64,000 nt of DNA from an uncultured Clostridia bacterium. GTDB lineage: Bacteria > Bacillota > Clostridia > Christensenellales > HGM11417. Below the pieces are notes generated by a model. That model was not told where the DNA came from and did not search any database. It was given only the letters and a program-made list of their open reading frames with translations. Location of the stretch: NCBI GenBank assembly GCA_944332455.1, contig CALVJY010000005.1:1-64000 (forward strand), given 5' to 3'. Of this stretch, positions 1-64,000 are shown one piece after another. Each line of letters begins with the position of its first letter. Positions within the stretch are counted from its first letter, which is position 1. A program made the translations under genes and the position numbers.

Positions 1-54
1 CGGGCATTTCACGTTATACGTCATTGTTTTGTAAATCCGCCTCCCTTGCGTTTG

Positions 55-661
55 TTAGTTTTCCAAATCTTTAATCACTTTGATAGCAACACCTTGTATT
101 CGACAACTATTAACCACAATATCTTTCATTCGTTTGTTTTCGGGATGAAGTACGATGATTCCCTTTTCATTATCGGGACGATAGCGTTTAAGAGTTACTT
201 CATTCTCCACAAGCGCAACTACGATATCATTATAATCCGCAGTTTCCTGTTGTCTTACAAGCACAAGGTCTCCGTCATTGATTCCTACGTCAATCATTGA
301 ATTTCCGCTTGCCGTGAGCAAGAAACACTTTTTTGCGTTTCCTACAAACGATGCCGGGAGTCTAACATATCCGTCTATACACTCATACTCTTCTGCAAGC
401 GGACCACAAGGAACATATCCAAGCTTTGCAACCGACACGGTTTTCTCCGTTCTCGACTGCTCTATGGACTCATACCCATATTCGCCTCTCGCAATTATTC
501 CTTGTTCCGTCATATACTCCATGTATCTCTGCACAGAACTCTTTCCAAACTCCCAATGCTTCCGCTATTTCTCGAATGGGAGGTATTCTCCCCATTTGCT
601 CGCACTGGTCTTCAATGTATGATTTGATTCTTTGAACTAACTCGCTGTCTTTTGTTCTCAT
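55..661 (-). pseudogene. LexA-like S24 repressor, split by a +1 frameshift
   Basis: Two overlapping frames together make one LexA-like repressor. The N-terminal frame starts at 661 and reads a winged-helix segment with PPIREIAEALGV. The C-terminal frame, in which QRYMEYMTEQG continues the helix-turn-helix, runs to a stop at 55. Removing one T from the gttt at about 548-552 would rejoin them as EALGVGKSSVQRYM. The peptidase half has a Cys-Gly cleavage site (VPCGPL), a catalytic serine in GNSMIDVG and a lysine in EVTLKR, so only the DNA-binding link is broken. Proteins of this family repress their own gene and others and self-cleave after RecA activation. Here it lies downstream of the DISARM-like operon in the same direction, with its own promoter. 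It could be a true pseudogene, an assembly error or a frameshift-regulated gene. Confidence 0.75.
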
Positions 662-689
662 TTTGTGATGGCCCTCACTTTGCCTATTC

Positions 690-703
690 GGGACACTTGT
701 CCC
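690..703 (-). promoter_or_regulatory. Palindromic operator of the LexA-like gene
   Basis: The sequence GGGACA-N2-TGTCCC is a perfect 14-bp inverted repeat just downstream of the -10 box and about 30 bases before the start codon. Its place fits autorepression. It does not resemble the Firmicutes SOS box (GAAC-N4-GTTC), which suggests a private operator. Confidence 0.6.
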
Positions 704-716
704 TGATAGCAACACT

Positions 717-745
717 ATTATACTTCTTTTGCTCAAAGAAGTCAA
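717..745 (-). promoter_or_regulatory. Promoter of the LexA-like gene
   Basis: On the minus strand TTGACT (740-745) and TATAAT (717-722) are separated by exactly 17 bases, a near-consensus sigma-A promoter. Transcription would start near 710, just ahead of the GGGACA/TGTCCC palindrome. Confidence 0.75.
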
Positions 746-760
746 GGCTCTAAAAGGTAT

Positions 761-800
761 AAAATTAGGGGTGTCCGCACTCCATGACACCCCTAATTTT
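761..800 (-). terminator. Terminator after drmC
   Basis: Arms at 761-775 and 786-800 form a 15-bp perfect stem with a 10-base loop, and A/T runs flank both sides. It closes the DISARM-like operon 25 bases after the drmC stop and insulates the LexA-like gene. Confidence 0.75.
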
Positions 801-825
801 TTAGCCACTATAATGTTGTTTACGC

Positions 826-1518
826 CTACTCATTCACCGCAGTAAATACTTTAGAAAATAAAAGTTGTTTAAACAATTCATTTATTTGCTTGACTATTTT
901 TTCTGAACACACCTGAGTCCCTATTTCTATATTCCCTGCCATGCCATGATACGATAAGTTCGCTGAAGAAATCAAAACGTCAGCATCATCAACCATAAGA
1001 ATTTTTGCATGAAGCGCAGCCATCTTATCTTCCTTGTTTGTATAATTATAAACCTGCAAAAATTTGCTTCTATAACGAAGTATTTTTTCAATTGAGACTT
1101 GGCTTTTAATGTCATTAAAGAAAATTTTTATCAGCACTCCTTTCTGGCTTTTCTCAACCAATGTGTCTATCATTTCTGATACAAATTCCGATACTGAATA
1201 ACCTGTCAAAAGAATGCTTTTTTTAGCATTCTTTATCAAGTCTTCAACAACATTTTGAATCCTTTTTGTTTTCAGAGAAAATGCTGGAGGTACTGTAGCA
1301 ACCAAGCTTATCTTTTCTTTTTGTTTTTCAGATAACGCGTTGCTCACGAGTTCTACTAATGAAATAGCTTGCTCTCTGCTTAATTGAGGATATTCTCGTT
1401 CTATTAAAGCCAATGATTTAGGAAATAATGCACATTCAAGACTTCCTCCACTTAAAGCCGCCATTTCATCTTTTATAGTATCATATATTAACTCCGTTTT
1501 TAGACTTCCAAATTGCAT
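826..1518 (-). CDS. drmC: DrmC-like phospholipase D-fold protein
   Basis: This is a 230-aa protein with one phospholipase D half-site near residues 170-187: His-Ala-Lys (HAKILMVDD) followed by ISSANLS and a later N-x-E (GNIEIG). This matches the single HKD domain of DrmC, the last gene of DISARM anti-phage operons. PLD-fold proteins of this kind are usually nucleases, but the DrmC activity is not well defined and it can be dispensable for DISARM. The start overlaps the end of drmB by 19 bases, so the two are translationally coupled. The first 75 residues are helical with no motif I recognise. The identification rests on both the PLD motif and the drmA-drmB-drmC order. Confidence 0.87.
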   Translation of the reverse strand: MQFGSLKTELIYDTIKDEMAALSGGSLECALFPKSLALIEREYPQLSREQAISLVELVSNALSEKQKEKISLVATVPPAFSLKTKRIQNVVEDLIKNAKKSILLTGYSVSEFVSEMIDTLVEKSQKGVLIKIFFNDIKSQVSIEKILRYRSKFLQVYNYTNKEDKMAALHAKILMVDDADVLISSANLSYHGMAGNIEIGTQVCSEKIVKQINELFKQLLFSKVFTAVNE

Positions 1519-3257
1519 AAATCCCTCACAAGATCACGGAAGAACGACTGTTCCTCTCGTCCTCCAATAGGAACCACTAACGCTCTATCCAACAACCTAT
1601 TTCCGTTTTCACATGCTGTTTCAGATATCATCGCACATGAATGGCACGCTGCACCATTCGATTTTTCAACAGTCGGTAACGTCTCCATACATTCTGGATC
1701 ATTAGTGCAATTCATTGCGTTCTCAAGAGCCCCTTTTAACAATGGAATCAACCTATTATAATTGCCCAATTCCACAAGTCCACCTAGGGAGCCTTCTTTG
1801 TCGGAACTTCCTGTATACAACAGTATTCCGCACATGTTTTCTCCGAAATATATTCTCTCTTTAATTGAAGAAGATGAGTACCCTGATTGCAATGACATTT
1901 CTTTTATAAGCAAGTGCGCTAGTGTATGCATCAATACATATTCCGCATTTTTCTTAACTCCTTGCGTCCACCCTCTAGAGGCACAGTACTGCTCGTAGCA
2001 AAACTCATATTGACTCGAAAGAGCCTTTACTGTCGGTTTTTTACTCCATTCAGCCAATGTTTGTTTATTAAATTCAATAAAAATACCCTCTCCATTAATC
2101 TCCACCGCCGGTAACCAAGCCTCTCCTTTTGACTTGTTTAACTTTACTATATTGACTTGTTGTTCCGCATCTGGATCTGGTGCGGCAGTTCTTGTGAAGC
2201 CAAGTAAAACCATCACATCACGTAAACGAGTTATTTTTATAACACGCGAAAAAAACTTTTTAAGACCGCTAGGCAATTCGTCTTCTTCCGCCTTAAAGTG
2301 TTTTTTGTTGGACGCATATGACGGATCGTTATGATGAGTAATTGCCAAGTACTCCATCAATTTAATCTCTGTAAATTCCTTTATGTTTTTACGTCGATTT
2401 TCTAGTGCTTTGTCAAACTCGTTCCTAGAATAGTTTCCCGAAAAATATTTATTGTAAATTAATGTTTCCGCATCCTGAACTCCCATTTCTATCATCTGTT
2501 CCAATATTCTAAGATGCTCGTCTATCAGGTTATATAATGGGTCTGTCCAAGGTGGAATAGAAATAGCACTTCTAATTACAGGAAAATACACATTAGATGC
2601 ACCCCTCTGTGACGGAATAACAGCACTATCACACTTCTCGGGCTTTACGGTCGGTCTAAATGGATGCTTTCCTGTACACTTTTTGTCCTCAAAAGCATCT
2701 TCTTGCATTGCACCACTTAATGAACGTTTTTCTCCACAATCCAAACATTCAACCCACATATCCGCTAATGTTGATGTATACCCTGTAGAATACAGCTTAA
2801 AATTCTTATGACCCGTAGTTTTTCCTTTATGTATCCACCAATCCCAAGGAAAATCATCCATGTGGCCCTTTTCACACATCACAATAAATCTTGATGGATA
2901 TGCTATTCTGTGGCATATGGGACATGTTGGTCCATAAATCTTATACCGCTCCTCATCAAAATTATCGCGGACATCGAATAATCTGCCACATCTCGGATCT
3001 GAACAAACATGATAATTAGGGAAAGAAACTACAGGCAGATCTCCTTTCTTTGATGTTTGTGGCATATAAAAATACGAAACACCCAAATAAGCCGCTAGCC
3101 TACCGTCAATTATCTTCTTTCCTTTTGATGTCCAATAATTCGTATCAAGAACCGTTACCGAATCCTTAACAGCATCAACAATTGCCCCAGGACCAAATGT
3201 CGTTATTAATTGATTCGGTCTGATTTCTCCAATTTTATTTTTATCAAAATAAGCCAT
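1500..3257 (-). CDS. drmB: DrmB, DUF1998 protein of the DISARM core
   Basis: This 585-aa protein has the DUF1998 domain at about residues 430-570, seen in MHTLAHLLIKEMSLQSGYSS and in a C-terminal cysteine cluster (CHSCAMISETACENGNRLLD). The N-terminal part has further Cys pairs (CSDPRCG, CPICHR, CEKGH) that probably bind zinc. DrmB partners the DrmA helicase, and in studied DISARM systems the DrmA-DrmB complex binds incoming DNA with a free 5' end. The gene starts one base after the drmA stop, indicating tight coupling. The length is typical for the family and no key region seems missing. Confidence 0.92.
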   Translation of the reverse strand: MAYFDKNKIGEIRPNQLITTFGPGAIVDAVKDSVTVLDTNYWTSKGKKIIDGRLAAYLGVSYFYMPQTSKKGDLPVVSFPNYHVCSDPRCGRLFDVRDNFDEERYKIYGPTCPICHRIAYPSRFIVMCEKGHMDDFPWDWWIHKGKTTGHKNFKLYSTGYTSTLADMWVECLDCGEKRSLSGAMQEDAFEDKKCTGKHPFRPTVKPEKCDSAVIPSQRGASNVYFPVIRSAISIPPWTDPLYNLIDEHLRILEQMIEMGVQDAETLIYNKYFSGNYSRNEFDKALENRRKNIKEFTEIKLMEYLAITHHNDPSYASNKKHFKAEEDELPSGLKKFFSRVIKITRLRDVMVLLGFTRTAAPDPDAEQQVNIVKLNKSKGEAWLPAVEINGEGIFIEFNKQTLAEWSKKPTVKALSSQYEFCYEQYCASRGWTQGVKKNAEYVLMHTLAHLLIKEMSLQSGYSSSSIKERIYFGENMCGILLYTGSSDKEGSLGGLVELGNYNRLIPLLKGALENAMNCTNDPECMETLPTVEKSNGAACHSCAMISETACENGNRLLDRALVVPIGGREEQSFFRDLVRDLCNLEV

Positions 3258-3258
3258 C

Positions 3259-6200
3259 TCAATCCTCCGTCCAATAGAATAAAGTTGCGGATGCTTCTAC
3301 TTCACGCATTGAGTTTAGAGTTCCCTTTTCCGTTATTGAACAATCTTCACTATAATAGTTCATCAACCTATTATACTTTTCAAGATATTTATTTCCGACA
3401 TAATAAACCAGCTTCTTCGATTGGGCTGCAATGCACTGCCAATCCCCCAAGAACCGCTCTATTTCGTCTTTTGTTTCATCCCTCGCTTGAGGATTTACTA
3501 TTGCCAAACGATCTAAAATAATGTTGCAAAGTTTGTCCTTCTGCTCTACCGTCAATTTGCCGATATCTTTTGCTTTCATATTGTCTGCATATTCCGGTAT
3601 CTCTAATCTTAGCGCAGCAATGACAAGTGCATGCAACACCCTATCGCGCGCACGAGCCGAGAATGGAGTTGCGGTTGTTCCTTCCACATATCTATAAAGT
3701 TGACTATGATATCCGACAAAATTCTCATAATGAGACAAATCTCTTGGTCTATATGGATTATACATCGTAAATACTAACCCTGGGTGTTGACGCCCAATAC
3801 GGCTTGTTGCCTGTATATACTCAGAGTTTTGTTTCGGTTGCCCCATTACTGACATTAGCCCAAGTCGATCGACGTCCATACCTACAGCTATCATATTTGT
3901 AGCTATCGCCGTGTCCAATGCCCCTTTTTGATCACTAGAAACTTCCAGCTCTTTTAGTTTTTCTGTAATTTTACTCGACGCAATACGAGAGGTTATCTCT
4001 ATTTTCTTATTTAAATAGCGCGTTGTTTTAAACTTATATTTCTTCTTTAAGCGATTTATTCTCTTCGGAATATCGTCTTGCAATAACCGTACAGTACCGC
4101 CCAATTCTCTTATACTGTTAAAATACCCCACCATTGTATAGTATGGATCTATTGCATCCTTATATTTTTCATCGGTCATCAATTCTGAAACTGTTTGCAA
4201 CACAATTGCATACACTCTTAGTGTAGTAGTCTTCATTGATTGCCCGCTTGCACTTATACCAACATATTTCCTAAAAGGCTTTTCCGTTGTCGGAATCTCT
4301 TTAATAAAGAAACTATCCCCTATTTCAAACCCATTCGCAGGAAATTGCATTGAACGGTTTCTACCATATAAACAACGAATTTGTTCGGACGCATTTTTTA
4401 TTGTAGCAGTCGAAACAATGTATTTAGGCAAAATCTTTTTCCCGTTAGCCGTATAAGCACACAAATCTTGAATGATTGTTTCATAAGCACCATATATTGT
4501 TCCTAATGGTCCCGTTATTAAATGCAACTCATCTTGCACAATAAGTTCCGGCGGAGCAAAAGGCTTAACCCCTACAACGTTCGCCATAGGAAGTTTATCT
4601 GTTGCATTGTGACGGCTTTCGTGCGAAACACCCATTGCGATATATCCATCTCGTTCGCATTTTCTATCCACTCTTCCAAACAGTGCGTTTGCGGACGGAT
4701 TCCAAGGAAGGTTTGCAAACTTATCAACCGTTGCCAAAATGACGGTAGGACACTTGTTATAGATTTCTTCATCAACAAGATATACTGGAATACTCATCCT
4801 TTTAGGCATTTTGTATTTGTAAAAAATACAATTTTCGTCTTCACAGTATATCTCTACTGTTTTTCTTTCCAAGTCAATATAATAGTTTTCTTTTTTTAAT
4901 TCCTTTCCGCAAAACGGACAGGTTAATAACTGTTTATATAAGAGATTACGATTATTTCTACCCCCTTCAGGATTATCTGCGTTGTCTTTAAGTGACTCAA
5001 ACGTGTTCGGGGTAACACCACCACCAACCCAAAATCCTATACTAATTGGTTCTTTGCCATAGCGCGGATATTGGCGCTGACGCTCCATTTCCGCCGCAAT
5101 AACCATTTTTGTAAGTCTATCGCGCTGCTGAGTTGTAAGCAAGCGCAAAGTATAACGCAAAATCGCAGTTACACCACCGTCATTGTTATATTCACTATTT
5201 TCATTGTTTCTCAAGCGTCTGTTAGCAATAGTAAATGCTATTAAGCCTAAGTATGCCTCCGTTTTACCACCACCAGTCGGGAAATAAAGCAAATCGACTA
5301 TCTCCCTGTCATCATGCAATGGATCAACTATGCCATTTAAATTCATCAGAACAAACGCAATCTGGAACGGACGCCAACAGAACATATTTTCTTTTCTCTT
5401 CGGATCTACAAACTCGCCAAAATTACATTCTATTCCTTTACCATGCTTTTTAGAAAATGAGCTAATGCTCCTTTGCAAAGACATTACACTATTCATGAAG
5501 CAAAATGCTTCAAATGCAATATCATCATTTTCTATCAACTTGATTCCTTGTTCAATTCTTCTTAACGCCAGCTTGCATTTTTCAATAACATCATTGCCGA
5601 CTTTTTCCTTGAACGAAGAATCTGACATGCGTTCATCATTAACTAGTTTTGTTTCTATCCACTTCGAATAAGCATCGCTTAATGCGCGTAACCGAGCAAT
5701 TGTTTCTTCTTTGTGCTTTGGACGCGCCATAAAACTCATTAAAAAATGGTCCTCAGCAAAACCATCAATGGTTGCCCTTACTCCTGGGAATTCATATTCA
5801 GGAATAAAAGAGGTGTACACCTTAGATGCATACCTTTCATCTACGCTATCCCACATAATTGCACAACCACGTCCACGTCCAAAAATCGGACGTTGAGCAT
5901 AGTAGAATTCGTCCGGAGCTAAAATATCGCGACAAATATTTTCTGCCACAAAACAATTCTCACGCTCCTCGCTATATGCCTCGATTTTAGCTTGAAAAAT
6001 AATAGATTCTAATGTAGAATTCCCCTTTGGCCTTTTATTGGTTAAATGCAGTGTAACCAACATATAGCCATTATTTAAGCCTATCCTTGTAACATACAGA
6101 TGTAAATTCGAATCGACAGGCAACAGGTAATCTTGATGTTTTTCAAACGACTCAAAATCTACATCTATCATTTCATTCATCGGTTGACGAGTGTACAATG

Positions 6201-6612
6201 ACCGAGTCTTTTCTTCACCTTTTTCATTCGTATATTTTTCGGAAGATTTTATATAATCGCCCCAAGAAATATCTGCCATTATGTGTTTGGTATCTTTCTT
6301 TAGATAAAAGCTCATGCCAATAGTTGACTGCTGACTAAATTTTGTTGCAGTCATTGGTTCATTATCGTCTTCATCCGGTTGTGGAGTATAGTTTGAATCT
6401 TGTTCGGTTCTATCTACATCTGCATCGAGTTCTTGCTCCATTTCCATGCAATCCACGAGAACTTGCGGATACAACATTCCCGTTAAGTACTCAAACATTG
6501 GGCTTTCATCTAAGACTTCATTTTCTTCTAACGGTCCAACCAAGTCTCTCCTTAAAGCCTCAATTATTTTTTGCCTAACCTCAGACTCCAAAAAGCTTTT
6601 ATCGTCAGCCAT
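3259..6612 (-). CDS. drmA: DrmA, DISARM helicase
   Basis: This 1,117-aa protein is a superfamily 2 helicase of the DrmA type. It has Walker A FPTGGGKTE near residue 448, a DELH box (QDELHLITGP) near 692 and motif VI QATSRIGRQHPG near 932. A CPFCGKE zinc-ribbon-like insert lies between the Walker motifs. The C-terminal YNPYRPRDLSHYE segment is a conserved family stretch as I recall it. DrmA is a core DISARM subunit that loads on foreign DNA with DrmB. The start is separated from the res stop by one base, so the core genes are co-transcribed with the type III module ahead of them. The length is normal for the family. Confidence 0.92.
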   Translation of the reverse strand: MADDKSFLESEVRQKIIEALRRDLVGPLEENEVLDESPMFEYLTGMLYPQVLVDCMEMEQELDADVDRTEQDSNYTPQPDEDDNEPMTATKFSQQSTIGMSFYLKKDTKHIMADISWGDYIKSSEKYTNEKGEEKTRSLYTRQPMNEMIDVDFESFEKHQDYLLPVDSNLHLYVTRIGLNNGYMLVTLHLTNKRPKGNSTLESIIFQAKIEAYSEERENCFVAENICRDILAPDEFYYAQRPIFGRGRGCAIMWDSVDERYASKVYTSFIPEYEFPGVRATIDGFAEDHFLMSFMARPKHKEETIARLRALSDAYSKWIETKLVNDERMSDSSFKEKVGNDVIEKCKLALRRIEQGIKLIENDDIAFEAFCFMNSVMSLQRSISSFSKKHGKGIECNFGEFVDPKRKENMFCWRPFQIAFVLMNLNGIVDPLHDDREIVDLLYFPTGGGKTEAYLGLIAFTIANRRLRNNENSEYNNDGGVTAILRYTLRLLTTQQRDRLTKMVIAAEMERQRQYPRYGKEPISIGFWVGGGVTPNTFESLKDNADNPEGGRNNRNLLYKQLLTCPFCGKELKKENYYIDLERKTVEIYCEDENCIFYKYKMPKRMSIPVYLVDEEIYNKCPTVILATVDKFANLPWNPSANALFGRVDRKCERDGYIAMGVSHESRHNATDKLPMANVVGVKPFAPPELIVQDELHLITGPLGTIYGAYETIIQDLCAYTANGKKILPKYIVSTATIKNASEQIRCLYGRNRSMQFPANGFEIGDSFFIKEIPTTEKPFRKYVGISASGQSMKTTTLRVYAIVLQTVSELMTDEKYKDAIDPYYTMVGYFNSIRELGGTVRLLQDDIPKRINRLKKKYKFKTTRYLNKKIEITSRIASSKITEKLKELEVSSDQKGALDTAIATNMIAVGMDVDRLGLMSVMGQPKQNSEYIQATSRIGRQHPGLVFTMYNPYRPRDLSHYENFVGYHSQLYRYVEGTTATPFSARARDRVLHALVIAALRLEIPEYADNMKAKDIGKLTVEQKDKLCNIILDRLAIVNPQARDETKDEIERFLGDWQCIAAQSKKLVYYVGNKYLEKYNRLMNYYSEDCSITEKGTLNSMREVEASATLFYWTED

Positions 6613-6613
6613 C

Positions 6614-9271
6614 TTATTCCTCCACTTCTATTTTTTCACTAAGCCCCAAGATATACTTCAAGGTATTGCCAACGGAAATCACTTCATCCGTTATAAGTTT
6701 GTACTCCCACGGCTTTTTATCAAAGTCAACGATTGACGCGTACTTACACCACTTAATACCTTCTTTTGCCTTGCCTACAACGTCAGGATTATTGACTTCA
6801 TTTTTGGCTTTTACTTCGATCATATATTTTGTGGTTGGAGTTTCCACCAAAAAATCGGGATTATATTGTTGTCCGGCCTGCCAAAACAGCCCAAGTTGAT
6901 TAAGCGGTGGCTTTATCCAACGAATAACGTCTTTATCGTCTTCTAAAATAACAGAGACAAGCCTTTCCGTATCGCTATCAAAAGCGTTTATGTTATAGTA
7001 GGATTTTTTATATCCCGTAAAAACATATTTCTTGATTTCGCTCTTGTTTGCAATAGTTTTACGGAAATTGACTTCGCCCCCATCCGCCCTCACATTTCTA
7101 ACTGCCTTTCTAAACACAATCAAGTCTTTCTGAACAACGTGCGTGTAGTAAGTTTGCCTATCCATATTCTCGTGGATCTGCTTAACTATATCATCAATAA
7201 TTAGTTTCGCATAGCGACGCACGATTTTGTTTTTATCAGCCTCACTTCCGTCAATCAAGGCAAGATACTGCTGAACAATATTTAAAATATAATCGGCGTC
7301 TTCGTCAACGGAAATCTCACTTAACGCATCACAATCAAGCAACATACATGCAAGAGTGTTTACTGCATCGTCAACCGCCAAAATTTCGGCATCGAAAGAC
7401 TCAAGCATCTCGGCATTAACAGCATTAAATCTCTCTATCTTGGACGCAGCAACCTCGAAATCTGCTATATTTCTCTTAACGGTAAACGGTTTCAAGGTTA
7501 CCGTAGAACTCGGTTGAACCAAAATCTTAGGAACAGAAATTGCCTTTTTGCTCAGCTCCGTTACGGTTGCGACAAAATCTTCCTTTTTCATCGGTTGGGT
7601 CTTCTTTTCCCCTAAAGAACTTCCTTCTCCATTATGGGTCGTTGTCTCAACCGTTTTCTCGTTTCCATCTTCATCTATATAGTCAAAAATAGAATACTGC
7701 GGAGGCACTTGCTTTTCAGGCTTCTTTGTTCTACCGAACGACTTCATATACTCTTCGTACATTTTGTCTTGCGTTTTAACGTCGCAAACATCATTAAACG
7801 ACTTGACGCCAGCACTAACAAAAATATCATCTAAAAGCGAAAGTTGCCCGTCTCCAATACCATTCGTTATTTCTACTACCTTGGTAGGCTCCACGCCCCT
7901 ATCGTCCAAATCTCGATACTTAAACGTGTCGCTATTTTTAATGTCTTCCACAATTTCACGATAATGGTCATGTGCAACGATATCGAGTGTATCAATTGCT
8001 TCGTTGCCTGTTATTACACCAAACGGTAAACGCAACCCGCGACCAATCGTTTGAAGCGCCAGAATATCACTCTTGGCTGCATTAAGTGGAATTATCGTAA
8101 ACAAGTTGTTTACGTCCCAACCTTCTTTCAATTTGTAAACGTGAAGAACAATTTCAACGGGATTCTGCGCACTTTCGATAGAAAGAAGTTTGCGGATATT
8201 TTCTTCTGTTTCTTCCCCTTTCATATTGGAGTGAATCTCGATGACTTTTCCACGATATCTGCCGTTGTTGAAAGAATCACTGTCAATCATCGCACGAATC
8301 TTCTTTGCATGCTCTGTGTCTTTACAAGCAATCAATACGATAGGTTTTACATAGTCCAAATTGTTATCTAAACAATATTGATAAACAACTTTCTTGCGGT
8401 TTTCGTGCAAAGTAAGACCATCTCGGATTTTCATTTCTTCAATATCATCCGCGCTGTATCCACCCGTGTTTGTTCTACCCATTACAACGGGTATTTTCAA
8501 ATACTTCCCTGCACCCTTAGCTAGGTCGTAACTGTATATAACGTTGTTATGCGACTTTGGAGTAGCGGTAAATTCCAAACCTAAAATAGGCTTTAAGTAA
8601 CTTATTGCCTTCATAGACGCAGGCGCATAATAGCGATGAGCCTCGTCCATACAAATTACAAGATCGTCGAACTTTGCAAGTACGTCGGCAAAGGAAGAGC
8701 CGAGCGTTTCTTGATATTTATGAAACTTAAAGGTCGTATCCGTTTTACTATTGAAAATTTTGCCGATATTAAAAATGAAAAGTTGTATCTCGGATGTTTT
8801 TTCAATTTCAATTTCGCCTTGAACAAACCTTGCCGGATATCTAACGTAGTTCTCACCGTCATATACCTTAGGTCTGCCCATTTCCGCTTCTAAGCCTTTG
8901 AATATGTACTTTGGGTGTGCAGGATTAGACTCTTTGCGCAACTTATCGTAAATTGTGTTGCTGGGTGCAAGGATGAAAAAGTGTTTGTATCCCTTTGTTT
9001 TATACAAGTAATAAATTGCCGCGCCCATCAAACGAGTTTTACCAATACCCGTTGCCATATCAAAGCAAAATGACGGAAATTTGAAATTGTCATCAACTTT
9101 TATGGTATGCTTGTCCTCACAATTTGCAGTAGCAATTGCTTCTATTTCATCAAGTGTGTTGCGCTTATAATCGCAGCTTGACGAAATAGCGTCAAGATAC
9201 TGGAGAGCTTCCTTTTGCGGCTCTCTTAAACTCATTGCATATCCAATTTGATTAACGATATTATCCATCAT
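6614..9271 (-). CDS. res: Type III restriction enzyme, Res-type helicase-nuclease
   Basis: This 885-aa protein carries SF2 helicase motifs near the N-terminus (MATGIGKTR near residue 77, CMDEAHRY near 208, a TIGRGLRLPFG motif VI) and a PD-(D/E)XK nuclease at the C-terminus. In the nuclease, NPDFLVE near 803 and IEVKAKNE near 819 supply the acidic and lysine residues. This is the layout of type III Res subunits, which use ATP to move or switch on DNA and cut beside an unmethylated site together with Mod. Its start overlaps the end of mod by four bases (ATGA), the usual type III mod-res arrangement. What is odd is the place: it sits inside a DISARM operon directly before drmA. The nuclease residues look intact, so it is probably active. 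Confidence 0.88.
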   Translation of the reverse strand: MMDNIVNQIGYAMSLREPQKEALQYLDAISSSCDYKRNTLDEIEAIATANCEDKHTIKVDDNFKFPSFCFDMATGIGKTRLMGAAIYYLYKTKGYKHFFILAPSNTIYDKLRKESNPAHPKYIFKGLEAEMGRPKVYDGENYVRYPARFVQGEIEIEKTSEIQLFIFNIGKIFNSKTDTTFKFHKYQETLGSSFADVLAKFDDLVICMDEAHRYYAPASMKAISYLKPILGLEFTATPKSHNNVIYSYDLAKGAGKYLKIPVVMGRTNTGGYSADDIEEMKIRDGLTLHENRKKVVYQYCLDNNLDYVKPIVLIACKDTEHAKKIRAMIDSDSFNNGRYRGKVIEIHSNMKGEETEENIRKLLSIESAQNPVEIVLHVYKLKEGWDVNNLFTIIPLNAAKSDILALQTIGRGLRLPFGVITGNEAIDTLDIVAHDHYREIVEDIKNSDTFKYRDLDDRGVEPTKVVEITNGIGDGQLSLLDDIFVSAGVKSFNDVCDVKTQDKMYEEYMKSFGRTKKPEKQVPPQYSIFDYIDEDGNEKTVETTTHNGEGSSLGEKKTQPMKKEDFVATVTELSKKAISVPKILVQPSSTVTLKPFTVKRNIADFEVAASKIERFNAVNAEMLESFDAEILAVDDAVNTLACMLLDCDALSEISVDEDADYILNIVQQYLALIDGSEADKNKIVRRYAKLIIDDIVKQIHENMDRQTYYTHVVQKDLIVFRKAVRNVRADGGEVNFRKTIANKSEIKKYVFTGYKKSYYNINAFDSDTERLVSVILEDDKDVIRWIKPPLNQLGLFWQAGQQYNPDFLVETPTTKYMIEVKAKNEVNNPDVVGKAKEGIKWCKYASIVDFDKKPWEYKLITDEVISVGNTLKYILGLSEKIEVEE

Positions 9272-10857
9272 TTTACCTCGCTTTCAAACGTGCATTTATC
9301 AAGCAAATCTTTCGGTATCTTTTTAACGACTATATTATCGGGGAGTCTAAGGCCCGATTGTATTTTCATTCCATACACTAACAGCGATTGCCCTTCTCCT
9401 AGGTTTGCAAGCAAACTGTTGACGTATTCGCCGTTGACAAACTCTTTTGTGATATGTATAAACCTTTGCTCACTCGACTTGCCTTGGAATTTTCCATCAG
9501 GCTTGTACTTAAATCCCTCTAATTTGCAAATCGCCTCGCACATCATTTCAAACGTGTATTCAGGGTTTATTTGTTTGATTGTCGGCAGTTTCGGATTAGG
9601 CACAAGCAGACTCGGTGCAAGTTCATAAAACTTATATCCACCACCGCCTTGCCAATTGACAGACTTGCTAATACCACTTTGTTCTCCATCTATAACGCTA
9701 TCAATCCGTTTTTTACAATGTGAATAACAATGTGGAGCAAGTTCAATACCAATCCATTTTCTGTTCATTTTCTGCGCAACAGCAACAGTTGTACCAGATC
9801 CCAAAAAAGAATCCAAAACATAATCCCCCTCATCCGTGGCCATTTCAAATATTCTCTTAATTTGAGTCTCTGGTTTTTTTCCTTTTTGAAAAGTTACGCC
9901 CCCTTCGTTTGCTATTCCTTGATAGTTCATATCATCCCACAAGTTTGTTACCAACTCAGCCGTAACCGTTTTCCCATCAATAACTTTTAATTTATCTTTG
10001 TAAAATAGCAGCCTATTACCGTTACAAAGGTAAATATCAGGATATCCTTCTCTCTTTTGCAAATAAAAAGATTGTGGGTTCTTCTTTGATAGATCTATCA
10101 AGTCTCTCGTCTCTTGCCCAACAGATTTATAATCTGGCTGAGCAAACCTTACTACTTGCGACGGATATTTACTAATCATATCCTCAATGGACAGCTTTTT
10201 TTGGGTCATTGCTTCTTTTATCGGAACAATTCTCCAGTTGTGATAATCGTCTTCTATATTCTCCAAAAACAAATTGTAAGCTTTGTCGTACTCTCTCTTT
10301 CTATATACAGGTTTATATTTCCAAAGTTCTTTGTTTTTAGCATATACGAGCAATAAATCACAGATTTGCACTGGCGTTGGATTTATTGCTTTATGTCCAC
10401 TCACGGAACCTCTCTTAACGGTAATTTGAATAATATAGTTTTTCCGCCCAAAAATTTCATCGCATATTATTTTTAAATAATGACTTTCCTTTTCATCAAT
10501 ACTTATCCATATTGACCCTTCATCATCCAGTAATGAATATAGCAGTTTGATTCTATCATACATCATTGATAGCCATACACTATGCTCTAAACCATCATCA
10601 TACCCAACCTCCTTACCATCTGCGTCAATGCGTGTGCCCGTATTGTAAGGCGGATCAATATATATACACTTGATTTTCCCTGCATAATCTTGTTCCAATG
10701 CTTTTAATGCAATCAGGTTATCTCCGTGAATAAGCATGTTGCCAGTATCCTGATCACCATAACTCAAATCAGGATTTTCCACCAAAATTCTCGGCTCTAT
10801 TTCTTTTTGTTCGTACTTACCCACCCAAGTAAGTTCCAACTTTCCGCTCTTTTGCAT
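9268..10857 (-). CDS. mod: Type III-style DNA adenine methyltransferase (Mod)
   Basis: This 529-aa protein is a beta-class N6-adenine or N4-cytosine methyltransferase. The catalytic DPPYNTG comes first (about residue 69), and the AdoMet motif FLGSGTT comes late (about 353), followed by RKWIGIEL. The region between them (about 145-320) is the likely target-recognition domain. The length is a little short for type III Mod. It would methylate the host site and guide Res. Its start overlaps the stop of the membrane-protein gene by one base (TAATG). DISARM class 1 normally has a much larger adenine methylase, DrmMI. This Mod may take that role, but this is inference. Confidence 0.87.
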   Translation of the reverse strand: MQKSGKLELTWVGKYEQKEIEPRILVENPDLSYGDQDTGNMLIHGDNLIALKALEQDYAGKIKCIYIDPPYNTGTRIDADGKEVGYDDGLEHSVWLSMMYDRIKLLYSLLDDEGSIWISIDEKESHYLKIICDEIFGRKNYIIQITVKRGSVSGHKAINPTPVQICDLLLVYAKNKELWKYKPVYRKREYDKAYNLFLENIEDDYHNWRIVPIKEAMTQKKLSIEDMISKYPSQVVRFAQPDYKSVGQETRDLIDLSKKNPQSFYLQKREGYPDIYLCNGNRLLFYKDKLKVIDGKTVTAELVTNLWDDMNYQGIANEGGVTFQKGKKPETQIKRIFEMATDEGDYVLDSFLGSGTTVAVAQKMNRKWIGIELAPHCYSHCKKRIDSVIDGEQSGISKSVNWQGGGGYKFYELAPSLLVPNPKLPTIKQINPEYTFEMMCEAICKLEGFKYKPDGKFQGKSSEQRFIHITKEFVNGEYVNSLLANLGEGQSLLVYGMKIQSGLRLPDNIVVKKIPKDLLDKCTFESEVK

Positions 10858-11432
10858 TATCGCGTCTCCTTAATCTCGCTATGTCGTTTTAAGAATAATT
10901 GCTTTTTCAAATCGCTTGATAATAACAATTTATAAAAATCACACTCGTTCTCGGTCGGATTTAAATCCAACACTTTTTGCTCCAACACTTTTTCAAAGCC
11001 TTGCCTATCTTTCTCCATTCTTAGATATAATTCTTCACATTGTTTCTTTCCGAAAACAATCGCTATACTTTTTATGTAATACGCTTTTGTCGTAGGATCT
11101 ACGAAAGTTTTGTGTATTGATGCATTTAAGTCAATCAGTCCCATCGTATTAACCGCGCCTGCTCTTTGTCTCAACATATTAACCCTGATATTTTCCAAAT
11201 TCATATCATCTAAATATTTCAAAAACTTATAGAGCTGTCCTATTTGTTCCAGTTGTTGTTTTCGTTTAGACTCTTCTTTGGTACTATACAAATCCACAAA
11301 GATTGGTGGAACAGCAAAGATAAACGAAACCGCTACACCTATCCAATCAATTAGCTTTAATACATAGAGTACAACACATGCTACGAGCCATAAAAGCAGT
11401 ATGACTCCATATATAATCATCTTTTTAGCCAT
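10857..11432 (-). CDS. Two-helix membrane protein inside the DISARM-like operon
   Basis: I do not recognise this 191-aa protein. Two hydrophobic segments at about residues 5-25 and 29-48 are separated by a short turn, so both ends probably face the cytoplasm. The remaining 140 residues are charged and helical, with Cys near 133. It overlaps mod by one base and lies 10 bases after drmD, so it is part of the operon rather than an insertion. No known DISARM gene has this layout. It may anchor the complex to the membrane or act as an effector. The sequence alone does not decide between these. Confidence 0.8.
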   Translation of the reverse strand: MAKKMIIYGVILLLWLVACVVLYVLKLIDWIGVAVSFIFAVPPIFVDLYSTKEESKRKQQLEQIGQLYKFLKYLDDMNLENIRVNMLRQRAGAVNTMGLIDLNASIHKTFVDPTTKAYYIKSIAIVFGKKQCEELYLRMEKDRQGFEKVLEQKVLDLNPTENECDFYKLLLSSDLKKQLFLKRHSEIKETR

Positions 11433-11442
11433 GTTCGTCTCC

Positions 11443-14070
11443 TTAAAATTTTAGAACTATTTTGAAAAGCAATATCGGATTTGTTATCAAGTGCTTTTCA
11501 AACTCTTCTATTTCCTTTTGCACTTCTTCATTGATTTGCGATACCTTTTGATGATAGTTGTCCATCATCTTTTTTGCCTGTGCCAATTTTTCTTCAGCAT
11601 TCTTTCGTATGTCAACTTTTTCATAAAAGTTGTTGCACTGTTTTGCTTGCTCAATTAATCCATCTGCTTCTTCGGTTATTTCTTGAATGTTAATCATCAG
11701 CTGCTCTTCCTGGACTTTTGCCCAGTTTTCAAGTTTGTGCCGCTGATATGCTATGTATTGCTGATTTTCGGCGTTGTGCTTATCCATCATTTCTTTGAGT
11801 AGCTTATCATAAACACCGTTGACAATTTTTTGATCTTCTTCCGACAGTTTGTATGGATAGATATCTATATCGTCAATTTGTTCCAGTGTCGGCAATAAAT
11901 CATCTTCATCAAAATCAACATAATTTCCTTGATCGTCACACAAAAGCAGTACGGGGAAAAGCAGTTTAGAATTGTCGCACAATGCACCAACAAACAGCCA
12001 ACCATGAGAACCTAAGACTTGTTCACCCCAATTTGGCGTTCTCCAGATATTCATCGGTGGAAGCCCTAGGTCTTCATCTTCCACGTCGTTCCAATACTCC
12101 ACTTGTTTTAAATATTTGTCAATTTCAACCTTTACCGCATCAAGATCGGCGCATTTTTGTTCGCTCGTTTTTGTTAGAAGTATATTTCTTAGTTCTCTTG
12201 CTTTCTTATTCCGTTTTGCGTCAAGCTTTCTGTCTAATTTATCAAATTCGCGCTTAATTTCTGCCACCGTATTACATTTTTGATAAATTGCCAAAACTTC
12301 TTGCTCAAAGTTAATGCCTGACTCCAATACTCCCAAGGCGATATCGGATGAGCCGAATACACCGTCGAACAATTCAAACTTTTTGGAGAGTATCTCGTAC
12401 ACTCTCATATCCGCCTGGTTTCCAGTATTAAGCAGGTTTATCGCAACCACGTCATTTTTTTGTCCATAACGATGGCAACGGCCGATTCGCTGCTCAATTT
12501 TCATCGGGTTCCAGGGAAGATCGTAGTTTATTACCGTATTACAGAACTGCAAATTCAGGCCTTCACTACCGGCATCTGTTAAAATTAGAATTTTTGCATT
12601 ATTCTCAAAGTAGTCAACGATGGCGTGTTTTCTTTCAACAGATGGTCCATAATTTGTTTTTCCAAAGTTTTTGACTTGATACGCCTTGTAAATTTCTCTT
12701 GTTCTTTCATCCGAGTTTTCTCCATTGAAAAGCACTATATCCTCTTCACTTACTCCGCTTGCCATCAATTCATTTGCAACGTATCGTTGGGTTCTTTTTG
12801 ATTCTGTGAATATAACTACTTTTTGCGCGATTTCCTTTTGTCGTTGCATATCAAAAGCCGCCTCAATCGCTTGTTTTAAGGCTTTTACTTTCGCGTTTGT
12901 CTTTATTTTTTCAGCATTCTCGATAATTGCTTTTACTTCGTCAATTTCTTCTTGTATTCTTTGCTTTTGAAAGACTGTTTCCGCATCTTCTTCAGGTTCT
13001 GCGTCTTCATCATAGTCATCGTCAAGATAGTTCCAAAAAAGTTCAAACCCTTCTTGTGCATCTTTCGACTTTGTTCCTTCCAGCAGTTTTTGCAATCTAT
13101 CCAAGATTACTTCAAAGGTTTCAATAAGAGCAAAACTCGATGACGCTAGCAACTTACGAATAACAAGAGTCAGTAAATTCCTATTTGCCGTCGGCAACGA
13201 ATATAAATAATCACGCTTCAAGAAATTGTTTACACGCATATACAACGCGGCTTCGTCATAGCTTAACTCAAAATCAAACGTTCGACTAACGCGATTGGCA
13301 AATTGCATGTATTTGCTAACGTCTTTTCTTAGCGTTCTATATAGTACTGGGGCAAGATTTTGCTTTAACTCCGCGTAGTTATTATCTTCTTTATACTGCT
13401 TATTAAAGGCTTTCTCCGTACCGAAAATTCTTGGATCTATAAAGGAGACCAATCCGTGTAAATCACTTAAACTGTTTTGCAACGGCGTTGCTGTCAATAG
13501 GATTTTAGGGATATTATGCGTTTGTTCGTAAAGCCTTTTAGCTCTTTTTGTTCCGTGAAAAATGTTGCGCATATTATGCGCTTCATCAATCACAACAAAA
13601 TCCCACTTTACAGTAGGGTACTGTTTCATCAGTTTTGACGAAAAATCGTATGATGTAAGCGCAATACTCACTTTTTGAGAATCTTTCAGCCAATAATCGA
13701 CTATCCCTAAGGGATCATAATTAATGGCTTGTCTATCCAATATCTTTATAGTTTCTTCGGGAAAGCCAAACTTCTCAAGCAATTCAACTTCCCACTGTTT
13801 CCTTAGCGATGCAGGCAAAGAAATTAATATCTTTTTCGCACCAGTTTTAATTACATATTTGATTACGAGACCAGCCTCAATAGTTTTACCAAGACCAACC
13901 TCGTCAGCTAAAATGATACCACCCGTTTTCAAAGCTTTTACGGCAGCACAAAAGGCATCCACTTGGTGTGGATTTATATCTATTGACGTATCTAAAAGAC
14001 AACTATATGGGTTTTCATCTAGTTGCTGTCTTTTGTACTTACCATACTGCTGAATCAACAGGTTGTTCAT
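11443..14070 (-). CDS. drmD: DrmD-like SNF2/RapA-type helicase
   Basis: This 875-aa SNF2-family ATPase has ILADEVGLGKT near residue 57, VIDEAHNMR near 162, LLTATPLQNS, TDAGSEGLNLQF and a motif VI QRIGRCHRYGQ near 528. An acidic stretch (DDDYDEDAEPEEDAE) splits the two RecA lobes, and the last 200 residues are a long charged coiled coil. SNF2 ATPases translocate on double-stranded DNA. In class 1 DISARM this role belongs to DrmD, and the RapA-like motifs fit. It follows the cytosine methyltransferase by 13 bases and precedes the membrane-protein gene. A stand-alone RapA-like helicase is the alternative, but the operon makes DrmD the better name. Confidence 0.83.
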   Translation of the reverse strand: MNNLLIQQYGKYKRQQLDENPYSCLLDTSIDINPHQVDAFCAAVKALKTGGIILADEVGLGKTIEAGLVIKYVIKTGAKKILISLPASLRKQWEVELLEKFGFPEETIKILDRQAINYDPLGIVDYWLKDSQKVSIALTSYDFSSKLMKQYPTVKWDFVVIDEAHNMRNIFHGTKRAKRLYEQTHNIPKILLTATPLQNSLSDLHGLVSFIDPRIFGTEKAFNKQYKEDNNYAELKQNLAPVLYRTLRKDVSKYMQFANRVSRTFDFELSYDEAALYMRVNNFLKRDYLYSLPTANRNLLTLVIRKLLASSSFALIETFEVILDRLQKLLEGTKSKDAQEGFELFWNYLDDDYDEDAEPEEDAETVFQKQRIQEEIDEVKAIIENAEKIKTNAKVKALKQAIEAAFDMQRQKEIAQKVVIFTESKRTQRYVANELMASGVSEEDIVLFNGENSDERTREIYKAYQVKNFGKTNYGPSVERKHAIVDYFENNAKILILTDAGSEGLNLQFCNTVINYDLPWNPMKIEQRIGRCHRYGQKNDVVAINLLNTGNQADMRVYEILSKKFELFDGVFGSSDIALGVLESGINFEQEVLAIYQKCNTVAEIKREFDKLDRKLDAKRNKKARELRNILLTKTSEQKCADLDAVKVEIDKYLKQVEYWNDVEDEDLGLPPMNIWRTPNWGEQVLGSHGWLFVGALCDNSKLLFPVLLLCDDQGNYVDFDEDDLLPTLEQIDDIDIYPYKLSEEDQKIVNGVYDKLLKEMMDKHNAENQQYIAYQRHKLENWAKVQEEQLMINIQEITEEADGLIEQAKQCNNFYEKVDIRKNAEEKLAQAKKMMDNYHQKVSQINEEVQKEIEEFEKHLITNPILLFKIVLKF

Positions 14071-14083
14071 CTGTATTTCCCTC

Positions 14084-15328
14084 TTATTGGTTCTCTATTT
14101 GTTCCCTTATCTTTTCTGCTATCGCCTTTGCCATTAGTGGCGGTACTGCATTCCCTATTTGCGTAAAAGCCGCAGTTCTGCTTCCTTCAAAATAGTAGTT
14201 ATCTGGGAAGGACTGAATTCTTGCTGCTTCTCTAACAGTTATCGAACGGTTCTGATTTTTATCTGGATGAATAAAATAATGCCCGTCCTTAGATATGTGT
14301 GCCATCATGGTGTGACAAGCCGGCATATCCCACTCAACAATCTTAAATCTATCTAAAAATGACGTAACATTTTTATGAGTTTTTAGTTCATTGGGTAAAT
14401 CCACATACTTTAATCTCTTGTGTCCATCGTTCCAAGCATCAATAACTTTGTTATAGATTTCTTTATCTCGCGTAATATGCGGACGGGCAATGTGATATGT
14501 TAAGATATCGCTTTTGCTTCTGATCCCAAACTCAGTAAGGTATCTCGACGGTTTGGCGGCATATTCTTTTCCTTCCTCGCCCGCTTGTATACTTGGAAGG
14601 TCTTTTAGCAAATCGTTAACTATAAAGTTATGAGGAACATCTTCGAATTGCGGATAAAAGTACTCGCCGTCGTATTCTGCCTTCCATCCAATAATAATAA
14701 TTCTCCTCCTATTTTGCAACACACCGAAGTTTTTTGCATTTAATTCTCTGTAATCAAGTTTATATCCTACATGTGCCAAGTATTTTTTTAGGTTGGCAAA
14801 ATGCTTTCCATTTTTAGCCGTAAGCAATCCAGGAACATTTTCGAAAACAAACATCTTTGGCTGATACCGCTTTAAGAACTTGCAATACTGTTTGTACAAA
14901 TAGTTTCTTTCATCGCCATCCATGTTGTCTTCTTTTACCGCCCTTCCAACAAGCGAATATGCCTGACATGGCGGTCCACCAATGATTACATCGACCGACT
15001 TCTCACCAATAAGATTGTCGACTTTCTCAAAAACCTTTCTTATTGTTTCATCGGACATTTTCTCATTGATAACGGATTCTAACAATTCTTGTGGCACTAG
15101 ACTGTATAGTTCTTCCCTTGTAATCTTTCCTTGTAAGTATTTATTGTAGTAACGCAATTTATTGTTATCCTTAAGATAGTGATAACAAAGACGCGTTTTT
15201 AAGGTAAAACAAGCGTCTTCATTCATTTCAACATGAGCGAGCGGAGAAAATCCATTTTGTAGAAATCCTTCTGATAATCCTCCCGCTCCAGCAAATAAAT
15301 CTATATAGTTCATCTTGGTATGCTCCAT
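14084..15328 (-). CDS. C5-cytosine DNA methyltransferase (DrmMII-like)
   Basis: This complete 414-aa C5 methyltransferase has motif I DLFAGAGGLSEGF (residues 10-22), catalytic motif IV GGPPCQAYS near 120, motif VI ENVPGLL, motif VIII QNRRRIIIIG, motif IX REAARIQSFPD and motif X QIGNAVPPLMA. The gap between VIII and IX is the target-recognition region. It transfers a methyl group to a cytosine in an unknown site. In class 2 DISARM a C5 methylase (DrmMII) marks self DNA. Here it coexists with the adenine-type Mod, so host DNA may carry two different marks. It starts 16 bases after the XRE gene and is probably the first enzyme of the operon. Confidence 0.93.
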   Translation of the reverse strand: MEHTKMNYIDLFAGAGGLSEGFLQNGFSPLAHVEMNEDACFTLKTRLCYHYLKDNNKLRYYNKYLQGKITREELYSLVPQELLESVINEKMSDETIRKVFEKVDNLIGEKSVDVIIGGPPCQAYSLVGRAVKEDNMDGDERNYLYKQYCKFLKRYQPKMFVFENVPGLLTAKNGKHFANLKKYLAHVGYKLDYRELNAKNFGVLQNRRRIIIIGWKAEYDGEYFYPQFEDVPHNFIVNDLLKDLPSIQAGEEGKEYAAKPSRYLTEFGIRSKSDILTYHIARPHITRDKEIYNKVIDAWNDGHKRLKYVDLPNELKTHKNVTSFLDRFKIVEWDMPACHTMMAHISKDGHYFIHPDKNQNRSITVREAARIQSFPDNYYFEGSRTAAFTQIGNAVPPLMAKAIAEKIREQIENQ

Positions 15329-15344
15329 TATTAAAGAATTGCCT

Positions 15345-15548
15345 TTAATCTTTTTTTATCTCTATGATATCATCGAATTCACAATCCAGCACTTTACAAA
15401 TTCGGAGCATTACATCCATAGAAACCGTCTCGTTTTTACTCATCTTTGCCATAGTTGAAGATGACATTTCCGCTTTTATACGTAACGCATTTTTTGTCAT
15501 TTTTTTATCTATGAGTTTTTTCCATAATTTGTCGTAACTTATCGTCAT
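15345..15548 (-). CDS. Small XRE-family repressor leading the operon
   Basis: This 67-aa protein is a single Cro/CI-type helix-turn-helix (KNALRIKAEMSSSTMAKMSKN) followed by MDVMLRICKVLDCEFDDIIE, the standard end of the short XRE family. It has no ligand or oligomerisation domain. It is the first gene after the promoter at 15,577-15,605 and lies 16 bases before the cytosine methyltransferase. It probably represses the whole DISARM-like operon, acting like a control protein that delays nuclease expression until methylation is complete. That role is inferred from position. Confidence 0.85.
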   Translation of the reverse strand: MTISYDKLWKKLIDKKMTKNALRIKAEMSSSTMAKMSKNETVSMDVMLRICKVLDCEFDDIIEIKKD

Positions 15549-15576
15549 AAGATTTCCTCTAATTCTTTTTTTTTAC

Positions 15577-15618
15577 ATTATATCATAAATAAAAAAATAA
15601 ATCAATTCGATATTCGAT
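15577..15618 (-). promoter_or_regulatory. Promoter and repeated operator of the DISARM-like operon
   Basis: On the minus strand TTGATT (15,600-15,605) and TATAAT (15,577-15,582) are spaced 17 bases apart. Two adjacent copies of ATTCGAT (15,605-15,611 and 15,612-15,618 on the plus strand) abut the -35 box and form TCGA-N3-TCGA. This is a likely site for the XRE or WYL regulator. Confidence 0.65.
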
Positions 15619-15650
15619 AAATCAAAGAAAAACTTTAATTATCGGACACA

Positions 15651-16658
15651 TTATTCTGATTGATTTCGTTTATAAACTTGCGTCAACGATTGAATATACT
15701 CGACTACTTTTTCCACCACTTCATTCGGACCGACCACTTGCAGTTTGTCTCCGAACGACAAGCACCATCCGTAGAATGCTGGACTTAGTTGTACTGAAGT
15801 CGCAAACCTCACCGCATTTTCACTTTCAGGTGCAAGTTTGACTGCATCTCCAAAAACATCAAAAATTACGTCGAGCAAACTCTTATCCGCAATAAACTCC
15901 ACTTTTTGTTCTTCGCCTTGGAACATCCCAAACAGTGTTTTTTTGTGATGTTGCAAATCTATAGGATTTCCCTTATATAGGTCTATAGGTTGATTAACGA
16001 CCATTTCAACGTGATCCATTCGGTCTATGCGATAATGAACCACACCCTCGTATTTACCGTAATAGCATATAAGGTAGTAGTTATCATCGTCATAAATCGT
16101 AGCAAGCGGGTTAACATAATAACGCTTGCCATTTCGTCTATATACCCGTTCGTGTTTTTCATTAAAGTCAAAGTATTCAAATGAAACCTTCTTTCCATTT
16201 TCTATTGCGGCATTGATTTCGCTTATTGAATAAAAAATGTTTTCATTTATACTTTTAGTCGTATTAAACTTTACAATATTGCTTTGTAGCAGTTCCGCGC
16301 GATGACTTCCCCCAAGATTAGCAATTTTATCAACAAGTTCTTCGGTCTTTTTCGGTGTAATAAAACTCGATGCCTGCACTGCATCAATAAGAATGCGTAA
16401 CTCAGGAACATCAAAACTACGATCAATAACACAATATTTATTGGGCTTACCAGGACTTTTTTCGCTAAGCACTTCGTACCCATAGCTATTTAAGACTTCT
16501 ATGTCAGCCGCAAGAGTTCGCCTATCGCATATAATCCCCATCGTAGCGAGTTTTGACAAAATTTCCGAAGTATCGATGTAGTTATCCTCATCTGAATCCT
16601 GGCGTAAAATCTCCAAAATTTTTATAAGTTTTATTTTATATGCTTTCTCTTGCTTCAT
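15651..16658 (-). CDS. WYL-domain transcriptional regulator
   Basis: This 335-aa protein has an N-terminal winged helix (about 1-70, DTSEILSKLATMGIICDRRT), a central WYL domain (about 125-215) and a C-terminal WCX-like extension (VQLSPAFYGWCLSFGDKLQVVGP). The WYL signature itself reads YYLICYYG. WYL proteins sense a ligand, often nucleic acid or nucleotides, and control bacterial defence loci such as BREX and CBASS. It sits 102 bases upstream of the XRE gene on the same strand, with its own promoter, so it probably controls the operon. The start was chosen as the first ATG after that promoter. Confidence 0.88.
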   Translation of the reverse strand: MKQEKAYKIKLIKILEILRQDSDEDNYIDTSEILSKLATMGIICDRRTLAADIEVLNSYGYEVLSEKSPGKPNKYCVIDRSFDVPELRILIDAVQASSFITPKKTEELVDKIANLGGSHRAELLQSNIVKFNTTKSINENIFYSISEINAAIENGKKVSFEYFDFNEKHERVYRRNGKRYYVNPLATIYDDDNYYLICYYGKYEGVVHYRIDRMDHVEMVVNQPIDLYKGNPIDLQHHKKTLFGMFQGEEQKVEFIADKSLLDVIFDVFGDAVKLAPESENAVRFATSVQLSPAFYGWCLSFGDKLQVVGPNEVVEKVVEYIQSLTQVYKRNQSE

Positions 16659-16691
16659 ACTTCGTAGACCACTCCTATTATTAGTATGAAA

Positions 16692-16727
16692 ATTATATCA
16701 TATCTCTACTTAAAAGTAAAGGTAGAG
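16692..16727 (-). promoter_or_regulatory. Promoter and inverted repeat ahead of the WYL regulator
   Basis: TTTACT (16,715-16,720) and TATAAT (16,692-16,697) are spaced by 17 bases on the minus strand. CTCTAC (16,704-16,709) and GTAGAG (16,722-16,727) form an inverted repeat that brackets the -35 box, a good place for autorepression. Confidence 0.55.
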
Positions 16728-16782
16728 GTGTACAATTTATCTGACACCTCCACCCTCTAATTCACTTCATTACTTTCTGCAG

Positions 16783-17193
16783 TTATTCATCATCAGAAGC
16801 CGTTCTCTTTACAATTGCGACCGCCTGTGTCAAATTGTATATGATGGCATTCGAGTCGGGAACGGATACACCGCGTACTCTGTATGATTTGTCATCAAAC
16901 CACCCCATCAGTCTGCGGATAGCCTCGTGTGCAGGTTTATTTGTTACGTTAAGTACGGCGCGTTTTGCCAATTCCCCGCTCGGACTGGGAAATTTCACGG
17001 CATTCCTATCATCTGCATCACAAACCTCGATTGCAAACCTTTTCGTGTCTGTGTCGATCAAAAATCTCACATGGCTGGGTCTTTTCAGTTCGTCTGCGGT
17101 GACGGAATTGAATTTGAAATATTTGTTTGTTATACTCACGGTCGAGTCACTTGCGTTTCCATACAACTCGATTACTTTAAATCCTTTAAGCAT
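16783..17193 (-). CDS. Hypothetical protein, 136 aa
   Basis: I do not recognise this family. The protein is soluble, has no signal peptide and begins with alternating beta-type segments (GFKVIELYGN, STVSITNKYFKFNS). It continues with an ordered-looking core and an Ala/Val-rich C-terminal end (NLTQAVAIVKRTASDDE). It has a good ribosome site (AGGAGG before ATG). It follows the 470-aa gene by about 100 bases, after that gene's terminator, and both share the AT-rich composition of the defence island. A role alongside the 470-aa protein is possible but not shown. Confidence 0.65.
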   Translation of the reverse strand: MLKGFKVIELYGNASDSTVSITNKYFKFNSVTADELKRPSHVRFLIDTDTKRFAIEVCDADDRNAVKFPSPSGELAKRAVLNVTNKPAHEAIRRLMGWFDDKSYRVRGVSVPDSNAIIYNLTQAVAIVKRTASDDE

Positions 17194-17243
17194 TTTTTGT
17201 CCTCCTGATTTTTGCTTTAATTGATAATTCCTTTAACTGTTCA

Positions 17244-17279
17244 AATAAAAAAACCGACCTCGCATTTTTGCGAAGTCGG
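17244..17279 (-). terminator. Terminator after the 470-aa gene
   Basis: Arms at 17,254-17,264 and 17,269-17,279 pair over 11 bases with one mismatch around a four-T loop. On the minus strand the stem is followed by seven T. It ends transcription 15 bases after the 470-aa stop codon. Confidence 0.8.
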
Positions 17280-17294
17280 CTGCCGTTTTAACGT

Positions 17295-18707
17295 CTATCT
17301 GTAAATGCTTATTGTTTTCAGTATGTCTGATACCAAGTTCTTTCCACTTCGAGCATCGCTCGGTGTTTTGTGCAGGGTAATGACATACTTTTCGTTTCCC
17401 TTGTATATCAGTCTATAATGGTTGCTGTCCGAGATTACCTCGAAACCAAGGCTTTGCAAATCCAACAGGTCGCGCTCTTTTATGTTCTCACCTTTGGATA
17501 GCACCCGCTTTAGCATCTCATCGACCGCCCTTCCCTCGCCCTGCACCTCGTTTTCTGCAAGTATGCCTTCGAGAAGTTCATATGCTCGAGTGTCGGTCTC
17601 TGTGTTCCGCAATGCCTTTGCAAGGATTGTAACCACGAGGTCGTATTGTTCTCCGTTGAAAAACTCGTCAATCGGTGCGGACCGAAGCATTTTCTTCCCT
17701 TCGTCTCTGGAATTTATGGCTTGAATGAGGTTTTCATTTTGAGCCACGAGCGACTTGTTTTCTTGTACCGCGCGGTGCAACTTTTCTTTCGCTTCTTTGA
17801 GTTGTTCCTCTAATGTCCCGTTTTCGTTAATAGTTTCATTTAGTAATTCCTCGCTTTCTTTCGCTTGGTTTGCAATCATTTCGCTGTGTAACTGTTCCCA
17901 GGATACCCCGTCGGCATCGGTTTGGGCTGTTATGTATTCTGCGACATCTTTCTGTATTGTCGAATTGAGTGGTCCATACCTTTTCCAATCGGACGGTCGA
18001 TATTCCTTCGAGTTTCTTGATTTCGGGAAGTATATTCCAATGTGTCCGTTGAATGGATTGTTCCTGTTCGTCTGTTCTTTTAGGGTTTCGAGATAGTTAT
18101 CATCCTCTTCCGCGAGGACAATGGCAATGCCCGATAGGTCTTTCGCTAACCTCTGAATATCAACCTCTTGTCCCGCCGAACCGAAAAACTTGGAGACATA
18201 AACCACAGGAAGGCTGCCGTTGTACTCGCCATTTATCACTTTCACGGCAAGACCGACTCGCTCTCTGGTCAGCATCAATGGTTCTACCGATATCGGAAGC
18301 TCCTCGACTCTTACCCACCCGCTTTTTACGAAGGCTCGGATTACTTCTGTGCGAATGGTTGGTGTCTCATCGAATCGTGTCGTGTCGCCCAGACAGTTGA
18401 TGTTGATGTACACTTTGGTTTCACTCGGTCCTTTTTTTTGAATGATATCAGTAACCCACGTTTGGTCTCTGTAGATGTGTGTCAGTCTGCAAGCAGTATA
18501 CTCGGCATCATCTTTTTTTAGGGTGAATGTTTCCAGAGTGCAGTATCCTGCTTTTAGAGTCGATGGTCGGAGGAAGTCCTGTTGCTCAAACCTCTCGCCG
18601 ACCTCTTTACTCGGTGGTCCGTCTTTAAGCCATTTTACGATTGTTTCTCGGAACTGCTTTGTCGAGTAGCCATCCCGCATCGTCAGTTTTGTCGATAGTA
18701 CCTTCAT
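17295..18707 (-). CDS. Unknown 470-aa coiled-coil protein with HicA-like tail
   Basis: I do not recognise the full-length family. Residues 1-270 form a mixed alpha/beta domain. About 275-335 is a strong coiled coil (ESEELLNETINENGTLEEQL and following). The last 60 residues, LQSLGFEVISDSNHYRLIYK then ITLHKTPSDARSGKNL, resemble the small beta-beta-alpha fold of HicA-type RNA-binding toxins, with His in the expected strand. This is a visual impression. The gene has a near-consensus promoter and GGAGG ribosome site and lies at the inner edge of the AT-rich island. Long proteins with a coiled coil and a small nucleic-acid-binding tail are common among defence sensors, so a defence role is plausible but unproven. 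Confidence 0.7.
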   Translation of the reverse strand: MKVLSTKLTMRDGYSTKQFRETIVKWLKDGPPSKEVGERFEQQDFLRPSTLKAGYCTLETFTLKKDDAEYTACRLTHIYRDQTWVTDIIQKKGPSETKVYININCLGDTTRFDETPTIRTEVIRAFVKSGWVRVEELPISVEPLMLTRERVGLAVKVINGEYNGSLPVVYVSKFFGSAGQEVDIQRLAKDLSGIAIVLAEEDDNYLETLKEQTNRNNPFNGHIGIYFPKSRNSKEYRPSDWKRYGPLNSTIQKDVAEYITAQTDADGVSWEQLHSEMIANQAKESEELLNETINENGTLEEQLKEAKEKLHRAVQENKSLVAQNENLIQAINSRDEGKKMLRSAPIDEFFNGEQYDLVVTILAKALRNTETDTRAYELLEGILAENEVQGEGRAVDEMLKRVLSKGENIKERDLLDLQSLGFEVISDSNHYRLIYKGNEKYVITLHKTPSDARSGKNLVSDILKTISIYR

Positions 18708-18731
18708 ATTGGCTTTCCTCCTTCGCCTTAA

Positions 18732-18760
18732 ATACTACCATATTTATGCGTAAAAGTCAA
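18732..18760 (-). promoter_or_regulatory. Promoter of the 470-aa gene
   Basis: TTGACT (18,755-18,760) and TAGTAT (18,732-18,737) are 17 bases apart on the minus strand, 25 bases ahead of the start codon with AAGGAGG between. Confidence 0.7.
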
Positions 18761-18893
18761 TTCTAAAGGTGTTCGAAAGGAGGCTCGCGCACACAATATA
18801 TTGTGTTCTGTTCCCCTTATCCAATCCATTTTGTAGTTTCGACTTTTTACCAAATGTATGGAATGTCTCGGTTTTGCTTTCTCCGCATGGCAT

Positions 18894-18941
18894 AAAAAAA
18901 TCACCCCTCTCACCCTAATAATGAGTGAAAGCGGTGATTTT
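18894..18941 (-). terminator. Terminator after rlmD, at the island edge
   Basis: AAAATCACC (18,897-18,905) pairs with GGTGATTTT (18,933-18,941), with a second inner stem of CTTTCACTC-like arms. On the minus strand it is followed by seven T. It ends rlmD transcription and marks the switch from GC-rich core to the AT-rich island. Confidence 0.75.
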
Positions 18942-18965
18942 AACCCTAAATTGCCCCGAAAAAGG

Positions 18966-20438
18966 CTATTTCCGTTCGAGACAAATTAGAGTTTCAACAT
19001 GCTTGGTCTGGGGGAACATGTCGTAGGGGCGGATGAAGGTCAGATCGTACGGGCTTTCGGGAGGCAGGCCCTGCAGCACCCGGGACTCGCCCTCGGCGGC
19101 CTCCGGGGCCTCCTCCAGCTCGGAGAGCCTGGCAAGCGGGGGCAGGCCTTCCCTGGGCGAGCCGTCCGGATTTAATGTGCCCACCAGGATGCCGACGTCC
19201 CGGGCCAGCGTGGAGGGATTGCAGGAGATGTAGACGATGCGCTCGGGCTGGGTCTCGGCCAAAGCCGCCAGCACGGCGGGATCGCAGCCCTTCCGGGGCG
19301 GATCCAGAATGACGCTGACCTTCCGGCCCTCGGCCCGCAGCCTTCTGACCAGCGGGGGAAGCAGCTCCCTGCAGTCGCCCAGCAGATTTTCCATTTTCCC
19401 GGTCAGGCCGTTGACCATGGCCAGGGCGTTGGCGTTTTCCACGGCCTCGGGGACGATCTCGATGCCGTAGACCTTGCCGCAGCACCGGGTCAGATAGGCC
19501 GTCAGCAGTCCTGCCCCCGAATAGGCGTCCACGATGACGTCCTCCTCCCCGCCCATGCACAGGGCGGCGACCTTCTGATAGATCCGGTTGCGGACGTAGG
19601 TGTTGATCTGGGAAAAGCTGTTGGGGTGGGTGAACACGGTCAGGCCCAGCTCCGAACTCTTGACGCAGCGCTCCCCGGCCAGCAGCTGATACTGTTTGCC
19701 GGTGACCACGTTGGTGGGCTTGTCGTTGAGGTTCAGAAAGACCGAGCTGGTGGGAAATTTGAGCAGAAAGCGCTTGACCAGCACCTCGGCGTGGGGCAGC
19801 ACGGGCCGGGCCGAGACGATGACGATCATCAGGGTGCTGCCGACCTCCCGGGCCACCAGGTGGCGGACCACCCCCTCCCCCGTACGCTCGTCGTAGGGGC
19901 GGATGCGGAACTCGTTGAGGAAGTTGCACAAGATGTCGGTCAGATCCCTGGCCCAGGCGGGGTGGAGCATGCACCCCCGGACGGGGACGATCTCGTGGGA
20001 GTCGGGGGCGTAGAAGCCGCAGACCGCCTTTCCGTCGGCCACCCCCACGGGAATCTGCAGCTTGTTGCGGTAGTGATAGCTCTCCCCCGACTTGGCGCAC
20101 TCCGAGACCCGCACGTGCAGTTTGGCCACCTTGCGGAAGGCCTCCCGCACCAATTTGGTCTTGAGCCGGATCTGGAAAGAGTACTTGAGGTGCTGCAGCT
20201 GGCACCCCCCGCACCGGCCGAACACCGGACAGGGCGGGCGCACCCGTTCCTCGGCCGGGGTCAGCACCGCCACCGCCCTGCCGTAGGCCGTATTCTTTTT
20301 CCGATGCACGATCTCCACGCTGACTTTTTCGCCGGGCAGGGTGAAGGGCACAAAGAGCACGCCCTCGGCCGTTCCGGCGATGCCCTCGCCGTTCATGCCC
20401 AGCTCGCGGATGATCACCATCTGTTTGTTCGATTCCAT
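18966..20438 (-). CDS. rlmD: 23S rRNA (uracil-5-)-methyltransferase RlmD/TrmA family
   Basis: This 490-aa protein has an N-terminal TRAM domain, an iron-sulphur cysteine set (CPVFGRCGGCQLQHL), the AdoMet loop VDAYSGAGLLTAYL and the catalytic YISCNPSTLARD near the C-terminus. It methylates uridine in 23S rRNA (position 1939 or 747 by E. coli numbering) using AdoMet. An earlier in-frame ATG exists at 20,471, but 20,438 is preferred because GGAAGGGAA lies at the right distance. A loop of about 35 residues rich in Glu/Ala/Pro (LEEAPEAAEGES) precedes the last strand and is unusual. It lies alone on the minus strand at the edge of the island. Confidence 0.93.
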   Translation of the reverse strand: MESNKQMVIIRELGMNGEGIAGTAEGVLFVPFTLPGEKVSVEIVHRKKNTAYGRAVAVLTPAEERVRPPCPVFGRCGGCQLQHLKYSFQIRLKTKLVREAFRKVAKLHVRVSECAKSGESYHYRNKLQIPVGVADGKAVCGFYAPDSHEIVPVRGCMLHPAWARDLTDILCNFLNEFRIRPYDERTGEGVVRHLVAREVGSTLMIVIVSARPVLPHAEVLVKRFLLKFPTSSVFLNLNDKPTNVVTGKQYQLLAGERCVKSSELGLTVFTHPNSFSQINTYVRNRIYQKVAALCMGGEEDVIVDAYSGAGLLTAYLTRCCGKVYGIEIVPEAVENANALAMVNGLTGKMENLLGDCRELLPPLVRRLRAEGRKVSVILDPPRKGCDPAVLAALAETQPERIVYISCNPSTLARDVGILVGTLNPDGSPREGLPPLARLSELEEAPEAAEGESRVLQGLPPESPYDLTFIRPYDMFPQTKHVETLICLERK

Positions 20439-20857
20439 AAAAAGTTCCCTTCCGCGGGGCCGTGGCCCCATCCTCCTTCTGTCGGAGGCTTCTTTTGATC
20501 TTCGCGCCTTCCGTCAGCCCGCCCGTCCGGCGGGCCTTCCCGAAAGGTCATAGGGGCAGATCTCCTGCCTCAAAAAGATGTCTGAATGTTTTGTTTACAC
20601 AGCGTAAAAACCCTTCTTCCGCACCGGCTTCCGCCGAACACCGCACCTGTCGGCAGCTCCTCGCTTGGCGCCATTCCGTCAGGCGTTCTCTTTGCACGAT
20701 TTGGGGCCGGCCCGCAAAAAGCCGGCTTCTGTCCTTTCCGGGAAAAGGCCCGAAAATCCCTTCAGCCTCACCTGGCCGCCCTTCCGGCCTTTCTCTCTCC
20801 TCCGGCAAGGGGTTCAAGTCCTCTTGTCCGCACCGCTTCCCCTCCTCCCCGGCGGGC
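20439..20857. other. GC-rich spacer, no supported gene
   Basis: This stretch lies between rlmD and a TetR gene. It contains a GC hairpin (arms GCCCGCC/GGCGGGC near 20,519-20,538) without a T-run. Open frames on both strands have low-complexity Pro/Arg/Gly composition typical of GC-rich antisense reading. I see no promoter or RNA. Confidence 0.5.
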
Positions 20858-21427
20858 CTATTCCTCCAGGATCAGCCCCCGGGTGAGCACGCCCAGGGCC
20901 TCCTGCCGGACCTCCTCGCACATGACGATGCGGCCCTCGCAGACGTGGACGGCCAGCCCCAGGGTGGGCTCCAGCACGAACACCCAAAAAAGCTCGTCCT
21001 GCATCTGCCGGAAGGAGCCGGGCTTGCCCTCCACCAGGTCCGCCACGCTGGAGAGCAGCTTGACCTGGAAGGAGTAGATCTCCCGGGTGCAATAGCCGGA
21101 ATGCAGAAAGCGGACGTAGTACTGCAGCTTGTCCGGGTTTTCCAGCAGGTAGTCCAGAAAGCTGTTCCACAGCAGGGAGAGGGACTCTTTCAGGTCCTTT
21201 TCCGTCAGGTCCACCGAGGCCGCCCGGCGGTTGATCTCCCGGCAGATCTGCAAAAAGGCCTGCTTTAACAGATCGCTCTTGTTTTCGAAGTGGCGGTAGA
21301 TGATCCCCTCGGACAGGCCGGCCGCCGCCGCGATGCGGGCGATGGTCACCTTTTCCACCCCCTCTCTGGCCACCTGGCCGTAGACGGCGTTTATGATGCG
21401 GATCCGGGTCTGCTGACTGTTTCCCAT
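20858..21427 (-). CDS. TetR-family transcriptional regulator
   Basis: This 189-aa protein has a TetR helix-turn-helix at residues 8-55 (VEKVTIARIAAAAGLSEGIIYRHF). It is followed by a helical ligand-binding domain with no recognisable subfamily motif. It probably represses nearby genes in answer to a small molecule. The start has GGAGGGG upstream. It lies on the same strand as the Mbeg1-like hydrolase 93 bases ahead of it, which could be a co-transcribed target. The target and ligand cannot be read from the sequence. Confidence 0.9.
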   Translation of the reverse strand: MGNSQQTRIRIINAVYGQVAREGVEKVTIARIAAAAGLSEGIIYRHFENKSDLLKQAFLQICREINRRAASVDLTEKDLKESLSLLWNSFLDYLLENPDKLQYYVRFLHSGYCTREIYSFQVKLLSSVADLVEGKPGSFRQMQDELFWVFVLEPTLGLAVHVCEGRIVMCEEVRQEALGVLTRGLILEE

Positions 21428-21520
21428 AGCTCTCCCCTCCTGAAAAATCGGGTATGTGCCGGAAAGAGGCCTCGCTTCCCGGAATTTTGCCGAGGCGGCA
21501 TGACGAAGGCGACCCGGGCC

Positions 21521-22681
21521 TCAGCTTCTCTTTCCCGAGGGCCGCCCTTTTTTGGTTTTTGCCCCGCTGCCGGCAGGCCGCACCACCTCCCGCCCGAACT
21601 CGGCCGGCTTGGGCGGGACCGGAAACAGAAAGGAACGGGCCGACAGGGCGATCAGGCTGCCCACGGTGTTGCGCATGAATCTGCGGGTGTCGGGATCCAG
21701 CTTCTGCCCCGAGGCGTACAGGGTGCGGGTGCAGTTCTTCCAGTCCGCCAGCACCGCCTCGGAATCGGTGTAGCCGTTTTCGGCCAGCAGAAAGAACAGG
21801 GTGTCCACGAAGCGCCTGCGGTCGGCGTCGCTGTAGCGGGCCATCCAGCGGTTGATCACCACCCCGATCTTTTTGGACCAGGGCGACAGATCGGGCAGGG
21901 TCTCGAACTCGGTCCCGGCGATCTGCCAGGACAGGGGGTCGTGCTGCATCAGCAGGGTACGGTCCGAGCGCACCACCTTGACCGGCTCGCGCTGGGAGAG
22001 GATCATGCCGAACACCGAAAAGTTGGGCATGCTCTTGTGCAGCTTTCCCAGCATCCGCCCGTAGGCGGGGTGCTCCAGCACGGCCGGGCGGAATCCCGGC
22101 CCGTCGTGGTTGAAGACCGCCCGGATCCGCTCCTGGATGGGTTCCCCGCAGAACAGCGAGGCATAGACGGCCAGATTGCCGCCCTTGGAGTGTCCCCCCA
22201 GCCACAGGGGCAGCGAACAGCTTTTGGCCACCGTCTTGAGGTAGCGGACGGCCTCCTTCTGGGCGGGTACGCTGTCCGCAAAGGACATGTTCATGTCCTC
22301 CTTCCACCCGGTCATGGAGTTGTCCGTCCCCCGGAAGGCCAAAAAGGCCAGATCCTTCCCCCGGAAGGTCATGGCGCAGAACTGCACTTCCTCCTCCGGG
22401 CGGGCGCGCAGGCGGAAGTGCGAGAGGACCAGATCGCCGAACCGCGGGCTGTCGGCCACCGCGTTCAGAAAGGCGGCGTGCGGCACGGGGTTTTTGTAGC
22501 GGCGGGTCAGCTCGTCCAGATTTCCCCGGAGCAGCTCCCGCAGCGGCAGGCGCCGCCGGCGGTCGGACAGGGATTCAAATTCATAGTAGCACAGCTGCGA
22601 CAGCACCAGGCTGTCCACGTCGTGAAAAGCAAGGGCCTGAAAGCTTTCCCGGCAGCTCCGGGCGTATCCGGTGATGTTCAT
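21521..22681 (-). CDS. Mbeg1-like (DUF2974) alpha/beta hydrolase
   Basis: This 386-aa protein shows the lipase-like fold of the Mbeg1/DUF2974 family. It has an N-terminal helical cap (DVDSLVLSQLCYYEFE), a strand with AFRGTDNSMTGWKED, the nucleophile elbow GHSKGGNLAVYAS near residue 168 (Ser) and a later FNHDGPGF motif that supplies an acidic residue. Such proteins are predicted intracellular hydrolases of unknown substrate in Firmicutes. It has no signal peptide. The last 35 residues are basic and Gly/Pro-rich and look disordered. A GGAGGAGG ribosome site supports this start. Confidence 0.85.
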   Translation of the reverse strand: MNITGYARSCRESFQALAFHDVDSLVLSQLCYYEFESLSDRRRRLPLRELLRGNLDELTRRYKNPVPHAAFLNAVADSPRFGDLVLSHFRLRARPEEEVQFCAMTFRGKDLAFLAFRGTDNSMTGWKEDMNMSFADSVPAQKEAVRYLKTVAKSCSLPLWLGGHSKGGNLAVYASLFCGEPIQERIRAVFNHDGPGFRPAVLEHPAYGRMLGKLHKSMPNFSVFGMILSQREPVKVVRSDRTLLMQHDPLSWQIAGTEFETLPDLSPWSKKIGVVINRWMARYSDADRRRFVDTLFFLLAENGYTDSEAVLADWKNCTRTLYASGQKLDPDTRRFMRNTVGSLIALSARSFLFPVPPKPAEFGREVVRPAGSGAKTKKGRPSGKRS

Positions 22682-22962
22682 AAGACCCCGCCTCCTCCTG
22701 CAAAAAACTTTTTAACCGGCCGGCCTCCCGATCGCTTCAAAAGCCCGAAGATCCGTCCCGAAAAGGTTGTAAAAGCCAATATCTTTCAAAAGGTCTGACT
22801 GAACGGCGGCGCAAAGGAGGGCCTCTGCGGCTCCGCCTCTCTTTTATGCATGACACGCCGCCCGGCAAAGCAGGCCCGCAGGCCTCCCGGCGCCCCCGCG
22901 GACAGATCCCGCCAAAAGGGCGGTATCCCCTTCTGCGGCGAAAAAATTACGGTCCGCCCCTT
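22682..22962. other. Spacer with no recognised element
   Basis: Between the hydrolase and a small membrane protein I find no promoter, RNA or convincing frame. GC-rich antisense frames were discarded. Confidence 0.45.
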
Positions 22963-23496
22963 TCAGAGTTTCCCTTCCTGCCGCGCGCAAAAAGAGGGTC
23001 CCCCGAGGACGAAGATCCGGTCGGAGCGCAGCAGCACCCCGGTCCCCTCGGGCAGGGCCTTGAAGGCGGCCGCCCGCATGGGCTCCTTCAGGTAACAGCC
23101 GGCGTGCAGGCAAAACAGCAGACCGAAAGCGGCGCGGACGAAGTTGTCTCCGCAGAGCGTCAGCCCGAGCAGCAGGGCCGAAAAGGCCGCATAGGAGACG
23201 AGGAGGGCGGCCCGGGCCGAAGGGATCCCGATCACCCGGCCCACGGAAGTTTCCCTTCCCCGGCAGGCAAAGGCCCAGATCTTCAGAAAGCCCTCCTTGC
23301 CCAGAAACAGGGCCAGCGCCCCCAGCAGCAGCACGGTCAGCCCCATGCTCAGGCTGAAGAGGTCGGAAAAATCGAGGGTCAGGCCGGGCGCGAAACACAG
23401 CCCGACCCACGCCAGGGCCAGGCCGCCGCCCAGCAGTCCGCCGGTCAGCCGCTCCCTGCGGAGGGCCTCTTTTGTCTGACACGATCTCAGCTTCAC
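22963..23496 (-). CDS. Small integral membrane protein, probable leaderless GTG start
   Basis: This 177-aa protein of unknown family has about four hydrophobic segments (GGLLGGGLALAWVGLCF, LSMGLTVLLLGALALF, ALLVSYAAFSALLLGL, a region ending LLFCLHAGC) and a short soluble tail (SDRIFVLGGPS). A longer in-frame reading to 23,616 is open, but the -10 box at 23,503-23,508 lies inside it. The GTG at 23,494-23,496 falls exactly where transcription should start, so I take that as a leaderless start. The C-terminal strand reads like a bacterial PH-type segment, but this is weak. No neighbour hints at function. Confidence 0.55.
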   Translation of the reverse strand: MKLRSCQTKEALRRERLTGGLLGGGLALAWVGLCFAPGLTLDFSDLFSLSMGLTVLLLGALALFLGKEGFLKIWAFACRGRETSVGRVIGIPSARAALLVSYAAFSALLLGLTLCGDNFVRAAFGLLFCLHAGCYLKEPMRAAAFKALPEGTGVLLRSDRIFVLGGPSFCARQEGKL

Positions 23497-23502
23497 AGCA
23501 CT

Positions 23503-23531
23503 ATTATACCAATTTTTGAGCGTTTTGGCAA
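23503..23531 (-). promoter_or_regulatory. Promoter giving a leaderless transcript
   Basis: TTGCCA (23,526-23,531) and TATAAT (23,503-23,508) are spaced 17 bases apart on the minus strand. The expected start site, seven bases downstream, coincides with the first base of the GTG codon. Confidence 0.65.
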
Positions 23532-23707
23532 GCGCATTCCCCGTCTGCCCCTCTTTCCGGAAAAAGAGGGCCCTTTTTTCTCGCTTTTTGCCGCTCGCAC
23601 CGGTCCGGCAAGGCAAACAGCGCCGCCGCTCTCCTCCGGGAGGTCATTCAGGGGCGCCGCAAAACAGCTCAGAGCAAATACCGGGAGCAAAGAAGGGAGA
23701 ACAAAAG

Positions 23708-23745
23708 CCGAGAGGGTCCCCGCCTTTCGGCGGGGACCCTCTCGG
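23708..23745 (-). terminator. Strong terminator after the 44-aa gene
   Basis: A perfect 17-bp stem (23,708-23,724 with 23,729-23,745) and a four-base loop are followed on the minus strand by CTTTTGTTCT. It lies 10 bases beyond the small gene's stop codon, supporting that gene as a separate transcript. Confidence 0.85.
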
Positions 23746-23754
23746 AGCCGGGGA

Positions 23755-23889
23755 TCACAGATCGTCCGCGTCCTGCACCGGATGCTCCCCGAATTCATCG
23801 GAGGGCACGCCGGTGTAGCTGCCCATTTTGTCGGTCTCGCTCTTGAACTCGTCGACCAGCGACTTGATGTTGACCTTTTTCTTTTTCAT
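23755..23889 (-). CDS. Small acidic-tailed protein, 44 aa
   Basis: The short frame starts MKKKKVNIKSLVDEF and ends FGEHPVQDADDL, so it has a basic head and acidic tail and no membrane segment. AAAGGAG lies eight bases before the ATG, and a perfect 17-bp terminator follows the stop within ten bases. These two signals make a real gene more likely than chance. I do not know the family. An in-frame extension upstream to 24,312 is open, but it is Arg/Pro/Gly-rich and lacks a ribosome site. Confidence 0.6.
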   Translation of the reverse strand: MKKKKVNIKSLVDEFKSETDKMGSYTGVPSDEFGEHPVQDADDL

Positions 23890-24422
23890 GGTCCGCTCCT
23901 TTGGGAAGTCTCCCAAAGAAAGTTTTCGCCTTTTCCGCGTTTTTATGCGGGAAAATACCGCCTGACCTTTGCCCTCCCCCTTCCGGGGGACTCCGCTCCG
24001 AGGGGGAACGAAGCGGCCGAAGGCAGGGATCCCCGGCTTTGACGCCGCCCGCCCGCCCTGAACATGACCAGGCGCCGCAAAGACCGCCGGCCCCGGTCGC
24101 CTGGATTTTTCCGTCTTTTGTCTGTGTTGCGCAGGATGATCTTCCCGGAAAGGAGCGTCCCGTTCAGCGGACCCGACCTGGAATCGGTGTTTCGGTCTGT
24201 TCCGCTGCTTTGGCTGAACGCCGCCGCTCAGAGACCGCCCGGCGAAGCAGTCTGCCGGAAGGCCAACGGCTGACCATCTGAACAGGAGGGAAAGGGATGG
24301 ACAATTTGACATGCCTTCCCGATCTTTTCCCTGCCTTCACCCGTACCCCGCTAAGCCTTTCGTGCGCCTACGAGCTTAGGGAAGAAGGAAAGATCCGGCC
24401 ATCCTCACTTTTTGCGCAGATC
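23890..24422. other. 533-bp spacer, nothing convincing
   Basis: This lies between the 44-aa gene and the 176-aa gene. A weak hairpin with CTAAGC/GCTTAG arms sits near 24,350-24,380. No frame has a credible ribosome site, and I could not place a promoter for the 44-aa gene with confidence. Confidence 0.4.
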
Positions 24423-24953
24423 TTACAGTTCCGGCGCGGCCAGCAGATCGTTGGCCTGCTCCAGCAGATTGGCCAGCTTTTCCTCCTGCTCGTCGATGAC
24501 CGGGATGAGTTCGGCCGCCTTTTTGTCCGCCTTGCGGCGGTAGATGGGGTAGTTGACCGCGCACAGCACCACGCCCACGATCCCCAAAAAAATGCCGCAG
24601 ATCAGGGCGGGCAGGCTGTTCTCGACGGTCATGACCAGGCTCATGCCTCCGCCCAGCACCAGGGCGGCCAGGCAGCCGAAGACCAGCGAGAACACCGAGG
24701 CCCCGCTCTTTTTGTTCCGCTCCAGCCGGTCCAGGTTGGCCTTGGTCTCCTCCGCCTTGCGCTGCAGGCGGTCGAGTTCGGGCTTGTGGGGGATTTTGCG
24801 GTCCCGCTTGAAGGACAGCGCCGCCCCCTCCGCCGAAGCCGAGGTCTCGGTCAGCTCCCAGCCGAAGGCCTCGTAGAGGTCGGTCACCCGGGACTGATCG
24901 CCCATTTTCACTCTTCTGGACATGTACTCATAGGTCGCGAAGTTCTTTTCCAT
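24423..24953 (-). CDS. Coiled-coil two-helix membrane protein
   Basis: I do not recognise this 176-aa protein. It has a soluble N-terminus (about 1-55), a coiled coil (KPELDRLQRKAEETKANLDR), two membrane helices (about 84-107 and 113-135: VFSLVFGCLAALVLGGGMSL, LICGIFLGIVGVVLC) and a second coiled coil to the end. The hairpin topology puts both coils in the cytoplasm. It is divergently transcribed from the TetR-like gene at 25,128, with a promoter in between, so that regulator may control it. Confidence 0.75.
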   Translation of the reverse strand: MEKNFATYEYMSRRVKMGDQSRVTDLYEAFGWELTETSASAEGAALSFKRDRKIPHKPELDRLQRKAEETKANLDRLERNKKSGASVFSLVFGCLAALVLGGGMSLVMTVENSLPALICGIFLGIVGVVLCAVNYPIYRRKADKKAAELIPVIDEQEEKLANLLEQANDLLAAPEL

Positions 24954-25024
24954 TGCCGTTCTCCTTGATTTTTTTTGCCCCAGAGGTTCGCTTTTCTGTT
25001 TGACTTTCCGCCTGAGACAAGTGT

Positions 25025-25053
25025 ATTATAGTATGGGAAGCCGAAAAAAGCAA
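25025..25053 (-). promoter_or_regulatory. Promoter of the 176-aa membrane protein
   Basis: TTGCTT (25,048-25,053) and TATAAT (25,025-25,030) are 17 bases apart on the minus strand. The region is shared with the divergent TetR-like gene. Confidence 0.6.
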
Positions 25054-25127
25054 GGGCGGAAGAGGGCAAAGAGACAAAAGCGCCGAGACCGTCTCGCCCG
25101 AAAAGACAAAAAAGGGGGACCTGTTTC

Positions 25128-25661
25128 ATGGAATTCATCGCAGGCGACTACACCCGGCACTATATCGTACAGGCTCTGTTCAAGCTGATGGCGGTCAGGG
25201 ACTTCCACGAGATCTCGGTCAGCGACATCGTCCGCAAGGCCGGCGTGGGACGGGCCTCCTTTTACCGCCTGTTCGGCAGCAAGGAGGAGGTCATCCGCTA
25301 CTACTTTGCCCGCGAGAGCGCCGACTTTCAGGCCCTCCGCCTCCCCCGCCCCCGCTGCCTGGAGGACTACCGCGAACTCATCCTGACCATCATGCGCACC
25401 TTCGAAAAGAACAAAGGCCCCCTGCGGCTGCTGCAGAAGGCCCATCTGGAATACCTTTACCTGGAGTATCTGAACGAAAAATTCTCCGAAACGTTTTCCG
25501 ACGATCTGCTGGAGACCAATCCCTACAAGGCCCTGGCCTACAGCGGCTCCCTGTTCAACATCTCCATGAAGTGGCTGTCCGAGGACTGCCAGGCCCCGGC
25601 CGAGGAGGTGACCGAGGCCATGCTCTCCGCCGTCTTCGCCCTCCGCCGGTCCGAATCCTGA
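25128..25661 (+). CDS. TetR/AcrR-like regulator
   Basis: This 177-aa protein starts with a TetR-type DNA-binding domain (EISVSDIVRKAGVGRASFYR then LFGSKEEV, about residues 27-58). The C-terminal helical domain resembles that of the DhaS/TetR_C group common in Firmicutes. AAGGGGG precedes the start. It is divergent from the 176-aa coiled-coil membrane protein and may repress it. The inducer is unknown. Confidence 0.85.
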   Translation: MEFIAGDYTRHYIVQALFKLMAVRDFHEISVSDIVRKAGVGRASFYRLFGSKEEVIRYYFARESADFQALRLPRPRCLEDYRELILTIMRTFEKNKGPLRLLQKAHLEYLYLEYLNEKFSETFSDDLLETNPYKALAYSGSLFNISMKWLSEDCQAPAEEVTEAMLSAVFALRRSES

Positions 25662-25919
25662 GGGGCGCCTTTGAAAGCGCCGCATCGGACGTTAAACCCT
25701 GGCAGGCAGGCCGGAAAAAGTACCGCATCGGCGCTTTCGGCCCTGAAACGGCTTTAAGGGGATCCGGGCATACAGGCCTTAAAAGGCTTCAACGGCCTTC
25801 CCCCCTTTCGTCGGTCGGAAATCCGGCGGCAGACTGCGCCCCTCTCCGCTTCCCCCACGCCGGAGGAGTCGGGCGGTCCGGCGGCGGATGGCAGGCCGCT
25901 TTCCGCATTTCAACATCTG

Positions 25920-25972
25920 CCCCGATAATACGGCCGGGCCTCGCATTTCGTCCCCGATAATACGGCCGGGCC
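25920..25972 (+). repeat. Two 21-bp direct repeats before a terminator
   Basis: CCCCGATAATACGGCCGGGCC occurs at 25,920-25,940 and 25,952-25,972, 32 bases apart, in an otherwise empty 430-bp region downstream of the TetR gene. The second copy runs into the terminator stem. The repeat may be a remnant of a duplicated terminator. Confidence 0.6.
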
Positions 25973-26009
25973 CCGCATCTTCCGAGAGAAGATGCGGGGC
26001 CCGTTTTTT
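25968..26009 (+). terminator. Terminator facing right
   Basis: A 15-bp perfect stem (25,968-25,982 with 25,988-26,002) with loop CGAGA is followed by six T. It could end transcription from the TetR gene 300 bases upstream and may also slow read-through from the opposite uvrA paralogue. Confidence 0.75.
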
Positions 26010-26087
26010 ATGAAAAGACAAATGAAAAGGGGCGGCGGGGTTTTGGAAAAGGTCCCCGCGTTTTGCCGCCCACGGTCAGCCGGCCGA

Positions 26088-28565
26088 TCAGAGGAAGCGC
26101 CCGGTTTGGCTTTCGGGGATCTTGGGCAGATCCTCTGGCAGGCCGGCGGCCACCACCCGGCCGCCCTCCTCGCCCCCGCCCGGGCCCATGTCGATCACGT
26201 AGTCGGCGCTGCGGATGAGATCCAGATCGTGCTCGATGACCACCACGGTGGCGCCGTGGTCGATCAGGGTCTGGAAGACCCCGATCAGGGTCTGCACATC
26301 CAGAGGATGCAGGCCGATGGTGGGCTCGTCAAAGACGAACAGGCTGTCCCCCTGGGAGCGGCCCATCTCGCTGGCCAGCTTCAGCCGCTGGGCCTCCCCG
26401 CCGGACAGGCTGGGGGTCTCCTCGCCCAGGGTCAGATAGCCCAGCCCCAGGTCCTCCAGCACCTGCAGCCGGGGAAAGACGGTCTTCATCTCCCGGCAGG
26501 CCTCCAGGGCGGAGTGAATGTCCATGGCCATCAGCTCGGGGAGGGAAAAGCTCTGCCCGCTCCGGCTGCGGATCTGCACCGTGCCGGCCTCCCTGGCGTA
26601 GCGGGAGCCCCGGCAGTCCGGACAGGGGATGTCTACGTCGGGCAGGAACTGCACGTCCAGACTGATGCTGCCCGTGCCGTCGCAGACCGGGCAGCGGAGT
26701 TTGCCGGTGTTGTAGGAGAAATCCCCGGCCTTCAGTCCCCTGGCCTTGGCCTCGGGCGAGCGGGCGAAGATCTTGCGCAGCTCGTCGTGGACGTCGGCAT
26801 AGGTGGCCACCGTGGAGCGCACGTTGATGCCGATGGGCGTGGCGTCGATCAGCTTGACCTGCCCGATGCCGGCCGCCTCCAGGGCGCGGACGTGGGCGGG
26901 GAGCTTCCGGCCCTGCGTCAGGGCCTCCAGGCCGGGCACCAGGCTCTCCAGGATCAACGTGGTCTTGCCCGAGCCGGACACCCCGGTGACCGCGGTCAGC
27001 CTCCCCTTGGGAAAGTCGACCTCCAGGGGGCGGACGGTGTGGACGGCCCCCGTGGACAGGCGGATTTTCCCCTTTTGGAACATCTCCTCCCGCGAGGCCC
27101 TCTGGCGGAGGCTCCTTTGCCCCTCCCCGCCCAAAAAAGGGCCGATCTTCGAGGCGGGATCCTTCCGCAGCTTTTCCACGCTCCCCTGCGCGATCACCCG
27201 GCCGCCGGAAGCGCCCGCCCCCGGCCCCATCTCCACGAGGTGATCGGCCACCGAGAGGATCTGGGCGTCGTGGTCGACCAGCACCACCGAGTTGCCGTCG
27301 GCCACCAGGTCCCGCATCACCCCGACCAGGCCCACGATGTTGGCGGGGTGCAGGCCGATGGAGGGCTCGTCCAGTACGTACAGCACCCCCGTCGTGCGGT
27401 TGCGCACCGCCCGGGCCAGCTGCATCCGCTGCCGCTCCCCCGTAGACAAAGTGGAAGAGGCCCGGTCCAGGGTCAGATACCCCAGGCCCAGCTCCGTCAG
27501 CCGCCCGGCCGCGGTGCGGAAGGACTCGCAGATGCTCTCCGCCATGGGCCTCATTTCCGCCGGCAGGCTGTCCGGCACCCCGTCCACCCAGGCCGAGAGC
27601 TCCCGAAGGGTCATCCGGCAGGCCTCGTCCAGGGGGATCCCCCGCAGCCGCGGGGCCCGGGCGGCCGCGCTCAGCCGGCTTCCCCCGCACTCGGGGCAGT
27701 CCTCCTGCTTTAAGAACTTTTCCACCCGCTTCATGCCGCTCTCGTCCTTGACCTTGGCGAGGGCGTTTTCCACGGTGTAGACGGCGTTGTAGAAGGTAAA
27801 GTCCAGCTCGGTGGCCACATCCGAATTTTTGGCCCGGTAGAGGATGTGCTTTTTTTCGGCCGGGCCGTGCAGCACGATCTCCTTTTCCCGCTCGCTCAGC
27901 TCCTTGAACGGAACGTCCGTGCGCACCCCCATGGCCCGGCAGACGTCGGTCATCAGGGACCACATCAGGGAGTTCCAGGGCGCCACCGCCCCCTGGTCGA
28001 TGGTCAGGCTGTCGTCCGGCACCAGGGTAGCCTCGTCCACCCGGCGCACCACGCCCGTCCCCCCGCAGGCCGGGCAGGCCCCCTGGCTGTTGAAGGACAG
28101 CTCCTCGGCGGAGGGGGCAAAAAAGACCTCCCCGCAGACCGGGCAGGTCAGCGGCTGTCCGGCGGCCACGGCCAGGGTGGGCGGGTGGCAGTGGCCGTTG
28201 GGGCAGCGGTGGCCGGACAGGCGGGAGAACATCAGCCTGAGGCTGTTCAGAAGCTCGGTCCCCGTGCCGAAGGTGCTGCGGATCCCCGGCACGCCCGGCC
28301 GCTGATGCAGGGCCAGGGCGGCCGGCACATACAGGATCTCGTCCACGTCGGCCTTGGCGGCCTGGGTCATCCGCCGCCGCGTGTAGGTGGAAAGGGACTC
28401 CAGATACCGCCTGGAGCCCTCGGCATACAGCACCCCCAGCGCCAGCGAGGACTTCCCCGAACCCGAGACCCCGGCAATGCCCACGATCTTGTTGAGCGGG
28501 ATGTCGACGTCGACGTTTTTGAGATTGTGTACCCGCGCCCCGCGGACTTCGATGTGATCTTTCAT
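26088..28565 (-). CDS. UvrA-like ABC protein (class II UvrA paralogue)
   Basis: This 825-aa protein has two UvrA-type ATPase halves: [20 protein letters not shown] near residue 30 and [15 protein letters not shown] in the middle. Each half has its own signature ([13 protein letters not shown] and [14 protein letters not shown]) and Walker B ([22 protein letters not shown]). Zinc-binding cysteines occur as [15 protein letters not shown] and CPVCDG/CPDCRG. It is shorter than housekeeping UvrA (about 940 aa) because the UvrB-binding and insertion regions are reduced, which is typical of class II UvrA linked to drug tolerance or unusual repair. No UvrB or UvrC is nearby. The start uses ATG at 28,563-28,565 with AGAGGT upstream. 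Confidence 0.9.
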
Positions 28566-28645
28566 GTTGTACCTCTGCGCATCGGGCGAAAAACTTCTTC
28601 CCTCTGCTCGATTTTCCGGCTTTTCAACAGCAAGATTCAATGTGT

Positions 28646-28680
28646 AAAAAACGACCCCTTTGGGAAAAAGGGATCGTTTT
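28646..28680 (-). terminator. Terminator after the RpiB-like gene
   Basis: Arms at 28,647-28,661 and 28,667-28,680 pair almost perfectly (AAAACGACC with GGATCGTTTT side), followed by a T-run on the minus strand. It lies 25 bases past the stop. Confidence 0.75.
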
Positions 28681-28704
28681 GAGTGCCTGCCCTTTTCGCC
28701 GGGA

Positions 28705-29277
28705 TCAGTCCTCCGGCTTGTCCTCCAGGGTAAGGGGGTAGTCGCCCAGGTGCTTGACCTTGAAGCCGTTCTTTTTGTAGGTCTCGTAGTCGAAGGCCTC
28801 CAGCTCGTCGATGGCCAGCTTGTGGAACTCGTAGAAGTTGTGCCACCACTCGTAACCCGAGCCCAGCTCGGCCCCCAGGTAGGCGTCGGCGATGTCGCAG
28901 CCCATCTGCGGCGCCACGTAGAAGGCCCCCATGGCCAGCACGTTGACGCCGTTCCCGGTGATGGCGCGAAGGGCGGCGGGCACGCTTTCCACCACGCCGG
29001 CATGCACCCCGGGGCACTTGCTGGCCGCGATGTGGATGCCCATGCCGGTGCCGCAGAACAGCAGGGCGCGCTCGAACTCCTTTTCGGCGATCATGCTGCC
29101 CGCCCGCAGGCCGATGCGGTGGAACATCAGGTCAGTGTCCTCGCTGTCCGGATCGGTGACACCAATGTCGGTGATCTTCCAGCCCTTGCGCTTGAGGTGG
29201 GCCACCACGGCCTCCTTCAGGGGATAGCCGGCAAAGTCGGCGCCGACCAGCAGATACTTGTCTTTGATGGTTTTCAT
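28705..29277 (-). CDS. RpiB/LacAB-family sugar-phosphate isomerase
   Basis: This 190-aa protein matches the RpiB/LacA/LacB fold: GADFAGYPLKEAVVAHLK at the start, DIGVTDPDSEDTD, then ALLFCGTGMGIHIAASK with the conserved catalytic-site Cys and GTG loop, and a later NVLAMGAF. The C-terminal extension after residue 150 (WWHNFYEFHKLAIDE) is longer than in RpiB. Members interconvert ribose-5-phosphate/ribulose-5-phosphate or related sugar phosphates. The exact substrate cannot be told. Its own ribosome site (AAGGAGG) and terminator suggest a single-gene transcript. Confidence 0.85.
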   Translation of the reverse strand: MKTIKDKYLLVGADFAGYPLKEAVVAHLKRKGWKITDIGVTDPDSEDTDLMFHRIGLRAGSMIAEKEFERALLFCGTGMGIHIAASKCPGVHAGVVESVPAALRAITGNGVNVLAMGAFYVAPQMGCDIADAYLGAELGSGYEWWHNFYEFHKLAIDELEAFDYETYKKNGFKVKHLGDYPLTLEDKPED

Positions 29278-29348
29278 ACAGTTTCCTCCTTAAAAAAATC
29301 ATTCCACAACAGAAGGGGGTCTCCCCCTCCTTTGGTGCAGAGAAAGAA

Positions 29349-29379
29349 AGGCGCCTCCCGCCAAGAGCGGCAGACGCCT
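29349..29379 (-). terminator. Terminator after the PrsA-like gene
   Basis: AGGCGTCTGCCGC on the minus strand pairs with GGCGGGAGGCGCCT across a short loop and is followed by TTCTTTCTC, 13 bases after the stop codon of the foldase gene. Confidence 0.65.
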
Positions 29380-29391
29380 GTTCGGGGTCGG

Positions 29392-31644
29392 TCAGTCGAT
29401 GAGGAACTCGGAATACCGCCATTCGTAGGTGGTGGTGAACCGGTTGTTCTGGTCGTTGAAGTAGTCGTCGCGGGCGGCCTGAACCAGATCGGTGTAGGCC
29501 TTGTTCTGGTTCTCGGTCAGCATGATGTTGTAGAGCTTGTAGGTCACGGTGTTGGAGGCGTTCTGCTTGGTCAGCAGCTCCTCCTCGGTCAGGGTGGAGT
29601 TGTCCCGGATCATCAGCTCGTAGACGGCCTGATTCAGGTTTTCCGAGCCCACGGTGATCTTTTCGGTGCAGAGCACCAGATGGAAGCCGTAATCGGTGGC
29701 CACCAGCTTCATGGCGCCGGGCCCGGCGTCGACCACCGCGCGGGCGGCGTCGGCGAACTCGGTCATGTAGGTCTCGGTCTCCCCGATGTCCACGGCGGGC
29801 TGGGAGAGGTAGCCGGTGTTGTTGTTGAAGATGCCGCTGTCCTCGTTGAACAGGAAGATCCAGTCGGTGAACAGATTCATCAGCTCGTGCAGGTCGGAGA
29901 TGGTGGAGGAGCTCAGCGTGTCGTTCAGATGATCGGGATCGTTCGAGGCATAGTACTCATAGTTCTGCCACAGCGAGCCGACGGTCAGCCCGAAGGCGGA
30001 CTCGAAGGCGGCGCAGAAATCGCCGATACTGGTGTTCGGGCCCAGACTGCTGACCGGGTGGCCCTCGGCCTCGGCCAGGGTGTTGTGGTACTCGGTCAGG
30101 TTGGCGTCAAGGGGCTTTTCGGTCAGGGCGGCCTCGTCCAGGTTCAGCAGCTCTTCCCGCTCGCCCTCGTCGATCTTGGTAAACACCAGCTTGGTGAACA
30201 CCTTGCCGTCGGTCTCGTAGTCCTGCAGGGCCTCCAGGACGGCCCAGATCTCGTCGTACTGGGCGTACTTGACGGTGGAGTCCTCGGTGTCCCCGGTCAG
30301 GCGGTAGGTGATCTCGCCCTGGGTCTGGAACTCGGAGAGGCTGCGGACGGTGATCTGTTCCAGCAGCGCGGCCCGCAGGGCCAGCCGCTCGGCCTCGGTC
30401 AGGCCGGAGGCGCCGGCGGCGGTGATCTGGGCGGACTGGGCGTCGTCGAACTGGATCAGGATGTGCTGGACGTAGCCGTAGCCGGAGACCGGATGGTAGG
30501 TCACAAAGGTGCTGTCGCCCACCGAGGTCAGGTTGGTCACGTAGGTGTCGGTGGAGATGTCGTAGCTCTGCTGCTCGCCGAACTGGATGGCGTCAAAGCG
30601 ATCGGTCAGCGCCTCCCAGGTGATGGTGTTCAGGCTGCTGTCCAGCAGCTGCTGGTAGCGGGTGACCAGCGAGGACTCCAGGTAGGAGACCAGCTGCTCG
30701 CTGTAGTACTCGTCGTAGGTGTAGTCGTTGGTTTGCAGGGTGGCCATCATGCTCTCGATGGCGCCCTCGCGGATCATGCGCTCACTGACCATCTCGCCGG
30801 ACTTGGTCTCGATGTTCAGCTCGTCGCTGATGTGGCCGGTGTACAGGGGGATCTGGTCGTAGTTCTCCAGAAGGTTTGCCTCGTCGCCGGCGGCCACGTC
30901 CTCGGGCAGGGTGATGGTGACGGGCTCGTCCTGCTGGGCCTCCTCCCGGACGGGACGGGATTCCGAATTGGTGGCCGAGCCCAGGATGTAGTCATCGTCG
31001 TTCTCGGTCTCCTCGTCGTCCGCGCTGTCATCCTCGATGACGTCCCAGCGGGTCTTGACGCTGTCCTCGTAGGTCTCGAGCTGGGAGATGATGGAGTCGT
31101 TGATGGTGTTGACGGCCTCGTGCAGCAGGGCAAAGCGCAGATCGTCCTCGGTGTAGCGGTAGTCCGCCGACAGGGCGATCAGATTGGTCGCGGCCGCGGC
31201 AAAGTCGGCCTCGGCGTCCACGGCGACCTCCCCGGTCAGGCCCTTGAGGTAGAAGTTGAAGGCCTGGGCCTTTTCGGCCTGGGTGGGCTCGCCGCTGCCG
31301 AACACGGTGACCGTGCCCTCGGGCTGGTTGTTCATGACGTAGATGACCGCTTCCTGAATGATGACGCGGCGCTCCATCAGGGCGTTCAGCACGTACTCGG
31401 TGACGGCCCGCGGGGTGTCATAGCCCTGGGAGGTCAGCGATTCGTACTGATTGTTGATCACGTTGACCAGCTGCAGCTTGGTGATGTTGTCCTGGTACAG
31501 TGTATTGCCGGCATCGTCCGTAATGCCCACTGCGGCCACCGTGCGGGCGTAATCCTTTTCAACATCGACCGTAAAAAGATTGCATCCGCCGACGGTGAAC
31601 AGCAGAATGACCATTAAAAACAGTGCGATAAGTTTCTTCTTCAT
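29392..31644 (-). CDS. Large PrsA/SurA-like foldase lipoprotein
   Basis: This 750-aa protein starts with a lipoprotein signal (MKKKLIALFLMVILLF then TVGGC, cleavage before Cys). A SurA-N-like helical part follows (ERRVIIQEAVIYVMNN). A parvulin core is split: VQHILIQFDDAQ sits near residue 390 and YGFHLVLCTEKI near 645. The roughly 250 residues between them are far longer than in normal PrsA (about 300 aa in total). A low-complexity acidic stretch (DDSADDEETENDDDY) lies near residue 220. It would act outside the membrane as a folding helper or prolyl isomerase for exported proteins, although the isomerase site may be disrupted. The start has GGAGG at the right distance. Confidence 0.75.
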   Translation of the reverse strand: MKKKLIALFLMVILLFTVGGCNLFTVDVEKDYARTVAAVGITDDAGNTLYQDNITKLQLVNVINNQYESLTSQGYDTPRAVTEYVLNALMERRVIIQEAVIYVMNNQPEGTVTVFGSGEPTQAEKAQAFNFYLKGLTGEVAVDAEADFAAAATNLIALSADYRYTEDDLRFALLHEAVNTINDSIISQLETYEDSVKTRWDVIEDDSADDEETENDDDYILGSATNSESRPVREEAQQDEPVTITLPEDVAAGDEANLLENYDQIPLYTGHISDELNIETKSGEMVSERMIREGAIESMMATLQTNDYTYDEYYSEQLVSYLESSLVTRYQQLLDSSLNTITWEALTDRFDAIQFGEQQSYDISTDTYVTNLTSVGDSTFVTYHPVSGYGYVQHILIQFDDAQSAQITAAGASGLTEAERLALRAALLEQITVRSLSEFQTQGEITYRLTGDTEDSTVKYAQYDEIWAVLEALQDYETDGKVFTKLVFTKIDEGEREELLNLDEAALTEKPLDANLTEYHNTLAEAEGHPVSSLGPNTSIGDFCAAFESAFGLTVGSLWQNYEYYASNDPDHLNDTLSSSTISDLHELMNLFTDWIFLFNEDSGIFNNNTGYLSQPAVDIGETETYMTEFADAARAVVDAGPGAMKLVATDYGFHLVLCTEKITVGSENLNQAVYELMIRDNSTLTEEELLTKQNASNTVTYKLYNIMLTENQNKAYTDLVQAARDDYFNDQNNRFTTTYEWRYSEFLID

Positions 31645-31816
31645 GGTTACCTCCAGGCGACGTTGGGACCCGAAAATTCCTTCCTGCCCGCCAGGCGGGG
31701 GCCGAAGGGTGCGGATCATGCCCGTTCCGGGGAGGACAGACCTCCCAGATTAAACGGTATCATTGAAATATTATACACAAGTTTGACAAATATTGCAATA
31801 AAAAACCCGGCCGCAA

Positions 31817-34800
31817 TTACAAGTTTCTCAAAAATTTGTACATATTCTCGAAGACGGCCTGCCCGTTCCGCCCTCCGAGGGGGAAAATCAGGCGGGGACG
31901 GTCCGAAAAGGCCAGCGAGCAGATCTTCTGACACCGGGTCACCAGGTCCAGAAATTTGGGGTCCGAAATGCCGGTCATGTCCTTGAAGACCATCTCGCCC
32001 CCGGTGTTTTTGAGGCTGATCTTCTCGATGCCGTGCGCCCGGGCCAGCTGGCGCATCAGGGCGATCTTGATGAGGTTGAGCACGCACTTGGGCACCGCGC
32101 CGTAGATGTCCCGCAGGTCTGCGTTCAGCTCCCTGGCCTCCTCCAGCGCGGTGATGCCGGCGATGTTCTGGTACAGCTTGATGCGGGCGGAGTTGTCGGG
32201 GACGTAGGTGTCCGGGATGAAGGCGTCCACCTCGAGGTCGATCTCGGTCTTTTCGGGGAGCACGGGCTTGCCGGACATCTCGTCCACCGCGCTCTTTAAC
32301 AGCCGGACGTACATGTCGTAGCCCACCTTTTCCATGTGGCCGTGCTGTTCCCGGCCCAGCAGACTGCCCGCCCCCCGGATCTCGAGGTCCCGCATGGCGA
32401 TCTTGAAGCCGCTGCCCAGCTCGGTGAATTCCAGAATGGCGTTCAGCCGCTTGTAGGCGCTCTCGCCCAGCACCTTGTCCTGCTGGTAGGTGAAGTAGAC
32501 GTGGGCCAGGCGGTCCGAGCGGCCCACCCGTCCCTTGATCTGGTACAGCTGCGAAAGCCCCAGCCGGTCGGCGTCCACCACGATCAGGGTGTTGGCGTTG
32601 GGGATGTCGATGCCGTTCTCGATGATGGTTGTGCAGACCAGCACGTTCTTTTCCCCGGCGTAAAAGGCCATGATGGCCTTTTCCAGCTCCTCCTCCTTCA
32701 TCTGCCCGTGGGCCACCGCGATGTCGGCGGCGGGGACGGCGGCGGCCAGCCGGTGGGCGAAGGCGTAGATGCTGTCCACCCGGTTGTACAGTACGAAGGC
32801 CTGTCCCCCGCGGTTGAGTTCCCTTAAAATGGCGTCGGCGGCCAGGGAGTCGGTGTACTCGGTGACGTAGGTCTGCACGGGCAGCCGCATGCGGGGCGGG
32901 GTCTCCAGCACGCTGATGTCCCGGATGCCGGTCATGGACAGGTGCAGGGTCCTGGGGATGGGGGTGGCCGACAGGGTCAGCACGTCCACGTTCTGCTTTA
33001 AGAGCTTGATCTTTTCCTTGTCCTCCACCCCGAAGCGCTGCTCCTCGTCCACGATCAGCAGGCCCAGATCGAAAAAGCGGACGTCCTTGGAGAGCAGGCG
33101 GTGGGTGCCCGAGACGATGTCCAGCCGGCCCTCGGCCAGCTTCTGCACGGTCTCCCGCTGCTCCTTCTGGGAGCAGAAGCGGTTGAGCTGCCCGATGCGC
33201 ACCCCGAAGCCCTCGAACCGCTTCAGGCAGAGGTTGTAGTGTTGCTGGGAGAGGATGGTGGTCGGCGCCAGCAGGGCCACCTGCTTGCCGTCGCAGACCG
33301 CCTTGAAGGCCGCCCGCAGGGCCACCTCGGTCTTGCCATAACCCACGTCCCCGCACAGCAGGCGCTCCATGGGCCGGTCGGACTCCATGTCCTTTTTGAT
33401 CTCGGCGATGCTCCGCAGCTGGTCGGGGGTCTCCTCGAAGGCGAAGGCGTCCTCGAACTCCCGCTGCAGGGGGGCGTCCGGGGAAAAGGAGTATCCTTTG
33501 GCCTTGGCCCGCTCGGCGTAGAGGGCGGCCAGATCCACCGCCATCTCCCGCACCGATTTTTTGACCTTTTCCTTGAGGGCGGCGAATTCCTTGCCCCCGA
33601 TCTTGCTCAGCTTGGGGGCGCCCTCGCCCCCCGAGTACCGGGCCAGGCAGTCCAGCTGGTCGCAGGGGACGTACAGCATGTCTCCGTCCCGGAACTCGAT
33701 GGCCAGGTATTCCTTCTCGTAGCGGACCTTCAGCCGGGTGATCCCCCGGCAGATGCCCACGCCGTGCACCTCGTGCACCACGTAGTCCCCCACCTCGGGG
33801 GCGGTAAAGACTTCCTGGTTCTTCCGCCGGGAGACCGCCGTCTTTTTGCTCCGCAGCAGGTCCCCCGAGCCCACCACGACCAGCTTGCTCTCGTGCAGCA
33901 CAAAGCCGCCGGGCAGCTCGTAGGGGGTCAGGTAGACCCCGGGGGCGGGGGGCAGCAGGTCGTCGCAGTAGACCGGATGACCGCCCTGGGCCCGGATCTC
34001 CTCGGCGGCGGAGGCGCAGGTCTCCCGGTCCCGGCACGCCACCACCACCCGGTAGCCGTTCAGGGTCCAGTTGGCCGCGTCCCGGCAGAACTCGTCGTAG
34101 CGGCTGTGGTAGCGGGGGGAGGGCAGGCTCTTGAAGTTGCAGATCTTGTCGGTCCGGAAGATCTCCCCGCCCGCGATGTTGAAAAAGGAGGTCCGGCAAA
34201 AGGGGGCAAACTCCTCGAACAGGGTCAGCCGGTTGCGGAGCTGGCCGTAGTGGCCGGGCAGGATCTCTCCGCTCTTGATCAGGTTGTCGAAGCGGGCGTC
34301 ATGCTCGGCATAGAGCAGCCTTAAGTGATCGGAGATGGCCTTGGGATCGAACAGGGCCACCGTGGCGTCGGGGGGCAGAAAGTCGGCCAGCCCCCCGGTG
34401 ACCGGGGCGTAGGGCAGCACGTAGGAGAGCGAGATCTCCCGTCCTCCGTTCTCCAGCTGGCTGCGGACGTCCGCCAGCACCCCCCTGATGCGGGCGCGGG
34501 CCTCGGGGGAGACGTTCAGTCCCCGGGCCTCCCGCTCCATTTCGGCCAGGGCGGAGGCGATCTCCTCCGGCTCGAGCAGGATGTCGGTGGCCGGACAGAC
34601 CTCCACTTTGTCCCGCTCCCCCACGGACTTCAGGGTCTCGGGGTCGACGTTGGCCATGCGCTCGATGACGTCCCCGAAGAACTCCAGCCGCACGGGCCGG
34701 TCGGCGTCCACGGGAAAGAGGTCCAGAATGTCCCCGTGCACCGAGAACTGCCCCTTTTCGGTGACCTTGGGTTCCCGTCGGTAGCCCGCCCTGACCAGCC

Positions 34801-35248
34801 GGGCGATCAGCCCGTACAGGTCGGTCTCCTCCTTCAGCCTTAAGGTGAACGAGGCGGCCTCGAACCTGGATCTGGAGGGAAAGAGCCGGGTCAGGGCGGA
34901 GGCGGTGATGACGGCGGCGGACAGGTTCCCCCGCAGCATTCCGAACAGGGCCGAAAAGGTGCGGTAGCAGGAATCCGGGGAGACCGCCTTTTTGTAGAGC
35001 AGCACCTCCTCCCGCTGGGCGATGATCTCCACCCGGCCCCCCCGGAAGAGTTCCAGGGCCTGGCGGGCCCGCTCGGCCTCCAGCTCGTCCGGCACCACGC
35101 AGAGCAAAAAGCCCTCCAGGCGGGAGAGCAGAAAGCATCGGGCGTAAAAGGGCAGGCCGAAGGCCGCCGTCACGACGTGACGGCGGGTGTCGTTAAGATA
35201 GTCCCGGCTCTGGGGACCGGGCTGAAACTGTCTAAAAATGTGCTGCAT
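31817..35248 (-). CDS. mfd: Transcription-repair coupling factor Mfd
   Basis: This full-length 1,143-aa Mfd has the UvrB-like N-terminal domain with VHGDILDLFPVDADRPVRLE. The RNA-polymerase interaction domain follows (VGDYVVHEVHGVGICRGI). The RecG-like motor has LLCGDVGYGKTEVALRAAF, VDEEQRFGV, TLSATPIPRTL and a TRG motif. It removes stalled RNA polymerase at lesions and recruits UvrA. The start lies 24 bases after the pth stop and has no obvious ribosome site, which suggests translational coupling with pth. Confidence 0.96.
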   Translation of the reverse strand: MQHIFRQFQPGPQSRDYLNDTRRHVVTAAFGLPFYARCFLLSRLEGFLLCVVPDELEAERARQALELFRGGRVEIIAQREEVLLYKKAVSPDSCYRTFSALFGMLRGNLSAAVITASALTRLFPSRSRFEAASFTLRLKEETDLYGLIARLVRAGYRREPKVTEKGQFSVHGDILDLFPVDADRPVRLEFFGDVIERMANVDPETLKSVGERDKVEVCPATDILLEPEEIASALAEMEREARGLNVSPEARARIRGVLADVRSQLENGGREISLSYVLPYAPVTGGLADFLPPDATVALFDPKAISDHLRLLYAEHDARFDNLIKSGEILPGHYGQLRNRLTLFEEFAPFCRTSFFNIAGGEIFRTDKICNFKSLPSPRYHSRYDEFCRDAANWTLNGYRVVVACRDRETCASAAEEIRAQGGHPVYCDDLLPPAPGVYLTPYELPGGFVLHESKLVVVGSGDLLRSKKTAVSRRKNQEVFTAPEVGDYVVHEVHGVGICRGITRLKVRYEKEYLAIEFRDGDMLYVPCDQLDCLARYSGGEGAPKLSKIGGKEFAALKEKVKKSVREMAVDLAALYAERAKAKGYSFSPDAPLQREFEDAFAFEETPDQLRSIAEIKKDMESDRPMERLLCGDVGYGKTEVALRAAFKAVCDGKQVALLAPTTILSQQHYNLCLKRFEGFGVRIGQLNRFCSQKEQRETVQKLAEGRLDIVSGTHRLLSKDVRFFDLGLLIVDEEQRFGVEDKEKIKLLKQNVDVLTLSATPIPRTLHLSMTGIRDISVLETPPRMRLPVQTYVTEYTDSLAADAILRELNRGGQAFVLYNRVDSIYAFAHRLAAAVPAADIAVAHGQMKEEELEKAIMAFYAGEKNVLVCTTIIENGIDIPNANTLIVVDADRLGLSQLYQIKGRVGRSDRLAHVYFTYQQDKVLGESAYKRLNAILEFTELGSGFKIAMRDLEIRGAGSLLGREQHGHMEKVGYDMYVRLLKSAVDEMSGKPVLPEKTEIDLEVDAFIPDTYVPDNSARIKLYQNIAGITALEEARELNADLRDIYGAVPKCVLNLIKIALMRQLARAHGIEKISLKNTGGEMVFKDMTGISDPKFLDLVTRCQKICSLAFSDRPRLIFPLGGRNGQAVFENMYKFLRNL

Positions 35249-35271
35249 ACGGGTTGCCCAGGCGAGGGGGA

Positions 35272-35931
35272 TCAGTCGGCCTCAGGCCCCTCCCCCTCCT
35301 CCCCCTTCGGCCGGCTGTCCGGCTCCGGGGGCTTCTTTTTGGGGGGGCGTCCCCTCTTTTTGTCGGGCGCGTTGTACTTTTGCATGAGGTCGTCGAAGGA
35401 GGCCCCCCCGATCCACTCGATCACGGCGTCGGCGGCCCGGTTGAGGGTCTGCACCATCAGGGGCTGATCCTCCTTGGGGATCCTGGCCAGCACGTAGTCC
35501 TTCACGTCAAAGCCGGGGTGCGCGGGCCGGCCGATGCCCACCCGGATCCGGGGGATCATGGGAGTGTTCAGGCAGTAGCAGACGTTGCGCATGCCGTTGT
35601 GGGTCCCGGGCGTGCCGGAGGGCCGGATGCGGATGATCCCCCGGTCGAGGTCGAGGTCGTCATAGACGATCATCACCCGATCCAGGGGGAGCTTGTAAAA
35701 GTTTACCAGCTCCCGCACGCTCTCTCCGCTCAGGTTCATGAAGGTCTGAGGGCGGGCGAACACCGCCTTTTCCTCCCGGATGTAGGTCTCGGCCACCTCG
35801 GCCTTGCACTTGCGCTGGCTGAACGAGAGGCCGAGCTTGGCCTTTAGGGCCTCCAGACAGAGAAAGCCCATGTTGTGAAAGGTCTCGGCATACTGCGGGC
35901 CGGGATTTCCCAGCCCTACGATGAGATGCAT
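35272..35931 (-). CDS. pth: Peptidyl-tRNA hydrolase with basic tail
   Basis: This 219-aa Pth begins IVGLGNPGPQYAETFHNMGF (catalytic His in FHNMGF), continues with RPQTFMNLSGESV, has VYDDLDLDRGIIRIR and the THNGMRN loop. It recycles peptidyl-tRNA that drops off ribosomes. The usual length is about 190 aa. Here the last 30 residues are charged and include KKRGRPPKKKP, which resembles an AT-hook. The start at 35,931 is favoured by AAGGAGG and the family start. An upstream in-frame extension reads through repeat DNA and is not real. The gene is followed directly by mfd, an order common in Firmicutes. Confidence 0.93.
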   Translation of the reverse strand: MHLIVGLGNPGPQYAETFHNMGFLCLEALKAKLGLSFSQRKCKAEVAETYIREEKAVFARPQTFMNLSGESVRELVNFYKLPLDRVMIVYDDLDLDRGIIRIRPSGTPGTHNGMRNVCYCLNTPMIPRIRVGIGRPAHPGFDVKDYVLARIPKEDQPLMVQTLNRAADAVIEWIGGASFDDLMQKYNAPDKKRGRPPKKKPPEPDSRPKGEEGEGPEAD

Positions 35932-35950
35932 AAAAATTCCTCCAAAAAAG

Positions 35951-36754
35951 TTCCGACCAGGCGCGATTTTTGCTTCGCAAAAATCGGTCGGACTTGAAAG
36001 ACAAACCGCTGTTCGCTTTCCCTTTGGGAAAGCTCGGCAGCGGTTTTTCTCTCTCAAAACCGCTGCGCGCTTTTGATTCACTCTTTTCCGCCGTGGCTTT
36101 GCTCACCGCAAAGCCACGATCGTGCAAAAGCCCGGCACAGGTCCGGCCTTTTGCGAAAACAAAATTCCGGCCAGACGCAAAATTCCGCTGTGCGGAATTT
36201 TGGCCGGACTTGAGGGGACAACCGTTGTTCACTTTGCCTTTCGGCAAAGTTCTGCAACGTTTTTCCCCTCTCAAAAGGCGTTGCCTTTTGATTCACCCTT
36301 TTCCACCCACGTTTTTACTCACCGTAAAAACGTGATTGAGTCCGATGGCGGCGCATGTCCGCCATCGTCGCGACAGATTAAAACCTTGTGCGAAAACAAA
36401 TTTTAAATTAAGAAATACTCTGCACGGGCGTACAGGGTGTGCCTTCAGGCACCCCGGCGTTGGCGCCACGAGATCAAAAGCCCGGCGCAAAAACGGGCTT
36501 TCAAGGAAAAAGCGATTTGTTACGGTGTATAACTCTTTTAATAGGATGGTCTGTTTTTAATAAACATGGTCTGGCCATAACGTGCCGCAAAGCGGCACAT
36601 ATCGAGCAAAGTGAGCGTAGCGGAACTTTGCATATCGAGTGGGCGCAAGCCCACATATCGAGCGAGGCACAGCCTCGCATATCGACAGATATTTATCGCA
36701 GGAACAAATAATCAATATTCCCGCTCGCTCGGAGTGGGCGTATTGCACGGTGCC
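35951..36754 (+). repeat. Long non-coding hairpin repeat, copy 1
   Basis: This 0.8-kb block between pth and the NusG-domain gene has no plausible gene. It starts with a hairpin (35,953-35,991) ending in GGTCGGACTTGA. The module is then repeated with different bases but the same pairing (36,177-36,207). Hairpins with the fixed loop TCACC lie at 36,092-36,118 and 36,308-36,334. The last third holds four CATATCGA boxes (36,598, 36,631, 36,654, 36,678) alternating with short hairpins. The end (CGCAGGAACAAA, AATATTCCCGCT, GAGTGGGCGTAT) matches copy 2 at 55,372-55,415. Confidence 0.85.
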
Positions 36755-36767
36755 GCCGGCACCCGCC

Positions 36768-37163
36768 TCAGACGATGGCGTCGAGGTCGGAGGCGCCTTC
36801 CACGGTCACGGTCAGAAAGTGCGGGGCGCAGACGATGCGCTGACCGACCAGGGAGACGGGCGCAGTGCGCACGCAGGTCTGCGAGGGGCAGTCGGCGGAT
36901 TCCACAAAGACCCGGCCGGCCTCGACCACCACCACGTTGGTCCCCCATTCGGTGACGATCTCGGCGCGGGCGTCCCGGTCCAGGGGCAGGGTGCGGACGA
37001 TCTCGCCCCGCACCCGGACGACCGCCCGGGTCCCGTCCTCGGAGGCGGGAAGGAGCAGAAAGAGCAGGGCCAGCAGACAGAGGGCGAGGGCGGCCGCGAT
37101 CTCGGCGATCCGGAAGGGCGGCCGGGAACGAAGGGCCCGCAGCGCCTCCTCACCCGATCTCAT
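36768..37163 (-). CDS. NusG domain II membrane protein
   Basis: This 131-aa protein has one membrane helix (IAEIAAALALCLLALLFLLL, about residues 23-42) and an extracellular NusG_II-type beta domain with VRGEIVRTLPLDRD, then CPSQTCVRTAPVSLVGQRIV and the closing VCAPHFLTVTV. The paired Cys in CPSQTC is a family hallmark. The gene overlaps the end of apbE by 14 bases (ATGAGATCGGGTGA). NusG_II plus ApbE pairs are common in Clostridia next to flavin-dependent membrane redox systems. It may assist flavinylation or bind extracytoplasmic flavoproteins, but the function is not established. Confidence 0.85.
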   Translation of the reverse strand: MRSGEEALRALRSRPPFRIAEIAAALALCLLALLFLLLPASEDGTRAVVRVRGEIVRTLPLDRDARAEIVTEWGTNVVVVEAGRVFVESADCPSQTCVRTAPVSLVGQRIVCAPHFLTVTVEGASDLDAIV

Positions 37164-38178
37164 AGCGGACGTAGGAGGAAGAGACCTCCTCAAGTTCCAG
37201 ATTGGTCCAGTAGCGGTCCTCCTCGGCCAGAATGGCCGAAATGCCGTGCGCTTGGCAGAAGGCCGCCCCCTGTTCCAGCCCCATGACGAAGAGGGCGGTG
37301 GACAGGGCGTCGGCCCGGGCGCTGACCGGGTCGGCCACAAAGGTCATGCACAGCCCGCTGCGGGCGGGCGCGCCGGTGTTTTTGTCCAGAATGTGGCAGT
37401 AGCGCACCCCGTCCTCCACGAAATACCGCTCGAAGTCCCCCGAGGAGACCGCCGAGGTATCGGCCAGAGCGAGCACGCCGAACAGGGCGCTTCCGTGCTC
37501 GGCCGGACGGGGATCGGCCACCCCCACCCGGAAGGGGCTTCCCCCCTTGTCGCCCAGAAACAGATGATTGCCCCCGATGTCGATCATGCCCGAGGTCACC
37601 CCGAAGGAGCGGGCGATCTCCCCGGCCCGGTCGGCGGCATAGCCCTTGGCGATCCCCCCGAAGTCCAGCATGGCCCCGGCGCGGGACTTGACCAAAAGGC
37701 GGTCCTCCCCCTCCCCGGAGACCGAAAAGTGTTCCAGCCCGCAGTCGGCCAGGGCCGCGGCGATCTCCGCCTCCGAAGGGACGCGGGTCTGCCCCCCGAA
37801 GCCCCACAGCAGGGTGAGGGGGTAAAGGGCGGGCGAAAAGGCTTCGTCGGTCAGGGCGGCGATCTCTGAGGCGAGGTCGAACACCGCCCAGAACTCCGGA
37901 GAGAGGCTGAGCGCCTCCCCGGCCTCCGCACGGTTGACCCGCCACAGGTCCGATCCCTCCAGAGCGGGATCGAGCAGATCCTCCAGCCGGTCCAGCTCGG
38001 CCGTCACCGCCCGCTCGACCCCTGCCGCATCCCCGTCGTAAAAGGTCAGCGTGGTCACCGAGGCCAAAAAGCCGGGCGGATCTTCCCCGCCGCAGCCGGT
38101 CAGGCAGAGGCAGCCGAACAGGCAAAGGACAGTCAGCACCCCGAGAAGCCTGGTCTTAAAAGAAAAAGTCGAAAACAT
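37150..38178 (-). CDS. apbE: ApbE, FAD:protein FMN transferase lipoprotein
   Basis: This 342-aa protein begins with a lipoprotein signal (LTVLCLFGCLCLTGCGG, Cys near residue 29). It has the ApbE motifs DFGGIAKGYAADRAGEIARS, GMIDIGGNHLFLGD, HILDKNTGAPA and a late SARADALSTALFVMG with the metal-binding Asp. ApbE moves FMN from FAD onto a threonine of target proteins such as RnfG/NqrC-type electron carriers, outside the membrane. No target flavoprotein is in the window. It is the upstream gene of a two-gene operon with the NusG_II protein. Confidence 0.95.
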   Translation of the reverse strand: MFSTFSFKTRLLGVLTVLCLFGCLCLTGCGGEDPPGFLASVTTLTFYDGDAAGVERAVTAELDRLEDLLDPALEGSDLWRVNRAEAGEALSLSPEFWAVFDLASEIAALTDEAFSPALYPLTLLWGFGGQTRVPSEAEIAAALADCGLEHFSVSGEGEDRLLVKSRAGAMLDFGGIAKGYAADRAGEIARSFGVTSGMIDIGGNHLFLGDKGGSPFRVGVADPRPAEHGSALFGVLALADTSAVSSGDFERYFVEDGVRYCHILDKNTGAPARSGLCMTFVADPVSARADALSTALFVMGLEQGAAFCQAHGISAILAEEDRYWTNLELEEVSSSYVRYEIG

Positions 38179-38316
38179 GGCATAAGATCGGCCGCGCCCG
38201 GGTCTGACGCGACCGGGATCGGCGGCCCTGCTGCTGCCGGGAAAACGGAACGGCCACGGCGGGCGCCCCTCGGACCGGCACTTCTCCGGACAACCTCTGC
38301 GGCCCCGGGAAAGAGC

Positions 38317-39180
38317 TCAGGCCTTTTTGCGGTGGAAGATGATGCCCAGGGTGTCCGGCCCGCAGTGGGAGGCGATGACCGGGCCCACGATCTGCCGGTG
38401 GATGCGGCGTTCGGGGGTCAGGTCATGGACCATGCCGCACAGCTTGTCCAGATCCTCCTCGCAGTCGGCGCCCACGATCCAGACGTCCCGCCCGTCGTCG
38501 GCCGCCCCGCTGCGGTAGAGGTCAAACAGGGCGTCGATGGCTTTTTTGCGGCCCCGGGCCTTGGCCATGGGCAGCAGCGCCCCTTCCCCGTTGACGGTGA
38601 GAATGGGTTTGACCCCCACCATCGTGCCCAGAAAGGCCGCCGTTGGAGAGATCCTCCCCCCTCTTTTCAGATGATTGAGATCGTCCACTGCGAAGTAGCA
38701 GCCCACTTCGGGTGCGAACTCCTGCAAAAAGGCCAGGATCTCCTCGTCCGACTTGCCCTCCTGCTTCATCCTGGCGGCGTAGTACACCGAGATGCCCGCC
38801 CCCACCGAGATGTTTTTGGTGTCGAAGCGGGTGAATTTGCGGCCGGGATACTTTTCCTTGAGCTCGGCCACGGCCTGATCCATGAACTCGAAGGTCCCCG
38901 AAAGCTTGCCGGAGAAGGAGAGATACAGGATATCCTCCCCCGCCGCGAACACCGGCTCGAAGTAATCGAGGTAGTCGGCCTTGTTCAGGGCCGAGGTCTT
39001 GGCGTCGGCCCTGGCCCGCAGCCGGTCGTAGAAAAACCGGAAATCGGTGTGTTCTCCCAAGTCGTAATAATATTCCTTCCCGTCCAGGGTGTAGGGCATG
39101 CGGATGACGTGATCCAATCCCAGCTCTTTGGCCTCGGTGTACCAGATCTCGCAGTTGGTATCGCAGAAAAGTACGCTCAT
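38317..39180 (-). CDS. DegV-family fatty-acid-binding protein
   Basis: This 287-aa DegV protein starts with SVLFCDTNCEIWYTEAKELG and carries ILYLSFSGKLSGTF (conserved Ser loop), FDTKNISVGAGISVYYAARM and LNHLKRGGRISPTAAFLGTM with GVKPIL after it. DegV proteins bind a fatty acid and in some species supply it to the FakA kinase as FakB. No fakA is present here. Most FakB begin with a strand ending in TDS; here it is CDTN. The start has GGGAGG. Confidence 0.92.
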   Translation of the reverse strand: MSVLFCDTNCEIWYTEAKELGLDHVIRMPYTLDGKEYYYDLGEHTDFRFFYDRLRARADAKTSALNKADYLDYFEPVFAAGEDILYLSFSGKLSGTFEFMDQAVAELKEKYPGRKFTRFDTKNISVGAGISVYYAARMKQEGKSDEEILAFLQEFAPEVGCYFAVDDLNHLKRGGRISPTAAFLGTMVGVKPILTVNGEGALLPMAKARGRKKAIDALFDLYRSGAADDGRDVWIVGADCEEDLDKLCGMVHDLTPERRIHRQIVGPVIASHCGPDTLGIIFHRKKA

Positions 39181-39317
39181 GGCTTCCTCCCGTATGACAT
39201 GATCCCGCCCAGCCTCTCTCGCCGCGGCGGTCGAAAAAACTTTTTTCTATTATACCACACTTAAACCGAAGAAAGCAAGAAAATTTCAGTCCCCCCGCCG
39301 GCCGTCCCTCCGAACGC

Positions 39318-39350
39318 GAAAAGGCGCCCCTTGGGCGCCTCCTTTTTCCC
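39318..39350 (-). terminator. Terminator usable in both directions
   Basis: AGGCGCCC (39,322-39,329) pairs with GGGCGCCT (39,333-39,340) around a three-base loop. A-run on the left and T-run on the right allow it to end minE transcription from the right and plus-strand read-through from the left. Confidence 0.65.
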
Positions 39351-39415
39351 GGTTCTGTTTTCTTTCGGCAGACACGGTTCCCCTCATCGGATCGGCGAGT
39401 TACGAAGGGCCGCGC

Positions 39416-39646
39416 TCAGCCGCCGCCCAGCCGCTTGACCCCGGCGGCCTTGCAGAACATCTGCACCACGCAGCCCTCCTTCTCGTTTTTGCACTCCAGC
39501 GAGAGATCGTCCGGCGCCAGCTCGAAGTAGTTGCGGAGCACGGCGTACAGATCGGCCTTGAGGGCGTCGAAAAACTGCACGGGGGCCTGCGCCTTTTCCA
39601 GGTGCAGCATCTTTTCCAATCGGTCCAGTTCGATCTTTTTTCTCAT
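39416..39646 (-). CDS. minE: MinE-like division-site specificity factor
   Basis: This 76-aa protein matches the topological-specificity domain of MinE in its second half (ADLYAVLRNYFELAPDDLSL). The first 30 residues, LDRLEKMLHLEKAQAPVQFF, lack the usual amphipathic membrane-targeting start (LDLFRRK type) and the SAxxAKxRL contact helix. The C-terminal Cys-Gly tail is also unusual. It follows minD on the same strand, which supports the call. MinE drives MinD off the membrane and sets pole-to-pole oscillation. No minC is adjacent. GGAGGCAGGAGA precedes the start. Confidence 0.78.
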   Translation of the reverse strand: MRKKIELDRLEKMLHLEKAQAPVQFFDALKADLYAVLRNYFELAPDDLSLECKNEKEGCVVQMFCKAAGVKRLGGG

Positions 39647-39773
39647 TTCTCCTGCCTCCCGTTCCCTGACAGAGCCGCCGCCGCGCAGCTGCGGCCCTTG
39701 CCTTTTTCCATGCCGGTATGTCTTATGTTTTGCGCTGCAAGATGTGTTTTTTCCTCTTTCGCGGGATCCCGGC

Positions 39774-39866
39774 GATGTGATACCGCGCTGTTTTGATGAT
39801 GTGATACCGCGCTGTTTCAATATTGTGCTATTTCAATATTACAATACTTCAATATTGCAATATGAT
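39774..39866 (+). repeat. Tandem repeats between minD and minE
   Basis: Two copies of GATGTGATACCGCGCTGTTT (39,774-39,793 and 39,798-39,817, period 24) are followed by three 16-bp units starting CAATATT (39,818, 39,834, 39,850). The block is much more AT-rich than both genes. It contains no frame with a ribosome site. Confidence 0.75.
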
Positions 39867-39938
39867 GATCAAGCGATATTCCGCTGCCGCGGGCAGGACA
39901 ATCCCCCCCCTCGTTCTTTCGAGCGAGCGCCCCGTCCG

Positions 39939-40745
39939 CTAGATCTTGCGCTTGAGGGAGCGCTTGACCGCCCCGAAAAAGCCCCGGTAGCGGGCGGTGC
40001 AGTCAAAGACCTCCCCGGTGTTGTCGGTCAGATTGTCGGCCAGCATGTTGAAGGCCAGATCGGGGGCCCGGCCGTAGCTGACCATGCTCCCGCCGGCGGT
40101 GGACAGGGGAAGGTCGTCGTCCTCGGGGATGGCCCCCAGCAGGGGGAGCTTTAAGATGTCGGCGATCTCCTCCGGGCTCATCATGTCCCCGGACATCATC
40201 AGATCGCCCCTGGCCCGGTTGACCACCAGATACACCCCGGCCAGGGCATAGCACCGCAGCAGGGAGGTCACCCGGTCGGCGTCCCGCACCGAGGAGATGT
40301 GCGGGGTGGTGACCACCACGGCCTCCCCCGCGGCCGAGACCGCCCGGTGGAAGCCCTGCTCGATGCCGGCCGGACAGTCGATGATGACAAAGTCGCACAT
40401 GGCGGCCAGCTTGTCGGTGACCGCCCGCACGTTCTGCCCGGTAATGCCGCTCTTGTCCTGCAAGTGCGCCGAGGGCAGCACGCAGAGGTTGGGATAGTGA
40501 TCCACCTCCACCAGCGCCTGGGACAGCCGGCACCGCCCCTCGATGACGTCGATGAGGTCGTAGACGATGCGGTTTTCGATGCCGCAGACCACGTCCAGAT
40601 TGTTCAGCCCGATGTCCAGATCGCACAGGCAGACCCGGTGCCCCGCCCGGGACAGCTTGGCCCCCAGATTGGCGGCCACCGAGGTCTTGCCCACCCCGCC
40701 CTTTCCGCTGGTAACGACGATTCTCCTTGACATATCCTTGACCAT
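39939..40745 (-). CDS. minD: Septum-site-determining ATPase MinD
   Basis: This MinD (268 aa from the first ATG, 264 from the ATG at 40,733) has the deviant Walker A VTSGKGGVGKTSVAANLG, DLDIGLNNLDVVCGIENR, FVIIDCPAGIEQGF and a C-terminal amphipathic membrane helix (GFFGAVKRSLKRKI). It binds membrane when loaded with ATP and positions the MinC inhibitor. GGGAGG lies only two bases before the first ATG, so the second ATG, giving MSRRIVV as in most MinD, is equally likely. It leads the minD-minE pair, with 290 bases of repeat-bearing spacer between the genes. Confidence 0.95.
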   Translation of the reverse strand: MVKDMSRRIVVTSGKGGVGKTSVAANLGAKLSRAGHRVCLCDLDIGLNNLDVVCGIENRIVYDLIDVIEGRCRLSQALVEVDHYPNLCVLPSAHLQDKSGITGQNVRAVTDKLAAMCDFVIIDCPAGIEQGFHRAVSAAGEAVVVTTPHISSVRDADRVTSLLRCYALAGVYLVVNRARGDLMMSGDMMSPEEIADILKLPLLGAIPEDDDLPLSTAGGSMVSYGRAPDLAFNMLADNLTDNTGEVFDCTARYRGFFGAVKRSLKRKI

Positions 40746-41036
40746 GACCTCCCGAAGCGGAGCCCAAACAGGCCCCGTCCCTCCCGCCCGGCCGGCGGGG
40801 TTTTCCCCATTTTAGCACACTTTAACCGCGCGGTCACTCCTTCTGGGGGCGCGGACGGGAAAGCGACGCCTTTCGACGGCCTTCCCCCGAAACGCTCCTC
40901 CTTCGACCCCTCTTTTTGCGCCTTCTGACCTCTCTTTTCCCCGGAATTTCCTTCTTCCCAGGGGCCGAACGGGCGCCCGGAGGGGAAAAAGACAGGATCC
41001 GACACCGGGATTCCCGAGAATTTTTGGTAAAAACAC

Positions 41037-41065
41037 TTGATTTTTTTCGGGCTTTGGATTATAAT
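41037..41065 (+). promoter_or_regulatory. Promoter of tRNA-Gly
   Basis: TTGATT (41,037-41,042) and TATAAT (41,060-41,065) are 17 bases apart, 63 bases ahead of the tRNA. Confidence 0.7.
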
Positions 41066-41127
41066 AGAATCGTTCGGAGGTTTGCTCCGGCGCGGAGAAG
41101 GATCGGCTTTCCGTCCCCCCCCACCGC

Positions 41128-41202
41128 GCGAGAGTCGTTCAATGGTAGAACGTCAGCTTCCCAAGCTGATACCCGCGGGTTCGATTCCCGTCTCTCGCTC
41201 CA
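41128..41202 (+). tRNA. tRNA-Gly (anticodon CCC)
   Basis: A complete cloverleaf is visible: acceptor GCGAGAG/CTCTCGC, D-arm GTTC/GAAC, anticodon stem TCAGC/GCTGA with loop TTCCCAA (anticodon CCC), T-arm with TTCGATT, and CCA encoded in the DNA. It reads GGG glycine codons. A promoter and a strong terminator flank it. Confidence 0.95.
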
Positions 41203-41204
41203 CT

Positions 41205-41241
41205 CCCGCCCGCCCGTCATCGGGCGGGCGGGATTCTTTTT
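41205..41241 (+). terminator. Terminator after tRNA-Gly
   Basis: A 12-bp perfect GC stem (41,205-41,216 with 41,221-41,232), loop TCAT, then ATTCTTTTT. It directly follows the CCA end. Confidence 0.85.
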
Positions 41242-41264
41242 GAAGACATCGGAGGAAAAGTTTT

Positions 41265-41819
41265 ATGGCAAAAAAACGTTCGGGCAGAAAGTCCATGTCC
41301 CTGAGCATCTTCAGCATTCTGGCGCTGGCGCTGGTCATCATCACCGTGCCCCTTCTGCTGGTCCCCTTCTACAACATGCAAGGTTCAATCCTAACGATTG
41401 ACGGCGAACTGCATACGGCCGCCGGGTTCGACTTCCTGGGCGGTTTCTTCACCCAACTCTTCGGCGAAGAAGTGGGGCTTGAAAATTTGGCCCTGTTCGT
41501 GGCCTTCTCTAACGAGACCAATGCGGCGGCCATGCTGACCGGGGCCTTTGTGCTGGTCCTGCTGATCGCCGCCGCCCTCTATCTGATCTTCTTCCTGCTG
41601 GGCGTGTGCGGGGTCATCAAAAAGGCCAAAAACCTGCTGAACGGCATGCTGATTTTGGGCATGATCGCCATGGTCGCCGCCACGGTGTGCTGCTTCGTCA
41701 TTGCCGGACACAACTTCAGCGATTTCCCCTCGATTGGCTCAATTAAAGGCTGGACGTTTGCCTTTATCCCCCTGATCACCCTGATCGGCGCCGCAGTTCT
41801 GAACGGCATCAAAAAATGA
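41265..41819 (+). CDS. Four-helix membrane protein of unknown family
   Basis: This 184-aa protein has four hydrophobic segments at about residues 13-33 (IFSILALALVIITVPLLLVP), 88-114, 124-146 and 160-180. An extracellular loop of about 50 residues lies between the first two. The N-terminus is basic (KKRSGRKS), so it faces inside. I see no catalytic motif. GGAGG precedes the start, and the gene begins 24 bases after the tRNA terminator, with no clear promoter of its own, so it may depend on read-through. Confidence 0.75.
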   Translation: MAKKRSGRKSMSLSIFSILALALVIITVPLLLVPFYNMQGSILTIDGELHTAAGFDFLGGFFTQLFGEEVGLENLALFVAFSNETNAAAMLTGAFVLVLLIAAALYLIFFLLGVCGVIKKAKNLLNGMLILGMIAMVAATVCCFVIAGHNFSDFPSIGSIKGWTFAFIPLITLIGAAVLNGIKK

Positions 41820-42056
41820 CCGCTTGAGGCCCTGAAAATCGGGGACGGGGTAAAACCCGGCCCCAAGGTTTGAACGGTCTCAAAAAATCAAAAGCCGGAA
41901 GTCGGGGCGGCCGGTCCTATCCCGGCGGCAAGAGTAACAAGAGTTAAGAAGTTAAGAGTTAAAGAGTAAAGAATCAAAAAAGAACAAAGAATAGAGAGGG
42001 GGACGGACGAGGAGTCGGTCCCCTTTTCGGAATCGGAGCGCGCAGGAGGTCTTTTT

Positions 42057-42962
42057 ATGGTCAATCTGGAACTTTACCGCGTCTTTTACACCGTCGCCAA
42101 GTGCGGCAGCCTGACCCGGGCCGCCGAACAGCTTTACATCTCCCAGCCCGCGGTCTCCCAGGCCATCAAGCAGCTGGAGAGCCAGCTGGGCGGACAGCTG
42201 TTTCTGCGCACCTCCAAGGGCATGGAACTGACCGAAAAGGAGGGCCGCATGATGTTCGGCTACGTCGAACAGATCATGAAGCTGGCCTTCGCCGCCGAAA
42301 ACGAGTTCAACGAGATCCAGCAGCAGGCGGCCGGCACCCTGCGCATCTCGGTGTCGGACACCATGTGCAAGTACTTTTTGCTGGACTATCTGGCCGAATT
42401 CCATCAAAAATATCCCCAGATCGTGCTCAACGTGCTCAACTCCACCACTCAGGAGGCCATCAGCCAGGTCAAGGCCGGCAAGTCCGACCTCGGGTTTGTC
42501 AACCTTCCCGTGGAGGAGCACGGCATCAGCGTGGTCTTGCAGACCCAGGAGCTTCACCACATCTTTGTGGGGGGGCGCAAGTACGCCGAAATGGCCCAAA
42601 AGGTGCACAGCCTGAAATCGCTGGAGGACTTTCCCCTGCTGATGCTGGAGACCAACTCCTCCTCCCGGCAGATGCTGATCAGCTACTGCCACTCCCTGGG
42701 CATCCACCTGCATCCCGAGATCGAGCTGGGCAGTATCGACCTTTTGAAGGGCTTTGCCCGGGCCAATCTGGGCATCACCTGCATCCCCCGCGAGTACGTC
42801 ACCCGCAACCTGGTCGACGGCTCCCTGATCGAGATCCCCACCGATCCCGCCATCCCCTCCACGGCCACCGGGCTGATCACCTCCGACAAGGCCCCCCTCT
42901 CCTTCGCGGTCCGGCACTTCATCGACATCTTCAAAAAGGAAGACGACCGGCCGGAAGCGTGA
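42057..42962 (+). CDS. LysR-family transcriptional regulator
   Basis: This 301-aa protein has the LysR winged helix at residues 1-60 (FYTVAKCGSLTRAAEQLY, ISQPAVSQAIKQLESQLG) and a periplasmic-binding-like effector domain (TLRISVSDTMCKYFLLDYLA to TGLITS). The CysL/CysB-like subgroup is common in Clostridia. The target may be outside the window, as both neighbours have their own signals. AGGAGG precedes the start, and a perfect palindromic terminator lies at 43,126. Confidence 0.93.
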   Translation: MVNLELYRVFYTVAKCGSLTRAAEQLYISQPAVSQAIKQLESQLGGQLFLRTSKGMELTEKEGRMMFGYVEQIMKLAFAAENEFNEIQQQAAGTLRISVSDTMCKYFLLDYLAEFHQKYPQIVLNVLNSTTQEAISQVKAGKSDLGFVNLPVEEHGISVVLQTQELHHIFVGGRKYAEMAQKVHSLKSLEDFPLLMLETNSSSRQMLISYCHSLGIHLHPEIELGSIDLLKGFARANLGITCIPREYVTRNLVDGSLIEIPTDPAIPSTATGLITSDKAPLSFAVRHFIDIFKKEDDRPEA

Positions 42963-42984
42963 GACCGAAAGGTGCGGCAGTTTC

Positions 42985-43070
42985 TTCATCAAAAACCGCT
43001 TGTCGGCAAACACACCAAGCGGAAATGTCAGGTGACAAGGCTTTTCATCAAAAACCGCTTGTACGGCAAA
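42985..43070 (+). repeat. Direct repeat downstream of the lysR gene
   Basis: TTCATCAAAAACCGCTTGT, followed by CGGCAAA, occurs at 42,985-43,010, and again with one extra base at 43,044-43,070. The spacing is about 59 bases. It sits between the stop codon and the terminator, in the 3' untranslated region. Confidence 0.6.
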
Positions 43071-43125
43071 GACCCGAAACGAAAAGCCGCCTGACGGCGA
43101 CAATACGAAACAGCAGAACGTCAAA

Positions 43126-43165
43126 GGACCCGGGATGGCCATCCCGGGTCCTCTTTTGTCTTTTT
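43126..43165 (+). terminator. Terminator after the lysR gene
   Basis: A 26-bp perfect palindrome (43,126-43,151, core GGGATGGCCATCCC) is followed by CTTTTGTCTTTTT. Confidence 0.8.
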
Positions 43166-43382
43166 CCTGCGGGCGTCCTGCGGGCTTTTCCCCCCTTACT
43201 TTCCGCCTCTTTCCTGGCCCTGTTTCCCGAGACCGAACTTCTCCTGCTTTTGCGCCTGCGCCTCCTGTCCGGACTTTTGGCCTGATTTTTTTATTCAGAA
43301 GGCGCCTCTGCCCGACTCTTTCGGGTCGGGCGGCGGACCCCCGATCTCTACGGAGGTCCGTTTTTCTGCCCTCTTCCGGCGT

Positions 43383-44135
43383 TCAGGCGCTCTTTTCCCC
43401 TGTCGGCTCTCCGGGAAGCTCCGGCCCGAGGGGTGTTTGGACGGCTTCCTGTTCGCGCTGGCGGCACTCCATCTTCCGCCAGCTGAAAAAGCCGTAGAGG
43501 TCGTTGACCAGAAAGGCGGCAAAGCAGACGACCACCGACACGTAGGCGGGATCGGCGAGGGCGGCCAGCACCCAGAGCACGATCAGCACGACGTCGTTGG
43601 CGGCATAGCCCAGGGCATAGCCGGGACTGCGGCGAAAGGTCAGGTAGACCGCGAGAAAGCTGGTGGTCACCGAGATCGTGCTTGGGATGAGGTTGGCGGT
43701 GCGGAAGGCCCTTAAGATGAAGTAAAAGCCCACAGTCACCGCCAGGGCCAGCCCCCACATCAAAACGGTCTCCCCCCGGCCGAGGCGGTTGACCCTGACC
43801 TCGGCCCGATTGCCCTTGAAGGGGTGCCTCAGCCAGGCCACGAGGGCCACCACGGCCATGGGCAGGGTCATGCCGAGGTAGGTGATCATCTCGCCGTAGT
43901 AGGCAAAGGTGTAGGAGATGAGGCCGTAAAGCAGGCTGAAGACGATCATCAGGGCCTGGCCGACGGAGTTGCCCTTGGCGTTGAAGATCAGCGAGGTCAC
44001 CCCGATCAGCGAGGCGGCCAGCGTGAGGTATTGGGCCCGGTCGAAGATCGCAAAGGCGGCCACGATCCCCGCCGCCGAACTCAGCCACAGGATCTTTTCG
44101 GTCCGGGAAAAATAGTTGAGCTTGTCTTTGAGCAT
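43383..44135 (-). CDS. pnuC: PnuC-type vitamin or nucleoside transporter
   Basis: This 250-aa protein has seven to eight membrane helices and the PnuC pattern: GVTSLIFNAKGNSVGQALMI early, YGLISYTFAYYGEMITY, and the late DVVLIVLWVLAALADPAYVS, then LVNDLYGFFSWRKME at the end, where family members carry a conserved W-x-x-M. PnuC carriers take up nicotinamide riboside, while relatives carry thiamine or riboflavin by facilitated diffusion. The substrate cannot be fixed. The start has GGAGG six bases upstream. A structured leader with its own promoter (44,305-44,428) lies upstream and may regulate it. Confidence 0.92.
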   Translation of the reverse strand: MLKDKLNYFSRTEKILWLSSAAGIVAAFAIFDRAQYLTLAASLIGVTSLIFNAKGNSVGQALMIVFSLLYGLISYTFAYYGEMITYLGMTLPMAVVALVAWLRHPFKGNRAEVRVNRLGRGETVLMWGLALAVTVGFYFILRAFRTANLIPSTISVTTSFLAVYLTFRRSPGYALGYAANDVVLIVLWVLAALADPAYVSVVVCFAAFLVNDLYGFFSWRKMECRQREQEAVQTPLGPELPGEPTGEKSA

Positions 44136-44304
44136 TTTGACCTCCGAAAAATGTTTTTCTTTTGAAAGAAACCGCCTGATCTTCACGATCTCCGGAAAGC
44201 ATTGTCTCGGCTCTCCTCTCGTCCCGGGTCCGCCTTTTGCCCGGAAGGGTCCTGGGGGCCGGCCGACGAGACCCGGCGGGCGATGCCGCTCCATGGCGCG
44301 GGGC

Positions 44305-44393
44305 AAAAAAAAACACCCGTCCGCGCGTCTTCCAAGACCTAACGACGCGCAGGCGAATGCCCTGCTACCCGGTGGCAGCTTTCGATTCGGTTT
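44305..44393 (-). ncRNA. Candidate structured RNA or attenuator upstream of pnuC
   Basis: From the predicted start near 44,393 the minus strand folds into GCAGGGC-AUUC-GCCUGC, then GCGCGUC with GACGCGC. A short CACC/GGUG closing stem ends directly at nine U (A-run 44,305-44,313). This gives a compact three-way junction of about 90 nt with an intrinsic end. It lies 170 bases before the pnuC start. It fits either a stand-alone small RNA or a riboswitch-type attenuator. I could not match it to FMN, TPP, preQ1, SAM, glycine or SRP RNA signatures. Confidence 0.55.
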
Positions 44394-44399
44394 TGACCT

Positions 44400-44428
44400 A
44401 TTATAGCACAGTCCGCCTCATTTTGCAA
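44400..44428 (-). promoter_or_regulatory. Promoter of the pnuC leader RNA
   Basis: TTGCAA (44,423-44,428) and TATAAT (44,400-44,405) are exactly 17 bases apart on the minus strand. Confidence 0.75.
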
Positions 44429-44584
44429 CCAAACAGCGGGAACTTTTATGTTTTTTCAACTTAGACAGGATACATCTTGAATTTTGAGGACAAAAGCTCT
44501 CAGCGCTCTTGCCCTCAAATCCACAGAACTAAAATATAAATTTTATGTCTGAATCCTTTCAATCGTTTCTCTTAATCTTAAAAT

Positions 44585-45709
44585 TTAATATTTATCTGTC
44601 TTTTTAGCATTGCAATCCTTACATAACATTTGGCAATTTTCAGGTGTTGTATGTCCACCCTTACTCCAAGGTCTTATGTGGTCACCTTCCATTTCTTCAA
44701 AAGTAAAATGGTTCTTGCAAATAGGACATATCCCGTCCTGCTTGCTGTAAGCCGCCATTTTATCCCGCTTGTCAAAACTACGCAAATTCAAAAGCCTCCC
44801 AGCAAACGGGTCAATATCCCGACAAAGCAAAAATTCATAAATCCCTTTTGTCTTTTGCACATCTTCATCTTCGTGCAGACGTTTTACTTCTGCTCCCATA
44901 ACGGAAGAATTATAGGTGCGACTGTGATATTTGTTATAAAGATGACACCAATCAAGACCTTTCATATCTGAATAATATTTCGGAAATATCTTTTCTATCC
45001 AGTGAATAACATCTTGAAAATATTGCCACAATTCATCGGCATCTGTATCCGATTTGTGTAGTGCCATATATTCTGTAACATCATTAATCCCTTGATAATC
45101 ACAAATGCCTTTCAATGCTTTTTCAAGAAGTTCTTGGCGATTGGGGTCTCCTGTTATATATCTATCCGATAAAAATTTTGCTGCGCAGTTCCTCTTGGAA
45201 AAATGCTTTTTAGCATCTGAAAGCCATGGGCCTGTATAAACAGAATTACGAAGTTCTTGATCTGTCAATTTCTCGCCGGCAATATTCACTACCTTAAACC
45301 ATTCTAATTTTTCAGATTCCTCTCCCTCGCAGATATAAATCATAAATTCATAGTTCACAATCGCATTATATTTATCATTAGGCAAAGCATCCCAATAGTA
45401 TTTTTGCCCGTCAAGAACAACGGAAAATTGATGCTTCAAATATTGCATAACAGACAGCGTCCTTTGCTGCCCGTCAAGAACCTCAAAGCTATTCTCTCCG
45501 ACTTTTACCCAATACATGACATTCAGCGGAAAGCCCTTTAATACAGTCTGTATAACCGCCTCTGCCTGCGCGTTGTCATAAACAAATTCCCGCTGATATG
45601 GAGGCCGGATTGCAAGCTTTCCGCCATAGGCAAAAACGCCATTATCGCCGTTGTCAGAATATCCCTCAAATATATCTTTAACCTTGATTTGTTTTGGCTC
45701 AATTTTCAT
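44585..45709 (-). CDS. DUF262-HNH nuclease beside a variable methyltransferase
   Basis: This 374-aa protein has an N-terminal DUF262/GmrS-like domain with PPYQREFVYDNAQAEAVIQT, then VLDGQQRTLSVMQYL (the DGQQR motif, near residue 78). The C-terminal HNH domain is CPICKNHFTFEEMEGDHIRP then WSKGGHTTPENCQMLCKDCN, with four zinc cysteines and the catalytic DH. The family includes nucleotide-dependent nucleases that cut modified or phage DNA. It lies downstream of an EcoRI-family adenine methyltransferase on the same strand, so the pair probably forms a restriction-modification or related defence unit. The AT-rich base use matches the methyltransferase and differs from the GC-rich neighbours on both sides. 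Confidence 0.88.
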   Translation of the reverse strand: MKIEPKQIKVKDIFEGYSDNGDNGVFAYGGKLAIRPPYQREFVYDNAQAEAVIQTVLKGFPLNVMYWVKVGENSFEVLDGQQRTLSVMQYLKHQFSVVLDGQKYYWDALPNDKYNAIVNYEFMIYICEGEESEKLEWFKVVNIAGEKLTDQELRNSVYTGPWLSDAKKHFSKRNCAAKFLSDRYITGDPNRQELLEKALKGICDYQGINDVTEYMALHKSDTDADELWQYFQDVIHWIEKIFPKYYSDMKGLDWCHLYNKYHSRTYNSSVMGAEVKRLHEDEDVQKTKGIYEFLLCRDIDPFAGRLLNLRSFDKRDKMAAYSKQDGICPICKNHFTFEEMEGDHIRPWSKGGHTTPENCQMLCKDCNAKKTDKY

Positions 45710-45728
45710 TGTTCGTTACCCTCCCTTT

Positions 45729-45745
45729 GATCAAAATTTTTGATC
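45729..45745 (-). promoter_or_regulatory. GATC-ended palindrome between methylase and nuclease
   Basis: GATCAAAATTTTTGATC is a 17-base inverted repeat 20 bases before the nuclease start codon. It may be an operator or a weak hairpin that limits nuclease translation. GATC ends would also make it sensitive to adenine methylation, if that is the site. Confidence 0.4.
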
Positions 45746-45768
45746 TCTATGGATCACCATTTCGCTAT

Positions 45769-45950
45769 TTACATCTTTCTCTTGATGAATAGCCTCTTAT
45801 ATTTTCTTTCACCGCGGACAATGGGTTGAGCAATTCCGCTATCAGCATTCCACAATCCTTTTGAGAAGCCCTTCCCCTCACTCTCAGTGGCTCCAATGAT
45901 CTCGAATTGATCAGGATTATATTTATCAAGGAATGTGATTGGTACACCCA
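45769..45950 (-). CDS. Alternative C-terminal module of the phase-variable methyltransferase
   Basis: This frame reads NGVMGVPITFLDKYNPDQFE, then IIGATESEGKGFSKGLWNAD, ending KRLFIKRKM and a stop at 45,769. This is the usual C-terminus of EcoRI-family methyltransferases. It has no start codon with a ribosome site. The frame is open from the tetranucleotide tract at 46,004 down to this stop. With 18 or 21 repeat units the methyltransferase frame would enter it directly. It duplicates the GVPITYLDKHNPEQFEII module already present before the tract, with clear divergence. Confidence 0.75.
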
Positions 45951-47069
<1,119 letters not shown>

Positions 47070-47121
47070 TTCCTTTCACCTTTCATCTCAAAATTATTAT
47101 GGAAATCTTTTCTGTTTTATT

Positions 47122-47151
47122 ATTGTAACTGATTATCTCTCTTTTTGTCAA
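47122..47151 (-). promoter_or_regulatory. Promoter of the phase-variable methyltransferase
   Basis: TTGACA (47,146-47,151) and TACAAT (47,122-47,127) lie 18 bases apart on the minus strand, about 50 bases before the start codon. Confidence 0.6.
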
Positions 47152-47394
47152 CTGTTTCTTCTCGCTGAACTTGCTTCATCTGTTCTTATATCTACTTCGC
47201 CAGTTATATCTTTTGCATCAAATATCCTTAATTTTGCCAATATTATAAAATATTCGTTTGAAAAAGTCAATCTTATATCGAACATTATGTATCAAATTTG
47301 CCTAAACTGCTTATACCCATAGTAAAAATAATGTTTTGCGGAAGCGACAACTTTGATCCAATGTTTTCTACTAATCTTTTCATTCGCATTTTAA

Positions 47395-47423
47395 TTTACA
47401 AATTTCGACAAATATGGTAAACT
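47395..47423 (+). promoter_or_regulatory. Promoter of the 906-aa surface protein, near-leaderless
   Basis: TTTACA (47,395-47,400) and TAAACT (47,418-47,423) are 17 bases apart. The start codon comes only nine bases after the -10 box, so the transcript would have a leader of about three bases and no ribosome site. The 47,152-47,394 stretch upstream is AT-rich with nothing else recognised. Confidence 0.55.
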
Positions 47424-47432
47424 AGTGTTATC

Positions 47433-50153
47433 ATGAAAGCCTCACTGAAAAAGATCCTGACCGTCTGCCTGGCGCTGACGGCTGTCATATCCTGCCTCGC
47501 GGGGGCCCTCCCCGCCTCGGCCGCGGAGAATCTGGAGCTGTCCCTGTACGGGGACACGGCGGGCTATGCCCTGCTTCAGGACCCGCAGAAGGCGGCCGTT
47601 TACGGCGACCGCCTGTATGTGGTCGACGTCCGCGAGGGCGCCGAAGGGGCGGGGTACGTCCTTTTGGTCTTTTCCCGCTCCACTTCCACCCTGACGGCCT
47701 GGGCGGAGCTGGACTTTTCCCCCGCCCGCATGGCCGCCGCGGAGGCCGGCCTTTACCTGCTGGAGGAGGGGGCTTCCCTCTCCCTGGAGGGGAACTCCGG
47801 CGAGGTGTCGGGACTGTACTTCCTGCCCGCGGAGGCCGGGGCGCTGACTCCCGCTCCCCTTTCCCTGGGCTCGGTCTCCCTGAGCGTGGCCGACATGGTC
47901 CTTTCGCCCACCGATCTGCACGTGAGCGGGGAGCAGATGTTTTTGCTCGGCCGCACCGAGCGGGACAACTCCGTGACCTACAACCTGTTCGGAGCCTCGC
48001 TGGACGGCAGCGTGCTCAGCTATGACGACGCCGAGGCCGTGCGCGTGCAGCTGGGCAGCGAGCAGATGCCGGCCCCGCCCGAACACTTCCAGCTGAACGC
48101 CGACAACAGCTTTTACTACAACCTGGGGCCCAATCTGTACCGCTACACCGCCGGACCCGCGGGCGAGATCGGGGGCGGCTCGGCCGTGCAGCTGACCCTG
48201 TCCATGGAATTTTCCTCCTTCGCCTTTCTGGAGGATCGGACCCTGCTCCTCTTCTCCGAAAACGCGCTGACGGCCTACTTCCCCAACGACAACGGGGAAT
48301 ACGCCTCCTCGGGGGCGGCCACCCTGAGCGGGGACAACACGGCGGAGGTGTACGCGCCCGGCGCCATTGGCAGGCTTTCGGGCTTCTGCCTGTGGGACGG
48401 GGTGATCTACCTGACCGACGGCGGCACGGGAGCGGTGCTTTCCTACACCTTTGACTCCGACACCGCGGCCTTTACCGAATCCTCCTTTACCCTCTGCTCG
48501 GCCCGGGCGGGCGGGCTTTACGCCCCCTCGTCCATGACCTCGGCCGAGATCAGTTCGGACGGATTTCTGACCTCCTCGTTTTCCACCCTGATCGCCGACA
48601 ACGGGCGGGTGTTCGCCCTGACCGAGAGCGGGGCCGAACCTTACCTGACCGAACGGAACGAAAACGGCGACCCGGTGCTGGAATACGGCGCCGAAAAGGC
48701 CCTGACGCTGGAGGGCCTTTCCGCCCTGGCGCTGGACGGGAACGGCGATCTGTTCCTGGTCCTCAGCGGTGAACTTTTCTGCTGGGACGAGCAAACCTAT
48801 GCCCCCCGCTCCCTCGGCCTTTCCCCGGTGACGGCGCTGACGGCGGCCGAGGACGGCGGGGTTCTGGCGGTCTCGGGCGGCTTCCTTTACCGGGTGGAGG
48901 CGGACGGCGCCCGGACCCGGCAGGATCTGCCCGACGCCGAGGGACAGGCCCTTTCCCTGACCGGACTTCTGGCCCTTTCGGCCTCTCCGCGGGACGGCCT
49001 GCTGCACCTGCTGTTTGCCGACCGCCTGCTGTGCTATGCGGACGGCGCGCTGCGCTGGTCCGTGTCCGGGAGCTTCGGGGGAAGCGTGGGCCTGTTCACC
49101 GACTTTGCGGGGACGGCCTTCTTCACCGACGGAAGCACCCTTTGGACGGCGGACCGTCTGGGGAATCTGACCGCCCGCACCCTCTCCTTTGAATTTACCG
49201 GCACCGACCCCTCCGTGGACGGCCTGACCGCCCATCCCGGGACCGGAACGCTGCTGTTTTCCTCCTCCTCGCACCACACCCTGTTCGAGGCGGACGGAAG
49301 CGTGCGGGCCTCGGTGGCGGCCGACTGCCCCCCCCTGCCCGAGCGGGAGACCGACCTGACCGCCGAGGAGATCCCCTTCCTGACCGCGGCCAGGGTGACG
49401 GGATACCCTTCCAACCTGGTCTATCCCAACGGCGAGGGGGAGATCCTCCGCCTGCCCGTGGGCACCGACGTCCTCGTGCTGGAGTACTTCGTCGATGACG
49501 CCGCCCCCCTCTGCAGCGGGCTGTACGCCCTGGTCGTAGCCGGGACGCAGACCGGCTGGGTGCTGACCCGGGACCTCGAGGAACTGACTTCCTCCCCCCT
49601 GTCCCTGACTTTGGAAGTCCTGCACGACGGCACCGAATTTTACAGCCTGCCCTCGGCCGCCCAGGGCGAGGACGGCTCATTCTTCCTGCTGGACACCCTG
49701 CAGAAGGGGGAGTCCGTGACCGTGAGCGAGGATCTGGGCGAGATCAACGGCATCCGCTTTGTCCGGGCCGAGTGCGGCGGCGTGAGCGGCTTTGTCAGCT
49801 ACCACGCCCTGGCCCAGCCCGTGGACGACGGGAGCGAGGTCTCCGAATACGTGGTCCTGCGCGGGGACGTCAACCGCGACGTTCCCCTCTACGCCCGGGC
49901 CGACGAGAGCGCCGAGACCGTGGCCTCCCTGCCCTCGGGCACCCGCGCCAAGGTGCTGGAGCGCTCCGAGGACGAGGCCTGGCTGTACGTGGAGGCCACC
50001 GTGGACGGGCAGACCTACCTCGGCTACGTCCGGGCCCTGAACGCCGTCCGGGACGGCCTGACCGGCAGCCAGAAGACCGGCATCATCCTGTCCGTCTCGC
50101 TGGTCCTGCTGGGCGTGATCGCCGTGCTGGTCCGCCGCCGCATCATCCGCTGA
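47433..50153 (+). CDS. Large surface protein with propeller-like repeats and SH3-like domains
   Basis: This 906-aa protein has a signal peptide (MKASLKKILTVCLALTAVIS then CLAGALPASAAE, cleaved near residue 30). A long beta-rich region follows, with repeated LYxLxxG-type strands suggesting a beta-propeller. Two or three SH3-like domains follow near 655-860 (SLPSGTRAKVLERSEDEAWL). The C-terminal membrane helix (GIILSVSLVLLGVIAVLV) and basic RRRIIR anchor it with the bulk outside. SH3b domains often bind peptidoglycan. I do not recognise the full family. It returns to GC-rich composition right after the AT-rich methyltransferase island. Confidence 0.85.
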   Translation: MKASLKKILTVCLALTAVISCLAGALPASAAENLELSLYGDTAGYALLQDPQKAAVYGDRLYVVDVREGAEGAGYVLLVFSRSTSTLTAWAELDFSPARMAAAEAGLYLLEEGASLSLEGNSGEVSGLYFLPAEAGALTPAPLSLGSVSLSVADMVLSPTDLHVSGEQMFLLGRTERDNSVTYNLFGASLDGSVLSYDDAEAVRVQLGSEQMPAPPEHFQLNADNSFYYNLGPNLYRYTAGPAGEIGGGSAVQLTLSMEFSSFAFLEDRTLLLFSENALTAYFPNDNGEYASSGAATLSGDNTAEVYAPGAIGRLSGFCLWDGVIYLTDGGTGAVLSYTFDSDTAAFTESSFTLCSARAGGLYAPSSMTSAEISSDGFLTSSFSTLIADNGRVFALTESGAEPYLTERNENGDPVLEYGAEKALTLEGLSALALDGNGDLFLVLSGELFCWDEQTYAPRSLGLSPVTALTAAEDGGVLAVSGGFLYRVEADGARTRQDLPDAEGQALSLTGLLALSASPRDGLLHLLFADRLLCYADGALRWSVSGSFGGSVGLFTDFAGTAFFTDGSTLWTADRLGNLTARTLSFEFTGTDPSVDGLTAHPGTGTLLFSSSSHHTLFEADGSVRASVAADCPPLPERETDLTAEEIPFLTAARVTGYPSNLVYPNGEGEILRLPVGTDVLVLEYFVDDAAPLCSGLYALVVAGTQTGWVLTRDLEELTSSPLSLTLEVLHDGTEFYSLPSAAQGEDGSFFLLDTLQKGESVTVSEDLGEINGIRFVRAECGGVSGFVSYHALAQPVDDGSEVSEYVVLRGDVNRDVPLYARADESAETVASLPSGTRAKVLERSEDEAWLYVEATVDGQTYLGYVRALNAVRDGLTGSQKTGIILSVSLVLLGVIAVLVRRRIIR

Positions 50154-50248
50154 CAAAAAAGTCCCCTCCCGCCAAAGGCCCCGGCCTTTGGTCCGTTCTG
50201 CCGGTCCTGGACCGTCAGCGGAAAACACAGCATTTTGAACGACAGCAT

Positions 50249-50284
50249 AAGGCTCTCCCGCCGTCCGGCGGGAGAGCCTTTTTT
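50249..50284 (+). terminator. Terminator after the surface-protein gene
   Basis: AAGGCTCTCCCGCC (50,249-50,262) pairs perfectly with 50,267-50,280 around GTCC, followed by six T. Confidence 0.85.
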
Positions 50285-50369
50285 GTTGCCTATCTGAACT
50301 TTCTTCCCCTTTTCGATGCTCCGTACCGGAGGCATCGGCCAAGATTTCAGCTGTTTTTTGCTTTTCCCC

Positions 50370-51002
50370 TTAAAATCCCAGGGGTTCGCCGCAGATGACC
50401 ACCTTGATGCGGCCGGCGGGGCGGCACAGGCGGGTGGCCACCATCTGGGCGCAGATGCTGTCGGGGGCCTTGCAGTTGTGGCAGACCCCGTCCGTCTTGC
50501 AGGGGGCGGAGACGGGGAAGCGCTGGGCGTTGATCGGGGCGGCCAGAAAGCGGGCGCGGGCGAAGGCTTCGGCCTCGGAGCGCACGATCTTGTTGATCCC
50601 GGCGACGACGATGACGTTTTTGGGGCCGTAGCACAGGGCGGCCACCCGGTTGCCCATGCCGTCGATGTTGAACAGCTGCCCGTCCTCGGTCAGGGCGTTG
50701 GTGCCCATCAGGAAGGTGTCGGCCAGAAGGCCGGCCCGCCGTAGCTGTTCGCCCTCGGCGGGGTTGACGGCGGTGTCGCGGTCGATGACCGCAAAGGCGC
50801 CCTTGACCCGGTCCGGCACTCCCAGCTGCTCCAGACTTTTGGAACCTCCCCAGGAGACCGTGTGCCCCTCGGGGATCAGGGAGAGGATCTGATCGGCGGC
50901 CTCGGCGGCGGTGGGACAGAACCAGGCCTCGAAGTGCCGCTCCCGCAGGGCGGCGGCCGTCCTCTCCCCCAATTTTCTGTTTCTCTGTTGAATGGCGTCC
51001 AT
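50370..51002 (-). CDS. LUD-domain (LutC-like) protein
   Basis: This 210-aa protein has the LUD/DUF162 fold: VSWGGSKSLEQLGVPD near residue 50, DTFLMGTNALTEDGQLFNID, ALCYGPKNVIVVAGINKIVR and a C-terminal Cys set (CKTDGVCHNCKAPDSICAQM) that may bind metal or iron-sulphur. Related proteins help oxidise lactate (LutC) or form stand-alone redox proteins. No lutA or lutB is adjacent, so the function is uncertain. GGAGTTTT precedes the start. Confidence 0.88.
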   Translation of the reverse strand: MDAIQQRNRKLGERTAAALRERHFEAWFCPTAAEAADQILSLIPEGHTVSWGGSKSLEQLGVPDRVKGAFAVIDRDTAVNPAEGEQLRRAGLLADTFLMGTNALTEDGQLFNIDGMGNRVAALCYGPKNVIVVAGINKIVRSEAEAFARARFLAAPINAQRFPVSAPCKTDGVCHNCKAPDSICAQMVATRLCRPAGRIKVVICGEPLGF

Positions 51003-51092
51003 AAAACTCCTTCGCTCCCCGAAGGGAGGACTTTTCCGTATTCACAAAATCTGCGGCTTTCTGCCTTAAAAGCCGGGCCGGCCGTGAGGCGG

Positions 51093-52337
51093 TCAGGACA
51101 GCACTTCCCGCAGGGCCTCGGTGTAGATGTCGAACAGCGCCCAGAGCTCCTTTAAGGGGATGTTTTCGTCCCGCTGGTGGATGCTGGTGTGGGTACCGGG
51201 AAAGACCGGGCCGAAGGCTACGCCGCACTTCAAGGCCCGGGCAAAGGTGGCCCCGCCCACGGCAAAGGGCTTGCCCGGAGTCCCGGTCACCCTTTCGTAG
51301 GCCCGCAGCAGCTTTTGCACCAGGGGGGTCTCCTCGGGCACGTAGAGGGGGGCGTGCTCGTTCAGCACGATGACCTCCCCGCCCGAGGCCTCCTCCAGCC
51401 CGGACAAAACGGCCGCCTTTTCGCGGGTGACGGGATAGCGGATGTCCAGCCACAGCCTCAGCTTGCCCTCCCCCAGCTCGGCCTTGCCGAGATTGAGCGT
51501 CAGGCTGCCCGAGACCTCGTCCGCACAGGCGATGCCCGCCCCCGAGCCGTCCAAAGCGGAGAGCGCGCGGGCGGTCTTCAGGGCGGGGTGGGGGTAGCGC
51601 GCGATCAGCTCGTCCAGCAGCTTTTGCAGGGCGTTGTCCCCCTGCTCGGGGGTGGAGCCGTGGGCGGAGATCCCCCGGCAGACCACCTCCTCCCCGTCCA
51701 GCCGGGCCGAGGCGAAGTCGGGGACCATGTTGACCCGCTCGCCCCCGGACAGGGCCTCCAGCCGACGGCCGGGCAGATCGGCAAAGGGCAGGTCGACCTC
51801 CAGGTGCAGCACCCCCTTTTCGCAGTTGATCAGGGGGAAGTCGGCGTCCGGCGAAAAGCCCTCCTCCGGCATCTCCTCTTTTTGGAAGTAGTAGTTGATG
51901 CACCCCCAGCCGCTCTCCTCGTCGCAGCCCAGGATCAGGCGGAGGCGGCGTTTGGGGCAAAAGCCCTCGTCCTTGAGCCTTTTCATGGCGTGCAGCACGG
52001 CCAGCATGGGGCCCTTGTCGTCCTGGGTGCCCCGGGCGTACAGGCAGTCCTCCCGGATCTCGGCGGCAAAGGCCGGAGAGGTCCAGTCCTGCCCGGCCGG
52101 GACCACGTCCAGATGGCCGAGGATGCCGAACAGGGGGCCCTCGCCCCACTCGATGTGGCCGGCATAGCCGTCCACGTTTTTGACCGCAAAGCCCATGTCC
52201 TTTCCCATCTTCAGCACGGCGTCCAGCGCCTCGAAGCAGGGGCGCCCGAAGGGCATTCCCGGCAGGGGGGGCTGTTTGACGCTGGGGATCTTCAGCACGG
52301 CGACGAGGTCTTTCAGAAGCGCTTCTTTTCTGTCCAT
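51093..52337 (-). CDS. Sapep/PepV-type M20 dipeptidase
   Basis: This 414-aa M20 metallopeptidase has GILGHLDVVPAG (first metal His and Asp), YARGTQDDKGPMLAVLHAMK (bridging Asp) and LILGCDEESGWGC (catalytic Glu pair). It also has SAHGSTPEQGDNAL in the lid domain and late TSIHQRDENIPLKEL with the final His. This is the Sapep/PepV pattern of metal-dependent dipeptidases. It hydrolyses dipeptides in the cytosol. A longer in-frame reading exists upstream, but ATG at 52,335-52,337 with AAGGAGA is preferred. It is divergent from radC, with a shared AT-rich promoter region (about 52,430-52,500). Confidence 0.93.
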   Translation of the reverse strand: MDRKEALLKDLVAVLKIPSVKQPPLPGMPFGRPCFEALDAVLKMGKDMGFAVKNVDGYAGHIEWGEGPLFGILGHLDVVPAGQDWTSPAFAAEIREDCLYARGTQDDKGPMLAVLHAMKRLKDEGFCPKRRLRLILGCDEESGWGCINYYFQKEEMPEEGFSPDADFPLINCEKGVLHLEVDLPFADLPGRRLEALSGGERVNMVPDFASARLDGEEVVCRGISAHGSTPEQGDNALQKLLDELIARYPHPALKTARALSALDGSGAGIACADEVSGSLTLNLGKAELGEGKLRLWLDIRYPVTREKAAVLSGLEEASGGEVIVLNEHAPLYVPEETPLVQKLLRAYERVTGTPGKPFAVGGATFARALKCGVAFGPVFPGTHTSIHQRDENIPLKELWALFDIYTEALREVLS

Positions 52338-52537
52338 ACGATCATTCTCCTTCGGCCGGGACGCCGATCCGCCCGGCCCTCTTTTCCGTCCGCCCCCTTC
52401 TTTTCGGGGCGGCGCGGGATCTGTCCCTACTATCATATCATATTTTTTGGAAAAACGTACCCAAAAGAAGTGTGTTTTTCCGAAAAATATGGTAAAATGT
52501 CTTTGGTCTCTCCGACGGGAGGCCGAGAGGAACGGGT

Positions 52538-53365
52538 ATGAATTCGGATCGACGCGGCCAAAGGCCGCCGAATGTTTCATCGGGGGAAGAGGGCGAAGTC
52601 CCCGCCGGACCGGAGCGGGCGTCCCAAAACCCGCATCTTTACCACCGTCAGCGGATGCGGGAGCGCTTTCTGAAGAACGGCGCCTCGGGCTTTGCCCCGC
52701 ACGAGCTTCTGGAGCTGCTGCTGTTCGGGGTCATCCCCTACCGGGACACCAACGAGCTGGCCCACAGGCTTCTGGACCGCTACGGCAATCTGTTCAACCT
52801 GTGCAACGCCCCCTACGAAGATCTGCTGAAGGTGGACGGCGTGGGGCCGAGCGCGGCCGCCATGCTCAAGTCCCTGCCCGCGGTCTTTACCCTGTACATG
52901 TCCGGCAGCGGGGAGAGCCGGCCCTGCCTGAACACCACCGCCAAGGCGGCCAAGTACCTGACCCCGCATCTGGGCTTTCTCAACCACGAGGAGTTCCACG
53001 TCCTCTGCCTGGACTCCTCCCTCTGCCTGATCCGCCACGAGCGGATGTTCGTGGGCACCCTGAACCGGGCCAGCATCCACCCCCGGCCCTTCATCGAGCT
53101 GATGGCCTCCTGCGACATGTCCGGCATGGTGCTGGCCCACAACCACCCCTCGGGGGCGCTGTTCCCCTCGGCCGAGGACGACGCGGTCACCGCCTACCTG
53201 TTCCAGCTGCTGGGCTGCGCCAGGGTCTTTCTGGCCGAGCATCTGATCATCAAGGGCCAGCAGTTTTACAGCTACAAGCAGGCCGGCAAGATCGACCGCA
53301 TCCGCGAGGATTTCCCCTTTCCCGAGCAGGTGGCCGAACAGGCCGAGGAATTCAAGCTCGAATAG
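52538..53365 (+). CDS. radC: RadC-like JAB-domain protein
   Basis: This 275-aa protein has a helix-hairpin-helix-like start (RMRERFLKNGASGFAPHELL, then VDGVGPSAAAMLKS) and a JAB/MPN+ metalloprotease-like domain with AHNHPSGALFPSAEDD near residue 205 and the upstream Glu in NHEEFHVL. Despite the old name, the DNA-repair role is not proven. Family members appear in core genomes and in mobile DNA. The first 30 residues are a disordered Gly/Glu/Pro stretch. It is followed by gltX after 47 bases. Confidence 0.93.
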   Translation: MNSDRRGQRPPNVSSGEEGEVPAGPERASQNPHLYHRQRMRERFLKNGASGFAPHELLELLLFGVIPYRDTNELAHRLLDRYGNLFNLCNAPYEDLLKVDGVGPSAAAMLKSLPAVFTLYMSGSGESRPCLNTTAKAAKYLTPHLGFLNHEEFHVLCLDSSLCLIRHERMFVGTLNRASIHPRPFIELMASCDMSGMVLAHNHPSGALFPSAEDDAVTAYLFQLLGCARVFLAEHLIIKGQQFYSYKQAGKIDRIREDFPFPEQVAEQAEEFKLE

Positions 53366-53412
53366 GGCGTCCTTCCCGATCAGAAGTTTTTTCGGAGTTT
53401 TAAGGAGTTTTT

Positions 53413-54846
53413 ATGGTCAGAACACGTTTTGCCCCCAGTCCCACGGGGTATCTGCACATCGGGGGTCTGCGGACCGCCCTCTACGCCTATCTGTTTGCCA
53501 AAAAGAACGGGGGAAAATTCATCCTCCGCATCGAGGACACCGACCTCGAGCGCTACGTCGAGGGCGCGGTGGAGATCATCTGCGACACCCTCAAAAGCGC
53601 CGGCCTGACCTATGACGAGGGCCCGGGCGTGGGAGGAGATTACGGCCCCTACGTCCAGAGCCAGCGCAAGGAGATCTATCTTCGCTACGCCAGAGAGCTG
53701 GTGGAAAAGGGGGGAGCCTACTACTGCTTCTGCACCAAGGAGCGGCTGGAGAGCCTGACCGACGAGAACGGCCAGCGCAAGTACGACAAGCACTGCCTTT
53801 CCCTCTCCCCCGAGGAGGTCCGCGCCCGCCTGGATGGGGGCGAAAAGTGGGTGATCCGCCAGAACATCCCCGAAAAAGGGGCCTCTTCCTACGTCGACCT
53901 GCTGTTCGGGGAGATCACCGTGGACTTCAAGGATCTGGACGACAACATCCTGATCAAGTCGGACGGGATGCCCACCTACAACTTTGCCAACGTCATCGAC
54001 GATCACCTGATGGGGATCAACTACGTCATCCGGGGCACCGAATACCTGTCCAGCACCCCCAAGTACAACCTGCTGTACGACGCCTTCGGCTGGGAGCGCC
54101 CCAACTACATCCACCTGCCCCCGGTCATGCGGGACGCCACCCACAAGCTGTCCAAGCGCTTCGGGGACCCCAGCTACAACGACCTGCTGGCCGAGGGCTT
54201 TTTGAGCGAGGCCCTGGTCAACTATATCGCCCTGCTGGGCTGGAGCCCCAAGGAGAACCGGGAAAAGATCTCCTTTGAGGAGCTGAAGGAACTGTTCTCG
54301 CTGGAGGGGCTGTCCAAGTCCCCCGCCATCTTCGACAAGGCCAAGCTGCGCTGGCTGAACGGGGAGTACATCAAGGAGATGTCTCCCGAGACCTTCGCGG
54401 AGCGGGCCAGACCCTGGTTCGAAAAGGCCGGCGTCGCCGGAAAGTACGATGAGTTGCTTTTGGCCAAACTGCTGATCCCCCGGGTGGAGACCTTTGCCGA
54501 GATCCCCGAAAAGCTGGCCTTTCTGGACGAGTTCGAGGGCTTTGACCTCAATCTTCTGGTCAAGGACAAGATGAAGACCACCCTGCCCCTCTGCCGGCAG
54601 ATCCTGCCCGCCCTCATCGATCTGGCGGAAAAGAGCGATTTTTCCGACCTGCACGGCGAGCTGACGGACCTGGTGCAGAAGCTGGGCCTGAAAAACGGGC
54701 AGGTGCTGTGGACCTTCCGGGTAGCCGTGACCGGCGCGGCCAACACCCCCGGCGGCGCCTCCGAAATGGCGGAACTTTTGGGCAAGGAGCGCACGGTGGC
54801 CCGTCTGCGCAACACCCTTTCCCGGCTGGAAGAGGCCGGGGTTTAA
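53413..54846 (+). CDS. gltX: Glutamyl-tRNA synthetase
   Basis: This 477-aa class I synthetase has the HIGH motif as FAPSPTGYLHIGGLRTAL, IEDTD at about residue 41, a catalytic RGTEYLSSTPKY segment and KMSKS as HKLSKRFGD near 244. The C-terminal anticodon-binding domain is complete. It charges tRNA-Glu and, in species without GlnRS, often tRNA-Gln. It follows radC closely and may share its promoter. Immediately after the stop lies hairpin repeat copy 2. Confidence 0.97.
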   Translation: MVRTRFAPSPTGYLHIGGLRTALYAYLFAKKNGGKFILRIEDTDLERYVEGAVEIICDTLKSAGLTYDEGPGVGGDYGPYVQSQRKEIYLRYARELVEKGGAYYCFCTKERLESLTDENGQRKYDKHCLSLSPEEVRARLDGGEKWVIRQNIPEKGASSYVDLLFGEITVDFKDLDDNILIKSDGMPTYNFANVIDDHLMGINYVIRGTEYLSSTPKYNLLYDAFGWERPNYIHLPPVMRDATHKLSKRFGDPSYNDLLAEGFLSEALVNYIALLGWSPKENREKISFEELKELFSLEGLSKSPAIFDKAKLRWLNGEYIKEMSPETFAERARPWFEKAGVAGKYDELLLAKLLIPRVETFAEIPEKLAFLDEFEGFDLNLLVKDKMKTTLPLCRQILPALIDLAEKSDFSDLHGELTDLVQKLGLKNGQVLWTFRVAVTGAANTPGGASEMAELLGKERTVARLRNTLSRLEEAGV

Positions 54847-54877
54847 AAGCGCTTCGCTTCCGGCCAGACGGCCGTTA

Positions 54878-55425
54878 TTCCGACCAGGCGCGATTTTTGC
54901 TTTGCAAAAATCGGTCGGACTTGAGGGGACAACCGTTGTTCACTTTGCCTTTGGCAAAGTTCTGCAACGTTTTTCCCCTCTCAAAACCGCTTCGCGCTTT
55001 TGATTCACCTCTTTCCGCCCGAAAATTTACTCACCGTAAATTTTCGATTGAGTCCAACGCCGGTACACGCCCGGCGTTGGCGCGACGAGATCAAAAGCCC
55101 GGTGCGAGGACAGACTTTGGGAGAAAAAGCAATCGGTAACGGGCGTACAGGAAGTGCCTTCAGACACCCGGCGTTGGCGCGACGAGATGGAAAGCCCGGC
55201 GCATTGTAAAAAGCAATCTGTTACGAGTCTAAAATTTCTCTGTTATGTGGTCCGTCCATAACGTGCCACCTTGTGGCACATATCGAGCGGCACGAAGGGC
55301 CGCATATCGAATGGCCGTCAGGCCATATATCGAGTTTGCCGAAGGCAAACATATCGACATAAATTTCTCGCAGGAACAAAAAACAATATTCCCGCTTAGT
55401 CAGAGTGGGCGTATGGCGCGGAGCC
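54878..55425 (+). repeat. Long non-coding hairpin repeat, copy 2
   Basis: This 0.55-kb block between gltX and ppx starts with the same bases as copy 1 (TTCCGACCAGGCGCG). It carries the module hairpin (54,880-54,918), the TCACC-loop hairpin with a different stem (55,020-55,046), and a GGCGCGACGAGAT segment present twice. Four CATATCGA-type boxes follow (55,279, 55,303, a CATATATCGA variant at 55,324, 55,350) alternating with hairpins such as GCGGC/GCCGC, ATGGCC/GGCCAT and GTTTGCC/GGCAAAC. The stems differ from copy 1 but remain paired. Confidence 0.85.
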
Positions 55426-55512
55426 TCAGGCTCCCCGGCGGCGCTGCCGCCCAGGCACCGCGCGAAACGCACGAAACGGCTGTAAAACTTGCACAAAGTT
55501 CGGGCAAAACCC

Positions 55513-55541
55513 TATACATTTGGGAAAAATTATGTTATAAT
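55513..55541 (+). promoter_or_regulatory. Promoter of the ppx-like gene
   Basis: TATAAT (55,536-55,541) has TATACA 17 bases upstream. The predicted leader is about 155 bases and includes a hairpin, GTACCCGGAT/ATCCGGGTAC, at about 55,559-55,581. Confidence 0.5.
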
Positions 55542-55704
55542 CTACAAAAGCATGAACCGTACCCGGATCCGATCCGGGTACGGCCGCCTTTCCTCCTGCG
55601 GAAGGCATCTTTTTTGTCCGGCCGCCGGCCGGGGACGGAAGGGTGCGGGCCGCGGCCCGCAGCAGGGTCATCATTTGATTTCAAATTTTGTGAGGGTTCA
55701 TACA

Positions 55705-57216
55705 TTGGAAAAAATCGCCATCATCGACCTGGGTTCCAACAACGCCCGCATGGTGCTGGTCAACATTTTTGACGGCTGCTTTGCGGTGTTCGACGAACTG
55801 AAAGAATCCGTCCGGCTGGGTCAGGACATGGAGCGCGACGGCTTTTTGAAGCCCGCCCGCGTGGTGCAGACCATCAAGACGCTGAAGATGTTCAAAAAGC
55901 TCTGCGACGCCTACAAGGTGGACCGCGTCATCGCGGTCGGCACGGCGGCCGTGCGCAGAGCCAAGAATCAGAAGGGCTTTCTGGAAGAGGTCCAGTCCAC
56001 CTGCGGCATCAAGATCCGGGTGCTCTCCGCCGAGGAGGAGGCCCGGCTGGTCTACCAGGGGGTCATCAACTCCATGGACATCCCCAAGGGGCTGATCCTC
56101 GAGATCGGCGGCGGCTCCACCAAGATCATCTACTACAACCGCCGCAACATTCTGCACTACGAATCCCTGCCCTTCGGGGCGGTCACGCTGACCGACCTGT
56201 TCGCCCCCGACCGCATGAAGCCCGAGGAGCAGGCCAAGAAGATCGAGGAATTTTTCACCGAACAGCTGGAGACCCTGCCCTGGCTGAAGGAGGTCGATCC
56301 CGACGTCCAGATGATCGGGGTGGGCGGCTCCTTCCGGAACGTGGGCAAGATCTCCCGCAAGGTGCGCAAGTACCCCCTGGAGATGGCGCACAACTACGTC
56401 ATCCCCACCCGGGAGTTTACCGGCATCTACGACATGATCAAGGTGCTGGATCTGGACAAGAAGATGAAGATCAAGGGCCTTTCCTCCGGCCGGGCGGACA
56501 CCCTGCCCTGCGCCATGGCCCTCATCCAGTCCTTTGTCTCCTACATGAACTTCTCCCAGATGACCATCAGCGGCAGCGGCCTGCGGGAGGGGCTGATGTT
56601 CAACTATGCCGTGCCCACCACCGTGGAAAAGCCCATTTCGGACGTGCTGGGACACAGCCTGAACACCATGGTCAAGTACTTTGACGCCAACATCCCCCAC
56701 GTGGAGCACGTCAACAACCTGTCCACCCAGCTGTTCAAGCAGCTGCGGGTGCTGCACAAGTTCCCCCGGCAATACCTGAAAATTCTGCGGGTGGCCTCCA
56801 TGCTGCACGACTCCGGCATGCGCATCAAGTACTACAACCACCACAAACATTCGGCCTACATCATCCTGAACGCCAATCTGTACGGCATCTCCCACCGCGA
56901 CATCGTGCTGGCCGCCTTCGTGGCCGCCGCCCACAAGCGGGACGATCTGAACTACAACGAGTGGCTGAAGTACCGCGACCTGATCTCGGAGGACGACTTC
57001 GACGCCGTGCGCAAGCTGGGCGTCATCCTCCGCATCGCCGAAAGTCTGGACCGCTCCATGTCCTCGGTCATCGTGGGCCTGAACTGCGACGTGCTGGGCG
57101 ATTCGGTGATCATGAAGACCGAGGTCGAGGGCGACGCCTCCCTGGAGATCAAGGACGCCCTGGCCGCCTCCGGCGAGTTCCGCAAGGCCTTCGGCAAAAA
57201 TCTGGAGATCCTGTAA
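55705..57216 (+). CDS. ppx: Ppx/GppA phosphatase with HD domain
   Basis: This 503-aa protein has the ASKHA-fold Ppx/GppA start (IAIIDLGSNNARMVLVNIF), VIAVGTAAVRRAKNQ, LILEIGGGSTKIIYYN and the AEEEARLVYQG segment. A C-terminal HD-type domain (MLHDSGMRI) follows. It hydrolyses exopolyphosphate or pppGpp. Normal family members carry SNSxRL at the first loop; here it is SNNARM, so substrate use may differ. I chose TTG at 55,705 because GAGGG lies eight bases upstream and the family start coincides. An earlier in-frame ATG at 55,489 would precede the promoter's -10 box. Confidence 0.9.
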   Translation: MEKIAIIDLGSNNARMVLVNIFDGCFAVFDELKESVRLGQDMERDGFLKPARVVQTIKTLKMFKKLCDAYKVDRVIAVGTAAVRRAKNQKGFLEEVQSTCGIKIRVLSAEEEARLVYQGVINSMDIPKGLILEIGGGSTKIIYYNRRNILHYESLPFGAVTLTDLFAPDRMKPEEQAKKIEEFFTEQLETLPWLKEVDPDVQMIGVGGSFRNVGKISRKVRKYPLEMAHNYVIPTREFTGIYDMIKVLDLDKKMKIKGLSSGRADTLPCAMALIQSFVSYMNFSQMTISGSGLREGLMFNYAVPTTVEKPISDVLGHSLNTMVKYFDANIPHVEHVNNLSTQLFKQLRVLHKFPRQYLKILRVASMLHDSGMRIKYYNHHKHSAYIILNANLYGISHRDIVLAAFVAAAHKRDDLNYNEWLKYRDLISEDDFDAVRKLGVILRIAESLDRSMSSVIVGLNCDVLGDSVIMKTEVEGDASLEIKDALAASGEFRKAFGKNLEIL

Positions 57217-57225
57217 AAGGCTTTC

Positions 57226-57259
57226 AAGCCGGGGAAACACCCCGGCTTTTTCCGTTTTC
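57226..57259 (+). terminator. Terminator between ppx and maf
   Basis: AAGCCGGGG (57,226-57,234) pairs with CCCCGGCTT (57,240-57,248) around AAACA and is followed by TTTCCGTTTTCTT. It lies directly ahead of the maf start codon. Confidence 0.8.
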
Positions 57260-57266
57260 TTCCGCG

Positions 57267-57833
57267 ATGAAACATCTCATTCTGGCATCCGCCTCGCCCC
57301 GCCGCCGGCAGCTTCTGCAGACGCTGGGGCTTCCCTTTTCGGTCTGTCCGGCCCGGGGAGAAGAACTTCTTCCTCCCGGCACGGACCCCGCCCGAGCCGC
57401 CCTGGCGCTGGCCGTCCAGAAGGCGGAAGAGGTCTTTGCCTCCCACCCCGGGGATCTGGTGCTGGGCGCGGACACCGTGGTGGCCTTCGGGGGAAAACTG
57501 CTGGGCAAACCGGCCTCCCGGGAGGAGGCCTTTGCCATGCTTTCCGCCCTTTCCGGGCGCACCCATCTGGTGACCACCGGGGTCTGCCTGAAGGGCCCCG
57601 GCCTCGACCTCCGGGACGCCGAGACCGCCCGGGTGACCTTCCGGCCCTGGACAGAGGCGGAGATCTTCCGCTACATCGACACCGGCTCCCCCTTCGACAA
57701 GGCGGGGGGCTACGGGATCCAGGATCCCGACGGCCCGGTGCTCTCCTTCGAGGGCAACTTTGACAACATCATGGGCCTTCCCCTCTCCCTCCCCCTCTTC
57801 GGCCGCCTGTCCGGGCTGCTCGAGGGGAATTAA
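57267..57833 (+). CDS. maf: Maf-type nucleoside triphosphate pyrophosphatase
   Basis: This 188-aa Maf has ILASASPRRRQLLQTLGLPF at the start, VLGADTVVAFGGKLLGKP and the TGVCLKG strand, then DKAGGYGIQDPDG near 150. It hydrolyses non-canonical or excess nucleotides and is linked to septum control. The ATG at 57,267 is forced by the conserved LASASPRR, yet no ribosome site precedes it and a terminator ends eight bases earlier. Expression may come from re-initiation or an unseen promoter. The mreB-like gene follows by 92 bases. Confidence 0.93.
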   Translation: MKHLILASASPRRRQLLQTLGLPFSVCPARGEELLPPGTDPARAALALAVQKAEEVFASHPGDLVLGADTVVAFGGKLLGKPASREEAFAMLSALSGRTHLVTTGVCLKGPGLDLRDAETARVTFRPWTEAEIFRYIDTGSPFDKAGGYGIQDPDGPVLSFEGNFDNIMGLPLSLPLFGRLSGLLEGN

Positions 57834-57925
57834 AGGGCCTCGCACGATCTGAGGCGCCCGGAATTTTTTCAGGACAGCGAACAATACGGCGGGACGTTTG
57901 CGCCCGGCGAAGATACGAGGACGTT

Positions 57926-58918
57926 ATGGTGAAATTGGAATTGGCAATCGACATGGGCACCTCCTTTACTTCGGTCTTTCAGAAGGGGGCCGGCCTGGTG
58001 CTGCGCGAACCCAGCGTGGCCGTGACCGGCGAGGAGGAAAGGCTGCTGGCCGTGGGCGAGCAGGCCAAAAGGCTGATCGGCAAGACCCAGCCCGGCCAGA
58101 AAGTGGTCTTTCCGGTGACCGAGGGCATGATCTCGGCCCCCGCCACCGCGGCCCGGATGCTGGAACAGTTTTTGCTCCGGGTGGTGCCGGATCATCTGTC
58201 CCGCCCCAGGATCAAGGCCCTGCTGTGCATTCCCTGCGGCAGTTCGGCCCAGGACCGCGCCTCCTTCGAGGAGACCGCCTGCGACGCCGGCATCCGGGAG
58301 GTGCTTCTGGTGGAATCCCCCGTCTGCACGGCCCTGGGACTGGGCGTCCCCCTCTCCTCCGACTCCCCCATCATGGTGGTGGACATCGGCGGCGGCAAGA
58401 CCGAGATCGCCGTGGTCTCCAAGGCCGGGATGCTGGCCGGATGCACGGTCTCGATCGGGGGCAACAACGCCGACATCGCCATCGTGGACTATGTGGAGGG
58501 GGAATTCGGCTTCCGCGTCGGCCTGCAGACCGCCGAAAAGGCCAAGATCGAGGTGGCCTCGCTCTACCTCAACGACACCTCCGCCACCCTGATCGGGGGC
58601 ATGGAGAGCACCACGCAGGCCCCCCGCTCCATGGTCCTGACCTCCCGGATGATCTACGACATTCTGGAATACTGCTACGGCAACATCGTGGAAAAGGTCT
58701 CGGACGTGCTGGCCACCCTGCCCTCCGAAGTGGCGGGCGACGTCTCCCGCCGGGGCATCTACCTGTGCGGCGGCGCCAGCGCGGTGGCGGGCCTGGGCAA
58801 GATCATGAGCAAGGTCCTGAAGATCCCCGTCATCACCGTGGAGGAGCCCGCCCTCTGCACCGTCATGGGCGCGGGAAAACTGCTGGCCTCCAGAGAGCTT
58901 CTGAACAGTCTGGTGTGA
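57926..58918 (+). CDS. MreB/Mbl-family actin homologue
   Basis: This 330-aa protein has the actin-ATPase loops ELAIDMGTSFTSVFQKG at the start, KVVFPVTEGMISAPA, LLCIPCGSSAQDRASFEETA and VVDIGGGKTEIAVVSKAGM, then LCGGASAVAGLGKIMSKVL near the end. MreB relatives form filaments on the inner membrane and guide wall synthesis. Usual MreB has RGxPxxxGDWAxxxI-type phrases that are altered here, so it is a divergent paralogue. No mreC or mreD is nearby. The start has GAGGAC seven bases upstream. Confidence 0.88.
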   Translation: MVKLELAIDMGTSFTSVFQKGAGLVLREPSVAVTGEEERLLAVGEQAKRLIGKTQPGQKVVFPVTEGMISAPATAARMLEQFLLRVVPDHLSRPRIKALLCIPCGSSAQDRASFEETACDAGIREVLLVESPVCTALGLGVPLSSDSPIMVVDIGGGKTEIAVVSKAGMLAGCTVSIGGNNADIAIVDYVEGEFGFRVGLQTAEKAKIEVASLYLNDTSATLIGGMESTTQAPRSMVLTSRMIYDILEYCYGNIVEKVSDVLATLPSEVAGDVSRRGIYLCGGASAVAGLGKIMSKVLKIPVITVEEPALCTVMGAGKLLASRELLNSLV

Positions 58919-58958
58919 AAAGACGGCAGGGCATGACAGTTTTGCTGCATCTGAACCA

Positions 58959-58998
58959 AAGAAGGCGACCGGAATCGATCCGATCGCCTTCTTTTTTC
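58959..58998 (+). terminator. Terminator after the mreB-like gene
   Basis: AAGAAGGCGA (58,959-58,968) pairs with TCGCCTTCTT (58,984-58,993), with an inner CCGG/CCG stem, followed by six T in total. Confidence 0.8.
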
Positions 58999-59020
58999 CT
59001 TTTCACCTCATCAAAGGGCT

Positions 59021-60409
59021 TCACCCTGTTACTTCTTCCGGCAAAGTCCAACTGCTCCACACGACAGTGCTCACCGCGCCGTTCCAGCTTTGGCTCCAAC
59101 CCTCCGGCTGCTGATCCGCCTCGCAGAAAATCATAATGCCAAAGCAGCCTCCAAAAACTGCGTTGCCCATAGAGGTCACGGTAACGGGAATGTTGATTTT
59201 TTCCAAGGCAGTACAGCTGGAAAAAGCCGATGACCCTATACTCTTCACGGTATAGGAGATCTTTACCTTAGCCAAGTTTTTGCAGTAAGCAAATGCCTCT
59301 TTCCCTATATAAACCACTCCTTCCGGAATGGTAAGACTCGTCAACCCGCTGCACCCGCTGAATGCTCCCTCCGCAATGCCGGAAACGCCGCCGCCCGCCG
59401 GGATCACACTGTTTTTGCACCCCCAGACCAGATCGTTCTTTTTGATCAGACAGTTTCCTTCACTGCGGTAGACCTCGTTTCCTTCCTCCACCATGATACT
59501 CTCTAATCCGCCGCAAAAACGGAATACCCTCCCAGCGATTTGGGTTATCCCGGCGGGAATCACTAAACTTTTTAATGAACTGCAGCCGTAAAAGGCCTCA
59601 CTTTTGATGCTTGTCACACTTTCAGGAAAGTCAAACTCTACGAGAGAACTGCACTCTCTGAACATCCATGGACCAATACTTTCCAAAGAGTCCGGAAGAG
59701 TAACGCTTGTCAGACTGCTGCACTCCAGAAACATTCCCTCACCGTCAAGTTCCGTCACACTGTCCGGAATCACAACTTCAACTAAGCTGGCACACCCCTT
59801 AAAAACACCGCGGTCCATTCTTGTCACGCTGCTTGGGATGTTTACTTCCTGCAGGGATTCACATCCGGAGAACGCATAACCATCGATCCAGGTCACACTG
59901 TCCGGAATCGTCACGCTGAGGATCCAACCGCAGCCCTCGAAGGCATACCCTCCCACCTTAGTCACCGGGTGACCCAAATGCTCTGAAGGAATGACAATGT
60001 GCTTTCCTCTTGCACTGCCTATGCCTGTGACTGCACAGACCCCTTCTTCAAAGTCATATTCCAGTCCTGTTGTGAGTTCTCTTGGCGGTTCTCCTCCTTT
60101 CACATAGGTCCCCACCGGCATATCGTCCTTATAAAGCGTCAGAACACCGTCCTTGATATGTACCATGTATGCTATCCTATTCCCACTAAAAAAATAGTAC
60201 CAATTCCCTTTCTTTGGTTTAATTTGTCCGCCGCTGCCGCCTTTCCAGTTCCACTCATTGGTTTCCGGCACTTCAAGATAGGTATTCCCGTTCTCACTAT
60301 AATACCATCCTGTGATGTCTTCTTTTTCTTGCTCACTCTCACAGGCAAACAAACCCACGCTTAAGAGCAGGATTGCCGATAGCGCTAACACAATTTTACC
60401 CTTCATCAT
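59021..60409 (-). CDS. Leucine-rich-repeat (BspA-like) lipoprotein
   Basis: This 462-aa protein has a lipoprotein signal (LALSAILLLSVGLFAC, Cys near 23), a small beta domain (DITGWYYSENGNTYLEVPE) and about ten BspA-type leucine-rich repeats, each like LTSVTLPDSLESIGPWMFRE or SVTWIDGYAFSGCESL. A C-terminal SQSWNGAVSTVVWSSW follows. Such proteins are surface-exposed and often bind host or bacterial partners. Its base composition is less GC-rich than its neighbours. Two ATGs (60,409 and 60,406) follow GGAGGAG. The first is used. The gene has its own promoter. Confidence 0.9.
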   Translation of the reverse strand: MMKGKIVLALSAILLLSVGLFACESEQEKEDITGWYYSENGNTYLEVPETNEWNWKGGSGGQIKPKKGNWYYFFSGNRIAYMVHIKDGVLTLYKDDMPVGTYVKGGEPPRELTTGLEYDFEEGVCAVTGIGSARGKHIVIPSEHLGHPVTKVGGYAFEGCGWILSVTIPDSVTWIDGYAFSGCESLQEVNIPSSVTRMDRGVFKGCASLVEVVIPDSVTELDGEGMFLECSSLTSVTLPDSLESIGPWMFRECSSLVEFDFPESVTSIKSEAFYGCSSLKSLVIPAGITQIAGRVFRFCGGLESIMVEEGNEVYRSEGNCLIKKNDLVWGCKNSVIPAGGGVSGIAEGAFSGCSGLTSLTIPEGVVYIGKEAFAYCKNLAKVKISYTVKSIGSSAFSSCTALEKINIPVTVTSMGNAVFGGCFGIMIFCEADQQPEGWSQSWNGAVSTVVWSSWTLPEEVTG

Positions 60410-60457
60410 TTTCTCCTCCGAGTATAATTCGGAAAGGTATTTCGCCTTTCCTGTTTT

Positions 60458-60486
60458 ATTGTAACACACTTTTCTCGTCCTGTCAA
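60458..60486 (-). promoter_or_regulatory. Promoter of the leucine-rich-repeat gene
   Basis: TTGACA (60,481-60,486) and TACAAT (60,458-60,463) are 17 bases apart on the minus strand, 49 bases before the ATG. Confidence 0.75.
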
Positions 60487-60521
60487 TACCCAATTTAAAA
60501 TATTAATACCCGGAAAATCAC

Positions 60522-60687
60522 AAAAACCCAAGAAGGACCGCAGAGCGGTCCTTCTTGGGTAAAAAAATAATGAGGAGGGAAATTGTAATAGTCTTTTGCA
60601 AGACTATTTATTAGCAACGCACGGGGTAGATGCGTTACTAACCGAAGTTGGGGATCATCGGAGGAGGTCTCCCTCATCTCTGATGAT
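60522..60687 (-). ncRNA. Candidate structured RNA with own promoter and terminator
   Basis: A TATAAT at 60,694-60,699 points left. From about 60,687 the minus strand contains several hairpins: ATCATC/GATGAT, TTAGTAACGCA with TGCGTTGCTAA, and a perfect AATAGTCTT-GCAA-AAGACTATT. A long-range GATGAGG/CCTCATT pairing encloses them. It ends with a perfect 16-bp terminator stem (60,526-60,541 with 60,545-60,560) and five T. No frame inside has a ribosome site and normal composition. The size would be about 165 nt. The -35 box is weak, so expression is uncertain. Confidence 0.55.
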
Positions 60688-60775
60688 GGCCTTATTATAA
60701 CCCATTTTTGTGATAAATATATGAAAAAAAATTGAATGAATCATGAAATAGCCAAAATTTTCTGATACTCCGCCC

Positions 60776-60875
60776 GGCGAGGGGCCGGCCTTCGGAAAAT
60801 TCCTTGCCAAGGCCCCCGCTGCGGAGGCGAGGGGTCGGCCTTCAGAAAATTTCTTGCCAAGGCCCCCGCTGCGAA
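60776..60875 (+). repeat. Two tandem 50-bp units
   Basis: The unit GGCGAGGGG...GCTGCGGA (60,776-60,825) is repeated directly at 60,826-60,875 with a handful of changes. Each contains TTGCCAAGGCCCCCGCTGCG. It lies between the candidate RNA and the DUF4143 ATPase gene, just downstream of the ATPase stop. Confidence 0.75.
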
Positions 60876-60938
60876 TCCGGGAGCCCGGATCCCCTAGTCC
60901 GCGGAAAGGCCGAAAAGATCGACGCAAAGGAGGCGTCC

Positions 60939-62138
60939 TTACCAATCCTCCCTCAGGAGAAAGTCCGCGATGTGCACGATCTGGATCCCATTCTCGTTCC
61001 CGATCGCCAGGTCATCCATGCAGACGACGTATTTCGGATAATGGTCTCTGACCTCCATCAGGTTGCCGGTCTCCCGCGAAGAGTCTGCGGGCAACTCGCG
61101 GCAGACCTGAACATAGACCTTTTCTCCCCGCCGTTCGCCCACGAAATCGATCTCCTTCGTGCCGTTTTTCCCGATATACACCGCATATCCCCGCCGTCTC
61201 ATTTCCAGGTACACAATATTCTCCAGCATGGACGATACCATGTTTTGCTGAAACCCTGCGCGGCAATAGCGGAAGGAGATGTCGGAAAGATAATACTTTT
61301 CCTGGGTCTTGAGCACGGCTTTTCCCTGCAGATCGTACCTCCGGCAGGGATAAAGGATGAAGGCTTCCTGCAGCCAGGCGATGTAATTGTAGATGGTCTC
61401 TACCGAGATGGACCGCCTTTCGCTTTTCAGGAAATTCGCAACGGAGTTCGCGGAAAACGTTTTGCCCACATTCTCCACGATGAAGCGCACGACGCGGTCG
61501 AACAGGTCATGATTCCGGATGTTGTGCCGTTTGGTGATATCCCGCCCGATGACGGCGGCATAGATGCCGTCTGCGACCTGGTAGGCGGACGGCAGGTCGA
61601 AGTTGCTGATGCCGATGATGGGAAACCCGCCGTATTGCAGATACTCGCTGAATGCTTGGCGCGCATCTTCCCGGCCCCTTCCCTTGAAGGAAAGATACTC
61701 TTTGAAAGACAGCGTGAATACGGGAATGGAGACATAGCGCCCGGAAAGATAGGTCCCGATCTCGCCGGACATGAGTTTTGAGTTGGAACCCGTCACATAA
61801 AGATCGGCATTCCCCTCCTCCAGCAGGCTGTTTACGGCCTTTTCCCAACCCGTTACTTCCTGCAGTTCATCGAGAAAGAGGTAGTTTTTCTGCCGGCCGC
61901 TCATTTTTTCTTTGAGCTCCCGGTACATGGCCTCGGCGTCAAAGCCGTCCTCGATGTCCATTTCCGTGTACTTCCGGGAAATGATCTGCTCTTTTGAAAC
62001 GCCTCGGGAGATCAGTTCCTGCTTGATCATCTCGAAGATGGTAGATTTTCCCGCGCGGCGGACGCCGGCCAGGATCTTGACGAGGGGAACATCGATGAAC
62101 GGGGATACGGCTTTGATATAATCCGGACGAAGGATCAC
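60939..62138 (-). CDS. AAA_14/DUF4143 ATPase
   Basis: This 399-aa protein has Walker A as KILAGVRRAGKSTIFEMIKQ near residue 22, Walker B as YLFLDELQEVTGW near 87 and the sensor VTGSNSKLMSGEIGTYLSGR. A winged helix follows (SANSVANFLKSERRSISVET). The C-terminal DUF4143 part contains a PD-(D/E)XK-like strand pair (ENIVYLEMRRRGYAVYIGKN, then KEIDFVGERRGEKVYVQV). This large family is common in gut bacteria, and its function is unclear. An AAGGAGA precedes the start. The nuclease-like residues (E, D, E/Q-x-K-like) are only partly kept. Confidence 0.9.
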   Translation of the reverse strand: MILRPDYIKAVSPFIDVPLVKILAGVRRAGKSTIFEMIKQELISRGVSKEQIISRKYTEMDIEDGFDAEAMYRELKEKMSGRQKNYLFLDELQEVTGWEKAVNSLLEEGNADLYVTGSNSKLMSGEIGTYLSGRYVSIPVFTLSFKEYLSFKGRGREDARQAFSEYLQYGGFPIIGISNFDLPSAYQVADGIYAAVIGRDITKRHNIRNHDLFDRVVRFIVENVGKTFSANSVANFLKSERRSISVETIYNYIAWLQEAFILYPCRRYDLQGKAVLKTQEKYYLSDISFRYCRAGFQQNMVSSMLENIVYLEMRRRGYAVYIGKNGTKEIDFVGERRGEKVYVQVCRELPADSSRETGNLMEVRDHYPKYVVCMDDLAIGNENGIQIVHIADFLLREDW

Positions 62139-62427
62139 GGCGATTCTCCTTTTTCAGTTTTTGTCACAGTCCGTCGCGGACAGCGGCCGTTCCGTCAGAT
62201 GCTGACGCCGGGGCCACAGGCTCGCTGATGCGGGGATCTTTCCTTCCTTGGCTTAATTCTTTTATACCATTATATCCGAAAAACTTTGGAAAGTCAATCA
62301 GTTTTTCTTTTATAGTAGTAAAAACTTTTTCAATTTCTACTCTTTTTCAACTTACATAAGACAGGACAGAGCAAGACAGACTGAAAAAAATCACCCCTCC
62401 GGGAGTCCGGAAGGGTGAAGCCCGTCC
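62139..62427. other. AT-rich spacer with a terminator
   Basis: This 289-bp stretch holds the terminator of the toxin-antitoxin operon at 62,384-62,418. Part of it (about 62,250-62,360) is AT-rich, with TTTTTC/AAAACTTT runs. I see no gene or RNA. Confidence 0.5.
62384..62418 (-). terminator. Terminator after the PIN toxin gene
   Basis: TCACCCCTCCGG (62,391-62,402) pairs with CCGGAAGGGTGA (62,407-62,418) with two mismatches, followed on the minus strand by seven T. Confidence 0.75.
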
Positions 62428-62847
62428 TCATTCGCTCATGATTTTGCGGAGAAAATCTTTGGGGATGAAAACGGGCACGGAGGATTTGACAAAATCATCG
62501 GGATTGCGTGTGACGATGCAATCGGCTTCTGCCCGGGCCGCCGTTTCGATCATCACCGCATCCTCAAAGTCCGCTACGGGTGAGGGGATTGCGCGGCGGC
62601 AGTCGATCCCGGCAGTATCCGATACTTCAAAGAGCGAGAACAGTTTGGACAAAACCTCGCGGGAGGCCTTGTCGCTGTGTGTGTGGCGGTGCATCAAATA
62701 GTAGATATCCGTTGCCGCTTTTGCTGTGATGCATCCGACGTACAGATTGTTGGCAGCGCTTAAAAACAGCTCCTGCGCTTCTTTGCAGAAGGGTTCCCTG
62801 CTTTGGAGCGCGTCCAGGATGACGCAGGTGTCAAGCAAGGCCCTCAT
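62428..62847 (-). CDS. PIN-domain toxin
   Basis: This 139-aa PIN protein has the acidic residues of the family: LLDTCVILDALQSREPF (Asp 6 and 12), EAQELFL, DIYYLMHR with Asp, then FEDAVMIETAARAEADCIVT with catalytic FEDA and the closing TRNPDDF. PIN toxins cut RNA, often tRNA or mRNA. The start overlaps the antitoxin stop as ATGA at 62,844-62,847. An in-frame extension upstream covers unrelated genes and is not real. The pair has a shared promoter and terminator. Confidence 0.92.
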   Translation of the reverse strand: MRALLDTCVILDALQSREPFCKEAQELFLSAANNLYVGCITAKAATDIYYLMHRHTHSDKASREVLSKLFSLFEVSDTAGIDCRRAIPSPVADFEDAVMIETAARAEADCIVTRNPDDFVKSSVPVFIPKDFLRKIMSE

Positions 62848-63059
62848 ATCCGGCTCAGTCTCTCTTCCCGGCCTTCTTCTGCCGTGACATCGGAAGGCAA
62901 TACCCCGAATAAGGACCTGGCGATCGCCACCCGCTCCTGGAAGGGATTGGTCAGTTTGGAGATGACTTTCCCGTTTCGCGTAATGTAGATATCCTCTGTC
63001 GCCGAAAGCAGCAAATACTTGCTCAGGTTTTCTTTTAGCTCTGTGGCAGTGATCGACAT
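62844..63059 (-). CDS. Phd/YefM-family antitoxin
   Basis: This 71-aa protein begins MSITATELKENLSKYLLLSA and continues with YITRNGKVISKLTNP, the usual Phd/YefM fold. The C-terminal tail (VTAEEGREERLSRI) would cover the PIN active site. It neutralises the toxin and represses the operon by binding the palindrome in the promoter. The first-gene position and four-base overlap are standard for this type II module. Confidence 0.92.
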   Translation of the reverse strand: MSITATELKENLSKYLLLSATEDIYITRNGKVISKLTNPFQERVAIARSLFGVLPSDVTAEEGREERLSRI

Positions 63060-63088
63060 GGCGGAGACCTCCTTCTTGTTGTACTATT

Positions 63089-63131
63089 ATTATAGTATAT
63101 TCGTACGAATTTGTCAATGATTTCGTACAAT
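63089..63131 (-). promoter_or_regulatory. Promoter and operators of the toxin-antitoxin operon
   Basis: TTGACA (63,112-63,117) and TATAAT (63,089-63,094) are exactly 17 bases apart on the minus strand. The spacer holds the perfect palindrome ATTCGTACGAAT (63,099-63,110). A second, imperfect site (ATTTCGTACAAT, 63,120-63,131) lies just upstream of the -35 box. Antitoxin binding there would block polymerase. Confidence 0.8.
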
Positions 63132-63174
63132 TTTTTTGAATACGGCCTGTTCTCTCTGCCACCCATAGAACAAA

Positions 63175-63208
63175 CCGCTCCCCCTTCCCGTTCGGGAAGG
63201 GGGAGCGG
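63175..63208 (-). terminator. Terminator after the Sel1-repeat gene
   Basis: A perfect 15-bp stem (63,175-63,189 with 63,194-63,208) is followed on the minus strand by TTTGTTCT. It lies about 75 bases beyond the stop codon. Confidence 0.75.
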
Positions 63209-63281
63209 CGGCCTCGCCGACCGTACCCGACAGAGCGAAAAATTTTCATCTCTTTGACGGGATCTCTCGATCGGCAGGGGC

Positions 63282-64000
63282 CTAGTTGCCCATGTGCGGG
63301 AAAAATTCGGGGTCGGAGCCGTGGGCGGCCACGTAGTCGTTGAGGACCTTTTCGCCCATGATCTCGCTTTGCTTCAGCTGCCGGCGGAGCTTTTTTTCGT
63401 CCAGCCCGGCCCGGCCTGCCGCCCGCAGCAGGATGGTCCACAGCGAGGGGTTGAAGGCGTGCTCGGCCAGGTTGCGTTCGGCCATGGCCCGCACGGTCCC
63501 GGCTTCGAACCCGTCCTCTCCCCGGAGGAAGTAGAACACGTACATCGAGGCCACATTGTCGTGGACATAGGCGCCGGAGCGCGCCACGGCGTCCAGGATC
63601 AGCTTTTTGGCCCGGCCGGAGTCCCGCTCCGTCCCCTCCCCCTTCTCCAGGCAGGCGGCCAGCAGGCCGTCCTGACAGTAGCAGGAGGGGTAGCCCTTCC
63701 AGTCCAGCTCGTGCGCCCGCTCGAAGAGGCTGACCGCCTGGGCGGGGTCCTTCTGGGTCCCCCAGCCCTGCAGATAGAGCTGTCCCAGCAGGGAGAGATT
63801 GCAGGAATAGTCCGGATCCTCGGCCCGGATCTCCCGGCAGAGGCGGAGGGCTTCGGCCCGGTGCCGTTCGTTCGGCTGCTGTCCGAGCCGGCCGTAGGCC
63901 AGGGCCTCGGCGCAGGTTCGCTTCCAGAACGAACTCCGCCCCGCCAGCTCCCGGGCCGCCGGCCACAGGGGAGCCGTTCCCCGGCGGGAGAACAGGCTCA
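63282..64000 (-). CDS. Sel1/TPR-repeat protein, N-terminus outside the window
   Basis: The frame is open to the right edge, giving 239 C-terminal residues. A clear Sel1-like repeat reads SLLGQLYLQGWGTQKDPAQA then VSLFERAHEL. Weaker repeats follow (GLLAACLEKGEGTERDSGRA, NVASMYVFYFLRGEDG). Sel1 repeats form helical scaffolds that bind proteins. Its partner is unknown. A shorter reading from an internal GTG (63,587) would cut through the repeats, so the gene most likely starts beyond the window. Confidence 0.8.
   Translation of the reverse strand, partial: SLFSRRGTAPLWPAARELAGRSSFWKRTCAEALAYGRLGQQPNERHRAEALRLCREIRAEDPDYSCNLSLLGQLYLQGWGTQKDPAQAVSLFERAHELDWKGYPSCYCQDGLLAACLEKGEGTERDSGRAKKLILDAVARSGAYVHDNVASMYVFYFLRGEDGFEAGTVRAMAERNLAEHAFNPSLWTILLRAAGRAGLDEKKLRRQLKQSEIMGEKVLNDYVAAHGSDPEFFPHMGN

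Follow-up and report, generated by a model that had tools for sequence, protein, structure and literature searches.

Modular hairpin repeats with matched but changing stems in a Clostridia genome: candidate mobile elements, probably read as folded single-stranded DNA

The window, a stretch of 64,000 nucleotides from an uncultured Clostridia bacterium, carries two intergenic arrays of hairpins. Array 1 precedes the start codon of peptidyl-tRNA hydrolase, whose gene is divergent, and array 2 begins just past the stop codon of a same-strand glutamyl-tRNA synthetase family gene that ends at 54846. The arrays are built from a unit of about 215 nt that comprises hairpins A to E, with one to three units placed head to tail per intergenic array. 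A second repeat family lies beside each of them. The features are as follows.

35953-35991, + strand: hairpin A, array 1 unit 1; left end CCGACC-AGGCGC-stem-GGTCGG (from the sequence and the left-end family)
35996-36053, + strand: hairpin B, array 1 unit 1; GAAAGACAAACCGCTG .. CAGCGGTTTTTCTCTC
36054-36076, + strand: hairpin C, array 1 unit 1; TCAAAACCGC .. GCGCTTTTGA
36077-36091, + strand: conserved joint TTCACTCTTTTCCGC, array 1 unit 1; also kept in f19 and f17 copies
36092-36118, + strand: hairpin D, array 1 unit 1; CGTGGCTTTG-CTCACCG-CAAAGCCACG (read directly)
36124-36154, + strand: hairpin E, array 1 unit 1; linker type, loop CACAGGT
36167-36207, + strand: hairpin A, array 1 unit 2; CCGGCC .. 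GGCCGG
36206-36210, + strand: GGACT, array 1 unit 2; pairs in the predicted fold with AGTCC at 36339-36343, closing the B-C-D junction
36212-36270, + strand: hairpin B, array 1 unit 2; GAGGGGACAACCGTTG .. CAACGTTTTTCCCCTC
36271-36291, + strand: hairpin C, array 1 unit 2
36292-36307, + strand: joint TTCACCCTTTTCCACC, array 1 unit 2
36308-36334, + strand: hairpin D, array 1 unit 2; CACGTTTTTA-CTCACCG-TAAAAACGTG (read directly)
36343-36367, + strand: hairpin E, array 1 unit 2; terminal type, loop CGCATGT, common to f32 and f20 copies
36579-36685, + strand: second repeat family beside array 1; variable hairpins spaced by fixed ATATCGA
54858-54879, + strand: truncated left-end stub TTCCGGCCAGACGGCCGTTATT, immediately before array 2
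54880-54918, + strand: hairpin A, array 2; CCGACC/GGTCGG
54923-54980, + strand: hairpin B, array 2
54981-55003, + strand: hairpin C, array 2
55004-55019, + strand: joint TTCACCTCTTTCCGCC, array 2
55020-55046, + strand: hairpin D, array 2; CGAAAATTTA-CTCACCG-TAAATTTTCG (read directly)
55054-55080, + strand: hairpin E, array 2; loop TACACGC, as in f17 copies
55265-55357, + strand: ATATCGA-family array after array 2

The initial annotation singled out three hairpins that share the loop CTCACCG, each with its own stem and each followed by GAT, and direct reading places all three where it had put them. They are the first, second and third D hairpins listed above. The heptamer CTCACCG consists of a closing C-G pair around the loop TCACC, and AT[CT]G follows each of the three, so that GAT spans the 3' base of the stem. 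The swap described for a module hairpin, CCGACC/GGTCGG against CCGGCC/GGCCGG, is likewise present, in hairpin A.

Hairpin D, with its TCACC loop, is one of the five hairpins of the unit. The unit starts at a left end CCG[AG]CC that belongs to hairpin A (CCGRCC-bulge-stem-GGYCGG), whose bulge AAACGC is conserved. Hairpin B (GAGGGGACAA .. TTTTTCCCCTC) comes with at least four alternative tips, and some B hairpins contain pieces of the adjacent ATATCGA repeat family. Hairpin C is followed by the fixed joint TTCACYCYTTTYC, then by D and E. The E stem varies (AAAAGTCCGG, AAAACGGCGG, CCGATGGCGG, CCAACGCCGG and others), and its loops include CGCATGT, CGCAGGT and TACACGC.

We searched the whole source genome (2,345,665 bases in 53 contigs, 94% complete) by pattern, BLAST and model searches. 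The TCACC-loop hairpin proved to be dispersed, with about 65 copies in 2.35 Mb; 40 loci yielded 62 hairpins. Genome-wide we counted 50 occurrences of the pattern GATTCAC-N-CC-N-CTCACC and 0 of its reversed control, and a cross-family model (R2) recovers about 67 copies at E < 1e-10. A chance origin of the hairpin pattern is ruled out by the reversed-pattern controls, all of which gave zero. The true copy number is probably higher, as many contigs of the assembly (C2, C23, C27, C40, C46, C48 and C52 of G000) start or end within the repeats. The contrast with repeats that the initial annotation had drawn does not hold: the hairpins are themselves a dispersed repeat family.

The observation that stems vary with pairing kept extends to these roughly 65 copies and to other bacterial families. 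A wider set of copies with non-complementary stems would have contradicted the initial annotation, which was not the outcome: in an alignment of 60 copies, the D stem is entirely Watson-Crick in 48, holds a single imperfect pair in 10 and at least two in the other 2. Nine distinct perfect D stem types occur in this set, and at column pair 52-75 all four Watson-Crick pairs are found (19, 17, 11 and 7 distinct rows). Across D and E of the 60 copies, 96.3% of cells are paired versus 75.1% after shuffling, both sides change in 12 of 21 pairs, and the covariation score is 0.537, compared with 0.158 after shuffling and no more than 0.146 when partners were slid. Hairpin A, in an alignment across families that was trimmed, has 97.8% of its cells paired and a covariation of 0.468, slid partners reaching 0.194 at most.

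The two arms of a D stem move together, and stem types are swapped as blocks. A tree of the flanks of the 60 copies requires at least 25 changes of D stem class, against a mean of 32.7 and a minimum of 27 after shuffling; a tree built from only the 5' flank requires 28, against 32.4 and 27. The flanks are short and both trees are poorly resolved. At this resolution there is hardly any linkage between the D stem and sequence a few bases from it. The stem changes are explained by recombination that exchanges blocks, whether or not template switching between arms takes part. Because stems are swapped as whole blocks, copies are not independent compensatory events, and covariation within one genome overstates the independent evidence. 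This carries a wider caution, that covariation among the repeats of one genome is by itself no proof of a functional RNA.

We further followed the element beyond its own family within the order. G069, from family f19, gave two matches to a first model, R1 (E 1.5e-10 and 7.5e-9); both copies keep the joint and the CTCACCG loop, one also keeps GGTTTTTCCCCTC, and the stems are unrelated. Model R2, run on 396 genomes, adds G120 (f19), G111 and G152 (f32) and G236 and G376 (f20); except for the best G111 copy, the matches in f20, f32 and G120 are individually weak (24-32 bits) and were accepted on inspection of their architecture. In the f32 copies, D retains GCTCACCGC, E retains GGCGCATGTCC, and the left end TCGACCAAACG is preserved as well. 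An R2 match in G293 (f6) resembles an ordinary terminator hairpin and was left out of the count. Multiple copies of the left-end motif CGACCAAACGCGA occur in f17, f19, f20 and f3. By genome, it is found 29 times in G022, 25 in G069, 14 in G277, 12 in G120, 8 in the source genome, 4 in G078 and 3 in G376, and 0-2 times in each remaining genome, the reversed control giving 0-1. In G277 (f17) there are complete tandem units with the joint TTCACC[CT]CTTTT, the E loop TACACGC and a different D loop. By R2 and left-end motif searches the element is absent from most genomes of the order. In G376, E-type hairpin repeats with the loop GGCGCAGGTCC and other neighbouring hairpins (L144, L147, L170-L172) appear to be a further relative.

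Three pattern matches in named genomes (257 billion bases) are about the chance expectation; under R1, two of them (L039 and L041) aligned without hairpin pairing and the third was not reported. The D and left-end patterns had no match in IMG/VR, searched for viral carriers. Rfam, in gathering and E-value modes over the window and seven relative loci, returned one tRNA only, with the best weak matches far below gathering scores. We found no description of the motif in the papers searched, where text searching for short sequences is a weak test.

The arrays are intergenic, one of them (L087) touching the end of a called gene, and their 5' ends often abut a gene edge. Orientation to the genes is mixed: the upstream neighbour lies on the same strand in 21 cases and on the opposite strand in 13, the downstream neighbour in 18 and 19. 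In the genus of G022, one of 25 species has the element in the spacer after dnaN (a gene named from its sequence and not by family search), directly after the TAA; this is a comparison between species whose spacers are not alignable, so it yields no exact empty site. Short left-end stubs stand directly before complete left ends in the source genome and in G022, including the one at 54858-54879; this arrangement suggests either that copies inserted next to older left ends or that the end was duplicated. The left terminus is defined, the right end is seen in G022 copies only, and there is no clear terminal inverted repeat and no demonstrable target-site duplication. No mobilising enzyme was identified. 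Within 1.5 kb of the source genome's two IS200-type Y1_Tnp genes, the A, D and joint motifs are all missing. L042 1213-1860 and L043 1471-1857 hold IS200-type TnpA frames that are identical over their first ~95 residues and then diverge, and at least one looks degenerate.

We then compared the kinds of pairs in the stems. A structured RNA is expected to tolerate G-U pairs above A-C pairs on its own strand. Imperfect pairs are few throughout: the inner A stems of 42 distinct hairpins, a set chosen by its flanks, hold 451 Watson-Crick, 0 G-U, 0 A-C and 2 other pairs; D haplotypes hold 206, 6, 4 and 4 in the same order, E holds 104, 2, 1 and 13, and A across families holds 291, 3, 1 and 9. G-U pairs are rare and barely more frequent than A-C, which is an indication against RNA and no proof. 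Inside the units there is neither a sigma-70-like promoter nor an intrinsic terminator, and terminator scans stay at or near the shuffled expectation. The initial annotation had offered a structured RNA or a DNA hairpin substrate; the DNA substrate fits better, since G-U pairs are rare, the arrays face either way relative to neighbouring genes and the units lack promoter and terminator signals. Together these results favour a DNA-level hairpin and make the RNA reading less likely, neither being demonstrated. Pairing alone does not establish a functional RNA, because compensatory changes are common in mobile hairpin repeats, as the REPIN authors report (PMC3116915).

Our best explanation, to which we give a probability of about 0.6, is that the copies make up a new family of mobile DNA elements, small, modular and non-autonomous, and that their hairpins are probably recognised in the form of folded single strands. 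The unit would fold once its strand becomes single-stranded, and a putative trans-acting enzyme would read the joints, the bulge and the loops, and of the stems their shape only, leaving stems free to vary if the arms match. This enzyme would insert copies near gene ends in intergenic DNA, sometimes by the left end of an older copy. Whole hairpins pass between copies by recombination, and template switching may contribute to the match between arms. The dispersal, modularity, paired variation, block exchange, conservation across families, intergenic position and single-species element were observed; we infer the single-stranded state and the enzyme, as well as insertion, and not loss, behind the distribution. 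Against this reading we count that neither a mobilising enzyme nor a target-site duplication emerged and that a conserved multi-hairpin layout would suit an RNA too.

Indeed, the units might instead be a multi-copy structured noncoding RNA, transcribed, folded under selection and acting in trans or in the mRNAs of neighbouring genes. Predicted folds of the unit are much stabler than those of shuffled sequences (z -6.9 and -10.0), GGACT and AGTCC are predicted to close a junction round B, C and D in the terminal unit, loops and joints are conserved across families, and covariation is strong. Such an RNA nonetheless seems unlikely to us, given the scarcity of G-U pairs, the missing promoter and terminator signals, the lack of a fixed orientation to genes, the absence from most genomes of the order and the lack of a match in Rfam.

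Matched arms could also be a mutational by-product: template switching would copy one arm to the other, and the repeats would be inert debris with no selected function. According to PMC8604942, template switching homogenises the arms of inverted repeats, by which arms could stay matched without selection on function, and the block changes, few half-changed stems and near lack of G-U intermediates agree with this. It would leave unexplained why loops and joints (CTCACCG, TTCACYCYTTTYC, CGACCAAACGCGA) are nearly fixed across families despite stem turnover, as well as the copy numbers and the dnaN element of a single species, and we rate it as less probable still. Template switching can nevertheless act together with a mobile element, and the two explanations are compatible. 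A cis-acting mRNA element (terminator, attenuator or 3'-end stabiliser) spread by recombination is very improbable: some arrays lie directly 3' of a same-strand stop codon, as after the glutamyl-tRNA synthetase family gene, and BOX-type repeats are thought to influence co-transcribed genes (PMC3049150), but other arrays precede a divergent gene's start codon, as at peptidyl-tRNA hydrolase, and the mixed orientation and negative terminator scans led us to reject a terminator or cis-regulator.

Returning to the mobile-element reading, the systems nearest in kind are the REP/BIME/REPIN and BOX repeats. REP hairpins are processed as folded single-stranded DNA, with bulge and loop features conserved (PMC8266576). 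Like REP/BIME/REPIN, the element is short, high-copy and intergenic, with mosaic hairpins and compensatory changes. Unlike REP and REPIN, its left ends, as listed for the source genome, begin CCG[AG]CC after mostly T-rich DNA and have no GT[AG]G head, and it has five different hairpins in fixed order where REP has one palindrome. The RAYTs (TnpA-REP) of PMC2817692 come from gammaproteobacteria only; a link to RAYTs was rejected here, as the genome has only IS200-type Y1_Tnp genes without flanking copies. BOX repeats are modular interspersed stem-loop repeats of variable module number, clustered with and inserted in other repeats (PMC3049150). The element resembles them in its hairpin modules, with one to three units per array and mixed B and E modules. 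No sequence relation to BOX was seen. BOX repeats carry terminal inverted repeats and target duplications, of which we saw no clear sign here; the element keeps loops and joints while stems turn over and has relatives spanning several families. Integron attC sites are folded single-stranded DNA sites in which stems vary and pairing and extrahelical features are kept. The element shares the varying stems and kept pairing with attC, but it has no cassette array and its copies sit between ordinary chromosomal genes. A structured-RNA survey described STAXI, a covarying repeated motif suspected to act as single-stranded DNA (PMC2864571). The element, too, is a covarying repeated motif with a possible single-stranded DNA role; STAXI differs in being a tandem pseudoknot near DNA-handling genes.

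The family is new to Rfam, and its covariance model and left-end motif allow more copies to be found. The repeated replacement of stems, with loops and joints kept, is a natural experiment that reveals what counts in a hairpin element. The family also poses the question of which enzyme moves the copies. More tentatively, and with considerable doubt on our side, the element may stand for an undescribed class of mobile elements: ordered single-stranded DNA hairpins of which a recombinase unrelated to RAYT/IS200 would read only loops, bulges and joints, whose stems would drift or be swapped, and which would have spread over several families of one order.

The ATATCGA family beside both arrays is dispersed as well, with 85 triple-spaced matches in the source genome and none for the reversed control. 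ATATCGA arrays with unrelated stems also occur in G067, G077 and G082, which belong to other families. In G067 (L114, ~1555-1620), beside an ATATCGA array, hairpins are spaced by another fixed linker, ATGATGTA, which suggests a wider class of hairpin arrays with fixed linkers and variable stems.
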